Source: Heterostelium album PN500 | Taxonomy: Eukaryota; Evosea; Eumycetozoa; Acytosteliales; Acytosteliaceae | Reading direction: 5' to 3' | Assembly (NCBI RefSeq): GCF_000004825.1 | Contig: NW_008805067.1 | Span: 248,001-312,000, forward strand | Length of the DNA: 64,000 bases | Part shown: positions 1-64,000 of the stretch, piece by piece | Layout of the letters: each line of letters starts with the position of its first letter | How positions within the stretch are numbered: position 1 is the stretch's first letter | Made by a program: the position numbers and the translations under genes | Notes under the pieces: model-generated | What the model was told of the DNA's origin: nothing | Seen by the model: only the letters and a program-made list of their open reading frames with translations | Databases searched by the model: none

Positions 1-377
1 CAAACAACTTTATTTAAATTTCTTTATTAAAAAACTGGTAATATTTAAAATAATCTTCGACCACTCATCTTCATTCAAACAAATACATCAAAACAAAGCC
101 ATCAAAAACAATCTAACAAAACACTAACCACACACACTCCATATAATGACCATCTTTAAATTGGATAATTCAATTAAAGTAACAATACCTAATTAACACT
201 TATATTTCATTTCATTTTTCAAAAAAAAAAAAAAAAAAAAAGTTGAATTTCATTTAATTTTTTTTTAAAAATAAAACAAAACAAAAGGAAAGAATCAGAA
301 TTTAGCTAAGCTTACATATATATATTTAAAGGTAGATAAGAAGATAGTAGATAGAAGAATATATCTATGTATATATA
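1..377. other. Upstream region of the FNIP/Myb gene
   Basis: AT-rich non-coding DNA with an A run near 220-241. The only structured item is a three-codon upstream ORF (ATG TAT ATA TAA, 367-378) whose stop overlaps the main start as TAATG. Confidence 0.6.
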
Positions 378-3300
378 ATGACAACGTCAACAGCAACAAC
401 ATCGACTACAACTACTGCTATCTTGACTTCTGGCTCTACTCCTTCATCGACCATTGTTGCATCTTCATCGACTTTGATGCCAACATCATCATCATCATCA
501 AATAGCAACAGCAACAACGATAATCACCATCATTTCAACAACAACAACAGCAACAGCAACAGCAGTATTATAAATAGTAATATGAATGGAACTGGCAGTT
601 CCACTGGTACAAGTATAACCTCTATTCTTTCACCTTGTCTGATACAATATATTATCACATTTCTCGATTCGAATGTCGATCGTCTATGTGTTGCCCTCTG
701 TTGTCGCAAGTGGTACGAGGAGCGACAACAATACATACAATTGAAGAGCTCAGTGTTGTCGCGTGTCGATTATGTTCCGCGCGGCTTAAAGGCGGCTGTG
801 CGCGCTGCCCTCGACGCTAAGCTCGCTGCCGATCCCAACTCGCTGTCGGGCTCTGTCGCTGCTAGCTACACGCTGGTCGGCACCGGTAATCTGCCACTGC
901 TGCCTGGCGCCATCCCCGCCAACACAACACACCTCCGACTGGCACCGGAGTTCAACCAGATCATTCCACCCGGAATACTCCCACATACACTCACACACAT
1001 CGAGCTGGGAAATGCTTTCAACCAGACACTGCTGCTCGGAACGCTGCCCGCGTCGCTAGTGTCGCTCCGCTTCGGAGCCAACTTTAACCAGCCGATATCA
1101 CCAGCGGCTATGCCGACAGCGCTGAAATCGATCGAGTTTGGACGTCGTTTCAATCGCCAGATCAACAACGGCACCATTCCATCGGCTGTCTCCGAGTTGA
1201 AGTTTGGCGACGACTTTAACTTCCCCATTCCGCCTGGCGCCATTCCAGTGTCGGTGACCAAACTCGAGTTTGGTTCCGACTTTAATCAGACGATCTCACA
1301 GGGTGTCATTCCGTACGCAGTGACTCACCTCACTTTTGGCTCACATTTCAACCAGGAGATTGCATACTACTCGATTCCGCCCTCGGTTACGCACCTGAAA
1401 TTCGGAACATTCTTTAATCAACCGATCCAATTCGGTGCCATACCGATAGGTGTAGAGCACTTGGAGTTTGGCGAGCATTTCCAACAGGCTCTCGGCTGCG
1501 GAGTCATACCGTCGTCAGTGCGACACCTGCGATTCAACTCGCCAACACCGATTATCGACTCGACCTTTATACCGTCGTCGGTTCAACATCTCATCTTTGG
1601 AAATCGATTCAATCAAGAGATCCCTCCCGATAAAATACCACCCTCCGTAACTAACCTCGAGTTTGGCGATGACTACAACACTCAACTCCTACCGAGAACC
1701 ATTCCAGCGTCGGTGACAACACTACGAATCGGCTGGAAATTCAACCAATTCCTCAATCTATCGAATCTTCCTGCGTCTATCACCTCTCTCTCCATTAGCA
1801 ATCGAGCACTTCTCAACAATCAACTGTTAGAGTATTTCCTGGCGACGCGTATCCAGCTGTCCATCCAACTCTGTGCCAATCCTCGCTTCTACACACTGCG
1901 TATCATCGACTCCAATTGGTCACTACTCATTAGCGAAGATATGGTAGGTGGATTTGTCACCACCGCCAAACTGAGAACACTACTCACCTCACAACACCCT
2001 CTCACTCTTCACAATCAACCGACAACAACTTCAACAACTTCAACTTCATCTACTACACCCTCCTCTTCAAACACTCCACAGCATCAATCTGTCACCGCGA
2101 TGACATCTCCAAGTGCAACAGGACTGAATCCACTGCAGAACGTTGAGAATCAAATCAAAGAATATGTTGTTCTCATTCAGCAGTATCAAGCCAATCATCT
2201 CGCCATTCCAAACAACATTTCCACCCAGTACAATAACTTGTTACATCAATATAAATTGATTATCCACCAACAACAGGTTATTCAATACCAACAGCAACAG
2301 CAACAAATTCAACAACAGCAACAACAACAGCAGCAACAGCTACAACAGCAACAACAGCAGCAGCAACAGCTACAACAACAACAGTTGCAACAGCAGCAAC
2401 TTCAGAATCAATCGCTTGCACAACAACCACATTTACAAGCTCACTTTCAACCACATCTTCAACAACACATTCCACAACAACACACTTCTCAACAAACCAC
2501 TCCACAAGCACATAATATAAATGATCCAAAGCAACACCATCAAATTCAACAGAATCAACAAGTTCAACAAGCACAACAAACAATGATTACTTCACCGACA
2601 CAACTATATACACAACAGCAAATAACCAACCAACAACAACCACCACTTCAAACAGTGCAACAAACAGTTCAACCACACGGCACCAACCCTCAACAAGCAA
2701 ACAATCTTTATTATTATGAACAGATGAGAGAGAAATACAATCAATTACTATATCAAATGCATAGTATACACCAACAGATGCAACAACCTCAAACTCAAGC
2801 AGCCATAAGCATGCTGACCACTCAATACCAACAGACACAAGAACAAGCCAACCAAATTCAAATCTTTTTAAATTCTCCACAACAGCTTCACTATCTCCAA
2901 CAGTTGCAACTCCAACAACAGCAACAACAACAACAACAACAGCAGATCTACCAACAACAACTTCAGCATCAAGTTGTGCCTCCACAGCAAATCATGACTC
3001 TGCTACAGCCAACACAGCAAGCCGTCGGTCAACCCGGATTGCAACCCATTCAACCACCACCACCACCTGCCACCACTCCACAACCAACCACCACCACATC
3101 GACAGGTGCCACACCAAAGGCAAGCAAATCAAAGAAGACCAAAGACAAAGACAAAGACAAAGAAAAAGAAAAAGATGGTGGAAATAGCACCTCTCCAGAC
3201 TCTCCATTGAAAACTCCAAAGAAATCGGCAGCCGGCCAAGCAATGAAAAAGAAGAAACCAAAGGAAAAAACCATTCATTGGACAGCCGAAGAGCATGCAC

Positions 3301-3548
3301 TTTTTTTGGAAGCATCAGAACAATTTGGTTACAAAGCGTATCACGAGATTGCGCAGCACGTCAAAACAAGAACTCACCACCAAGTTCGTTCTCATTCAAA
3401 TACCTATTTGAAGAATTTAAAGAAAAAAGAAGATGCACTGCTTTCAAATACTACTTCACCAAATTCCGTTGGGAATCCCGATATTCCTTTTTCATCACCT
3501 TCCTCCACTCAAACACCAAGCTCACCTCCTTCAACTCCAGATTGGTAA
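378..3548 (+). CDS. F-box-like / FNIP-repeat / SHAQKYF-type Myb fusion protein
   Basis: Single-exon gene, 1056 aa. Residues 1-80 are Ser/Thr/Asn-rich. Residues about 83-120 look like an F-box (SPCLIQYIITFLD...). From about 185 to 475 there are roughly a dozen FNIP repeats of about 22 residues (LxFGxxFNxxIxxGxIPxSV), a leucine-rich-repeat-like dictyostelid module. Residues about 630-875 are mostly Gln, followed by a Lys-rich basic stretch and a single Myb/SANT repeat at about 966-1018 (HWTAEEHALFLEA...VRSHSNTYL), close to the SHAQKYF class of DNA-binding Myb domains. By family knowledge, F-box and FNIP parts suggest a protein-binding or SCF adaptor role and the Myb part suggests DNA binding; one protein doing both is inference. 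The ATG at 378 is the first in frame and overlaps the stop of a tiny uORF. The 5' half uses notably C/G-ending codons; the Q-rich half does not. Confidence 0.9.
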   Translation: MTTSTATTSTTTTAILTSGSTPSSTIVASSSTLMPTSSSSSNSNSNNDNHHHFNNNNSNSNSSIINSNMNGTGSSTGTSITSILSPCLIQYIITFLDSNVDRLCVALCCRKWYEERQQYIQLKSSVLSRVDYVPRGLKAAVRAALDAKLAADPNSLSGSVAASYTLVGTGNLPLLPGAIPANTTHLRLAPEFNQIIPPGILPHTLTHIELGNAFNQTLLLGTLPASLVSLRFGANFNQPISPAAMPTALKSIEFGRRFNRQINNGTIPSAVSELKFGDDFNFPIPPGAIPVSVTKLEFGSDFNQTISQGVIPYAVTHLTFGSHFNQEIAYYSIPPSVTHLKFGTFFNQPIQFGAIPIGVEHLEFGEHFQQALGCGVIPSSVRHLRFNSPTPIIDSTFIPSSVQHLIFGNRFNQEIPPDKIPPSVTNLEFGDDYNTQLLPRTIPASVTTLRIGWKFNQFLNLSNLPASITSLSISNRALLNNQLLEYFLATRIQLSIQLCANPRFYTLRIIDSNWSLLISEDMVGGFVTTAKLRTLLTSQHPLTLHNQPTTTSTTSTSSTTPSSSNTPQHQSVTAMTSPSATGLNPLQNVENQIKEYVVLIQQYQANHLAIPNNISTQYNNLLHQYKLIIHQQQVIQYQQQQQQIQQQQQQQQQQLQQQQQQQQQLQQQQLQQQQLQNQSLAQQPHLQAHFQPHLQQHIPQQHTSQQTTPQAHNINDPKQHHQIQQNQQVQQAQQTMITSPTQLYTQQQITNQQQPPLQTVQQTVQPHGTNPQQANNLYYYEQMREKYNQLLYQMHSIHQQMQQPQTQAAISMLTTQYQQTQEQANQIQIFLNSPQQLHYLQQLQLQQQQQQQQQQQIYQQQLQHQVVPPQQIMTLLQPTQQAVGQPGLQPIQPPPPPATTPQPTTTTSTGATPKASKSKKTKDKDKDKEKEKDGGNSTSPDSPLKTPKKSAAGQAMKKKKPKEKTIHWTAEEHALFLEASEQFGYKAYHEIAQHVKTRTHHQVRSHSNTYLKNLKKKEDALLSNTTSPNSVGNPDIPFSSPSSTQTPSSPPSTPDW

Positions 3549-3988
3549 ATACTTTATATTTTTTACCAATAACAATAATAATAATAATTTATTAATAAAT
3601 TGAATATATAAATAAAAATCAAAATATTATTTTTTGATAAATTTGATTCAATTGTATAATTTTATGTGTACAAACCCACTCGTCTGTGTAATCAGTGTGT
3701 TCTACACACATAATGATGTGTGTGTATAACTTATCAGTTTCAAAAAGATATCTAAACTTTACAAACTAGTGTTGTAGGATAATTTTATAGATTATGTTTT
3801 TGTATTTTAACTGAATTTATTTATTTATATTTAAATTCAATCTTATACTTTACATTTTAACTTTTTAATCTAAACTCACAAATATTTGTTCAATTTAATT
3901 TAATAATTATTTTAATTTCCCTGTATTTGAGAAATTGATATATAATAGGGTTTAATGTTTCAATTGAAACTTGAATAAACATATAAAA
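3549..3988. other. Intergenic region
   Basis: 3' flank of the FNIP gene and promoter of the GGT gene. AT-rich. It holds a short hairpin of ACACACAT against ATGTGTGT around 3703-3727. No gene seen. Confidence 0.5.
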
Positions 3989-5824
3989 ATGTTATTTTAT
4001 AAAAAGTGTATTTTTTTATATATATTATTAGTTTTTATTAATAAAATAGATTGTAATTCAACTCCAGAAGTAACTAGTGGATGGTACAAGAAAGAAAAAT
4101 ATACTTCAAAGGAATTTATGGTTGTGTCTGCACATCCTCTGGCGACAAAGGCAGGCTATGATATTATTAATATTGGAGGAAATGCAATCGATTCTATGAT
4201 AGCTGTACAATTGGTTCTTAATTTGGTGGAACCACAATCATCTGGAATAGGTGGTGGCTCTTATCTTATATATTTCGATAAAAAGAACGATAAGTTACTT
4301 TCTTTCGATGGAAGAGAGACTGCTCCAAGTGGGGTGACCGAAAAGTTATTTTTCAATCAAACTACAAATCAACCAAAAACATTTATTGAGGCATTGGTTG
4401 GTGGTAGTTCCGTTGGTGTACCGGGTACTTTAAAGCTTATGGAACATGTACATTCACAATTTGGAAAGCTTCCATGGAAACAATTATTTCAACCGGCAAT
4501 CAAATTGTGTATAGATGGTTTTCCAATTGGCAATCGATTGGCAACAATGCTGGCAATGGAGAAATATAAACCTTTTTTACTGAAGGATCCTGAATCGAGA
4601 AAGTTCTTTTATAATTCAGATCTAACACCAAAGAAAGAGGGGCAAATTCTAAAGAATGTAAAACTTGCCAAAGTTTTTCAGAGAATATCTCTGTTGGGTA
4701 GTGATGCAGGTTTTTACAATGGAGAAATAGCCAGTAAGATAGTTGCAAAAGTAAAGAACCATCCTACCAATCCTGGATTTCTAGAGATGGAAGATCTAAG
4801 AAAGTACCAAATTAAATCCACAACACCCATTTGTCATGATTACCAAAAGAATACTGTTTGTACAACTAGACCGAGTGGTATTATATTGCTACAGATATTG
4901 GGAATTTTAGATTCTTTACCAAACAAGTATAGAATAGAAAACCTTCCTCCAACACTTGAAAATATTGATAATTTCGGTAAATATTACCAGCCAACTACCA
5001 AAGCACTACATATTTTCAGTGAAGCCAGTAAACTTGCTTTTGCCGATAGAAATAGATACCTTGCCGATTTAGATTTGAATTGGGATCTATTTTTGGAAAA
5101 GAAATATCTAAAGGAAAGATCGGCGTTGATAACAGAGAAGAGCTTGGGACAAGCAGTGGCAGGTAAATTCACCAGAGAACAACTATTGGGAAATAGCTTC
5201 AAAGAGGGTCATTCACATGAATTTCCATGTACTTCTCACATTTCAATTGTTGATAAAGAAGGAAATTCTGTATCAATGACAACCTCTATTGAAAATGGAT
5301 TTGGATCGACATTAATGGTCGAAGGATTTCTCTTGAATAACCAGTTGACAGACTTTTCATTTGATCCCTATGATGTCAAAGACCAATGCTCCGTTGCCAA
5401 CAAGGTCAGTCCCAACAAACGACCTAGATCTTCTATGTCTCCAACTCTAGTTTTTAAAAAACACGAAGATACTAGTAATCGTGGTAAAAGAAGTCTATTA
5501 ATGTCTATTGGTTCTGCAGGCGGACCAACCATTCCGTTGACAATTGCGAAATCAATAGTTGCATCAATGAATTGGGGTATCACTCTTCAAGATTCTTTCA
5601 ATATGCTTAACTTTGGTTCGATTAACCAGAATGCACAAATTTTGATCGAACTTGGAAGAATCAACAAAACCAATATTGATATTTTGAAAAATCAATACGG
5701 TCATGAGAACATTAATTACCTTGAACTTTCAACAGGTTTACAAGGAATAATGTATGACGATAAAGAAAAATGTTGGGTGGGTGCATCTGATCCTCGTAAA
5801 GAAGGTATTGCAATGGGTATTTGA
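3989..5824 (+). CDS. ggt: Gamma-glutamyltransferase, secreted or membrane-anchored
   Basis: Cleaves the gamma-glutamyl bond of glutathione and related compounds and transfers it to water or amino acids. The ATG at 3989 (AAAA context) is chosen over an in-frame TTG 18 nt upstream, giving 611 aa. Residues 1-22 form a signal peptide or anchor (KKCIFLYILLVFINKI). Family signatures: HPLATKAGYDIINIGGNAID near 40-60, GIGGGSYLIYFD, the Arg of DGRETAP, and the autoprocessing nucleophile Thr415 in the TSHISIVD block, where the family has T-[TS]-H-x-S. The Gly-Gly turn SIGSAGG lies near 507. The precursor is expected to self-cleave before Thr415 into large and small subunits. No introns. It ends convergently with the CRAL-TRIO gene, 269 bp away. 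All key residues are present, so it is probably active. Confidence 0.92.
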   Translation: MLFYKKCIFLYILLVFINKIDCNSTPEVTSGWYKKEKYTSKEFMVVSAHPLATKAGYDIINIGGNAIDSMIAVQLVLNLVEPQSSGIGGGSYLIYFDKKNDKLLSFDGRETAPSGVTEKLFFNQTTNQPKTFIEALVGGSSVGVPGTLKLMEHVHSQFGKLPWKQLFQPAIKLCIDGFPIGNRLATMLAMEKYKPFLLKDPESRKFFYNSDLTPKKEGQILKNVKLAKVFQRISLLGSDAGFYNGEIASKIVAKVKNHPTNPGFLEMEDLRKYQIKSTTPICHDYQKNTVCTTRPSGIILLQILGILDSLPNKYRIENLPPTLENIDNFGKYYQPTTKALHIFSEASKLAFADRNRYLADLDLNWDLFLEKKYLKERSALITEKSLGQAVAGKFTREQLLGNSFKEGHSHEFPCTSHISIVDKEGNSVSMTTSIENGFGSTLMVEGFLLNNQLTDFSFDPYDVKDQCSVANKVSPNKRPRSSMSPTLVFKKHEDTSNRGKRSLLMSIGSAGGPTIPLTIAKSIVASMNWGITLQDSFNMLNFGSINQNAQILIELGRINKTNIDILKNQYGHENINYLELSTGLQGIMYDDKEKCWVGASDPRKEGIAMGI

Positions 5825-6093
5825 AGAATAAAGAGCTAATTTGATTTACTTTCTTTTAATTACTATATGAGATATCTGATATCTATTTTAATCTATTTAT
5901 TATAATCTCTACTTGAAGTTATTACTATTAAAGTAGTTGAGTGTGAATTAATCTATCTATATATAATATAATATAATATAATGTTATATTATTTAAAAGT
6001 TGGATGTTGTTAAAATTTACAAGGTGTTTGTTTGATGATTGTTGAGTTGAAAAAAAAAAGTGTAAAGCTTTGTAGTTGTACTTTTTTGATAAC

Positions 6094-7136
6094 TTATTCT
6101 TGTAATGCTAGAATGGTGTCCATTTCATCGATGGTTAGCTCTGGTAAACCTCTCTTCTTTCTGTCGTGGATGATCTCATTCTTCCAGTGGACATTACGTT
6201 GGAATACGAAATCACCTTTACCACCGTATTCTGCTTCGAGAACGTTGTCTTCAAAGTGAGTATGTAGTAAGTTACGACGTTGCTTCTCACCCTTTACAAA
6301 TACGATTTTGCTGGCGGTGTTCTTATTTATGAATGGGGACACAAAACTCCAAAATACGTTAAAAATCATTGGGGGGTCGATGATGAAGGCGAATCCCAGA
6401 CGTTCTGGGTAGTGATTCAACAGGATATCTAAACACTGCTTACTGACAGAGGTTGGTGGCATATTGAACATTGAGTAACCACTGAAATCGATCATGAGGG
6501 CAACCTGTTCGACTCCACGCTTCTCGTCCATATGCTCGATGGCTCTCTCCAAAGTGTAGACCATCAATTGAATCTGACGCTCATATGTCTTGGTATTCTC
6601 TCTAGATGGACGCTGATAAATAACTGGTAAATTCTCCTTTGTTTTACCATTGACATATTGTTTTCCAGTTGAGTTTTCAAAACTTAAATGTTCAGCTAAA
6701 TTTATAATGAATTGTTAATAAATATTTATGCTGAAATTAATTTCAATTGAATTGTAATTACTGATAGCCTACCTGTAATTTCATGTGGTTTATATTCTCT
6801 TCTCCAGGCAATAGTCTTCTGTAATAATGAAAAAGCTTGATCCAAATCATATTCACGAGCTCTCAAGTATCTTAGACAACACATATCTGACAACCATATT
6901 TTCTATATATATTGTTTTGTTAGAATAATTTTCATTTCAATAACGTTATTTTTCAAAGTAAGAAAGATCTGTATATTTACCTCTCTTTCATCCAACTCTA
7001 ATTCTTCACATCTTTTTTTAAAATCATTAAAAATTTTTAATTTCTTTTCATCTAAATTCGCCAGTGGGTTGAAGTCTTCGCCTTCAGTTGCTTGTTGTAG
7101 CTTTGGTGATGATGATTTTGGTGATTTCTTTCCCAT
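6094..7136 (-). CDS. CRAL-TRIO (Sec14-like) lipid-transfer domain protein, 3 exons
   Basis: Exons 7136-6981, 6902-6773 and 6695-6094 join in frame to 295 aa. Residues about 40-95 match the CRAL-TRIO N-terminal helical region (SDMCCLRYLRAREYDLDQA, TIAWRREYKP). Residues about 130-265 match the lipid-binding pocket domain (VALMIDFSGYS, LDILLNHYPERLGFAFIIDP, FWSFVSPFI, KIVFV). Such proteins bind phosphoinositides or other lipids and shuttle or present them at membranes. Splice donors are GTAAAT and GTAGGC. No signal peptide or membrane segment is seen, so it is probably cytosolic. The exact lipid ligand cannot be read from the sequence. Confidence 0.9.
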
Positions 7137-8467
7137 TGTATGTATTTATATTATTTATTATTGGTAGAAAAAAAAATTATAATGAGAAATGCTCTTCACT
7201 TTACTCTTTTGTTTGTTTATTTTGTTTTTTATTTTTTATTGTTCTTGAAAAAAACAGGTCAATCTTTCATTTTATTTATTTATAATGAAAAAAAAAAAAA
7301 ATAGAAAAGAAATCATAGTGTATTTTCTCATCCCCCATCACACTGACCATGCCAAAAACTTTACAATAAAATTAGTATGAACCACAAACCACTGAAAATC
7401 CATCAAAGAAATCAAACCACACCAAAACAAATCGATTTTCTTTATTTTTTTTAGTTAAAAAAAAAACTAATCGATGGGGGTAAGTTCAATTTTCGCTAGG
7501 AATTTTGCACCAGCAAAGCAAAGGAAAAGCATCATAAAGAATCATATAATTCAATAAAAATGAATTAATAATATCTTCTTGTGATTAGTGCAGGGTTGTG
7601 TGTTGCCATCGTCACACCATTCAAAAAAAAAAAACAATTGATATTAATTTTGTTAAGATTTTATTTCTTCATCATTATAACATTATTCATTCATCATTAT
7701 CATTTTTTATTTAAACTAAGAATATCAGTGACGACTTAGCATTTAAAGAGTCCTGATAGTGAAACAATTATTGAGAAATAAGCCCAAATACAACATAAAT
7801 TTATATTACATAGAAATAAAATAGCAACAATAAAGTTAATTGTATGAATTCAGATAATTATTTTGATAATTATCTTTTCAATTATTGTTTTTATTAAAAG
7901 TTTACAAAAAAAAAAAACATTGAAATTACATTATTAGTTATATCAATTTCAAACAAAGAGAAAAACAAAATAAAAAAGATATTGCGAGTATCTGCGAGTT
8001 TGTTCATTCACATACTCTTCATTCACCACCACGAAGTATGTTCGCAATGCGAGGGTTTAAATATAAACAAATATTGAATAAAAAAAATTGATTGCAAAAA
8101 TAATGTTTGAGATTTGATATTAATAAAAAAAAAAAAAATTTCACATAAATTTTTTTTCCACAGCATCATTCAAACAGACTTTGACGCTACTGAATTTTGG
8201 AGTCATCAAACTCCAAATGTTTTGGAATTTTGGAAACACTTGGATCATTCCAAAAAAAGGAAACAAAATTTTATAAAATTTGGTTTTGGAATAATTGGAT
8301 TCCAATTTCAATTTTTTAATTTATTTATAGAATTCTTCCACAAGTATTGGAATGAATAATTTAATTATAAATAGAGATTCAAATGAATTTTATAATTCAA
8401 AAAAAAAATTAACAACTCTAAAACATATAAATAAATAAATATAATTTTTAAATTAATAATAACAACC
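7137..8467. other. Divergent intergenic region with a stem-loop and a TTTTGGAA cluster
   Basis: Separates the minus-strand CRAL-TRIO gene from the plus-strand SDR gene. AT-rich with A and T runs. Two local structures stand out: a bulged stem-loop at 7981-8048 and four TTTTGGAA/TTCCAAAA motifs at 8220-8291. A reading frame at 8114-8359 has no recognisable protein character. Confidence 0.5.
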
Positions 8468-9429
8468 ATGTCTTCTGTATTAGTATTGGGTTCAACTGGT
8501 GCCATTGGCTTTGATATCGCTGCAGCCTTTTTAAATAAAGGATTCAAAGTTTATGGATTAACTAGAGACCAAGAGAAAGCAAAATTTTTACAAAAGAATG
8601 AAAGTAGGTTTTTATTTATTTACATAATAATTATCAAATATTAATTTCTTATTTATTTATTTTTTATTAAGTTATTCCAATTGTTGGAAATGCAGGTGAT
8701 GTAAATGTCTGGTCTCCAATTGCCGAAAAAGTTGATGTTGTCATTGAAGCCGTAGGTGATTTCACTAATCCAGCTACTTCCGATTCCATTTTCGCCAAGT
8801 TGAAGGAAATTTCTGCCAAAAGAAAAGAATTAACTGTAATTTACACTTCTGGTGGTATGGTCTATGGTGAACACGATCAGGAATTGGTATTCGAAAATTC
8901 CAAGAAGGTAGTTGTTAATGGTCTCATTAGTGGTAGAGTAGATATTGAAAACCAATATCTTTCCATTGGCGCTATCGTTGTCCAACCATCATTTGTCTTT
9001 GGTAGAAAGGGTTCTGCTTCAGGTGTCTACTTTGACATTGCTACCAAACACACTGGTGATGTAACAATCTTTGGAAAAGCTACTCAATACCGTTCATTCG
9101 TCCACTCCTACGATTTGGCTCAACTCTATTTATTGATTGCTCTTAGAGGTCAATCATTGAGAGGTGAAGTCTTCATTGCCAACTCTCACTACATCCGTAC
9201 CGAAGAACTTATTAGAGATGTAGCTAGAGTTGCCAATATCCCAATCAAATCTGTAAACTACGTCTCCCCACCAGACGACAACCCAATGGCTCAGATTCTA
9301 GCCGTCTCATTGAAACTCTCATCCAAGAAAGCACAAACCATTCTCGGATGGAATCCAACTCAACCATCTTTAAGTGATGATATTGAGAGATACTACCAAG
9401 CTTGGAAACTTTCAAAAGAACAACAATAA
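8468..9429 (+). CDS. Atypical/extended SDR-family NAD(P)-binding protein, 2 exons
   Basis: Exon 1 is 8468-8603 and exon 2 is 8672-9429, joined in phase 1 to 297 aa. The N-terminus has a Rossmann fold nucleotide-binding loop (VLVLGSTGAIGFDIA, residues 4-18). YTSGGMVYGEH resembles the active-site strand of epimerase/dehydratase-like SDRs, although the YxxxK motif is not canonical. The C-terminal half (FVHSYDLAQLYLLIA; ILGWNPT) matches the substrate-binding part of nucleoside-diphosphate-sugar-epimerase-like proteins. The substrate is unknown. The 3' end lies 119 bp from the convergent DDX24 gene. Confidence 0.85.
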
Positions 9430-9548
9430 CTGAACTTCTCTATAAATATTTATAAATACTTCTAAATTTTGCATTTGGCATTTAAATAAATATTTCTATT
9501 AAACCATCAATTAATTTCATTTCAAAAAATAAAATAAAATAATATTTA

Positions 9549-12437
9549 TTATTTCTTATTCTTTTTCTTATTCAACTTATTCTTAAGATCTGAATTTGGT
9601 GTGGCATTTTCTTTGGATTCCATTTCAGCAATGCTTTCGGCGGTGATGTATCTAGTGGATTGACCTCTTGGTCTGATGTTTTGTTGGAGTAATTCTGTTA
9701 GACGGTGACGAAGTGAGTTGAGTTTGTTTTGCTGTTTCATGTTTTCCATTTGTTCGTCTTCGTTGTCAGAGTCGGGATAGAAGTCGTCGTCCAGTGCAAT
9801 ATCCATCTCACGTGCGGTGTTCATAAACCAGTTCTTCTCGGCATTCTCCTTCTTTGTCTGATGAGTGAGCTTGTCGATTTGAATGGCGAGTTCCACACGT
9901 GTCTTAATGGCATCGAGATACTTCAAGTCGATTGGGAAAGTTGGGATTTCATGCTCGAGTGAACGCGCCAACTTGTTGTACAAGTCATTCTCCTTGGGGG
10001 TGACCATGACAAGCGAGAAACCTTCACGTTTCGAACGAGCGGTACGACCGGATCTATGGATATACAATTCGAGCGAACGTGGAACCTGGAAGTGAATGAC
10101 GTGTTGCACATTCTGGATATCTAGACCACGTGCAGCGACGTCAGTTGCCAAGAGAACGACATGCTCCATATTACGGAAGCGATCCAAATTCTTTAGACGC
10201 TGACGTTGTTGCATCTGGGCGTGCAGAGTGAAGATTGGAACTTTGAGATTGTTGAGAATCGGTAGTAGACGACGGGCACTGTCGATCGAGTTGACGAAAA
10301 CCAGTGTTCTACCTGGATAACGATCGACAAAGTAGTAGAGGAACATGTCACGCTCTTCAACCGAGCAAACAATCTTGGTTTCCTCAAGATTTCTGGCGGT
10401 CAACTTTGATTTGGTGCAGTCGATCAAACGGTATCTTCTCTGGAATTGAACCTTTCCAATGAGTTCCTGTAGGGGAGAGGCAGCCTTCTTCTTGAACTTT
10501 CTGTTTCCACCCATTGGTTTCTTTCCATCGTTATTGAGTTCATTGATGTTTGGAATTCCAACAAGAGTTGCAGAGAAAATAAAAGTTTGTCTTTTAAATG
10601 ATGAAAGATAACTGAATCCATTGCTACGCTCTTCTTTCTCCTCTTCATCTTCAACTTCTCCATCCTCTTTATCTTCTTCCTCCTCTTGCTCTTCTTTATC
10701 TTCTTCTTCCTCGGCTGCTTGTTGTTCACGTTGTTGTTGTAACTTTGAGGAGTATTTTGGCAACATCTTTAGAATACTGTCAACCTCTGCGAAATGACCT
10801 TTCTCTACCATACGATCGGCTTCGTCAATACCGAAACACATCAAGTGTGTGAGATCTAGGAGATGTTCATTTCCATCTTGAATCAGCTCCCAGAGACGAC
10901 CTGGTGTGGCGACAACAATCTCTGGTCGACGACCGAGCAATCTTATTTGTTTTTGTGCTGCCATACCACCGACCACAGTAACAACACTGATGGTTGTGAA
11001 ATAGGATATCGATTTAAGATGATTGGCTACCTGAATGGCCAACTCTCTCGTTGGACACATAATAAGTGAATAAAGATGTCCTTGTTTCCTTGTTGCTGTT
11101 TCTTCCTCCTCTTCTTCCTCCTCCTCTTCTTCATCATCTTGTTCAACCAATGGCTTCATCTTTCCATCAACATTAATGTTTTGTTTTTCAACTGGATGAT
11201 TAATGGAACGAAGATATGTAAGAATATTGTGTAACATTGGAATACCGAATGCCAATGTCTTTCCGGAACCAGTCTCGGCGGCACCAATGATATCCAATCC
11301 ATTCTTCAAAGCAGCGGGAATAACTTGACTCTGAATTTCGGTTGGTTCACCATATCCAAGTGCTTTCAAACCCTTTACCAACAAAGGATCTAAATCATAT
11401 TGATTCCATGCTGAAATATCTACTTTTTCTTGTTCTAAACATATATAGATTAAATATAATGAATGATTATTAATAAATTATTTTCAAATTTTCAACATTG
11501 TCTGTTTTGTTTTTTAATCCTTACCATCTTCTTTTAAAAACTTTTGAAGTGATTGTTCTGATCTTTTCTTAAACTTTTCATTCTTTTGGATGTTTGCAAT
11601 TGCTTTCTTTGTTTGTGGCTTCTTCTCTTTCTTTGCCTTCTTTTCCTTTACACTCTCAGCAGCCGCCTCATTTGATTCCTCTACCTCTGCTTTCTCTGTT
11701 TCCACTTCCATCTTATCCTCGGCTACTACTACTTCTTTTTGTTGTTTCTTTTGTTTTTGTTGTTTATTAGATGCTGCTGCTGCTGTTGTAGTAGTAGCAT
11801 TTGTAGTGGTAGTTGTAGTTGTGCTGGTTTTCGATTGTTGAGTGGTTGCAGCCGATGTTGTAGTTGTTGTTGTCTTTTTAGCTTGTTTATTATTATTATT
11901 ATCTTTATTATCTTTGTTATCTTTGTTATTGAGATTTTGCAGGATCTTTGGTACTTCAACCTTTGACATTGCTTCATCCATTCTTTGTTTCTTTTTCTTC
12001 TCGTCTCTGGTCAGTGTAGTGGATGTTCTCTTGCCTTTGCCTTTTCCTTTGGAGAGAGTCTCTCTTGCCGACATTGGATTGTCGTCATCGTCGTAGATGT
12101 TTATATTCTTGTATGCTCTGAACTCTTTGTCGTCGTAGTCACGCTCATCGTCTTTGGTTCTCTTGTTGTTGGCACCGTTTGTAATGTAGTCATCGTCACC
12201 CAACACCTCCAATCCCAAGAATCCACTGTGACTGAAAGTAGAGAGATGATTGTCGTCCAAGTCAACCTTTGACCAATTAGCTTTCTTTGGTTTTACAGCT
12301 TGTTTTGGTTTTCTATTACTCTTCTTGTTGTTGCCGGTTGTTGTTAACACTGATGAACCTTCAATTACATCTAACATCTTGACTTCATCCAATCCGACGC
12401 CACCAGAAGCAACACTTCCTTTATTCTTCTTTCCCAT
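9549..12437 (-). CDS. ddx24: DEAD-box RNA helicase, DDX24/MAK5 type, 2 exons
   Basis: Exon 1 is 12437-11525 and exon 2 is 11434-9549, joined in phase 1 to 932 aa. MAK5/DDX24 proteins act in nucleolar assembly of the 60S ribosomal subunit. The N-terminus has the family signature NWSKVDLDDN...GFLGLEVL, then basic and Thr/Asn-rich low complexity. The helicase core starts with a Q motif (PTEIQSQ), motif I AAETGSGKT (356-364), Ia PTRELAIQ, motif II DEAD (508-511), motif III SAT, and motifs V and VI (VAARGLDI, HRSGRTAR near 764). Acidic Glu/Asp-rich insertions between motifs I and Ia and between II and III are typical of this subfamily. The C-terminus is Lys-rich. Everything needed for ATPase activity is present. 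Confidence 0.93.
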
Positions 12438-12838
12438 ATTTATTTACTAATTTTTATAAATATAAACTTTAATAATAGTAAATTAAAAAAATAATAATAA
12501 TAATAACAATTATCTACAATTTAAATCAATGATTGTCGTTCGTTTTTTTTTAAAAAAAATTTTAAAAGTTTTTTTTTTTTTTAATTTTTAAAAAAATTTA
12601 AAGAATGATAATTGGCAATCAATCTTTTAGAGTGTATGGACTTAACAGATAATGTTAAGACTGATTAAAAGAAATAAATCATTATAATGTTTGATCAATT
12701 TGAAAGAGATAATGAGACGAAGCTAGTGTTATTGAAATATTATATTATATTATAGATTTTATCTAGAAATAAATTAAAATTGAACTAGATAGATAAGTTT
12801 TGTTATTATATTCAATATTGATTATTGATATATAATTA
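12438..12838. other. Intergenic region
   Basis: Promoter side of DDX24 and 3' flank of the PWWP gene. T and A runs at 12545-12602 could pair with one another. No gene seen. Confidence 0.45.
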
Positions 12839-14051
12839 TTATTTTGAGGTGGATGTTTCAGTTGGTGTACATAATGCCAATTTTCTCATGATTTTTAATC
12901 TAAAATTCTTTTTTCTAATCTGTAATAGTGATTTAATATTAACATTATTTGTTGTTAATATTAACATAAAGTTTGAATGAGTAAAAATTAAAGATTACTT
13001 ACACTATGATCGTTTTTAGATGATGATGATTTTTTCTTGTTTGATGAGTCTGGTGATGATGTCGCGGGCGTGATAGGAACTTTAATTTTAACAGTTGTAG
13101 AGGCAGTCGAATTTGCAGAAGCTGCTTTGTTTGCAATTTCCTTTGCTTCTCTATTGGCTGCCATTGCTTTACTTCTTGCTGTGAATGGTCTTGTTATTCT
13201 TGTTATTGGTGCTGTTGTTGTTGTTGTTGTCGATGATTTACTGCTGTTTGATTTTGAATCATCTTCATCTTCATCATCACTATATTTACTACTATTATTG
13301 GTGGTTGTTTTCTTTGCTGAAGAAGAAGAAGATGTTGTTGTTGTTGATGTAGTTTGTTTCTTTTTAAAGTTTGGTAATGTAATAATGGTTGTTCTCATAT
13401 CTTCTTTTGGTGAGGAAGATGATGTAGTGTTGTTGGTGTTGGTGGTGGTGGTAGTAGAAGTATTAGTGTCATTGGTAGCAGGTGAAGAAGGTGCAGCGGA
13501 ACTAGCAGATGTTGATCCGTTGCTACTATTTTTATCTTTATCTAATGTTGATGTTGATGACGATGTCGATTTCTTTTTATTATTATCTTTTGATTCATCC
13601 ATACTCTCTACCTCTGAATCCTCATCACCATTTTCAGTGTTATCGTCATCATCACCTGATTCTCCTTCTTCTCCTTCTTGATCTTCTTGCTCTTTCATAA
13701 TCTTATCTCTATTATCTCTCCATTCGAATGCTTCTTTTATACCATTTTGAACGTCTTTTCTCTTTGACTTTGAGTAGAGATCAAAGTTTGCATTAAAGTC
13801 TACAAAGTTATTATCTGACACCCATGCACTTTGAAAGATTTTGTTAACATTAAGATTAAATATATTATTAAACAACAACTCGCAACTACATACTAATCGT
13901 GACTACCGAAAAAGTAAACCAATAGATCCTTTCCTTCTTTCTTTTGTTTCTTGACTTCTTCACTCGCCTCTGATAAGCTAGCATTCCTACATGGCCACAT
14001 AGGATATCCAGTGTATTTTGTCCAGCCTAATCTTTGTGTTTTATTTGACAT
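12839..14051 (-). CDS. PWWP-domain chromatin protein, 3 exons
   Basis: Exons 14051-13894, 13828-13003 and 12919-12839 join in frame to 354 aa. Residues about 8-70 form a PWWP domain: GWTKYTGYPMWPCRN, then LLVYFFGSHDYAWVSDNNFVDF, the aromatic-cage and HDYAW region that binds methylated histone tails and DNA in this family. The first intron splits the Tyr of HDYAW, so part of the domain is hidden unless the intron is removed. After the domain come an acidic stretch, Ser/Thr/Asn homopolymers and a basic C-terminus. The last exon (26 aa, IRKKNFRLKIMRKL...) is the longer of two possible acceptors and is less certain. Nuclear location is inferred. Confidence 0.85.
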
Positions 14052-14527
14052 GTCTTATTATTCTCTAATTAAGTTAACTAATCTTAAAATAATAATATTT
14101 TACTATTTCTGATTATTATTGATTATTATTATTACAAATGTGTTTGGTTTCAGAATAATTTATTAATAATCAATCCGATCATGTGTATCACGCGTGTTGC
14201 AACACCAAAATTTTTTGAAAACAAAAGTTGGTTCATGCGATTGTCACCGACATAATTGACTTTACCATAGATTGTTCGAAAGAATAATAATTTTAATAAA
14301 GTAATAATATAATAATTTTATTATTGTTTATTAGTTTAGTTTAACAATAACATTTAAATGTTGTAGTGTCTCTCTACAACCATTTGAATTGTTATTAAAT
14401 TATATTGATTTTGATTAGTTGGTTCGATCATCATTACTATATATATAAATTACATATATATAATTAAGATTTACTGATTAATGTTGTTTGGCGTATTATT
14501 ATTATAAATGAATTAAAAAAGGATTAT
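14052..14527. other. Intergenic region with a stem-loop
   Basis: Between the 3' end of UBE2S and the start of the PWWP gene. AT-rich. It has a good stem-loop at 14356-14385: AAATGTTGTAG, a 7-nt loop, then CTACAACCATTT, with one bulged base. No gene seen. Confidence 0.45.
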
Positions 14528-15428
14528 TTAAAGTCTTTTTAAACTCTTTTTGGCCTTTGATGTATCGAGTTCTGCTTTCTTTTTGGTGGCAGCAGTGGTG
14601 GTTGTGCTGCTGGTTGTCGATGTGGTAGATGCGCTGGATGAGGAAGTAGTCGATGCCTTCTCACTCTTGTTGTTTGCTTCGATGTTGGTGCTGTTGCTGG
14701 TGAGAACGTTGCTGGAGCTGACACCAGAGGTGTTGCCAGTGCTTTCTGTACCTGCAATAACAGTTGCCTTTGCATGAATCGATGTGAACATCTTGGCATG
14801 CTTACAATAATCATCGTAGTTCTCCAACAATAAAATAGAGGCATCTTCATTCAATGCTGAGTCCGCATTTGGAACAATCAACAAACATTTAATAGTCTAA
14901 AAATAAATAAATAAATAAATAAATAATAATTGATCATTAATAAAACTAAATTAGAATTTATTTATTTTTAATACGTACCAATAAAATATGTTTAATACCA
15001 AGATCTGATGACCAATCTTTCTTTAGTGTATTGACACAGATCTCACCTTTCTTTGAGACATTGGGATGGAATATCTTTGTGAGGAAATTGGCTTTGGGTG
15101 GCACGCCTGGAAATTCAGAACTTAAAATCAATCTGGCCTTGAAATGTCCTCCTTCATATGGTGTACCATCTAATATTGATTAGTTAATTGATTGATTGTA
15201 GAGTTAAATCATTAAATATTAATAAATTTATCATTTATTTTTTTATTTGTTTTTAAAAAAAACAACAACAACAACAAACTTACTTGGACCAACAATTAAA
15301 GCATCAATATTTGAAATATCTTCTTCTAGGGGTAATAAGGTGATACCCTCTAGCGGATTTGAATTGAGTTCTTTCAATTCCTTTAGAATTCTTTTAATAA
15401 CATCTGGTGGTAGGTTTTCACTTGACAT
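14528..15428 (-). CDS. ube2s: Ubiquitin-conjugating enzyme E2 S (UBE2S), 3 exons
   Basis: Exons 15428-15284, 15169-14979 and 14896-14528 join to 234 aa. UBE2S elongates Lys11-linked ubiquitin chains for the anaphase-promoting complex. The UBC fold is complete: [14 protein letters not shown] (49-62), FLTKIFHPN, and the catalytic Cys93 in [12 protein letters not shown], equivalent to human Cys95 by family knowledge. [19 protein letters not shown] and [13 protein letters not shown] are diagnostic of UBE2S over other E2s. After a Thr/Ser/Ala-rich linker the protein ends KKSLKRL, resembling the terminal LRRL-type tail that docks human UBE2S on the APC/C. The gene diverges from an SDR gene about 790 bp away. 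Confidence 0.94.
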
Positions 15429-16219
15429 TGTTGTTTTGTTTACTAATTTAATTTATAAAAATACAAAAATATATAAAAATAATAATAATAACTAACTAAT
15501 ATAGTTTATAATTTGAATTATGAATGATTGATTATTTGAAACGATCAGGTGTTAGCTTACTCACAAAAAAAAAAACTTGATCGTTCACCCGCCATTTTTT
15601 TAAAAATTCAAATATTTCACATATTATTAAAAATAACAGTTTTGCAATTAGAATATTATATTCTTGAATTAAACTTTTATCAGTGAAACTTGAAATTGTT
15701 ATTGAATTTACTAACATATTTTTAATATTATTTATTTGATTTATTTAAGTTAATTATTTAGGTCGAATATTTATTCATTGAATTCCATCTTTCTCTTCAA
15801 TATTGAGATATAAATTTTTTTTTTTTAAATTATTGTATTTGAAGAACTGGTTGGAAAAGGATCAATAGTTCCTCAAAAAATATTAAAAATAAATCTGAAA
15901 AAAAATAATTGTCATTATGGTGAACAATGATTATGATTAATTATGATTAAATTGGCAATAAAATTTTTTTGCATAATTAATTGAATAGCAAAACATAGTG
16001 ATGATGTTCTTTTGATTCTTCTACCCCCACTAAATTTAATTAATAAAAAATGAAAAGATATTTATATTTATTTTCGAATCCTATAAATAAGATGGATTAA
16101 TTGATTAATTATCGTACCATTCAAATTAAATCTAAACCAAAGCTTAAATTAAACAAGTTATAGAATTATTATCTCTCTTTATTGTAAATAAATAAATTTT
16201 ATTATTATTATTATTAAAA
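15429..16219. other. Divergent promoter region, UBE2S / SDR
   Basis: AT-rich. It contains a 17-bp block, GATGTTCTTTTGATTCT, followed by a C5 run at 16003-16027 that recurs upstream of the SDR paralogue. A 61-codon minus-strand frame at 15532-15717 is not convincing. Confidence 0.5.
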
Positions 16220-17217
16220 ATGTCAATTAAATCAACTTCAACAGTTAATATTACCTCAACTGATAAAGTATGGTATATCACTGGTGCCTCGAAGGGAATG
16301 GGATTGATCTTTGTCCAGAAACTCTTGGAATATGGTTTCAAAGTTGTTGGAACTTCAAGAGATAAACAACAACTGATTGATGCAGTCGGTGCTGTTGGTA
16401 ATTCCAATAATTTCTTGGCTGTCAAAGTAGAGTTGGCCAATGAAGCCAGTGTAAAGGCATCGTTTGATGAAGTACTTTCCAAATTCGGACGTATCGATGT
16501 TGTTGTAAATAATGCTGGTTACTCTGTGGCTGGTGCACTCGAAGAGAGCTCTAATGACGATGTCCGTAAGAACTTTGATATCAATGTATTCGGTGTGTTC
16601 AATGTACTCCGTTATGTTACACCAATCCTCAGAAACCAAGGAAGTGGACATGTTTTCAACATCTCTTCAGTTGGCGCATTGATAGGCTACCCAGGTTTCT
16701 CAGTATACAGCTCAACCAAGTTTGCTCTCGATGGATTGACCGAAGCATACGCCTTGGAAGTCAAACCATTTGGAATCAACGTCACTGGAATCAATCCAGG
16801 TTATTTCAAAACTGAATTCTTATCAGTAAGTAGTGAATATGTTCATTAAATTAATTCATTAGATTTTGTTTTCACTAATCTTGAATTGTTTATAAATAAA
16901 AATAGTCTGGATCATATCTAAAAGCTGAAAAGAAAATCGATAGTTATGGTCATGTTCACGCTATTGTTGATACTCATGCTAATGATATCAGTGGTAATCA
17001 AAGAGGTGATTGCGCCAAACTATTAGATATTCTCATCAGAGCGTACGAAGAGAAAGATAACACAACCAATCACATCTTTGTTGGTCCAGATACATATCCA
17101 TTGATTAGAGCTAAACTCCAAAAATATACTGCTGATCTCGACAAATGGGAACAATATGCAACCAAGACTGATCGTGATGATTATGTTGAACCAACAACAA
17201 CCCAACAACAACATTAA
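16220..17217 (+). CDS. Short-chain dehydrogenase/reductase, copy A, 2 exons
   Basis: Exons 16220-16825 and 16906-17217 join in phase 0 to 305 aa. Classical SDR features: cofactor loop TGASKGMG (21-28), NNAG, the catalytic Ser in NISSVGA, and Tyr163/Lys167 in YSSTK, then PGYFKTEF. It is an NAD(P)-dependent oxidoreductase of unknown substrate. The intron comes just after KTEFLS, at the same place as in copy B at 31283-32267. The two proteins are nearly identical over most of their length and their 5' and 3' flanks also match, so they are a recent inverted duplication. No signal peptide. Confidence 0.93.
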
Positions 17218-17486
17218 ATAAACAATATTAAATAAATATTGAATTCAAATCAAATCAATTTAATTAATTAATTAGTTGTTCAACCCTTTATTAATTCTTG
17301 TCTGCAGTTAACTACAATATCATTGCTTACGTTTTCTAAGTTTGTTGTGTGCTTAATGAACATGTGTACATATTTATTTAAGTTCAAAAAAATTCAAATT
17401 TTTGATTAACGGATAAAATATTATAAATTTTTATTTATACAGTTTGATTATTATTATTATTATTTAAATTTAACTAAATATTTAGT

Positions 17487-17849
17487 TTATTCGTTGAATT
17501 TTCCATCTTTTATCTCTTGAGTTGCGGTATCTGCACCACCAATGAGAGTACCGTTACGGAAAACTTGTGGGAATGTAGGGAAGCCCGACCACATTTTCAG
17601 AGCCAAACGTTTGTCCCAACCTGAGAAATAACTACCATACTCTAAATATTTGAATGGAATACCTGCATTGGTCAAATTGTTTCTGATCTCTTTAACATGT
17701 GGATTGTATGCCATTCCAACTACTACGACTTTGTTCTCTTTGATAGCATCTTCAACCTCTTTGATGACCTCTGGGAAGTAGTTATTTGTAAAGTTAACAG
17801 CAAACTCACTTCTATTTCTTAAAACATTTCTATTAAATGTATTTTCCAT
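17487..17849 (-). CDS. Glutaredoxin-like protein lacking all cysteines
   Basis: Single exon, 120 aa. The fold is that of a monothiol-type glutaredoxin: VVVVGMAYNP at residues 41-50 as strand 1, GIPFKYLEYGS, then GFPTFPQVFRNGTLIGGADT, which carries the cis-Pro (TFP) and GG glutathione-site motifs. The position where CPYC or CGFS should be reads MAYNPHV, and the whole protein has no Cys. The redox reaction of glutaredoxins is therefore not possible; a structural or regulatory role is inferred. From memory, some bacterial glutaredoxin-like proteins share this GMAxNP arrangement and the YLEYGSY...LKMW block, which would make bacterial ancestry plausible. It ends convergently with the SDR gene, 269 bp away. 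Confidence 0.85.
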   Translation of the reverse strand: MENTFNRNVLRNRSEFAVNFTNNYFPEVIKEVEDAIKENKVVVVGMAYNPHVKEIRNNLTNAGIPFKYLEYGSYFSGWDKRLALKMWSGFPTFPQVFRNGTLIGGADTATQEIKDGKFNE

Positions 17850-18707
17850 TTTTAAAAAAATTATTTATATGCTTATTATGTTTATTTGTTAATGTTTTTT
17901 TTTTTGAATTATTAGTTCTTTTACTTTATCTAAAAATATTATTATTGTTCTATTTATTATTATTTATTTATAGTTTTTATTGCATACGAATCAATTTTCT
18001 TTTTATAAAAATATCTGACTAATTATTATTTTTTTTTAATTAATTAATATAAAAATGAATCACACACACTTCAGCACAACAATAAATTATGTCATTTTAA
18101 GTCACCAAAACCAAAAAAAAATTCACCCCTTTTCTTAAAGAAGATAGAGCAATGATGATGCTTTGAATCGTACTTACACCGATCATTTGATGTTGATGTA
18201 ATTGTGTTGTTAACTTTTGATTATTTCACGCAATCTAATAAGCATACGACTGGACTGTTAATCTTCATGAATAAACAGCAATTGTTTGTCATATAGCTAT
18301 TTGCATTGTCATAAGCATAAATTAAATCGAACAGAATAATAGAACATAATAGAAGTAGATAATATTATTTGTTGTTTCAAAATAGTCATAATTATTTAAT
18401 TGCAAATGTTAAAAAAATAAAATAAAGGTTACATTAAATGAGAGATAATATTAAAAATGAAAACAATCAATCACTTTATTTCAAATAACCTTTAATTTTG
18501 ATTGGATTACAACCCATTTTACTTCCAAATAAATCAATCTTTGCTTTGGAGATTTTGTAATTTGAACAACAAAAAAACAAAGAAATATTGAAACTTAAAA
18601 GATATTTAATATTTGTTAATTATAAATAATGAAAATTCATTGTTTTTTATAAATCATTTGAATAATATTAATTTGAATATAGATAAATAATAAGAAGAAA
18701 AGAAAGA
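17850..18707. other. Divergent intergenic region
   Basis: Between the glutaredoxin-like and O-methyltransferase genes, so it should hold both promoters. AT-rich; I see no gene, repeat or structured element. Confidence 0.45.
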
Positions 18708-19907
18708 ATGGAACCAGAAAACAAGTATAAAGCAGTATATGAAAATATTGTTAAATTTCAAGACTTTGCCTATATTCCTTTTTATATCACTACTTGTGTG
18801 AATTCCATTGCCAGATTGAGAGTGACAGAGAAGATAGGAGCGACTTTGGAGAGTAAAAAGTCATCGGATGACATTGCAGCGGAGCTTCATATCAATCCAG
18901 ACTATCTGTATCGTACCATGCATTTCTTGGCTTTGAATGGATTCTTTGTAGAGTTGCCAGGCAATGTGTTCCAACACACTCAACTCTCTTTGACTCTAAC
19001 AGATCCATCGGTCAGAGATGAAACTCTTATGATGAATTCCAACATATTCAATCGGTCCTTTGAGACATTATCTGAATCGATCGTCAGCGGAGTTTCTATG
19101 GCACCAAAGGCATGGGGTGCTACCGATCTCTGGGATGCATTTGGTAAGGATCCAAAGGAGGAGACTGAATTTACACTTGGAATGACTGCAATTACTACCA
19201 GAACATCACCAGTATTGGCAGAACTTGGTAACTATTCAAACTATGAAACTATTTGTGATCTTGGAGGTTCTCAAGGAATGTAAGTAATTATTTTATAATT
19301 TATGTATTATGTTATAAATTTAGTGAATAGAAAAGTTAATATTATCATAATTTTTAATTAGTTTGTTGGCAGAAATTCTAAGACAATATCCATCTGTAAA
19401 GAGTGCTATCAATTTTGATCAAGCATATGTATTTGAGAATTCAAAGGGTCAGGATAGAGCAATCACAAAGAATCCAAGATACTCTGAGCATCCAGGTAAT
19501 TTCTTTGAGAGTGTACCAACTGCTGACCTTTACATTCTAAAGTCTATTTTGCATGATTGGACCGATGAGAAATCAAGATTGATTCTCAATACCATTGCAA
19601 AGTCATGTAAACCAACTAGTAAGGTTCATATCATGGAGTATGTAATGGATGATGGTCCAAAAGGAAATGAAGCATATGTCTCAATGTTAGATATTTGTAA
19701 GTATATTCTATCTATCTTTAAAGCGATTATTTTTTATTTATATTAATATTTCAATTTTATTTAGTATTATTACAAGTATGTGATGGAAAAGAAAGAACTA
19801 AGAAACAATTTGAAGGCATTGTTGGAGGCACTCCATTCACAATTGAAACAATCTTAAAACCTACTCTACTTCATTCCCAAAATATTATTGTTTTGAAATT
19901 AAAATAA
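18708..19907 (+). CDS. SAM-dependent O-methyltransferase (COMT/DIF type), 3 exons
   Basis: Exons 18708-19279, 19362-19696 and 19765-19907 join to 349 aa. The N-terminal part is the helical dimerisation domain of plant-COMT-like enzymes (AAELHINPDYLYRTMHFLA). The SAM motif is ICDLGGSQGILLAEIL, split by intron 1. The acidic SAM-binding block and the catalytic-type His in ILHDWTDEKS follow, then MEYVMDD and a C-terminal NGKERT-like DGKERT helix. Dictyostelids use members of this family to methylate small secreted aromatics such as the precursor of DIF-1, but the substrate here is not determined. No targeting signal; cytosolic. Confidence 0.92.
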
Positions 19908-20468
19908 TAAGATATCTTATTTTATACCTATGATCTAATTAACTGTTTTTTTTAAATTCTTTTGATAAATAAAAATAACATTTATAGCTGGATTCAAATT
20001 AATATAATTTTAAAAAAAATATTTATTTAACAAATTAGATTAGGGAATCCTAGATCTTTCTATGTTGTGTTGATTTTTACTACAATCTTCGAATGGAATC
20101 AGTTTTTAAATGCTTGGCGAATTAAAGTAACATTCTACCAATATATTGTTTTAGTTTGTGTATTTCTGTATATCACTATTTTCTAACTAGAATTATTTGA
20201 TTTAGAATATTTATAGCACCCGATCAATTTTCTGACAAGATGCATCAACCATGTTGCTGTTTTCAATTTTAATGACATGATGACATTATGACACACAACT
20301 TTTTAATAAAAAAAAAAAACTTTAATAAAAAAAATTTTTAATAAAACAAAGTAACCGATTTTCAAGAAGAGTTATAATAATATACCTTAGCTAATATAAA
20401 TATATTTATAGTTATAAATATTGTTTTATATTATACAATAGTGATATAAGATATATAATTAGTAAAAG
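19908..20468. other. Intergenic region
   Basis: Non-coding AT-rich DNA upstream of the Mg2+ channel gene. Nothing recognisable. Confidence 0.45.
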
Positions 20469-20620
20469 ATGTTAAGATCATCTTCTACAACAAAATTGTT
20501 GTTATCAACACTACAACAACAGCAACAACAAGTTCAACCTCGACTAAATCTACCAATCTTTCAAATATTGAATCAAAATCTTAACAGCAGTTGCTATAAT
20601 ATAAAGGGATATAGTAGTAC

Positions 20621-20655
<35 letters not shown>

Positions 20656-22718
20656 GCAATAATAACGATAGTAATACATCATCGAATATTACAAAAAACA
20701 ACAACAACAACAACAATATTAACAACAGTAATAGTACATCATCATGGAGAAGCTCTTCTATATATGTTGATAGTACAACACCGACAGGTAGTGTCAGTGG
20801 TGGTGTTGTCAATAACGTTGTACCGGGCGGTGGCAAATCATCGTCGATCGTCGATCATCAGCAGCAACACCAACAGCAGCTACACCAACAGCACATCAGA
20901 AACAAGTTGTTTGGAGATCATCGTGTTCGAAGCACCAGTAGAGCATCGCCACTCTCCATGTCGAAAGAGATGAAAACCAAGATATTCGATCAGGAGTCGT
21001 TCATCGGTCGAGACACACCCACTCAATACCTCTCGGAGACTCGTTCGTTCAAGGTGCTCGAAGTAGACCAAAGCGGTCAGCTCATCGATCAAATCATCTT
21101 TAAGAACAACCTATCGATTGAAATGAAACTGCAGGCACGTGATCTTCGAACGATAGACAGTTCATTCCCACCACAGATGCCTGCAATTCTTGCAAGAGAC
21201 AAAGTTTTCATCGTATCGATCGGTGTAAGTAATATCACATTTCTATTGACCAAATGTTAACATATAACAAACTAACAATGATATTATTATTTTAGTTTAT
21301 AAGAGCAATAGTACAACACAATAAAATTATATTCTTTGATCCACAGAATCCATTGATACGAAACGAATTGGTGCCAATCATGAAAGAATATTTGGTCAGT
21401 CAGAATTTGTTTTTCACAGAGACACTGACACTACCGTTTGAATTCAAAGTACTCGAATCTATATTAGTATTTATTGTATGTATATATATATATGTATTGG
21501 ATTTGTATTTATATTTTTGATAATTATTAACAATTTGTTTAAAAAGTGTAAAAAATTAACAGCAGAACACCAAAGAATATGTACATCAATAGCAAAAGAA
21601 TTGGAATCACTCAATGAGAATCCAGAACACAATTTAGAGACACTGTTACTGTATCACAAGAAAGGTTTGAATCAGTTTGAGGTAACATTGAAAGAGATTA
21701 TGGATGCACTAAGCAGACTGTTAGAGTCTGACGAGGATATGGCATTGATGTATCTTTCTTTTAGAAATATTACAGGGTATGTTTTGTTTATGTCTTTTTA
21801 TTAGCTATATTATGATCGATTGACTAATCATATTTCAACAACAATAATAACAGTGGAACAAGAAAGAAAAATCAACATGAAGAATTGGAGATTTTGTTGG
21901 AGAATTATATGAGACAGTTGGAACAGATATCAAATGAAATCAATCAACTTAAAGAAACATTATCATCAACTGAAGAATTCGTTAATTTTCAACTTGATAC
22001 GTATGTTATGTTATGTTATAATATATTGGTTGGTAAGAGATAATTGTTCACTAATGTTTGTTATGTTCGAACGATAAACTGTAGTGCAAGAAATAAGATG
22101 ATGAGAATGAATTTGATGTTGAGTTTGGTCACAATGTCTGCCGGTATGGGTTCGATGGTCACTGGATTCTTTGGTATGAATCTTGTCAATGGATTTGAAC
22201 ATCATCCCTATTCGTTCCTGACGGTGTGTGGCTGTGTGATGGCAGGTGGTTTGACAACGTTTGGATTGATCAAGTACTACTGTCATGTCAATAACATTCT
22301 ACCGTACACCAAGAAGCAAAAGTTCCGCTTTGGAAGCAATGCTGGCAATCAAGCATTCCAAAATCCATTCCAACACGCACATTCCAATCAATTGGCTGGA
22401 ATGAATATCAACCCAATTGGATTGCCAAACAATAACAGTAACAATGCTAATGCTAGTGCTACTGGCGGTGGTGGTGTTGGTATCAACACTTCGAACCTAC
22501 CACACAACGAGAACATCAACGTCGGTTTCAACCATCATCAACTCTCGAGTAACTACGACCCGAACAACAAACTTGGCATTGCCAATCAAATGTATGCTTT
22601 TAACAATAGTCCACAACATCATCATCAATCAACACAACAGCAACAGCAACAGCAACAACAACAACAACAAAGGAAAAATAGATTCTTTGCTATCAGATCA
22701 ATTTTCAAAAAAGATTAA
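20469..22718 (+). CDS. mrs2: MRS2/CorA-type magnesium channel, 5 exons
   Basis: Exons 20469-21224, 21296-21475, 21547-21776, 21854-22000 and 22085-22718 join to 648 aa. Mrs2 proteins let Mg2+ into the mitochondrial matrix. Residues 1-60 are basic, Ser/Gln-rich and acid-poor, fitting a mitochondrial presequence, then Asn runs. RDLRTIDSSFPPQMPAILARDKVFIVSIG is the conserved N-terminal domain start; LPFEFKVLESIL and the long helices (LLESDEDMALMYLS; EELEILLENYMRQLEQISNE) form the stalk. The pore signature GMN is at 468-470, at the end of TM1 (LSLVTMSAGMGSMVTGFFG), followed by TM2 (SFLTVCGCVMAGGLTTFGLI). The tail is Asn/Gln-rich and longer than usual. Functional residues are intact. Confidence 0.93.
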
Positions 22719-23648
22719 ATTATGCAATACAAAATAATCTATTATTAATAAATTAAAAAAAAAAAAAAAGGAAATGTTATATATGTGTATGAATAATTTA
22801 CACATATATTTTACTACTTCCATTCCATTCCATTCCAATTCCTCATTTAGTAACGTATTAATAATACTAATAATTTACACAACTTAACTTGAAGTTTGAG
22901 GGGTGTGTTTGAATTCCAAACGAATTTTTCACGGATTTTCTTCAAAATTTCAATTAATTTTTTAATTTTTTAATTTTTTACCCGTTTTTTATTTAAATCA
23001 TAAAAAATTTTTGAAAATGTATATTTCATTTTTATTTCAGCTAGTTTTCTCACAGAACTTACATAGTTTGTATTGATATCAGAGTTATAGTAAGTAGGCA
23101 GCGTCATCACATATCACTTTAATTTCCATTGATTTTCAATTCTTTCTATTCATTAAATCATTGTTATTTCTTTTATTTCGATCAATTGATCTCTAATAAT
23201 AAAACATCTCTTTTACCAACAGTTATAGTAGTAACTTCATCTTAACACAAGCATCACATCATCATCATCTTAATTAATTAATTAACAAAAAAAAGAAGAA
23301 GAATTCTTCAACAACCAAACCAAATCAATTACAGTAAATCATAAAACCCTCTTCTTTTGATCTAAAAATAAACAATATTTATTTAACAGCAGTTATTTTT
23401 GTGGAATTTTAAACTAAAAAAAATTTGCAATTTTAAGATCTTAATTTTTTTTATTTAAAAAAAATAAATAAGATAATTATAAACTATGTGTACATATTAA
23501 ATTCCAAATTAGCTATTTGCAATATTTTTCAATGTTTCTTGGTGATGATTCTTCTTTAATTTCTTATGATAGATGATGAAGGTGAAGATGAAGATGAAGA
23601 TGATGTTATGGTATGATCATATTTTTATAAAATAAATAAATAAATAAC

Positions 23649-23679
<31 letters not shown>

Positions 23680-23882
23680 GATTAAAAGATATAATCTTTT
23701 TATTTATTATTTGTTTGTTTTTTTTAAATTTAAAACATCAGTCATCTCTTTTTAAATTTTACATCTTAATTTTCCATTTTCTTCCAAAACAAAAAAAAGA
23801 ACAAGAATCATCATATTATATAATATTATTATTTTGGAAAAAACAAATAAACACATAAACTAATTTTATCATTATTATTATT
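22719..23882. other. Long 5' region of the RWP-RK gene
   Basis: AT-rich. It holds a short CATTC pentanucleotide run (about 22818-22837), a 14-codon open frame at 23532-23576 that could be a uORF, and a GA-rich stretch just after it (about 23573-23606). No protein gene is supported. Confidence 0.4.
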
Positions 23883-25082
23883 ATGTCAATAGTCAGTGCA
23901 CCGGATCCTTATTATAGTTATTTGTTGAACCAGTTAAATTTGAGTGGAAAATTCTTCATGTCAAACTCGACTAGCACAACTCCTCAGGACAGCCTGAACA
24001 ATTCAGAGGTCAGGTCCTCTCCATTATTGCCAGATATTCCCGACCATTCGTCGTCAGATACCGACTCCTCTGCTCCAGCATTGAGCAACACCAACAAGAA
24101 AAACATGGGTAATAAAGATGAATTACCAGCCGCTTTGTACATTCCTCAAAACTATCAATTCACACCATACAACAACAATAACAGTGGTGATGCTGCCAAC
24201 GGCAACAGCTCATCATCCTCTTCTCCAAACGGTGGTGGAGGCAGCAGCAGTTCAAACTCACATCATCCACATCCATATCTTCAGAGAGTTGGATTGAGTA
24301 AAGACAGAATACCAGCTCTACTCCAACAATATTTCGAAAACACCAACAACACTACCAACAACAATAGTAACAACAGTAACAACAATTTACCATCTTCACC
24401 AACTAATTCTATCACATCTACCGCCGCCACCGCTGCCAAAGATTCCAGTGATGAACAAGTCCGTGAGGTTACACCCTCCAATATTATCCTGAGGACCAAT
24501 CCACCAGGTACATCACCACTTTCCACCCCACCAATAACCACCACAACTACGACAACAACAACAACTTCCAACAACTCATCACTATTACCAAATGCCAACA
24601 ATATTTTAACAACAACAAACACTATAGGTGATTCACTGATTGCTTTGACTTCACCATTGTACAGCTCCGACAGCAACAGCGGTGCCATTCAACCAACTCA
24701 GAGTATCATAGGCACCAACAGTGGTGACCACCTGATATCAAGTCCATCCAATGCTTTGGCACTGCCCTCGAACGAAGACAACCAAATCCGACCTTCCAAG
24801 AGCTCAAACTACGTTGACATCACCGATTTCCTGAGCTTACCACAAGGTGATGCAGCCAAGAAGCTTGGTATTCCAACATCGACACTCAGCAAACGTTGGA
24901 AAGAAGCTGCACCCGGCCGTAAATGGCCATACCGTCAGATCACCAAGCTCGAGAAGGAAATCTTGACCGTCCTACACAACATCCCAGAGGGTGGTGAGAT
25001 GAGTCTAGCAGTCAAAGAAAACCTCGACAGACTCACCAAGAAGAGACAATCCGAGTTGCGTCCAGTCTACATCAGACTTTAA
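23883..25082 (+). CDS. RWP-RK-like domain transcription factor
   Basis: Single exon, 399 aa. The first 300 residues are Ser/Asn/Thr-rich low complexity. At about 310-360 there is an RWP-RK-type module: ITDFLSLPQGDAAKKLGIPTSTLSKRWKEAAPGRKWPYRQI. The helix-turn-helix part (AAKKLGIPTSTLSKRWK) is followed by KWPYR, a variant of the name-giving RWPxRK. Plant members (NIN, NLP, RKD) are DNA-binding regulators, and dictyostelids are among the few non-plant lineages known to have the family. After the domain, a helical region (ITKLEKEILTVLHNI) may aid dimerisation. Role and targets are unknown. Confidence 0.88.
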   Translation: MSIVSAPDPYYSYLLNQLNLSGKFFMSNSTSTTPQDSLNNSEVRSSPLLPDIPDHSSSDTDSSAPALSNTNKKNMGNKDELPAALYIPQNYQFTPYNNNNSGDAANGNSSSSSSPNGGGGSSSSNSHHPHPYLQRVGLSKDRIPALLQQYFENTNNTTNNNSNNSNNNLPSSPTNSITSTAATAAKDSSDEQVREVTPSNIILRTNPPGTSPLSTPPITTTTTTTTTTSNNSSLLPNANNILTTTNTIGDSLIALTSPLYSSDSNSGAIQPTQSIIGTNSGDHLISSPSNALALPSNEDNQIRPSKSSNYVDITDFLSLPQGDAAKKLGIPTSTLSKRWKEAAPGRKWPYRQITKLEKEILTVLHNIPEGGEMSLAVKENLDRLTKKRQSELRPVYIRL

Positions 25083-26731
25083 AAAACAAAAGCAAAGACA
25101 AACTTCAACTACTCATCAACTAAATCACAAACTGTCAACTTTCCTTTCCTTCTTTCACCTACTTCCCTCTCCATTACTTTTTAAGCACACACACAACATA
25201 TAGAAAGTAATCATTTATAATTTTATTATTATTATTATTATTATTTAATTTTGTTGTTTTATAATTTAATATATCAAACCAACCATACACCTTTACTATT
25301 TTTTTTGTTAAAGGCAATAACAACAACACAATAATAATAATTATTTAAAAAAGAGAGGGAATCTAGACTAACCACTACAGCTCTTTGATTATTAGAGGTT
25401 CACGAAAATTAATAATAATAACAACAATATTGATACGATTATCATATCAATAGTTATCTATAACTTGTTCACTCTAAAGAATCAAAATCATGACGAACTA
25501 ACTGCATGTGCAGTAATAACCTCAACCACCAACCATCTAAACTTACCAATTAATAGCATGTTTAAAATATTAATAAATAATTATTAATCTCAAAAATCAT
25601 AAGCTTAATCTGATTTAATTGAATAAATAACTTTCCCCCATTTCAATGAACTAAATTTTATTATGAAAAAAAAAAAAAAAGTGTGTGTCGTTTATTTATT
25701 TGAAAAACCCATGTTTTGTTTATTTTTGTCATATTAAGTTTAATTAGTTTAAAAAAAGTAAACTATTCAATTGTTTACTCTTTTCTTTATATTTCATTTT
25801 ACAAAAAACTACATTATTTATTACTTAACAAAAAACAAATATTAACATTAAGTTAATCTATAAAAATTTGATTTTAGATTTGTAGAGAGAGCAAAAATTT
25901 GTTGGAAATAAAAAATAAAATAAAGTAAAGTATTGTATTTAATACCAATAATAGTTATAAAAAGGATCTACAATTATCAAAATAATAATAATAAATGTTT
26001 TTATTATTTAAAATTAAAAACTCTCTATACAACTTGTATTTTTAAAAATTAAATTATAAATTCCAATTAGTATGTAAACGTAATAAGAATTTTTCCAAAT
26101 TGGAATGGTAACAAAACGGTTGACACCTCACTCTATATAGTGTCTACCTTAAATGTCTTTTAACTTCATTTTTTTAGTATTAATATATATTTTTCTGTTT
26201 TTTTAATTTTCATTTTTAATATTTTTTTTTTTTTTTTTTAGTTAACCACACATATGATATATATATATTTACCTACCTATCTATCTTACAATTGCATTTT
26301 TATATAAAGTTTTGACGTCACTTTGGTGGTGAGTAAATGAATTATCAAACAACATTCCACTTCTTTTTGTCAAACAACACCAATCCTTTTATTTTTGTGT
26401 TAACATAGAATTTGTTAAATAAAAATTGCAATAACATTAAGATAGTACAAAATTATAATTATATTTTATAATTACTCATATTGTTGACAGTCAGACTAAT
26501 AAATAAACAGCTGTTCAATTTTCATTTAAAATAATTAAAAACCACCAAAAAATAAAAGATCATTTATTTAGTTATATTAATATTTTTATTAATTTGTATA
26601 TAATAAAAAAAACAATTTTTAATATAGGCTACTTTTACTAATTTATATTTAGATCATTATTTATTTATTTATTTATTATTTATTTATTTATTATATAATA
26701 GATTGAATATAAAGATTTTCCTATTAAAAAA
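25083..26731. other. Long intergenic region with a CRE-like palindrome
   Basis: 3' flank of the RWP-RK gene and promoter of the ArfGAP gene. AT-rich, with a T run at 26222-26240. The octamer TGACGTCA (26313-26320), a perfect bZIP/CRE core, lies about 410 bp upstream of the ArfGAP start. No gene seen. Confidence 0.45.
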
Positions 26732-29183
26732 ATGATGGAAAAATCAAAAAATGAGACAATTCTCTGGGATTTGAGAGAATTGGAGGAAAATAATAAATGT
26801 GCAGATTGTACAGATAGTGTATGTAACTAATTTAGATTTCAATAGCAAGATAAGGTTTAATTTCTAATTGAGTTTTCAAATTTTTTTAGTTTCCTAGATT
26901 TTTGAATACTAGTTTAGGTACTTTCGTTTGTTCAGTTTGTGGTGCAGTACAGTATGTAGAGAAAAACAAAAAAAATTATGAAAAAACAGATTCTAATTTA
27001 ATCATTATTGTTTAATTTACTTTTAAAGTCGAGAATTAGGTCATAGAGTAAAGAGTTTAGCTTCAGATAAGTTCAATGACGAAGAGATTGAAAAGTTAAA
27101 GAATATTGGTAATAAGAAAGCACAAGATATATGGTTGTCGAAATGGACAGAGAAAGAGTTTCCTACACCGTTGCCCTCCGATGAGAAGAAGGTTCGTGAG
27201 TTTATAAAGCTAAAGTATGTCGAAAAGAAGTGGGCTGCACTCGAACAGCTTACTCCTTCAAAGCTAAAGTCACCAGTAAACAAGAACAACTCTGTCAAAG
27301 TTCCACCTTCACCCGCCAACATTGAGAATGTCACCTCACCACAACAGCAACAACAACAACATGCTCAAACAGTTACATCTCCCAACGAAAGAAAATCAAA
27401 TTTAGATTCACGTAAATCAATCTCCAAGGAATTTGAGAATCTTTCTTTGTCGTCCGATAGTAATAATAATTTAAACAACAGTACAGCATCGATTGCCTCA
27501 ATGTATGAGAATGGAAATGCTTCAAAGTATGCACCGTTGCCATCGAGAAACACTGGAAACACCAGTTCGGTTGATAGCAATGGTAAGCCGTTCAATCCAT
27601 TCCGTGAGGAGAATAAATACTTTACTGAGAAGAAAGAGACGTTCCCTCCATTCTCCAAGGAACCATACGATCAACACACCTATCTCAAAGAGAAGTCTTC
27701 ATTCTATCAAAAGGTAAAGTTGGATCAACCAAGACCAAGAACACCTCCTACTCATGCACAATCGACAAATAACCTAAGCAACTTGAACTATAGTAAACCA
27801 AATCCAATGCAATCTTCAGTTACACAATCACAACCACAACCAATTGCCCAAACACTCATGATTACAGGCAGCGCGCAACCTCCAATTGTTAATAATACAT
27901 TCAATCCATTTGTAGATCAATCACTCAACCAACAACCTAATTTACTAACTCAACAACAACAATCGGGTATGATGAACTCCAACCCACAACTAATGAGTGG
28001 AAATCAACAAAATATGATGTATAGTCAACAACCACAACTACAGCAGCAACAACAACAACCAATGCAACAACAGACAGGTATGTTAGCATTGCCTGCTCCA
28101 CAACAATCATCTTTGTTTGGTGATCTGTTGCCATCTGGATATCAACAACCACAGCAACAACAACCATTGGCACTTCCAGCTCCATTCCAACCTCCATATC
28201 AACAACAACAACAATCATTCCAACCCCAACAATATCAACAGCAACAACAATTCAAACCACAACAATCATTCCAACAAAATAATATGATGATGCAACAGCA
28301 GCAACAACCACATCAAGAACCATTACCATTGGATGAACTGTTTGGTTTGAAATCTGTTAATCCAGAACCAGTATTCCCAAGTAGTGAAATGTCATTTGAG
28401 AATGGAAATCAATTGGATTACGATGAGGATCAAAATAGAGCTTGGAGGGATATTGAAGACAAGAAGAGACAGTATCTCAAAGATCATGAGATAGCACTTA
28501 AATTACAAAATGAACTGAATAGTCGTCCACAAACACCACCAGCCGGCTTGACAAGAGAGAGAAGCAAGACGGAGCCACCTCCACCTCTTCGTAGCTCGGC
28601 AAGCTCAGGATTGCGTTCAAGCCAGAACAGCACCTCCACACATCGTAATCGTTCTCGTTCAAGCTCAATGGAGTCTTCACAGCCATCGGCATCGTACCAC
28701 AAGAATACTACGACTCATCCACTCCACTCGTCGACCTACCAGACCGACAGCTATGACTACCGTGCTCACGATATCGTAGCATCGTCAAGATACAATAGAA
28801 ATCAACAACAAGCCAACAACAACAATCAACAACAACAACAACAACAATATCTAGAGGATGTCCCAAGAGATTACAACAATATTCAGTCACCAAGACATTC
28901 TACCAACCAAATGGTAGTCTACAACTCTGATAGCAATGCACACGCTGTCGAATGCGATGCCTGTGGCACCAAAACATCATTCGATGCGCTGACACACCAC
29001 AAAAACACAGATTGTCTGTTCCGTCCAATGAAATGTACCTATTGCAACAAACTCATCAAATACATCCAATACAATGATCATCAAGATCTCTGTCAAACCA
29101 AACTATTCACCTGTGGAGTATGTGGTAGATCCGTACCAGGTAGAGATATGCCATATCACATGTCTTCATTCCATAACAGATAA
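26732..29183 (+). CDS. ArfGAP protein with C-terminal TRAF-like zinc fingers, 3 exons
   Basis: Exons 26732-26818, 26890-26951 and 27029-29183 join to 767 aa. The ArfGAP zinc finger is C23-x2-C26-x16-C43-x2-C46, and the arginine finger is Arg51 in HRELG, so GTPase activation of Arf is expected. The domain continues through IGNKKAQDIWLSKW. The middle is Gln/Asn-rich with two NPF motifs (FNPFREEN, FNPFVDQ), which bind EH domains in endocytic proteins. The last 80 residues hold Cys/His pairs (ECDACGTKTSFDALTHH, CTYCNKLIKYIQYNDH, CGVCGRSVPGRDMPYH) resembling TRAF-type zinc fingers. Likely a trafficking regulator; the pairing of ArfGAP with TRAF-like fingers is unusual to me. Confidence 0.9.
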
Positions 29184-29777
29184 TTAAATCCAAATAATAA
29201 TAAAATAATAAAATAAAATAAACATTAATAAAAATATAAAAAGTAAATTATTAAAACAAATAAGAAATAAAAAAAACATTTAAATATAATTAAAAATAGA
29301 TAAGATAAGATAATTATAAAAAGAAAAAGTGATTAAACAATTAATTATTGATTATTGTTGTCATTCCTCACAACCATCTACTTTGAAAACTCATAATCCA
29401 AAGATTAATTTTTCTCCCAAAAACTGGAGAACAAATTTTATTTTTTAATTTATTTTTATTGTTTTTTTTTTAATAATTTCAACTTTTTTTTAAAAAATTG
29501 GTTTTATTTTTATTATTATTATTATTATAATTTAATACCTTTTCTTTTTGTTGTTATATTATTAGTTAATTAGGTTGTTCAATCAAATAAATCTAATTTA
29601 TAGTTTGTTATAATTAAATAATTTATTTATCTTTAATTTTAGATTTTTAGATTATTTTTGTTTTTTTTTTTATTTATATAAACATAAACCTTAATAATTA
29701 TAAATACTTTTATAATTAATAAGTAATAGTAAAATAAAAGTATATATCATATAAACACACAAGACCAACAGTAGAAA
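29184..29777. other. Intergenic region
   Basis: AT-rich spacer before vps32 with many T runs. Nothing recognisable. Confidence 0.45.
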
Positions 29778-30657
29778 ATGAGGTTATTCGGTAAGCCAAA
29801 GGTCAACCCAAATCAGACTCAAGAGACTATCGCAAGGTTGAGACAAACCATTGAGATGCTCGAGAAGAGACAAAAGTTTTTACAAGAGAAAGCCGATAGA
29901 AAAGAAGAAGAAGCTAAATTAATGGTTTCTAAAAAGAAAAAGAGAGGTATGTTGTTGATTAAAGAGATCTTGATCGATGACGATGATGATGAAATGATAA
30001 TATCAATCGTTAGTTTAGTTTTAGTTTAGTCTAGTCAGTTTATTAACATTTGTTTTATTATTGTTGTTGTTGGTGTTGATCAATTATTATAGAGGCTTTG
30101 TTATGTTTGAAACAGAGAAATACATATCAAACAGAAGTTAATAAATTGCAAGGTACATTCGATACACTGTCGACACAGATTTTCGCGTTGGAGAATGCCA
30201 AGATGAACGAAGAGATCTTGAACTCGATGAGAAGCGGTGCTCAACACTTGAAGTCGCTACAGAACAATCTTACTGTGGACAAGGTCGACGACATCCTCGA
30301 AGAGATTCAAACTCAGATGGAGGTACATCAAGAGATCTCCAACGCCATCTCACAACCACTCGGAAACCAACTCGAAGACGAAGACGAACTATTGAGAGAG
30401 TTGGCCGAACTCGAACAAGAAGATCTCGATGCTCAATTACTTAAAGTCAATTCTCCACCAACCAAAGAACCACAAATTAAATGTAACTATATACAATTCA
30501 AATTTAATCATTCTCAATTATATTTAAAAAACAAGTAACTAACTAACTATTATCATTATTTATTTCAGTCCCTGAAGTTGCATCTAAAACCAAAGTGGAA
30601 GTTTCATCAAAAGAAGAAGACGAGTACAGAGCTTTGGAAGAGAGTTTAGCAATGTAA
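29778..30657 (+). CDS. vps32: ESCRT-III subunit Vps32/Snf7/CHMP4, 3 exons
   Basis: Exons 29778-29946, 30093-30482 and 30569-30657 join to 215 aa. Snf7 polymerises into membrane-remodelling spirals for multivesicular body formation, cytokinesis and membrane repair. The basic helix 1 (TIARLRQTIEMLEKRQKFLQ), helix 2 (KKREALLCLKQRNTYQTEV), the acidic autoinhibitory C-terminal half (DEDELLRELAELEQEDLD) and a final amphipathic helix (EEDEYRALEESLAM), where CHMP4 proteins bind Bro1/ALIX, are all present. Size matches the family. Soluble in the cytosol, recruited to endosomes. Confidence 0.94.
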
Positions 30658-31282
30658 AATTGGTAGAAAATCTATCTTAAATATTCTGCATCTTTTTTTT
30701 TTCTTTTTTTATTTTTTTAAAAAATTGCCATCAACGTATCAACATATATAAACAACACAGCCATCAAATCAATCAATTCATTTTGTTAATTAATTTTGAT
30801 AACTAAACTAATGTAAATTAAACAATAACAAACGACAATACTTTTTCAAAAAAAAAAACAAAAATAGTATCTTTAATTTATCTTATTTTTTTTTAATTTC
30901 CTTTCATAAAAGTTACTTATTTTTGAGTTCTCAACTGGTCAATATATATATTACTTTTATAATAATAGTATTATAGATAACTTATAAAAATAAAATCAAA
31001 CTATTTATTTAATTATTTGTAAACAGATCATTTAAAGTTTATTTTTGATTAGATTAGAATCAACAAACAAGACTTGTTTTATCGGTCATGATTAGATTTT
31101 TTTATGTACACTCCACAAATCACTCAGACGATTGTTTCTTTGAAGATACTGATTGGTACAACACCTAAACTTTTATGGAGATGATTCCTTTTATTCGAAT
31201 ACTGACTGGTTTTTATTGGGTGTTTGGCTAAAAATAATAAATTGATTTGATTTGAATTTAATATTTATTTAATATTGTTTAT
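30658..31282. other. Intergenic region between convergent genes
   Basis: 3' flanks of vps32 and SDR copy B. The last 60 bp next to the SDR stop (about 31220-31282) match, inverted, the 3' flank of SDR copy A. Otherwise nothing seen. Confidence 0.5.
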
Positions 31283-32267
31283 TTAATGTTGTTGTTGGGC
31301 TGGTGGTTCAACATAATCATCACGATCGGTCTTAGTAGCATATTTTTCCCATTTATCTAGATCAGCAGTATATTTATCGAGTTTAGCTCTGATCAATGGA
31401 TATCCATCTGGACCAACAAAGATGTGATTGGTTGTGTTATCTTTCTCTTCGTACGCTCTGATGAGAATATCTAATAGTTTGGCGCAATCACCTCTTTGAT
31501 TACCATTGATATCATTAGCATGAGTATCAACAACACCATGTACATGAGCATAACTATCTATTCTCTTTTCTGTTTTTTGATATGATCCAGACTATATTTA
31601 TTAATATATCATAATTATATAGATTAGTTAAAACAAAATCTGAAGAATAAAGATAATGAACTTATTCACTACTTACAGTTAAGAATTCAGTTTTGAAATA
31701 ACCTGGATTGATTCCAGTGACGTTGATTCCAAATGGTTTGACTTCCAAGGCGTATGCTTCGGTCAATCCATCGAGAGCAAACTTAGTAGCGTTGTATACA
31801 CCGAAACCTGGGAATCCAAGCATTGAGGCAACTGAAGAGATGTTGAAAACATGTCCACTTCCTTGGTTTCTGAGGATTGGTGTAACATAACGAAGTACAT
31901 TGAACACACCGAATACATTGATATCAAAGTTCTTACGGATTTCCTCATCAGAGTTCTCTTCGACGGCACCAGCCACAGCATAACCAGCATTATTTACAAC
32001 GACATCGATACGTCCGAATTTGGAAAGTACCTCTTCAAACGATGCCTTTACACTGGCTTCATTGGCCAACTCTACTTTGACAGCCAAGAAATTTTCTGAA
32101 TTTCCAACAGAACCAACGGCATCAATCAGTTGTTGTTTATCTCTTGAGGTTCCAACAACTTTGAAACCATATTCCAAGAGTTTCTTGACAAAGATCAACC
32201 CCATTCCTTTCGAGGCACCAGTGATATACCATACTTTATCAGTTGACTTAATTTCTACACTTGACAT
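31283..32267 (-). CDS. Short-chain dehydrogenase/reductase, copy B, 2 exons
   Basis: Exons 32267-31677 and 31591-31283 join in phase 0 to 299 aa. Near-identical paralogue of the SDR at 16220-17217, in opposite orientation about 14 kb away. It keeps TGASKGMG, NNAG, NISSV and the YNATK catalytic pair (about Tyr158, Lys162), PGYFKTEF, and the intron at the same codon. The N-terminus is five residues shorter, and the C-terminal region (DRDDYVEPP...) varies slightly. Same enzyme class, unknown substrate. Promoter and 3' flank are also partly conserved with copy A, pointing to a recent segmental duplication. Confidence 0.93.
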
Positions 32268-33016
32268 TTTTAATAATATATATTTACAATAAAGATAAAT
32301 AAAGAGATAATAATAATTCTATAATTTGTTTAGTTTTGTTTGTTTTGATTTAATAATTTGAATGATATGGTAATTGATTGATCAATCCATCTTATTTATA
32401 GGAATCGAAAATAAGTATAAATATCTTATGTTTCGTGTCATTTTCTCGATTTAATATATTGAGTATATGGTAAGTCGGTATAGATGGGGGTTACATCGAT
32501 TCTTTAATTCATTAAAGGCAATATCGCAATAATAATGATTAGTTCTTTAACAAAAAATATTCGTCCACCTTTTTTGTCAAGTTTAAAGAGGGGGTTAATA
32601 GAATCAAAAGAACATTGAAAAATTTCGATTCACAGTTTTTTTTTGACAGACAATTAATTAATTGCACTTAAAAATAAAAAAAAAATTTTTTAATTAACTT
32701 TGGTAATAATTACGACTATTAGGATATATTCATTTTTTTTATTATTGTTATTTTTGAAGTTCAGTTCATTGGAAACTTTTAGATAATTTAGATATGACAT
32801 GTTTTCTTTTTTTTTTTTTTTTGATATTATTAATTGTTTGGTTTGCATTTCCCTGGTAATAATATAAAACATTTATATTTGGTTCTAGCGAGCTTTGCTG
32901 AATGATTTTTTTCAAAAATGCATTGCAATCTTTTAAATTTTTTGTTGAATAATTTTTATTTTACAAGTTTGTTATAAACTAGATTATATTTATTTATTGT
33001 TAAAATTAAATAAAAG
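32268..33016. other. Divergent promoter region, SDR copy B / GNAT
   Basis: AT-rich. 32345-32425 (inverted) matches the promoter of SDR copy A, and the block GATGTTCTTTTGATTCT followed by a C5 run recurs at about 32590-32615 on the minus strand with one base changed. No gene seen. Confidence 0.5.
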
Positions 33017-33592
33017 ATGGAACTATCATTAGAATCACCAATTCTTTACGAAAGTGAAAGATTGATTTATAAAGAGATGCAAGTGGGTGTTGATGAACCA
33101 TTTCTCATAGAGTTATTCAACGATCCACTTTGTCTGAGATTCATTGGTTTCAGAACACTTACTTGCACAGAGAACGCTGCGAAATATATAGAGTCTCTGA
33201 ATAAATCGTTTAGAGACAATGGATTCTCAATGCTGAAAGTCTGTAGAAAAGAGGCACCCGACGTACCGATTGGAACATCCGGTTTCGTCGCACGTCGTCC
33301 AAACGAGCACGATGCCGATGTCAATCTGGGCTATGCCTTTATGGAGAGTGGACGTGGACAAGGCTATGCATTGGAGTCTTCGATTGCCTCCATTCAATAC
33401 ATTGCCAAAAAACTGGATACCAAGCGATTTGGAGCCAACGTAAACAACGACAACCAAAGATCGAGTTCTCTTCTCACAAAAATCGGTTTCCAATACTCAA
33501 GAACAATCAAAATGGATAATTGTGAAACACCTTTAGATATCTTTATATTGGAGATACAAAATTTGAAAACAGATGTACTCTTAAGAAAATAA
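33017..33592 (+). CDS. GNAT acetyltransferase, RimJ/RimL-like
   Basis: Single exon, 191 aa. ERLIYKEMQVGVDEPFLIELFNDPLCLRFIGF is the N-terminal strand-helix typical of RimJ/RimL-type acetyltransferases. The acetyl-CoA pyrophosphate loop is GRGQGYALE (motif A, Q/RxxGxG/A), and ANVNNDNQRSSSLLTKIGFQY is motif B. These enzymes acetylate protein N-termini, ribosomal proteins or small amines; the substrate is not known here. Lack of introns and the bacterial-style domain make old bacterial transfer possible but unproven. Confidence 0.88.
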   Translation: MELSLESPILYESERLIYKEMQVGVDEPFLIELFNDPLCLRFIGFRTLTCTENAAKYIESLNKSFRDNGFSMLKVCRKEAPDVPIGTSGFVARRPNEHDADVNLGYAFMESGRGQGYALESSIASIQYIAKKLDTKRFGANVNNDNQRSSSLLTKIGFQYSRTIKMDNCETPLDIFILEIQNLKTDVLLRK

Positions 33593-34339
33593 AAATTATA
33601 ACTATTAAAAATATCAAAAAAAACTTATTTTTTATTATTTTGTTTTTGCTTTTTTTGTATTTTATTTGACCATTGGTATTTATAAATGTGGGAAGAATCA
33701 ACACTATTGTTGATCAATCGAATGGTCCATCCAGATAGATGTCGGGGGTGTAATTTTTAGTGGTCATATGACTGAAAAAAACAAACAAGCAAACCAACCA
33801 CCATCAAAGTGAATAAAAAAATAAAATAAAAAAACCATTGTTTTTTTCAAAAAAATAAAAATTTATAAAAAAACCCAAAAACAAACCTTGATTTCATATA
33901 AGTTTGATGTATTTTATTTATAAACACACCCACACATACATTCCACATATATATTTTTTTAAAAAAGCAAAGCAATTGTTGTATTACTATTTATTTATTT
34001 ATTTATTTATTATTACATAACACATAAACAAGAGAATTGAAAAACAACAAGCAAATTATAACCAAATAAACACACCCACATTCCAGCGTTTCAAGATCAA
34101 TCATCTATATCTTATCTTTTATCAAACTTCATAAATTTAAACATTAAAAAACAACAAAATAAAAAGCAAAAACAATAATAATAATAATAATTTTACATAC
34201 AATCTAATCTATAACAATAAAAAAACATAAATTTATAAATCAGTTTGGAATTATTATTATTATCATTATTTCTTTTCGATAAACCTATCAAAATCAAAAT
34301 CAACATCAACATCATTAAATAACAAACAAGCAAACAAAA
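33593..34339. other. Intergenic region
   Basis: AT-rich promoter of the pseudokinase gene, with an ATTT microsatellite (about 33990-34011) and A runs. No gene seen. Confidence 0.45.
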
Positions 34340-37300
34340 ATGTCAGGTAATATTATAATTCATCAAATTTTTTAATATTTCTATAAATATACAATACTTA
34401 CTCTTAAGTTTTCATTCAAAAAAAACAAACATTAATTTCATATTAATATTATATAAATATCAATTTAGAGAATTACTTGGATGATTTGTTGGAGGAGATG
34501 ATTATAGATCATAAGCATAGACATCCATCTGCATCTCCAACCAATTCATTTCTGAATGTTCAAAATGCAATCAATGAGACTTTGGCAAATAATAACAATA
34601 ACAACAACAACAATAATAATAATAATAATAACAATAACATTGCAAGTGAAACAATAGAGGAAGAGTTAGATACTGATGCTGCATCTATCAACAATAGAAA
34701 GTCGAGAATGTCAAAGATACCAGGTGACCAATTCGACTACTTGGAGACATTGCTCAATGATATGTCGGCAAGCGATGAAACTCTGCCAAATGCAGAGCAA
34801 ACCGATCAAAACGAGCAAGACTCACGTATCAAATTGTTGCGTTTGACATCGACCTTTGATTTGGAATCAACACTGATGGATCTAGAATCTTTCTATTGGA
34901 AATATACACAACAATCAAAGCGTGCACCTTCTACTCAGCTATTAAACACACGTCCTGCATCCGAACAACAGCAACAACAACAACCAATTGCAACCAACAA
35001 ACCAGTTGTTGAAACAGCTAAACCAATTGATACAAAACCCGTTGAAACAAAACCAGTGGCATCGACAGTTGTCACCAGTGGAACTGCAAGTGTTAGCAAG
35101 AGTACAGGTGCTCCTTTGAATCAATCACAAACAAAGAATAGAAATAGCAATGAGAAACTATCTACTCTTACACGTGAGGCAATCGATGTCGCCGATACAC
35201 TCGATCAGATGATCAATTCGTTTGGAATGATCGATGAGAAAGCACAGCCTGTTGTTAGCTCGGGAACGGCCAGTATCTCAAAGGGATCGGTTCCATACAA
35301 TGTCACCAGTGGAACAGGCACCATAAGACCGGCCACCAAGTTGAATGCGCCGGTAGACATTGCCATGGCAACACCGAAGCCGCCAACACCGATCGCAACA
35401 CTCTCGGCATCGCCACTCACAGCCAACACACTCAGCCAGAACAATAGTGCCGCCAGCAGCAACAACAGCAAGGCCAACGAGCGGCTGCTCGACGACATGA
35501 TTGCAATCTTCAAGGATCAGAATCAGAAACTCAAGTTTGCCACTCACGACAACGAGGTGCAGCCAAAGAGCAACTACCTCTCGCAGCAACACTACACTCT
35601 GGCACCGGATGACATTCGTAACAACGCACATCATCTACAGAAACAGCAGTCGGCCGACGAAGATCTGGTGCAGCGTATTCTCTGTGACGGCGAGATCGAA
35701 GAGAAATACACAGCGGTGCCTGCAGCATCGATCACCGAACGTTCATGGTACATCAAACACGAACTCAACCCAAAGGAGATCATCGGCTATGGAAATCACG
35801 GTATGACTGCACGTGCTGGAATCTACAAAGAGAAACGTATCGTTGGTAAACAATGGAATTTCATTACACCACAATCAACTCCAATTCTATTTAATGAAAT
35901 TGAAACTTTAATGTATGTCTTTATATAATATATATATAGCTTATAACAATGTTTTAGTTATTAACACTTTTTCATTTCTTTCTTCTTCTTCTTCTTCTTT
36001 TTAACTAGTTCAATTAAACATCCAAATGTATTATCATTAATGGGAGCTTCAATGACATCTAAATTCAATACCTTTACAGAATATATCACAGGTAACAATT
36101 TAGATATGATACTAAAGAGTGTCGATGAGAGAAATGAATTGCCTTTTATCATTAGAGTTTCAGAGGAGATTGCTTCGGCTCTCTCATTTTTACATTCATT
36201 CAATGTAGTTCATAGAAGTTTACATCCAAAGAATGTTTTAGTATGTTGTTAGATTATTCATTAGAAAGTTATGATTGTGTTAACCAACTAATCTTATTCT
36301 CTTCAATAACCAGTTAAATTCAGATTTGAAAGTGTATATTAAGGATTATGGATTTGCTGGATTGAAAGACGATACTTTGAAGAAGAAACTGATGAATCCA
36401 ATTAATAATCAGATTTTACATTCACATTACTTGGCACCAGAGTTGTTCCATGTGTTGACTGGCGGTGCCGGTGGATACGATACCAAGGTGGATGTCTTCA
36501 GTTTCGGTGTTATGATGTGGGAGATGTTCTCGCGTGAAACCAAACTAACCGATCTCAAGTGTAATGTTGTCAATGGATATTCGCACTACGTTCGTCCATC
36601 GCCAGCAAACTGTCCGTTCACCATTGACAAGCTGATTCGTCTGTGTCTCTCCATTGATCCATCGGCCAGACCGTCGTTCCAGACCATCCTGAAGGTATTG
36701 CGTCAACCACTGCACACACTGCAACGCTATCAAAAACCAGCGGGTGAACAACAACCATCTCAACAATCACTATCACCCAATAACAACAACGGTGAGGGAA
36801 TCTCACCAGAGATACCACCAAACTCACCTCACTATGTATCGCCAAGTGTCACCGTGCAAGATCTCGATAGAAAGGAAAAGATTCAAAAGATCATGACATT
36901 GTGTCGCGATCTAATAGCATCGCCAACACTTGCCAATCTCACCAAGGCAGCGAACGCAATCGAAACACTCGCCAAAAGTGAATCAAACTACCCATCACTT
37001 CTCACAATGAACATCTATCCCATCATTTTTGAACTGCTCTCCTGTAAATTTGAAGATATCTTACTTATTACTCTTCGTTCATTAAATTGTATATTGTCAA
37101 ATGGTAAGTAGTAGTAGTAGTCATAATTGTTTAATGTAATCTAACAATATAACTAACAATGATGATGATGATGATAATAATAATAACAGAGGATTTAAGT
37201 AATCAATTTAGAAATCAATTGGGTGTCAATACCGTTTTACAATTGATTCAAGAGAGATCGGAGAACATAAAGTTTGCAACCATCAGAGTGTTACAAACAT

Positions 37301-38067
37301 TGTCACACAAGGATATCAATGTTAAAGATATAGTTTCAAAGGGTGGTATACCAATATTGATTCGTCAAATTGCGCATCAGAACGAGTTGATACGTCTTCA
37401 AATTGTTTGGTGTCTGACAATGCTACTGGAATCAAACGAAGCTCAAGATGAACTAATTAAAATGGGTGGTGCCGAAATACTTGTAGACATGTTTGTCAAC
37501 TCTACCAACGATGGTTTCGACCTAAGAGTTGCATCATCACTATCAAGAATATTATCATCAAGTAAGTAGTTTTTTTAGTGATGAATGAATAGTTAGTTTA
37601 TTAAAATGAAACATTATTTACTTACTTTTATCTATCCTGTCTATCCTATCTATCTATTTATTTTTTTTAATATAGAATATACTCAAGATTTAATTAATAA
37701 TGGAACACATAGAGAAAGAATTCTACAAAAGTATATATCGTTGTTGGATTCTAGTTTTGAGACACTGAGAATGTTGGGTCTCGAAGCTGTTGCTATTCTG
37801 GTTGGATCGAACAAGGATAATCAAAGTCTTATTGTCAGTGAGAACAATGTGGTGCCATTGCTCTCTGAGTATCTCCAGTTGGACTATGTTTCGATTGCAC
37901 CTCAAATGACAGCAATCAAGATTCTGTTGCTGTTGTCGTCGCAACCAAAGCATATCCCCTACTTACAGTCCCAAAATATATCACAACATCTTGAACCACT
38001 GCAAAAGACATCGCCACATCCATCAATTCAAAAAGTTTCAGAGAAAATCTTGTTTTTAATTAAATAA
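34340..38067 (+). CDS. TKL-type pseudokinase with ARM-like repeats, 6 exons
   Basis: Exons 34340-34346, 34469-35912, 36009-36240, 36314-37103, 37190-37561 and 37676-38067 join to 1078 aa. The first exon is only 7 nt (Met-Ser plus one base). Residues 1-430 are low-complexity with Asn and Gln runs. The kinase-like domain spans about 440-700: a degenerate glycine loop GYGNHGMTARAGIY, a Lys in IVGKQW, then VVHRSLHPKNVL, where the catalytic Asp of HRD is Ser554, then DYG (Asp572) for DFG, YLAPEL for APE, and DVFSFGVMMWEM. Losing the catalytic Asp argues for a pseudokinase. From about 760 to the end, alpha-helical repeats (RVLQTLSHKDINVKDIV; GGIPILIRQIA) look like armadillo repeats, suggesting a scaffold. 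Domain order recalls other dictyostelid TKL/ARM proteins. Confidence 0.88.
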
Positions 38068-38428
38068 AATCCAATATACCCAAATAGATAATTAGATATA
38101 TAATTTTAAATGTTGTATTGGAACAACACTTTTTATATTAATAACAACATAAAAAAACAAAAGACTAAAAAAAGATAAACTAAATATAAAATTGATTTTT
38201 TCATCAGAAAATATTTGATATTTTTCAGGAGTGCAAGATTGTTTTGTGTTAGAGGTGAAATTTAAAAGGAATTTGTTAAAGATTTACTAATCAAATTTCT
38301 TTGAACCAATAAAATACATTATTATTTGTTTAAAAAAATTAATAAAAAAAAATAGTTAACCACCTCTCCAATTATAATGATTGAACACAAATTATTTTTA
38401 TAAATATTTTTTTTTTTTTTTGGGATTG
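38068..38428. other. Intergenic region
   Basis: AT-rich promoter of the NAA60-like gene. Nothing recognisable. Confidence 0.4.
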
Positions 38429-39192
38429 ATGAATAGAAAAAAGAATTATGATAACAACATTAATGAAAATATTGATAATAATAGTAGTATAAATATAGTT
38501 GATTTGCATAATAATGTAGATTTAATAACAACAACAACAACTACAACAACTTCTAATACTACTATTCTTGATGTATTTACAAATAAAAGTCAAACTCAAC
38601 AACAACAACAACAACAACAAATGAATGATCATCTTAATAGTAATCAGAAGAAGAAGAAACAAATACCGCCACCAATTATATATAGACCATTTGAAAAGAG
38701 AGATGTTTATAATTTAAGATTATTACAAGTATTTAATATAATATATTAGTTTTTAATGAATATTGTAATACTAATATACTTTTATGATTCAATTCAAATC
38801 AAAAACAGAATGAATTGTTTCCAGTTAAATATAGGAATTCATTTTATAATAAACTACTTCAAAATCATTTCCTATCGGTTTTGGCTGTGATAGTACATGA
38901 TAATGATAATGATAATGACTACGATTATAATAATATCAAAGATCAACAACGCATGAGTGTGCATAACATTATAGATGAAAACGATGAATACAACTACGAT
39001 GATGATGATGACGATAGAAATGAATCTACATCATCAACATCATCAAACTCTTCTACATCTTCATCTACATCTGTATCTTCTACATCATCTGTTGAGGGTA
39101 GCAGTATCAGTAGTAGCAGTAGTAATGTTGCTACTTCTTTTACCTCTGAAAAGATAAATAACAACAATAACAATAATAGTAGTAACAGTAAA

Positions 39193-39223
<31 letters not shown>

Positions 39224-39981
39224 GAAAAAACAAATCATTAATACATCAATATAAAACAAGTAATCCAACAATGCAGAGAGAAGAGATTGTGGGTGTTGCA
39301 ACTGCAAGAGTAACCAGAGAGACTGGAATATGTACAATGTTTTTCAATCAAGTAGAAGGTTACATTCTAACGCTTGGTGTTAAAGATAAATATCGAGGTT
39401 TGGGAATTGGTAGTAATTTATTGAATGTATGTATTTAATGAAAATACCCTACCCAACCAGCTCAAGAAAGAGTTATTTAGTTTTAATATCATTTATTTAT
39501 TTAATATTTTTAGATTATTTGTAAAGATTTAAAGAGTGTAAATTGTACATTGGCTTCTCTACATGTTAAGTGTCTGAATAAAGAGGCGTTAGAATTCTAT
39601 CATCGCAATGGATTCACAATTGACGAGCGTATCAATGACTACTACTTTATTGACTCTGTAAAGTATGATGCTCTAAGAATGCTCAAATCCCTAAAGAAGG
39701 ATAGCGAAAATAGTTGGATTCAATGGTTTTCTTCATTATCTTTATATAATAATAATAATAATCAAAATAGCAATCAAAATAATGATAATATTAATAACAA
39801 TTCAAATAATAATAATAATATTCATAGTATAAATATAAACTTTTCAAATAATAATAACAATAATAAAGTAAAACATAATCAAATTTCACCAATTACGAAT
39901 CTATCAACTACAAATAGTTATAATAGCAGTGGTAGTAGTAATAATAATTATCATCATAGTTTAAACCCAAAACAATCATGA
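38429..39981 (+). CDS. NAA60-like N-terminal acetyltransferase with low-complexity insertions, 3 exons
   Basis: Exons 38429-38728, 38809-39426 and 39514-39981 join to 461 aa. The start is the first in-frame ATG. IYRPFEKRDVYNLRLLQNELFPVKYRNSFYNKLL matches the start of NAA60/NAA50-type GNATs. After LSVLAVIVHDND the domain is interrupted by about 125 residues of Asp/Ser/Asn repeats, then resumes with VGVATARVTRE, YILTLGVKDKYRGLGIGSNLLN (acetyl-CoA motif RGLGIG) and LHVKCLNKEALEFYHRNGFT. NAA60 acetylates N-termini of transmembrane proteins at the Golgi in animals; that role here is inferred. The tail of about 85 residues is nearly pure Asn/Ser. No membrane anchor seen. Confidence 0.82.
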
Positions 39982-41088
39982 AAAAGTAATAAATTAATAA
40001 ATATTTGTATATAATTTTTTTATTTTTTGACCAATCAATTAATTCAATCCATCTAAACTACTCTCCCAATCCAATCCTAAAACTTAAAGAACTTTAAATA
40101 TATTTTTAAAATAGTTTACCGAGCGCAACATCTATTAAAACTCATATGGCCACGTCTTATAGGTTTTCATTGTAAGCAACAACCAAAAATGTACAAATAA
40201 AGGTTTGGATGAATGAAAATTACTTTACTTCTGAGGAATCATTAATCAGAAATAAGATCTTAGACAAAAAATAAAACAATTATTAGATTTATATTATGTA
40301 ATAGAAACCACAAAGATGTTTTGCATAGAAAATTATTTGGAAAAAAAACAAAAATAAACGTTGATTTCTTTGTTCCATGAGAAATTCTGGATGTTCCCAA
40401 GAATCACACCCAAACGTGCAAAGGTCACACAAAAAAAAAAAAAATTTTAAAATCAAAAAAAAAAAAAACTACCAGTGAATTAAATCAAATTAATACACAA
40501 TCAATTTTGTAAATTAACAAAAAAAAAATAGTTAGTTAGATAAAAATAACAATAGATAAAACATCAACTATCAATTAAATAATATCTTATCCTATCTTTG
40601 TTTTTTTAAAATAATAATAATAATAATTATTATCTTCAAATTTTTTGAAAAATTATTGAAAAATTATTCCATTATTTATAACTTCATAATTATCTATCTA
40701 TTATTTATTTTCTATTTTTTTAAAGTGAAGTGGAGTGAAGTGTGTAATAATAAATATCATAACATAACACCAACCTAACCAACCATACATTTTGTTTTCG
40801 TTATTATTATTATTATCATCATATAAAATATCCGAATTAAAAAAAACACAATAATTATTGGTGGTTTATTTGAAAATCGATAAGATCAATAATAATAATT
40901 AGATAATAGATTACATTATTATTTTTAAAAAAATAATTATTATAATATTTATTAATAAGATTAAAATTTTATTTATTTACTATTTACTATTTACTATAGT
41001 TTTATTATTATTATTTCTAATTAATTAATATTAAATATATATACAATACAATACATTATAATACAATATCAAAGATAGTAATAGAAAA
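39982..41088. other. Intergenic region
   Basis: About 1.1 kb of AT-rich DNA with A runs, microsatellite-like ATT repeats and a TTTACTA triplication near 40976-41000. No gene or structured RNA seen. Confidence 0.45.
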
Positions 41089-42765
41089 ATGACATATACA
41101 TTCAAAGTATGTTTTGAAGGTGATGTTAGAAGATTCTCATTTGAAGGTCAACCAGCATTTGCTTCACTCTCTCAAAAGCTAACGGAGCTATTCAGTTTGG
41201 TTGAATCGTTCGTTATTACCTATCTCGACGAAGTCGGTGACAACATCACCATATCAAGTGACGAAGAGTTGGAAGAAGCATTCATCTTCCTACAGGAAAC
41301 ACAACAATCTATCTTGAGATTATCTGTTGTACCAAAGATCAATTTCAATCAATTCATTAATAACAATAACAATAGCAATAATAATAATAATAATAATAAT
41401 AAACCAAATAGTAATAATAATAATAATAACAATAATAATAATAATATTATTAATAGTAATGGATTAGATTCATTATTTGTATCGTTGTTATCTAATCAAT
41501 TCGTACAACAAATGATACCACAAGTTATCAATAATCTGGCAACCAATCCTGCTTTGATGACTTCACTGATACAAACTACAAGTACTGCCTTAAGATCAAA
41601 TAACAATAACAATAACAACAACAACAATAATAATAGTAATTTAAATAACAACAATAATAGTAACAATCAAAGTAATAACAATAATCATGGAAGTAATAGT
41701 AATTTTCATACATCAATAGATACAATGGCAATTTTAAATTCACCAAACTATACTAGTAATAATAGTAATAATAATAGTCATCCAATTTTAATTAATGTAC
41801 CTGTCGCAAATGGTTCGAATTCACAAAGAAATTCTGTTAATTTATCTTCATCTCCTTCTTCCTCGACCTCTTCATCTTCCTCATCCAATTCTTCTTCGAT
41901 TCCACAACATCAACAACAACATCTACAACAACAAACAAGCAATGTATCATCATCTCCATCGTCATCACCATCATCATCAACCTATAGTTCATTAGATGCG
42001 AAATCTTTCGAAGAACTATCGAATTCACCAAAAGATATGTCACCACTGGCAACTGCATTGGCAAACGAACAGCAAAACAATCCTACTACTGCCAGCACTT
42101 CAACCACAACAAAACAAACAAAATCGAATCCAATATTTGGTGTACCAAAGATATTCAATAACATTCCATTCCCATTCTCTGCTCGTGCCGAAAAGAAAGA
42201 GGAACCGATTGTCATCCAAGTTCCAGCATCCGCTCCACCAAGCTCCTACAACATGCCACCACAACAACCTTATATTCCCCAACAACCACAACAGCAACAA
42301 CAACATTCACCAATACAACAAGCATACATTCCACCAACAGTAGGTGTCGTACCCAACCAAACCAATCCGATTGCCAACAAACCAATGGGTGATCCACTGC
42401 AACACACGCTCTACCCAATCCGTCCACACCAAATTCCAAACTCACCACAAATACAATTCCAACCATTACCACCACAATACCAACAACACCAACAACAACA
42501 ATCGTCACCACTTCAACAATATCACCATCAAGAACCAATCTCTATCTTGCAACAAACTCAACAACAAACACAACCACAACCACAACAATATATGCCACCA
42601 CTTCCTACTCAACAACTCCCAGTACAACAACAAAACTTGGTCATGTCACAAGAGAAAGTATCGATACTGGTCGATGCCCTAAGAATAACAGAGCAAAGAG
42701 CAAAGGAGATGTTGAGCAAGCATAATGGAAATATTGAAGAGGCAATGATTATGGAATCAGAATAA
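41089..42765 (+). CDS. PB1-UBA domain protein
   Basis: Single exon, 558 aa. The N-terminal 85 residues form a PB1 domain: FKVCFEGDVRRFSFE (basic cluster) and YLDEVGDNITISSDEELEEAF (acidic OPCA motif), so it could form head-to-tail polymers. The last 40 residues (KVSILVDALRITEQRAKEMLSKHNGNIEEAM) form a UBA/CUE-like ubiquitin-binding helix bundle. Between them are Asn, Ser and Gln/Pro-rich stretches. PB1 plus UBA is the outline of autophagy receptors p62/NBR1, but no ZZ zinc finger (Cys pairs) or NBR1 Trp domain is present. A short FEEL motif near 305 could be a LIR, which is speculative. A ubiquitin-related scaffold is the best guess. Confidence 0.85.
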   Translation: MTYTFKVCFEGDVRRFSFEGQPAFASLSQKLTELFSLVESFVITYLDEVGDNITISSDEELEEAFIFLQETQQSILRLSVVPKINFNQFINNNNNSNNNNNNNNKPNSNNNNNNNNNNNIINSNGLDSLFVSLLSNQFVQQMIPQVINNLATNPALMTSLIQTTSTALRSNNNNNNNNNNNNSNLNNNNNSNNQSNNNNHGSNSNFHTSIDTMAILNSPNYTSNNSNNNSHPILINVPVANGSNSQRNSVNLSSSPSSSTSSSSSSNSSSIPQHQQQHLQQQTSNVSSSPSSSPSSSTYSSLDAKSFEELSNSPKDMSPLATALANEQQNNPTTASTSTTTKQTKSNPIFGVPKIFNNIPFPFSARAEKKEEPIVIQVPASAPPSSYNMPPQQPYIPQQPQQQQQHSPIQQAYIPPTVGVVPNQTNPIANKPMGDPLQHTLYPIRPHQIPNSPQIQFQPLPPQYQQHQQQQSSPLQQYHHQEPISILQQTQQQTQPQPQQYMPPLPTQQLPVQQQNLVMSQEKVSILVDALRITEQRAKEMLSKHNGNIEEAMIMESE

Positions 42766-43636
42766 AAAAAAAAAAGCAACCAACCCACAATACAATAGCA
42801 ATTTACATACAACTTCACTTTCAACTATCTATAGTGCGACTCTTTAATTTATTTATTTTTTTTAGTATTAAAAATCGTAATATTTATTTGATTTTTCAAC
42901 CTTCAAACAACAACTTTAAATAAAAATAATTTTTGTTTGATATTTAAAATATATATATTTTTAAAGATTAATTATTTATTATTTAATATTTATTACGGTA
43001 GTTAATTAATAACTATACTAGTATAATGAATGAGTATACTCAATCGTATTAAACTTTTTTGATTTTTTTTGATAAATAAATAGATCTTAATTACTGGGGG
43101 GTTATAGATTAATTGATTAAGAGTATTGATTTAACAAGAAATCCGAGTTTATCCTATTTAGTGTCTCGTCTTAAGCAACTATACACATTTTTGAGAAAAT
43201 ATTGTTAAAAGTGGTGATTCGCGTCTTCATAACCAAAGATCACTGCAAAAACTTGAAGTTTTAAAAAACACAAAAATTTTTTTAATTAATTTAATTTATT
43301 TTTATTTTTTGATGATGTGGTCTAGCAAAGTATAAATTAAAAAAAGTTAACTTTTCAAATATAGATTTATAGTTTAGTTTAGATTAAGCAATTTATATAT
43401 TCAATAAATTAGAAAAAAAAAGAAAACAAACAATCAACAATCAAAACATATTATATTTGTACTTCATTATTATTATTGATTAATTTTGACAAATTATTAA
43501 AATTTGTTTTTTTTTTTTTTTTTCCTAATTATTTTTATTTTTGTTTTCATAATAATAATTCAGATTTTTGTTTGTTTTACATTATAAATAGTTTAAAGTC
43601 TAGATTAGTTTAGTTTAGTTTATTAATATTGACAAT
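42766..43636. other. Intergenic region
   Basis: AT-rich promoter of the ULK-like kinase gene with T runs (43508-43523). Nothing recognisable. Confidence 0.45.
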
Positions 43637-46266
43637 ATGTCAAATAGAGAAAGAATATTGTATTGGCCTGAGACCTACTCTAATATCAAAGAGTTGGGTC
43701 GAGGTGTAAGTGGTGTCGTTTACAAAGCTATAAAGAAAGATTCCCCAGATCAAGTGGTTGCTATCAAATTGGTTGATATAAATCAAAATAGAGCATCGTG
43801 GGAGTATGTATAACAACTATTATTCATTTTGATTAACAAATCTAACATATGCTTTCTTATCATCTAATCATCTATTCATAGTCAAGTTCAAGGTGAAATC
43901 AATGCATTACTTACTTTAAACTCACCAGATAGACATGTTAATATCATTAAGCTAATTGAATGTTTTGTAAGTTATCTTTGAGATTTATATTACAATCGAT
44001 CTATTTATCTATTCCGATATTTTATATTAACAATAATATTGTTTGTTGTTTGTTATTATTATTATTATTATTATTGTAGAGACATAAAACAACAGCAATT
44101 TTCGTGTTGGAGTATATTGATGGAGGTACTCTTGAAGACTTTATGTATACTTTTGATGAAGGTCTACCGATTCCATTGGTATCACATATCGTCTATCAGA
44201 TTATCAGTGCCATTCAATTTATGAACAATCATAAGTGCTCACACAGAGATATTAAACCAGCAAACATCCTGCTGCTCAGCAACAAGAAAAAGTCTGCATC
44301 GAACGATGCTGAGCAAAAGAAGAAAGATTTCTTCAACATCTTTAAGGATGGTACTTCCAATAACTACACCTACGATGCCGACGATCTACCAGTCATCAAG
44401 ATCACCGACTATGGTTATGCCTCCATTACAAAGAATGACAATGATATGCACTCTACACTTGCAGGTTCACCTTTATATATGGTAACAATAAATACATTCT
44501 ATAAATATCACTTGAATTTTACTAACATAAAGTTATATTAATTTAAAAACCTCTATCTTTATTTATTATTATTATATTGTTTTAGCCACCAGAAATCATT
44601 CATATTATATTATCACCAAACTTAGAACCAAGAAAAGGAAAGATCATTTGCGATACCAACAATGAGGGATACAACCCATTGTTAGTCGATATTTGGGCAA
44701 TCGGTGCAGTTGCATTCCGTCTTCTTACAGGAAGAGAGTTGATCAATGAAATATTCCCATTACTCAATCAATCCACTGTTTTAGCTGCACTGGTAAACCT
44801 TGCAAAGATGGTCGATAGTTCTGAGTTTCAAAGCGGTCTTGATACAATTCCTAAAAAGTAAGGTTCAAAAAACTCACACACAAAAATCTCATTTTTTCAA
44901 CACCACACCTTTTTTTTTTTTTTTAATATCGCCTCCACTGCACACTCATTCTATCATGTTCCACTTGGAATGGAGGTGAAAGAACATACATCTTTAATAA
45001 TTAATTTTTATTGTTTGTTGTTTCCAAACATAGATCTAATGTTTGGGATAGAGTGTGTGATTCGACGTGTGATATGATGTGGATATAAATGATATTACGA
45101 GGATAATTTTTAAATTTTAGGAATTTTTTTAATGTGATATTTTTTTTTTTAATATCGAGGAATTGGTAGTTAGTACCTTATTTTTTTATAAATTAACAAT
45201 AACCTTCTTAATCATCACAATATTATGATAATATAATGATTAATATTATTAATACTAATTGCTTATTTATTTATTTATTTATATATATTTTTAATAATTT
45301 AATAGAATGAAAGAATTTGGAGTAAAAGATGAAGTTTGTATAGATTTTATAACTAGTCTGTTAAAGTTGGAACCAAAGCAGAGATTGTCTTTGGGTGATG
45401 CCTTGAATCATCCGTTCCTCCAAACTGGAAAGGCAAGTTTCGACCTCATCATGAAGGAATACCTTCAACAACAGACAGAGTCAACATCAAAGATTCCAAC
45501 CGATATTAGTAAACTCACAGAAGAGAATCCTAGTAATACATCGTCGTCGTCGACCAAAGACAATGCCACATCAAGCCAACCGAGCCAACAAACAACATCC
45601 AGCCAACAGGACAACAAGAAAGATCCACAACAACAACAACCATCATCACAACCATCGACACAGCCACAACAACCATCACCACAACAACAACAACAACCAA
45701 CACATTTAGAGGTACCAAAAACAACTACATCCAGTGCTGGCAGTGGCTCATCAAAGACACCACCTTGGAATTTCCAACGTCCATCTTCATTCCATGCGCC
45801 AACCATGATGTTATCACCACAGAGAAGAACCAATTTTAAGTTGTTCCCATCACTGCTACCAAAGCCAACGGAAGACTCTCCTCCACAGGACACTATGATT
45901 TGGCGTTCTCCACCGATGTCTTGCAATGACAGCTTCACATGGACAACCATTTCCCAGGATCCTATCTTCCAAGTGCAACACGGTGTCCTCACATCAATCC
46001 TCAAGACTTTCTCGTCCAACTCTGACTATGAGTACAGAATCATTACACAAACCAAGTCACCAGTGGAAATTGCCGTTTCCAATTACAAAGAAAGTATACT
46101 ATATATGTACAACATCTGCAAGACCGTAGTTACCCCACAGCTTATTTCACTTTCCACTTCTTCCAATGAATCATCGATTCAGACTGCCTTGTGCTCAATC
46201 CTTCACCAACTAGACCAAGAACAAGAAACACTTTCATTTGCATCGGGATGGACTGTTTTGTTGTAA
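43637..46266 (+). CDS. ULK/Atg1-like Ser/Thr protein kinase, 5 exons
   Basis: Exons 43637-43803, 43882-43966, 44080-44481, 44586-44857 and 45306-46266 join to 628 aa. All catalytic elements are present: glycine loop LGRGVSGVVY, Lys44 in VVAIKLVD, HRDIKPANILL (His139, Asp141), DYG in ITDYGYAS for DFG, and SPLYMPPE, where Pro replaces the usual Ala of APE. About 40 extra residues sit between the catalytic loop and DYG. DPxxR-type end: LEPKQRLSLGDALNHPFL. The C-terminal 270 residues have Gln/Ser/Pro repeats and a folded end domain I do not recognise. The motif set is closest to ULK-family kinases. The last intron (448 nt) is much longer than the others in this window. Confidence 0.88.
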
Positions 46267-46479
46267 CATATAAAAGAAATAGTCTGATAAAAAGAAAATC
46301 AATTCCTAAAATATTTTTATAATTTAGTTTATATACATAATAAAACTAAAACAAAATGAATATATTTTTATATTTTTTGTAAAAACTCATTGATATCAAT
46401 GTATATATTCACTTAGTTAGTTTACTGATTTTTTTAAGTTTATTCTTTTAGTTTGAACATTAAAAACAAATATTCATTT

Positions 46480-48089
46480 TTATTCATTATCGTAGTCTTC
46501 TTCATCTTGATCATAGTCAGAATTATCATCATAATCTTCATAAGGTATATTATTTTGGATTTTTTGATTCAATAAATATTGATAGACTTTTCGATCTTGA
46601 TCAACTTGACAAACTCTTTTTAACATTCGAAAGTCGGCATACAAAATGAATGAGAAATTTTGATGTTCCAAAGTTGGAGCTAATATCTGAAGTAACGCTT
46701 TCATATCTTCATCATGGCAAAATCTTAAATACTTGATTTCTATTGATTTCAATGTATTTGAATGTAATCGTAACAGTGGCTCCAAAAAGTCCAAGTGAGA
46801 GTAGCCCTGACCATGGGTCCAATCTTTGTCGATGGCAATTTTGAATGATTCAATCCCATGACCATTGCCATTGGGGGTGTTTGTCAATATCGATGATAGG
46901 AATGAACTGTAGTTGGTTCTATATCCAAAGTAGCTGGTGACAGTGATACTCTTTAGATTTGGCATTGCTGGAAGACTTGTCAAGTATTCTTGACACTTTA
47001 TGGCCTTATTATAGATATCCTCTTCGTAATAACCTTCAGATTCTCTAATGATATAATACCGTTTACGGTCTTTGCTACTTGAACAATCGAATTCGTCATA
47101 AACAAAACTAAACTCTTTGACTCTTGAGAATAATTGATTGATACGATCGCTACTCTCACCATATTTGATGTATTTAATCGAATCATAATCGAAATGCAAA
47201 GGTGAATTGATATTACAATATTCACTCTGCAGCTTGATGGGACCTCGCAAATAATAACCATTTGAAATATACTTTGATACAATTTTGAAGAGCTTTTTTG
47301 AAACTAATGCAATATTCAATACAATCTCGAGATCAACTTGACTTATATCGAATGTTGGTAAGTTATCCAATGAAAATGAGATGATTCTTTCAAGTAATAT
47401 ATCTGGTAGAATACATCTTGATTCTTGATTGTTGACAATAGCACTACTAGTGTTTGTGTTGATATTCTTATCCAATTGTATTTCACCTTTTTGATACATT
47501 TGTTCCTGAACTGTATTCTGATTGTCTATATTCTTTGACAATAATTTGTTGTAAAAGTCATTAAATTCATATTTCGTTCGAACTATTAGGCTTAAATAAC
47601 AATTTCTTTGATAGATCTCTATTCTTTTCTTTAGTTGATGTTCAATATTATTTAGTTTCTTTGAGTGGATTTGATATGTTTGAAACAAGGTTAGTAAAAA
47701 ATGTATGAATAATAACTCTTGTTTTTAATAATTACTCTTTTATCATTGATTATTCTTTTGTAAATATGTTGTATTGTTGGTTTATGAAAACGACATTCAA
47801 AATGTAACATGTTGTTGAAAACTTCGAATGAAGGATCAAAGAAGACATCGAGAATGAACTTGATATAACCTTGAACATCGAAATAATGTATAAATTTATA
47901 TCGATGATATTCAACAAAGAACTTTACACATTTTGATCTTAAGCAATCATTTCTCTTCTCCAAACATTCATAATAAAGTATATAGATTCTATTGAAGTTT
48001 ATCAGTGATTCATCTTGGAAATCTGTATCCCCTATATTTTCTAATTCACCCTTTTGCTCCTCTTCTACTGGTGTTTGATATAATTGCAT
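46480..48089 (-). CDS. Dictyostelid F-box-like protein, 2 exons
   Basis: Exon 1 is 48089-47736 and exon 2 is 47658-46480, joined in phase 0 to 510 aa (donor GTAATT, acceptor CAAAG). The join is inferred from matching frames and the ACTAAC branch-like sequence inside. Residues about 190-245 (CILPDILLERIISFSLDN...VLNIALVSKKLFKIVSKYIS) look like the F-box-related start of a large dictyostelid paralogue family; the rest has leucine-rich-repeat-like spacing (MPNLKSITVTS; NTLKSIEIKYLRF). The C-terminus is Asp/Glu-rich. An SCF adaptor role is inferred. Codon use is more A/T-rich than its neighbours. Confidence 0.72.
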
Positions 48090-49107
48090 TTCTTATATAT
48101 AAAAGACTCGATTGAGTTCAAAACATAACAACACAAATCATTTTTAAATTTGCTACTTAATTTTTTTTTTTTTTTAATTTTTTTTTTTTCTTAATAGTAA
48201 TTTTTTTGTACAACCTTAATTACTGATTGTTAAGGTAGGATTTGATAAAAAATATAGATTATTAATAACAAAATAATCATTTCATAGTAATACTCTTTAA
48301 ATCAGTCCCTACAAAATATCATTGTTTTTAACATACCAAAAAAAAGCAAAAAAAAATGAAAAATTTAATTAAATTTTATTTATTTCGATTGGTCAACTCA
48401 CTTTCAACCTCGATATATTAGGAATGTAAATGCGAATGATATTTTAGAGGGTCAAAATTCATTTGAAAAATGTGAACTTCATTTTTTATAATCACATTTT
48501 TCAAATAAAATGATTTCAAAAGATTTGTTGACTCATGATCAGTCAACAAATTGCAGGTATTGATATTAACCTGCTAGTTCGTGTTTTATATTATATATAA
48601 TTGCCAATAAAATATTATTATTATTCCCTACAAAATATCATTGTTTTTAACATACCAAAAAAAGCAAAAAAAATGAAAAATTTAATTAAATTTTATTTAT
48701 TTCGATTTTTCTTTGGTCAACTCACTTTCAACCTGGATATATTAGGAATGTAAATGCAAATGATATTTTAGAGGGATTATTATTATTTTTTTTTTTTTTT
48801 TTTGCAAAAAAAGATTTTTTAATAAATAGGTAGATGATCAGTCTATTTATTTATTAATTATCAACTCAAATAATTCAAAGTCTATTCAGAGTTAGTGTAA
48901 GAACTTGTTTTATGTTTATTAAATATAAATTGATCATACCTATCCAGAGTTAGTGTAAGAACTTGAATAGTAAAGTTGATCGTTCGTTTTTTGAATAGTC
49001 GTTTTTTGAATAGTCGTTGAGTTTTTAAAAATGAAATTTTTTTTTTTTTTTTTTTTTAAGAAGTAAAAAATGATTTATTAAGTAATATATTGGGGATGGT
49101 GTAAACC
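48090..49107. repeat. Repeat island: duplicated 145-150 bp block, hairpins, short direct repeats
   Basis: Non-coding. Two direct copies of one block lie at 48307-48451 and 48626-48775, differing by a 7-bp insertion and a few substitutions. Between them are two perfect inverted repeats: 15-bp arms at 48461-48475 and 48492-48506, and 10-bp arms at 48524-48533 and 48541-48550. Further on, a 21-bp direct repeat (CAGAGTTAGTGTAAGAACTTG) occurs at 48887 and 48945, then two tandem GTTTTTTGAATAGTC units near 48984. Several T runs (48786-48803, 49039-49058) may be tails of old insertions. Confidence 0.75.
48524..48550. repeat. Perfect inverted repeat, 10-bp arms
   Basis: TTTGTTGACT, 7-nt spacer, AGTCAACAAA. 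It lies between the two copies of the duplicated block. With the 15-bp inverted repeat just before it, it would form two adjacent hairpins. Confidence 0.8.
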
Positions 49108-49760
49108 ATCGAATTTTTCTTTTTTTTTTTTTTTTTTTTTTTTTTACAGTTTTTACTTTTTCATAATTCTGCAATTGATTGCTATTTTGATTGTTATTAT
49201 AATTATTTTAGTTATTGATATTAATAGATTGTTAAGCTGATGAGAATACTGATGATTGAATTGGTTAATTTGAAAATGAAGAAATGAAGAAGAGGAAATA
49301 ATAGTTGGCTGACATTTGATTGGTTATTGGTTATTTAAGTTTGGATTGTAAGTTACTGATACTGTTATTTATAATTAATTTCATTACTGATAAGTGCTGT
49401 ATATATTCATTAATGATAGATTCATTAGATAGTAGGTTGTTATCGTGGAGAGGAGTACCGCCAAAATAGGATTTACAATAGAATTTCCAGATTTGATGAA
49501 AGACAAGTGAAACGAGAGTAGTGATGTTGTCCTTTCTTCTAACCAACTGATACGCGTCTTCCATAGTCCAATCGAATCGTTGACCACCTGAAAGCTGTAA
49601 GGAGTCAAGAATGGTGTTAAGGTTGAATCTGTGCATAACTGCTCGACAATTAAAGAATGTATGGAAATATGGGTCAGAGCAGTATGTGAAGCACAGTTCA
49701 CATTCTTTGTTTTTGTTGTAAGCTAATCCAGGAATTTTAAAAATGAAAAATAATTTGAAT
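49108..49760 (-). mobile_element. 5'-truncated non-LTR (LINE, TRE-like) retrotransposon 3' fragment
   Basis: On the minus strand, an open frame ending at 49331 encodes IPGLAYNKNKECELCFTYC...HTFFNCRAVMHRF...LVFHQIWKFYCKSYFGG. The C-x2-C...H-x4-C array followed by a hydrophobic IWK helix resembles the zinc-binding end of LINE reverse-transcriptase proteins (zf-RVT). After the stop come about 185 bp of 3' UTR and then an A run (T run on the plus strand, 49111-49145), as expected for a LINE tail. Only the last 130 or so residues of ORF2 remain. It lies about 100 bp downstream of a tRNA-Tyr gene on the same strand, the target zone known for TRE3-type elements of Dictyostelium. Exact 5' end and target duplication were not found. 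Confidence 0.55.
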
Positions 49761-49840
49761 TTTGAAAAAGTGGTATTGTCGTTACAATTTGTTGACTGAT
49801 CCTTATTCTTACCGCATGCGGATACTATATTTTTAAAAGA

Positions 49841-49930
49841 TCCGACTTGCCAGACTCGAACTAGCAACCTTTTGATATCTCTTGTGATTCTTACTACAGT
49901 CAAACACTCTACCACTTGAGTTAAAGTCGG
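49841..49930 (-). tRNA. tRNA-Tyr (anticodon GTA), with a 17-nt intron
   Basis: Full cloverleaf on the minus strand. Acceptor CCGACTT/AAGTCGG, D stem ACTC/GAGT, anticodon stem TTTGA/TCAAA, T stem GCTAG/CTGGC with TTCGAGT loop, discriminator A. The 24 nt between the anticodon stem strands begin CTGTA, giving anticodon GTA and leaving about 17 nt of intron one base 3' to it, the standard place for eukaryotic tRNA-Tyr introns. A TTTT run follows the 3' end as a pol III terminator. Confidence 0.95.
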
Positions 49931-50023
49931 ATGATGATAGACATATATCTGTATGGCATAGGGTATCTGGTCAATCCTTATGCCGATAAACATACATACG
50001 TCAGTGGTATTACCTTCTTTCAT

Positions 50024-50436
50024 TACAACATTAAAAAATAATGTTAATAATTATTAATTTTTTTATGCAAACTAACTTCCACCTGTTATTGAAAAGCTCA
50101 AATTTAATGTTAATGTCTTATAATTTGGAATTTCTAACGATGACAGTTACCTTTTGAAAGAGCTCCAAAATATTTTTTATTTTGGCAAGATGACGAACAA
50201 TGTTCAAACAATTTTAAAAAATAGATCTATTTTTTAATAACTTTAAATAAAACAATCTATCTAGATTACGATATTAAATAAAATCAAATTATATATCAAG
50301 ATTATAATAAAAACTCAAAATTGTACCATTCTTGGAAACACTTGAAATATTTTTTATCATTGCTATCCTTTTTAATTTTTAAAATCTTTCATGAAGATGA
50401 TTTTTTTTTCAAAAAAAAAATTAAACAAAATAGATA
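50024..50436. other. Intergenic region
   Basis: AT-rich DNA between the tRNA-Tyr gene and the ankyrin gene. Nothing recognisable. Confidence 0.4.
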
Positions 50437-52185
50437 ATGAACAACACAATTTTTTCCAAAGTATTTAACAATACGATTTTAAACAGATTGATATTTGAAA
50501 AAGTTAGATCGATAGGTGTCACCATTAACGATGGTCAGCCAATTAAAGCATACAAATGGAATCAACTATTAAAGCAACCAATCATTTTGATAACTTACAA
50601 TTATCTCGATTTACTCAAGTTATATTTCAATGACAAGAGCAATCCAAGAGACACTCTATCGGAAAACTCTCTTTTTAGAAAAGCAATAAAGTGTGGTAGT
50701 TTGGAGATGTTTATTTATCTTTTGGAAGTCTACAATTACTTTAGAAATCCAAAGGGCATGTTGAATTCCAATCTATTCCTTGCATGTATAGGTGATCGAT
50801 TCGATATCGTTCAGTACATATTCAAACAATTCAAAGGTTTCGATTGGATGTATAATGAAGCAATCGCTAATGCACCACTGTCTGGGAATCTACAACTACT
50901 CAAGTATCTTTTCGAGCAAGTGGAGTCATCCAGACAACAATGTCCACTACATTATTTGAAGAGAGCATTTATTAATTCTTCATCTGTGGGCAATGTTGAA
51001 ATGTTGCAATTCCTAAAATCAAAATGCAATGGATATGATCCACCTGACACCATTATGGAAAGTTTTAGGCAATCAATCGGAAATGGTCATTTTGAAGCGG
51101 TTGAATATCTACTGGGAGAGTACCAACAATCATTGGATGAAGATAGTCATCTTGTAGAGTTGGCACTTGAAAATAATCATATAGAGATATTTAAACTGTT
51201 GCTACGATACAATGTAAGGTATTTCCCTCAGCTTTCAGTGTGTGCTGCACGTCACAGTTTTGAAATGTTTCGATGGGTGTGTGAGAATACCACTGCTAAT
51301 CCGACAAATTGGAATATACAACACACTGTGCAGGCAGTATTCTCTGGCCAACTCGATACAGTCAAATGGATACATGAGAATACAAACGCACCTTGGGATC
51401 ATATGGCGATGGATATTGCAGCTGGAAAAGGGTACGTCGAAATTCTCGAGTGGCTCCATCACAATCGAACAGAAGGTTGTTCAAAAATTGCAATCATCAA
51501 TGCAATACAGAATGGACACTTGAATGTTCTGAAATTCATGCTTACAAACCGAACGAATGTCACAATTACCTGGGATGTTGAAGTAACTGCCAATTTAGAA
51601 TTACTTCAATGGTTGTATGCCAATAGCACTGAAGAACTCTCAACGTTTGTCCCTGATTCCGCCGCCTACAAAGGACATTTAGACAGTTTAAGATGGCTTC
51701 ATGAAAACACAACAGAACGATGCAGTCAAAATATTGTCGCTACTCTTGCAAGAGTCGGTGAACTCGAATCGATCAAATATCTCCATGAGTTCAACAAGTT
51801 GTCGAGATACTATGTTTTTGACACAACGACAATGGATATTGCGGCAAGTAATAGACAGTTCCCAGTCGTCGAGTGGTTATTTGAAAATCGTTCGGAGGGA
51901 TGCACTATCGATGCTCTTAAAATTTCAATTGAACATGGTCAAATCGAAGCAGTTCGATTACTCTTTGAAAACAGAGAGACTCTCAACCTGGATATTAAAA
52001 CATTGAATGTCGTAAAACTTGTAGATGGTCTTATCCAAGAGAATTTCTATCAGACTCTTGAGTATCTACTCGACAACATTCCATTATCAAAAGATCAACT
52101 CATCGAAATACAACAATCGGTATCATTTGAAGAATCGCATGAATCAATCAATGTTATTATTTCATTTATCGAAAAATTAAAATAA
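50437..52185 (+). CDS. Dictyostelid ankyrin-repeat protein
   Basis: Single exon, 582 aa. Degenerate ankyrin-type repeats of about 30 residues run from about 55 to 560, each with a pattern like GHLDSLRWLHENTTE, GYVEILEWLHHNRTE, NRQFPVVEWLFENRSE and GQIEAVRLLFENRE. The N-terminus (KVFNNTILNRLIFEKVRSIG...KAYKWNQLLKQP) is the usual opening of a very large dictyostelid family. No other domain is seen. Function unknown; such repeats mediate protein binding. Start at ATG 50437 in an A-rich context. Confidence 0.9.
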   Translation: MNNTIFSKVFNNTILNRLIFEKVRSIGVTINDGQPIKAYKWNQLLKQPIILITYNYLDLLKLYFNDKSNPRDTLSENSLFRKAIKCGSLEMFIYLLEVYNYFRNPKGMLNSNLFLACIGDRFDIVQYIFKQFKGFDWMYNEAIANAPLSGNLQLLKYLFEQVESSRQQCPLHYLKRAFINSSSVGNVEMLQFLKSKCNGYDPPDTIMESFRQSIGNGHFEAVEYLLGEYQQSLDEDSHLVELALENNHIEIFKLLLRYNVRYFPQLSVCAARHSFEMFRWVCENTTANPTNWNIQHTVQAVFSGQLDTVKWIHENTNAPWDHMAMDIAAGKGYVEILEWLHHNRTEGCSKIAIINAIQNGHLNVLKFMLTNRTNVTITWDVEVTANLELLQWLYANSTEELSTFVPDSAAYKGHLDSLRWLHENTTERCSQNIVATLARVGELESIKYLHEFNKLSRYYVFDTTTMDIAASNRQFPVVEWLFENRSEGCTIDALKISIEHGQIEAVRLLFENRETLNLDIKTLNVVKLVDGLIQENFYQTLEYLLDNIPLSKDQLIEIQQSVSFEESHESINVIISFIEKLK

Positions 52186-52465
52186 ATAAAAAAATATATG
52201 TATTGTGATTATCATTATTTATAAATAAAAAATAAATTAATGTCTCAAATATTAAAGAAACACCCCCATTCACATGAATTTTCACTTAAAACCATGTTTC
52301 CACCAAAAAATAATCTTTTTTTTTTTTTTACATTGATTGTTTTTGATCACATCCATTGTTCCGCTTTACTTTAGTTTAAACAAAAAAAATAAAATAGTTT
52401 TGTATAAGAGTTATTATTATTTATATATTTTTGAAGATCAAGTTTGATTGGGTTCTTCAAAAAGA

Positions 52466-53328
52466 ATGAATGACGACCTGAAGTTGTTATTCTTGAGAGA
52501 CAATCAAGATGTTATATGTTTATTGGAACAAAACATAAACAATTTAATTGTCGATAAATCTATATTCACTAGTATCAATTTAAATCGGAATGATAGATTT
52601 GAAACGTTTCTCTCCACTGGCAAATCAATTTTAGAATTAAAAATAAAGAAAAAAGTAAATAGATAAAATTTATTTTTGCTAAATAAAAAATATATATATA
52701 TGCTAACCAATTTATAATAATTATTTAGGCATATGGTATACCATTGAAAGAATTTGACAAATTAATCTTAAAAGTATGTTCAAAAGATACTTTGGAACTG
52801 TTTTACGACTGGTTGAAAATCAGTAAGAAGTTGGTCCAGGACGATGATGATGACGATCGTCTACAATTGTATTACGATGCCCACCGAGACCAATTCTTGC
52901 AACATCCACCAGAAGAAGATCAAGAAGAAGATGATGATTATCCTCCGGATGCTCATTATATTCCTGCTCCTGTAAATGAATGTGGTATTTTCCTGGCTAT
53001 GGTCAACGATATCAGTGACTCGAAATCGGATACTGCCAAGCGCACGCTGGAGATGCTAAACTTGCTACTGATAGTCTACGTTTGCTTCATTGAGCAACAC
53101 CACCAAGACCAATCTACTATTACCTTCCACGACCTCCACTATAGGTACAACAATATTCTTTCCGAGTTTCGCCAACAAGAGAAAGATCGTATTAACCTTT
53201 TAGCAAATGCTGCTAATGCTGCCGCTGCTGCTGGAAACCAATATCAACACCGACAATATCAACATATTGCCCGTGTTGATAACCATCCAAACCAAAACAA
53301 CAACCAACCAATGGAACAGAGACAGTAA
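52466..53328 (+). CDS. Hypothetical protein, 2 exons
   Basis: Exons 52466-52654 and 52729-53328 join in phase 0 to 262 aa; the start is the first ATG, downstream of an in-frame TTG. I do not recognise it. It begins MNDDLKLLFLRDNQDVICLL, has an acidic patch (VQDDDDDDR) near 90 and another (EEDQEEDDDYPPD), a hydrophobic helix RTLEMLNLLLIVYVCFIEQ near 170, and a Gln/Asn-rich end with an Ala run. It could be a helical all-alpha protein of dictyostelid origin. Coding-type codon use and the clean intron support it being real. Confidence 0.65.
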
Positions 53329-54285
53329 GACAACTCTCTTGTTCCAACCAATTAGAATACCATGTCTATTCGACAGACATTCGTATTCAAAACCTCTTTT
53401 TTTTCTGGGTTTATTATCCCTCAAAAAAAAAAAAACAACTCTACTTTAACAGGAATTACTTAAATCCTGCTTAAATCCCGGGATATCTCAGTTGGTCAGA
53501 GTACCTAATCTGAATTCCCAAAACAACAACAACAACATGACCGATTGGGTGCCCGAAACAAAGCATTGTTTGCTTTAAATAGGTTTCGCCGCAATCCTTC
53601 TTGGTCTCTTTTGTTCATGGCCCGTAACAATAATATCTAAGGAACCGGACTTTTGCCTCTCGTGCAACAATGCTCTCATTCCCTAAGAAGTTTACTACCC
53701 ATAACAAACCCACAAATGCGCCATTGGTACTGTAATAGGTATATATCGATATGCAATACTATATTGTCATGCTTCTCCTCATTTCCTGACATCAATTCAA
53801 ATGAATATTGAATTGGAGAAGAGCCACAATTATTGCCACTATCTCATACCAACTCCGGTTCGGTCCAACGTCGATCGACAACCTGCAGTCATTATTATTA
53901 CAACCATTGGGCATTACAAACCAACAAAAAGATCACCATTCCTAGTATATATCTTAGTTAGTTACTAAAGATGAACGGAATCCGCGTGAAGCTTTTAGCA
54001 AAAGAAAACCCTCATTGAATTTATCTGCTTCGTTTACATTGCCACAACCGAGTGAGCGTAATTGAAAGCAAGTTACCTTCAGCCTTGCCAAGACCCCCAT
54101 CCAAACCGAGCGAAATGTCAACGAGCCGCACAACCGCGCGAAATGTCAGGTGCCAACCGAGCGAGCCAACCGTTGACAACTACAAAGCCAACCGCGAGCG
54201 GGCATACAGCAAGCTACGTATTATACCTCTGCCTAAGACCAACCAACCGTGCACAATAACAAGCAACATGATGATGTCAACTGAA
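53329..54285. other. Compositionally unusual non-coding kilobase, possibly element-derived
   Basis: From about 53450 the DNA is much richer in C and G and poorer in homopolymers than other intergenic DNA here, yet no long frame or intron-bearing gene is visible. It opens with a tRNA-like 5' half (GGATATCTCAGTTGGTCAGAG, about 53480) without a matching 3' half, has a CTTCTCC...GGAGAAG hairpin at about 53770-53822, and a short ACCGAGCGAAATGTCA-type repeat near 54104-54150. It leads directly into the fold-back at 54286-54475. Confidence 0.5.
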
Positions 54286-54475
54286 TTTTTTTTTAGCTAT
54301 CGGTATGACGAAGTAAGACCCGCAATGTCATAGAATCTACAAATGGGACTGAGTGTGAACCACCACTATTACGAGAGTGGCATTCTAGAGATTTAAAAGG
54401 AAGAGCACTCAGTCCCATTTGTAGATTCTATGACATTGCGGGTCTTACTACGTCATACCGATACTAAAAAAACTA
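54286..54475. repeat. Near-perfect fold-back (55-bp arms, 50-bp spacer)
   Basis: 54301-54355 and 54406-54460 are reverse complements with a single mismatch; the pairing continues outward with one small gap into flanking T and A runs. The spacer itself contains a small CCACT/AGTGG hairpin. Shape fits a fold-back or MITE-like DNA element or a hairpin-RNA source; no target duplication was found. Confidence 0.9.
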
Positions 54476-54870
54476 TTCTTTCAACCATACACCAACAAAC
54501 TAAACCAACCGAACCGAACCAAATCAATCAATCAATCAACACACATCAACCAATTTAACTAAAATTAACATATTAAAATAAAATCTGTATCAAACTATTA
54601 TATATTAATCAAGAAACCTAAATTATTTTTTTTTAATAGTTTTTGCTTTGTCATTGTATGTCTTGTCATCAATAACCAACAATTTATGCATTCTCTGACT
54701 CACCAAATTAAAAATAAAATAAATTTATTTTTTTGCAAATTTTGAACTTAAAAAATAAGTTGTCATCTAAGGATTGTGTAAAGTTTCATTAATTGAAAGA
54801 AAAAAGAAGATTATTAATCATTTTTTTATATTTATTAATATTTATATATATAGTTAAAAAATATAAAAAG
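54476..54870. other. Intergenic region
   Basis: AT-rich promoter of the SEL1L gene with CCAACC/AACCGAACC short repeats just after the fold-back. No gene seen. Confidence 0.4.
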
Positions 54871-57779
54871 ATGATATTTATATCATCTTATAAAAATATA
54901 TATAAATATATATTTATTTTATTAATATTGAATTTATTGTTAGTATATGTATATTCAGAGCATCAACAGCAACAACAACAGGAACAACAACAACAACAAC
55001 AACAACCACCTTTACAACAACATTCAAAACAAAAAGCACTAAATCAACAACAACAACAACAAAATAATGTACAACAACAAAAACAACAAAAACAACAACA
55101 ACCAAAACAAAAATATTTAGAAAAAAAGAAAAAGTTGAACAACAATAATATTAAAGATAATAATGAAGATGAAGATTTAAATAAAGAATTAAAAGAATAT
55201 ATAAAGAATATTCAACAAACGGGAAATAATGAAATGAATGCCAATCAGAAAGAACTGACAGAGCAACAACAACAAGAGAGAAAACAAAAGATTCATCAAT
55301 ATGTAAATTCTTTTACAAGTATGGTCGATAATGATAATGATGACGATGATGATAGTGATGGAGATACCGACTCTAACGGTGAGGACATAAAGGTAACGGT
55401 GGTTGACGGTGATCAACCGTTCTTTATCTCCATTCCAATCGAGGAGCTATCGAAAACCGACGATCCAGCCGGAGAAATAAAGAAGGCACTTCTCAACGAG
55501 TTGATGAAGAAACAGCAGTTGGAGGAATCGGATTTGCAATTCCAAACGGGAGGAGGACTTACCACCCAACAACAGCAGATGGTCCAACAATTCCGTATTG
55601 GTAACAACCGAATCCTGGAGCAGGATCCAACACAGACGCTTCTGAACCACGCTTTCGAGGAAAAGAATATGTTGGCGCACACTCTTACCTCGCCGGTTCT
55701 CTCGTTGCAATCTCTTGATAAACTACCGGGATACGAAGAGTTTATCAATGGACAATTACACCGTGGTTACGTACTGGTAAAGAAACAAGAGGAGAATGAA
55801 CCAATACAGCAACAACAGCAACAGAAGGAATCATTCCAATATACTGGCGCTATGATTGATATGGAAAAGTCGATAACATCGCTGAATGCTGCTGCCGCTC
55901 TCGGTAACCACCGAGCGATGTACACTCTTGGCACCATGGAGGAGTTGGGTGAGACTGGAATCATCGACTTTGCAAAAGCCGCCGAATGGTACCAGGCCGC
56001 TGCCGATCTCGGAAACAGCGACGCTCAACAAGCACTTGGATTCCTTTATGCCACTGGAAAGGGTGTGCCTCTGGACGATGCACGTGCCATCCTCTACTAT
56101 AGCTTTGCTTCGGCCGCCGGTAACATGGTGGCAAAGCTCTCGCTTGGCTATCGCTACTTCTACGGATATGGAACACAGCGTAACTGCATGAAAGCCGCAC
56201 GTCTCTACGAAGAGGTGGCACGCTACGTCGTCGACGACTATGAACGACGTGGATTCGGTTATCATGTTGAAGCGGAGCGTTTCATCGATGAGGATCAAGT
56301 GACCAAGTCGCACAACGAGGAGGAATCGGTCGTTGACTTTTTCAAGTATTCCGCATCGCTCGGTGATCCAAACGCATTGGTTACGATGGCCAATCTCTAT
56401 TTGCAAGGTGGACTCGGAGTGGAACAAGATTTCCGTGTTGCCTACGATTACTACAAACAAGCTGCCGATCAAGAGTATCCAGCCGGTATTGCAGGTGTTG
56501 GTTTCATGTTTGCCAAGGGTTACGGTGTACCACTAAACAATCACACTGCATTCCGATACTATCTCAAGGCATCAAAGCTAGGACATTGGGGTGCAAAGTC
56601 CAACCTCGCCGAAATGTATCTTAATGGTTGGGGTGTCGAACAAAACCAAGCACATGCATTGAAATTATTTTTAGAAGCAGCTGAAAAAGAAGATACCGAT
56701 GCATATATTAATCTTGGTAAAATGTATACACGTATGTTATATTTTGTTATATTAATATAATTGGATGATTTTATTTAGTTAACATTTCTATTTTCTATTC
56801 AGATGGTATTCATGTTGAAAAAGATAGAAATAAAGCATTCCAATACTTTTTAATGGCATCGGAAACTGGAAATCCAACTGCTATTTATTATTTAGCAAAG
56901 TTGAATTTGGCACATCACACTCAACCAACCTGTCAGAGTTCCGTAATCTACTTTAAGAAGGTAGCTGAAAAGGGTCAGTGGGCATTGGTGCTCACTCAGG
57001 CTCAAGAGTTGTACTCTGAGGGTGACGAAGAGCGTTCATTGATATTCTTTGAAAAGGCAGCGGAAATGGGAATCGATTTGGCACAGAATAACGCCGGTTG
57101 GATGTACGATCAAGGTTTCGGTGTATTGGAGGGTGACGATGAATCGGATATCGATCGCAATGCATTCCGATACTACTCGCACTCTGCCGAGCAAAAGAAT
57201 CCGTATGCTCACCTCAAGATGGGTGACTATTTCTACTATGGTAGAGGATCGCCAGTATCGGTGGAGCTGGCCGCCGACGCTTATCAACAAGCGGCAAACC
57301 TTCAAAACTCACAGGCATCGTTCAACCTCGGCTATATGCATCAGTTTGGACAGGGTCGTCCACAAGATTTCCACTTGGCAAAGCGTTACTACGACACCGC
57401 TCTGAACATCAAGCCAAAGGCATACATCCCCGTCTACTTGGCACTGGCTGGCCTGGCAGCACACTTTGCCTATCGATATATCTTGTCGTTTATCAATGGC
57501 GAACCAATGACTCCAATGCTAAGCTCGTCAGTTGCCGACACTAAACTACCAGTAACCGGTGACACAACATCCACCAATCCACTCGATGTAGAGGCAAACC
57601 TACTTTTAGATATCGACTTGAACGAAGAAGCAGCCGAACAAATTAGAAAATCTCGATTAGATTCATATGTTATTGTTTTATTATTAATTATTTTCGGTTA
57701 TCTTGTTATTCGTAGACAAAGAATAATTCAAAGAGAAAATCAACAACCTGTTGCAAACCCAGTACCTCCACAACAATAA
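54871..57779 (+). CDS. sel1l: SEL1L/HRD3 homologue, ER-associated degradation adaptor, 2 exons
   Basis: Exons 54871-56731 and 56803-57779 join in phase 1 to 945 aa. The first ATG (54871) gives a signal peptide (YIFILLILNLLLVYVYS), so the long N-terminal part faces the ER lumen. After Gln-rich and acidic stretches, Sel1-like repeats run from about 330 to 850 (AAALGNHRAMYTLGTMEELG, GNSDAQQALGFLYATGKGVP, GDPNALVTMANLYLQGGLGV, NSQASFNLGYMHQFGQGRP). A single TM helix near 918 (VIVLLLIIFGYLVI) and a short cytosolic tail follow. HRD3/SEL1L receives misfolded proteins and stabilises the HRD1 ubiquitin ligase. Repeat layout and topology match the family. Confidence 0.92.
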
Positions 57780-58076
57780 ATAACATATAGATAATTTAAA
57801 TTAAAAAGAATATATTCATAAAATTTCTAATCGATCTTGGTTGACCCATTTGATTGGGTGGATAAGAATTTAATAAAAAACTAAATATAATTTTTTTAAA
57901 ACATCGAGCCTTTATTTTGAAAGATGTTTAAGGAATACTTTAAGTGTTCAACAAAAAACATCATTTACAACCAAGTGTGTATTTTAATAGTAAATAAAAT
58001 CTATATATGTCAAACACAAATACAAATATCGAATAACAAAATAATAATCCCGATTATATTTATTTAACAATATAGT

Positions 58077-58433
58077 TTATTGTTCACCAAGAAGAGGGTA
58101 ATACCAATCACGAACGTCTTTGAATTTAAGTTCTTTGTGCTCTTGCATGACTTCACCAACAGTATACATGAGATTATTGAGTGCCTTAGCTGTTAATCTG
58201 CTGATGTCATTTACTTCTGCGTTGGTTGTTTCCATATTCCGGAGGCCTCTGATAGTAGCATCAATTGGGTCACAGTTATATTTTCCACATACGGCACCTA
58301 ACTTTGCATCTCGTCTTTTGTATCTATGTGCTAATACTTGTATTTTAGCTTTATAGTCCTCAACAGTTGCCTTCTTATTCTGTGGAACTTTATTATTTGT
58401 TTGTTGGTTATTATTATTGTTTTTGTTTTTCAT
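58077..58433 (-). CDS. Small hypothetical basic protein
   Basis: Single exon, 118 aa from the first ATG. After an Asn/Lys-rich lead it contains ATVEDYKAKIQVLAHRYKR, GKYNCDPIDATIRGLRNM and ISRLTAKALNNLMYTVGEV, likely alpha-helical. No known domain recognised. A well-formed frame with normal codon use suggests it is real. It ends about 300 bp from the convergent SEL1L gene. Confidence 0.6.
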   Translation of the reverse strand: MKNKNNNNNQQTNNKVPQNKKATVEDYKAKIQVLAHRYKRRDAKLGAVCGKYNCDPIDATIRGLRNMETTNAEVNDISRLTAKALNNLMYTVGEVMQEHKELKFKDVRDWYYPLLGEQ

Positions 58434-59153
58434 TTTTTTCAAAAAGAAAAAAACAAAACAAAGTGGTTGTATTTTTATTTGTTTTTTAATTTTATTTTAT
58501 TACTTTACTTCTGGATCAGAATTCCTCCTTTGATTATTTATAAATGGATCAATAGATATATGTATGATATAAAGTAATTGTTTATATTTCCAATATTTTT
58601 AAACTTATATTTTATTCTCAATACTTCAAAATTTAGAAACATGAATTTCGTTGTAGTGAAATATTTTGCCAACACTTCATAACGGTTAATCAATAACACA
58701 ACAACAATTATACTTGAAATCAATATTTCTCTCCATAAGTTCCCAATTTACAATTCAAATTAATAAACAGTTGTAACCAAAATCACTATCATCGTTAACC
58801 ACAAAGGGTCCCAGTAGCAGTATTCTGATCCAGAAGTTAGTGAGGTAGCAAATCTTTTATTGAAGATCATTAAAGAATATTTTTTAATATAAATTAATAA
58901 AATACATTTTACTTTTTATGTAACTTATTAAAATTTACTTTTTTTATTTTGTGATCGTATTTTTAATACATTATCTTTTTTATATATATAACAAAAGAAA
59001 AATTGTTAATATTAAAAAAAATAAAAGTCAAATTTATAAAAACAATATGATGGAAAGATAAACTTTTATATATTTGTCTTTCCAATAATAATAATACAAT
59101 GATATAAATTGAAAAAAAAAAAAAAGTTTTGATAATTGATCATTTTGTTTGTT
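58434..59153. other. Intergenic region
   Basis: AT-rich DNA between the small hypothetical gene and the PP2C gene. A short less AT-rich segment at 58798-58860 is unexplained. No gene seen. Confidence 0.4.
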
Positions 59154-61917
59154 TTAATAAATTTTTACAGTAATAATTGTCACATTATCTTTACAATCGT
59201 TCATTTGGAGAGCAGATTGGAGTAAGTTTGATGAGACAGATTGAGCACCACGGGATTCAATAAGCTCTTTACCAACTTCAATTGCTTTCTCACCGCTAAT
59301 TACATCCCAAAGTCCGTCTGATGCCATGATTAAAAAGGTATCGCTGTCTTGTAGGAGTATTGGTTTCGAAATATGAGGAATAGCTATCATTCCAATGTTT
59401 TGATCCTTAATGAAATGATTTCCTAGTGATCGACTAACGGCTACACCATTGATTCTGGTTTGTTGTTCACCAACTGTAATACCTGATTCTATCATTCTCT
59501 TTTTCTCCAATGGATGACTTGCTTTATGATCGAATGTCATTTCAACAGCCACACCATTTCGACTGTTATTATTGAAAGAATAGACTTGTTAATGATCATT
59601 TCTTTTCGATATTAATTCATGATATGATCATTATTTTTACTTACCATAAGAATGAAGAAGAATCACCAACATTTGCAACTTGGAGATAACGTGATCCGTC
59701 GTATGTCCAGATAAATGAAACGGTTGCAGTACAACCTACGTATTGACATTCCTCATGCATTTGATTGTCGACCGATGCGAATGCTGTCATAAAGAGATCG
59801 GTCATGTCGGCTTTTTCAAGATATTCTGGTTTGCTGTTGATCAGTCTTTGAATTTCCGCTGGGAACAAAGTGTTTGCGAAATCGGCAGCTTCACGACCTG
59901 CATGACCATCGAAAACTCCAAACAAAGCAATCTCACTGTTATTGTTGAATGGGAACTGACCAAACGATACATCCTCCATCATATTTGCGTTGGGTGTCAA
60001 TGGTTTCTTCTTGGCACGACGCAATCCAGCTTTGTTCTCCGATTCTTTGATTGAGAACTCTTTGATACAGGAAAACAGTGAATCCTCACTGGAAATACTA
60101 CTTGTACTGCTTCGGTTGCTACTACCACTGATGAAGCTGGATCCACCACCGCCAGAGATCAATGTTTCATTGAAATTGAATTTGAGATCCGATGATCCAC
60201 CACTGCCAACACCAATTTGGGTGAGTAGATCAGAGAATTCGTTTGCCTCATTCGATTTGTTATCGCTCTCCTCGTCGAATGTAAATATATCGGGAATATT
60301 CTTTGTAAGGTCGGCACCATTGTCCGATGGCTGTTGCAACGATTTGAAAATATCGGTACCATTACCAAAGATCTCCTTCTCGACGTTAGCATCAAACATA
60401 ACCTTCTTCTCCTTGGGTACGGCGGCTGTAGATGGCTCTTTGAGCGGTGTGTTGAATCCTTCAAAGATGTCACGCTCGACGTCGCTTCTATCCTTGTTGG
60501 GCGACGAAGAGGTGGGTGGTGTGAAAAAGTCAGTGTGGAACTGTTTGTTGAGGTGATTCTGCGCTTTGTTTATGATCTTTGTCGATCCATGCTTCACCTT
60601 CTTAAAGAGATTCTTTAGTTGCTTTGGTGCTTCGCCTGAGGGTGATGAGGATACCGACGATGACGACGAGTCTTCATCCTCACTGGAATCTCTAATTCCC
60701 GCCAACAAACTGTTGGCGCTGTTACTCGAGCTCAGTGTAATATTGGAATTCATGGAAACGGCGGTTGTATTTGAAATAGTGGTGATGGTCGATGTTGTAA
60801 CAATGGAAGGTGGTGGCAATTGAATTCCACCATTTGGTGAGGTTCCAGGTGATGGTTGTATAATTGGAATAGCGCTGCTAGTAGCTGGTGTAGTTGGTTG
60901 TTGTTCGACCATCAATGATGATGATGATGATGATTGTTGCTTGCTATGCTCTACAACGACAATCGGTTTAGATGGAGTTGACGACAACACTGGTTGAGAA
61001 GTGGAAATGGTAGCACCGATATTCATACTTGGCTGGATGACTTGCAACTCTTTGAGTTGCACACCGTTGATCTGTAGTTGCTTCTGTAGTTTGGCGAGTT
61101 GATCCTCTAGCTTACCGATACGCTTTGTCTTTTCTTCGTTGTCTTTCTTTTGCTGTGAGATGGTGTCTTTGAACTCTGAGATCTTCTTTACCAACATCTT
61201 CTCGCTGTCGTTCCAATTCTTTTCCTTGCGCTCGTAGTCGTACAACTTTGATTGGTGACGAGACTCTAGCGACGCCAAGTGATCACGCTCCTTTATCAGC
61301 TCGGTGTTCTTTGCTTTCTGTTGCTCGGCAGCAACCTTCCATTTTGTTCGCTCCTGGTTGGCGTCGGTAGCGGCCGCCTCCACAGTCTTGAGAAGCTGCT
61401 GAAGTGCCAACTTCTCCTTGTCGCTATTGACACGCTCCGTAAAGAACTGCAGATTCAGATCCTTGATCTGCTCATACAACTGCGCTACAATCTCCTTATC
61501 GGACTTTCTCTTGTTGTTATTACCGTCGACCGATGACATCTCAGTGGCACTAGAGTCAGAGGAAATAACACCACCAACTCTATGTTGTCCAATATTTCCA
61601 TTGAGCTTTGAGAATGAATGTTGATTAGGTGATGATGATGATGATGATTGGTCTGTTGAAGATGTTGAAGTTGATTTATCTTTGTTACCAGTGGCAGCAG
61701 CAGCAGAACTATCATCGAATTGAATATCTAAAAGGAACCCAACGATTGACTTTGCATTATGTTGATTCTGATAGAAGAAGGCAACCACTATCATTAAGAC
61801 GCACGTATACATTAGATTGATGATCAGCTCTACGAATTCATAGGTCATCAGAAAGGCAAACACCGCTACACCCGCTGCACCAACCAATAAAATCATAGTC
61901 TTTAAATTCAACGACAT
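59154..61917 (-). CDS. Membrane-anchored coiled-coil PP2C-type phosphatase, 2 exons
   Basis: Exons 61917-59645 and 59562-59154 join in phase 2 to 893 aa. Residues 7-50 form two hydrophobic segments (MILLVGAAGVAVFAFLM; IINLMYTCVLMIVVAFF), so the protein is probably membrane-anchored. Residues about 145-280 form a charged coiled coil. A Ser/Thr-rich linker follows, then a PP2C domain from about 635: FGVFDGHAG (Asp670, metal site), VGCTATVSFIW, VANVGDSSSFLCRNG (intron inside), RINGVAVSRSLGNHF, MASDGLWDV and DNVTIITV. Metal-binding Asp residues are in place, so it should dephosphorylate Ser/Thr. The target is unknown; the coiled coil suggests dimer or scaffold contacts. Confidence 0.92.
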
Positions 61918-62634
61918 TTTTTTTTATTATTTTTTATTTTATTATATTATTTTTTTTTTTTTTACAAATCTACTATCTAAATCTATTATCTATCTAAATC
62001 TATTATATATTATATAAACATTAATTTTTATTTGAAAAGAAAAATGGTAATAGATGTAGGTAGGTAAGAAGGAAGGAAATAACAAATATATTTAACTTTA
62101 CAAAATAAATCGGTAAATAAATAACAATATTTTACACACAAATCTAAATTTTAGTTTTGTTAATAATTTTACAAAATATATAAATATATAATATATATAA
62201 TAAGATCTTATATATTATTGCAAAGATAAGATATAAACTTGTACAATGAATTTTTGATTGTCAATCAAACTAATTAGGTGTGTTTTTATTGATGACACTA
62301 GAAAATTTGGATGGAAAAAAATTAAAAAACAAAAATAAAAAAACGATCTGTTTTTTTTTAATATTACCTTTTTTTTTTTTCAAAGTTTATATTAATCTTA
62401 TTTTTTACTATTTTTTTTTTTTTAAGAGATAAATGAAAATGATTTAAATGGTAAAATATATACATAAAATAGGAAATTCAGAGATGTAGATTCTTTTTTT
62501 TAAAATAAGTTGGTTTTTGTAGGTTTTTTTGTTTTTTTTTGTTATCATAATCAAATTATAACAAATATAACCTTATTTTGACTCTTAGATTTTTTTTTTT
62601 TTGAGCAAAAAAAAAATTTAGTTTTTATTATTGA
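61918..62634. other. Intergenic region
   Basis: AT-rich with many T runs and short tandem TATA-like repeats. No gene or structured element seen. Confidence 0.45.
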
Positions 62635-63081
62635 TCAAAGAATACAATCATAACATTGATTTTTGATTTGCGAATACTGATTTTTCAGGAAAGTCGTGAG
62701 AAATTCCATTATATTGATTGTCACAGGTACGGGTTGATCTTTTTGATTGACATTGAATGTTTGAAACAGTGGCATGTAGGTGTCATTGGAAGATTTATAT
62801 CGGTTGCAGAGTTCTTCATTGCCATCACAGTCACAGCACACACGACCAAATACCATGAGATCTTCATCCAGCAATTCAATAAGATTATTGAAACCGCGGA
62901 ATAATCCCGAATTGAAATACCAACGGTCGTGGAACTCGATTAGAACGACTTTGTTTGAATTGCTGCTGACAAAATCATCAAAGTTTGTGCTGTTCAACGG
63001 TACGGGCGTAGCTCCATCCACTAAAACTAATGCATTGACCACAATGATAGTAAGTAATAAAGTTGTTGTTACTTTCATCAT
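62635..63081 (-). CDS. Secreted/ER thioredoxin-fold protein lacking the CXXC site
   Basis: Single exon, 148 aa. Residues 1-23 form a signal peptide (VTTTLLLTIIVVNALVLVDG). The rest aligns by eye to a PDI-type thioredoxin domain: LNSTNFDDFVSSNSNKVVLIEFHDRWYFNSG replaces the usual VLVxFYAPWCGHC, then LDEDLMVFGRVCCDCDGNEELCNRY and a MPLFQTF strand in place of YPTLxxF. The active-site Cys pair is gone, although the CCDC cysteines remain. A redox-inactive chaperone-like or binding role is inferred. No KDEL-type ending, so it may be secreted. Confidence 0.75.
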   Translation of the reverse strand: MMKVTTTLLLTIIVVNALVLVDGATPVPLNSTNFDDFVSSNSNKVVLIEFHDRWYFNSGLFRGFNNLIELLDEDLMVFGRVCCDCDGNEELCNRYKSSNDTYMPLFQTFNVNQKDQPVPVTINIMEFLTTFLKNQYSQIKNQCYDCIL

Positions 63082-63366
63082 AAGAATATGAATGTTCTAA
63101 AACATGTTTATATTTATAGTTAAAAAAATCACTTAATCTGTGCAAAAGATGATGACTCATTGAATAAGTGACTCAACAAATTTTTGAATACTTGTTTTTT
63201 TGGCTAAAGAATCGTTACATTTTTAAGAACACGAAATAAATTTATTTTGGGGTAGTCAAAAGATAGGAATAATTTTTCTTAATATTACTTCGAAGTAAAA
63301 TTTTTAAAAAAAATATTAACGACCGATACTAAAAATTTCTTAAATAAAAAAGAACTTCATCAAAAA

Positions 63367-63438
63367 AGCATCTTAGCTCAGAGGAAGAGCGGTGGGCCCA
63401 TAACCCACAGGTCGGTCGATCGAAACTTCCAGATGCTA
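63367..63438 (+). tRNA. tRNA-Met, initiator type (anticodon CAT)
   Basis: 72 nt. Acceptor AGCATCT/AGATGCT, D stem GCTC/GAGC, anticodon stem GTGGG/CCCAC around CCCATAA, and an ATCGAAA T loop. The A at position 1, the GGG/CCC-ended anticodon stem with C33, and the A-rich ATCGAAA loop (no T54) are eukaryotic initiator marks. The T stem (GGTCG against CTTCC) has two mismatches, so it may be slightly decayed. CTTTT follows as a pol III terminator. Confidence 0.82.
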
Positions 63439-63478
63439 AACACTTTTGCAAAAAAGCAACACACCATTTGCGCGCATA

Positions 63479-63484
<6 letters not shown>

Positions 63485-63516
<32 letters not shown>
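63485..63516. repeat. T32 homopolymer downstream of tRNA-Met
   Basis: A run of 32 T, 46 bp past the tRNA gene. Read on the minus strand it could be the poly(A) tail of an older element into which the SINE-like unit inserted. Confidence 0.6.
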
Positions 63517-63520
<4 letters not shown>

Positions 63521-63524
63521 CTGT

Positions 63525-63987
63525 TGATCTACCGCCCAAGCCTCTTTGGCCAAGTTGGTCCATTAGTAAGCCTTAGAGGACTTGGGTCGTGGGATCGATC
63601 CCGGGTTTTTACAAAAAATTTTCCCGACTTGAAAGGAGCGCGCCACGTACTAATCTAGTATTCAATACTATCTTGGACCCCATGAAGTTGACACCGACAG
63701 TAACTAGCAGGCTTATCATAGGTGAACACCGAGTGGTTTACACACGTACCCGCTTAGAATTCTAAGTGGCTTAAATACTCAGTCTGCCAAACCAAATCAA
63801 TGGGAACATCATCCCTTTCTCAAAATGATGGCCACCTCAGCCGGCCTGTGGCTGAACTGCTCCAACAATAAATAAATAAAAACACGAACTGTAGGGTAAT
63901 ATCAAGCTCTACACCTTGACTATCAGTAATGGTAGTACAAGGATAATTTTAAAAAAAAAAAAAAAAAAAAAAATGATCTACCACCCA
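63525..63987 (+). mobile_element. Candidate tRNA-derived SINE with poly(A) tail and target-site duplication
   Basis: A 14-bp repeat TGATCTACC[G/A]CCCA sits at 63525-63538 and 63974-63987. Inside it, the element starts at 63539 with a tRNA-like head: A-box-like TGGCCAAGTTGG (63547-63558) and B-box-like GATCGATCC (63593-63601) at normal spacing, so an internal pol III promoter is likely. A non-coding body of about 340 bp follows, then a run of 23 A (63951-63973) immediately before the second repeat copy. No long frame. These are the hallmarks of a SINE mobilised by LINE machinery. The body has no similarity I recognise. Confidence 0.7.
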
Positions 63988-64000
63988 CTCTAAAGCAAAT

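Follow-up and report, generated by a model that had tools for sequence, protein, structure and literature searches.

A short dispersed repeat of Heterostelium album with a tRNA-gene-like head and a LINE-like tail: a candidate SINE found downstream of tRNA genes

The repeat and its neighbourhood

The window, a stretch of 64,000 nucleotides from Heterostelium album PN500, carries close to its end a tRNA-Met(CAT) gene and, downstream of it on the same strand, a complete copy of a 440 bp repeat flanked by a short target-site duplication. In its sequence, an A1-U72 pair and three G-C pairs next to the anticodon loop are consistent with an initiator tRNA. The gene lies just upstream of the repeat, as had been noted in the preliminary description, with a gap of 86 nt to the duplication and of 95 nt to the element itself. 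The features of the locus are as follows.

63367–63438, + strand: tRNA-Met(CAT) gene (ARAGORN; Rfam RF00005, 47.4 bits)
63469–63476, + strand: TGCGCGCA palindrome, of a kind found 15–35 bp downstream of many tRNA genes (pattern search)
63525–63533, + strand: target-site duplication TGATCTACC, 5′ copy (flank comparison)
63534–63973, + strand: complete SINE, 440 bp including the A tail (family alignment and genome search)
63534–63643, + strand: head, resembling a tRNA gene (best match tRNA-Val(AAC)) plus its 3′ flank (local alignment against shuffles)
63547–63558, + strand: A box TGGCCAAGTTGG (motif match)
63593–63601, + strand: B box GATCGATCC (motif match)
63606–63610, + strand: T5 run 3′ of the B box, at which pol III might stop prematurely (copies compared)
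63638–63643, + strand: GCGCGC, 36 nt after the B box (spacing read from the sequence)
63644–63836, + strand: body, with matches within the SINE family alone (genome, LINE-locus and Rfam searches)
63837–63855, + strand: tail hairpin 1, loop GGCCTGT common to SINE and LINE (folding and comparison)
63879–63890, + strand: AAAACACGAACT linker common to SINE and LINE (tail comparison)
63890–63913, + strand: tail hairpin 2, loop AATATCAA common to SINE and LINE (folding and comparison)
63914–63942, + strand: tail hairpin 3, core TTGACT/AGT(A)CAA (folding and comparison)
63951–63973, + strand: A tail, 23 nt (read from the letters)
63974–63982, + strand: target-site duplication TGATCTACC, 3′ copy (flank comparison)

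A SINE architecture of about 435 bp, with a 23-nt A tail and a 14-bp flanking repeat containing one mismatch, had been proposed here. The architecture was confirmed as an element of 440 bp and the A tail is present at 63951–63973, but the duplication had been drawn too long. The letters of the 14-bp repeat are present; the true duplication is the 9 bp TGATCTACC, because other copies show that the element itself starts GCCCAAG, and the 14-bp version was rejected as its last 5 bp belong to the element. The resemblance between GCCCA and ACCCA after TGATCTACC is chance or microhomology. The element has no long ORF, the longest start-to-stop ORF wholly inside it being 58 aa, and no terminal inverted repeats were found at its ends.

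Of the copies that cover each site, nine of 11 match the A-box consensus and 11 of 13 the B-box consensus; these are the internal pol III boxes that mark the SINE class. The tRNA-like head of the preliminary description contains these boxes and resembles a tRNA gene, but it does not score as a tRNA, with no Rfam tRNA match even at an E value of 5. A riboswitch match in the Rfam search of the SINE was set aside as chance (15 bits against a gathering score of 36). When the head was compared with 43 tRNA genes and their flanks, three tRNA-Val(AAC) genes scored 54, 52 and 50, followed by tRNA-Phe at 49, with a maximum of 49 in 300 mononucleotide shuffles. As the three highest scores all belong to tRNA-Val(AAC), descent of the head from a tRNA-Val gene is favoured by the alignments, not proved. 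The best alignment extends through the tRNA into its flank as far as GCGCGC, and the spacing between GCGCGC and the B box resembles that of a palindrome found downstream of tRNA genes (see below).

Each of 13 copies compared that retain the head has a T-run 3′ of the B box (T5 in 12, T4 in one). Among 42 tRNA genes searched over 60 nt, the first T-run was T4 in 21, T5 in seven and T7 in two, and 12 had none. Because the first T-runs of the tRNA genes are mostly T4 or T5, the T5 of the element might stop pol III, and transcripts could end at about 75 nt. This counts against the SINE model, and the T5 run is the chief weakness of the mechanism proposed below.

Copies of the repeat and their duplications

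A search of the genome (32.9 Mb in 39 contigs) with the SINE yielded 53 matching stretches, and the best 40 of 52 candidates were scored. As 40 of the 52 first-look candidates were scored, the copy number is a lower bound, and the family occupies 40 or more sites scattered over the genome. The 40 distinct places compared were the window copy and 39 others; ten weaker places were added among the other stretches, nine of which matched the trimmed SINE query, the exception being L075. A short (440 bp), non-coding repeat dispersed in at least 40 places agrees with the definition of a SINE, and this number of places puts the architecture beyond chance.

Seven of the 40 copies are full-length and A-tailed, with pairwise identities of 93.8–100%. 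The remaining 33 comprise 27 that are 5′-truncated and retain the tail and six without a tail. The window copy is identical to one other full-length copy (L009) over 411 aligned letters and the duplications around the two differ. As these identical copies lie between different duplications, the family probably moved recently, judging from the sequences.

Flanking duplications were examined in 37 copies with an A tail, drawn from the 40 places and the weaker ones. An exact flanking repeat of at least 8 bp was found in nine of the 37, compared with 23 of 1332 mismatched flank pairs, and in one of the nine (L073) the repeat is set back from the ends. In the full-length copies the proportion was six of seven, and the seventh (L012) has a repeat of 7 bp. 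The A-rich 3′ end and variable target-site duplications typical of SINEs are thus present, and the dispersed copies with A tails and differing duplications that the preliminary description had named as the support to look for were recovered.

One full-length SINE (L013) was found inside an older SINE piece, with the duplication AGGTGAACAA, 123 bp from a tRNA-Leu gene. In three further copies that bear the head, L024 (L080), L076 and L035 (L081), the 3′ part is replaced by other sequence. The replacement in L024 and L076 is a related AT-rich repeat starting AATACTCCTAAATATAATAAATAAATACTC.

Insertion sites and the resident LINEs

In 16 of the 40 copies, a tRNA gene of the same orientation ends 39–133 bp before the start of the SINE. 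Placement at such a site, remarked on earlier for the window copy, is therefore a property of the family and not of that copy alone. Assuming 420 tRNA genes, the chance for each copy of lying within 150 bp downstream on the right strand is about 0.001. Six further copies lie 270–687 bp and another six 951–3734 bp downstream of a tRNA gene, and for L018 a same-strand tRNA about 515 bp upstream was recognized by Rfam only, at a gene truncated where the stretch ends. For 11 of the 40 copies, the roughly 0.6 to 2.6 kb of flank examined revealed no tRNA upstream; in two of them a tRNA lies beyond the 3′ side, on the opposite strand and more than 3 kb away. Among the two nearest tRNA genes listed for each copy, none was upstream on the opposite strand. 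At least some of the larger distances hold other elements, as in L020 where a LINE lies between tRNA-Val and the SINE. Of the full-length copies, L009, L011, L012, L013 and the window copy are 82–133 bp from the tRNA gene, and L010 and L014 are 469 and 338 bp away, respectively.

Many tRNA genes are followed by a GC-rich palindrome. Among 43 tRNA genes from the fetched loci, CCGCNNGCGG began 15–35 bp past the gene in 21 and GCGCGC did so in 11, with neither found exactly in the other 11. In a separate list of 24 high-scoring Rfam tRNA genes from contigs 2–9, picked independently of transposons and with pattern listings that seem complete, CCGCNNGCGG or TGCGCGCA was located 16–35 bp downstream of 15 (0.008 expected). 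Over the whole genome the palindrome patterns totalled 136 and 78, with reversed-control totals of 21 and 35, respectively. Of the fetched tRNA genes, 22 of 43 had a perfect GC-rich 8-bp palindrome downstream, and none of 42 had one within 70 bp upstream. Letters resembling CCCATAA or CCCGTAA precede the TGCGCGCA-type palindrome in several tRNA genes. The palindromes are possibly an element of the tRNA genes of this lineage.

About 180 bp past the A tail of the window SINE is another A-tailed 3′ end (L048:1155–1260). A genome search with this tail gave 44 matches, the best 40 of 99 candidates being scored, and 20 regions with such tails were examined with about 6 kb upstream of each. They belong to a LINE of which L053, nearly complete, is the most complete copy examined; it encodes an APE endonuclease domain (PF03372) and a reverse transcriptase domain (PF00078) in separate open pieces. 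A same-strand tRNA was found upstream in 18 of the 20 loci, and the first LINE piece begins 40–124 bp after the tRNA in 16 of the 18 and 277 and 942 bp after it in the other two. At the remaining loci, L053 and L066, no tRNA was found in the stretch. This placement is TRE3 behaviour as given in the table of dictyostelid TREs in PMC5006619, which includes Pp_TRE3-A and Pp_TRE3-B. The positions of the SINE match those of the LINE, and the SINE family, with 16 of 40 copies inside 133 bp, shows the insertion downstream of tRNA genes that characterizes TRE3. The SINE, having no long ORF, does not encode an endonuclease and reverse transcriptase; it works like a TRE3 in its placement, but is not a member of that group.

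The 3′ ends of the SINE and this LINE are approximately 72% alike over about 105 letters; their local alignment score is 49, and 1000 dinucleotide shuffles gave 29 at most. One tail from each of two other LINE families scored 22 (reached by 37 of 500 shuffles) and 18 (reached by 224 of 500). Comparison of the SINE 3′ end with those of local LINEs, as suggested at the outset, thus revealed a relationship to one of three LINE families, and a 3′ end related to that of a resident LINE is the mark of a SINE of the stringent type. The order of parts is the same in both tails: a hairpin with the loop GGCCTGT, the single-stranded AAAACACGAACT, a hairpin with a loop around AATATCAA, a hairpin built on a TTGACT/AGTCAA core and the A tail. 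In the window copy the folded region spans 63837–63942. Fold-energy z scores were −4.3 for the SINE tail and −3.7 for the LINE tail (300 shuffles each), and −4.4 for a slightly shorter SINE stretch.

When the stem arms were aligned by hand from the loops, omitting one bulged base of hairpin 3, 12 pairs were the same in SINE and LINE, one differed at a single position, seven differed at both positions but remained paired, and two were unpaired in one of the elements. Since essentially two lineages are being compared, the changes on both sides are suggestive, not statistical. At least six pairs were kept in hairpin 1 by 15 and in hairpin 2 by 16 of the 26 SINE copies tested, and in other copies the hairpins have decayed or the loops are altered. 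A search for a LINE bearing the tail sequence of the SINE itself found none; where inspected, its 40 matches were SINE copies, fragments or mosaics. The likeness of about 72% to the LINE tail and the failure to find a LINE with the SINE tail count against the model of mobilization given below, as do the hairpins broken in decayed copies and the 11 SINE copies and two LINE loci for which no upstream tRNA was found.

Two other LINE families were considered as partners and rejected because their tails are unrelated to that of the SINE. One is a LINE with a 1109-aa open frame (L083–L089 and L072) and the other a third LINE represented at L084, L092 and L093 and in the window. The copies of the 1109-aa LINE have nearly identical 3′ ends, with open frames of 1107–1114 aa in five places and 209–433 aa in three more, and at L088 the LINE, inverted relative to a tRNA-Asn gene, lies downstream of it. 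A 5′-truncated, A-tailed piece of the third LINE with the 3′ hairpin GATGGTTTACACCATC occupies 49037–49753 of the window on the minus strand. It is approximately 90–105 bp downstream of an intron-containing tRNA-Tyr gene (49841–49930, minus strand), and a CCGCATGCGG palindrome lies between the two.

Proposed mobilization and alternative explanations

The repeat is very probably a non-autonomous retroposon, a tRNA-derived SINE whose tail mimics a TRE3-type LINE at its 3′ end and whose movement depends on that LINE. Because its tail and placement match one LINE and two other LINE families lack this tail, mobilization by the TRE3-type LINE, with inheritance of its tRNA-gene targeting, is the probable course. 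The preliminary description had suggested mobilization by such a LINE from the tRNA-Met site, and the placement of the family and the LINE-like tail lend this suggestion support. Transcription of the SINE would start near 63534, driven by the A and B boxes, and the RNA would end in the three-hairpin module and poly(A), imitating the TRE3-type LINE 3′ end. The LINE protein, which we infer to act in trans, would bind this module and the A tail and nick the DNA about 40–130 bp downstream of a tRNA gene, where the SINE RNA would be reverse-transcribed on the strand of the tRNA gene. Reverse transcription would often stop early, causing the 5′ truncation, and a duplication of about 8–14 bp would be left. 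Targeting would come from the LINE.

If the copies were processed pseudogenes of a host non-coding RNA not yet described, spread by LINE machinery that needs poly(A) alone, they would also be A-tailed and often 5′-truncated, as they are, and the body matches nothing known. This origin is nonetheless unlikely, as all seven copies with both ends are A-tailed and no tail-less parent gene was found among the at least 40 places, a LINE-like three-hairpin tail is not expected of a host RNA, and the A and B boxes are retained within the copies. Still less probable is that the element is not a SINE but a TRE3 derivative with an internal deletion, a counterpart of the non-autonomous TRE5-A.2 of D. discoideum. 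Such a derivative would account for the tail module and the target being held in common, but the SINE tail has a distinct sequence of its own and the head resembles a tRNA gene. Moreover, once SINE pieces that are nested or lie nearby and 18 bp at one locus are set aside, neither head nor body has a convincing match in the TRE3 loci examined, and the body had none in the LINE loci searched. A MITE (a short DNA transposon) or a mosaic formed by chance is very improbable indeed; the repeat is short, non-coding and dispersed, as a MITE would be, but it lacks terminal inverted repeats at its ends, and the A tails, variable duplications and 5′ truncation contradict both.

A tRNA-derived SINE moved by a TRE3-type LINE would resemble the stringent-type tRNA-derived SINEs described in PMC3747384, which likewise have a pol III-type head, an unrelated body, a tail related to a resident LINE, an A tail and duplications. 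It differs from that description in the likeness of its tail to that of the LINE, which is distant and structural, and in the clustering of its insertions downstream of tRNA genes. The dictyostelid TRE3 LINEs in PMC5006619 are coding elements of more than 4 kb, whereas the SINE is 440 bp long and non-coding. EhLSINE1/2 of Entamoeba, the SINE-like elements tabulated under Amoebozoa in PMC3747384, are also amoebozoan non-autonomous elements paired with LINEs, but the origin of their head is given there as unknown and their partners are EhLINE1/EhLINE2. TRE5-A.2 of D. discoideum is non-autonomous and moved in trans at tRNA genes (PMC5633606), so help in trans for the SINE has a precedent. However, TRE5-A.2 is a LINE variant without ORF2 from a family that inserts upstream of tRNA genes, and the account of it in PMC5633606 mentions no tRNA-like head. 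The word SINE is absent from the main texts of PMC5006619 and PMC5633606, and it appears in general statements in PMC5911963. Among the matches listed in the open-licence literature we found no report of a dictyostelid SINE, in agreement with the earlier remark that none is well described, though one may be on record elsewhere.

Taken further, it seems likely from the sequences that this is a target-specific SINE which, by imitating the TRE3 tail with conserved loops and changed stems, borrows a LINE that selects tRNA genes and settles in the safe zone downstream of them in a compact genome. The head would apparently be a whole tRNA gene together with its downstream palindrome, making each copy potentially a new landing mark. 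This suggests tRNA-gene targeting in the service of an element that is itself parasitic on a parasite, within a compact genome. A SINE at tRNA genes also offers a small natural substrate for testing how TRE3 recognizes RNA and target, and the loops kept while the stem letters change point to the parts of the tail RNA that may be read.

Several loci hold more than one element. The region L048:974–1780, mostly past the end of the window, is a nested pile of LINE and SINE downstream of the tRNA-Met gene; the window SINE sits a few bases inside the 5′ end of a fragment of the third LINE, followed by the TRE3-type tail and a reverse transcriptase fragment (by eye). Template-switch chimeras of LINE and SINE were considered for L031 and L050 and rejected, as their flanks, inspected by eye, suggest a TRE3 piece inserted into a SINE; since this piece has its own duplication in each, both are read as nested insertions. 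An 18-bp SINE-like stretch precedes the LINE piece in L055. In L072, on the minus strand, the 3′ end of a 1109-aa-type LINE is followed by the start of a TRE3 tail, an inverted SINE piece and a SINE 3′ end with an A tail.
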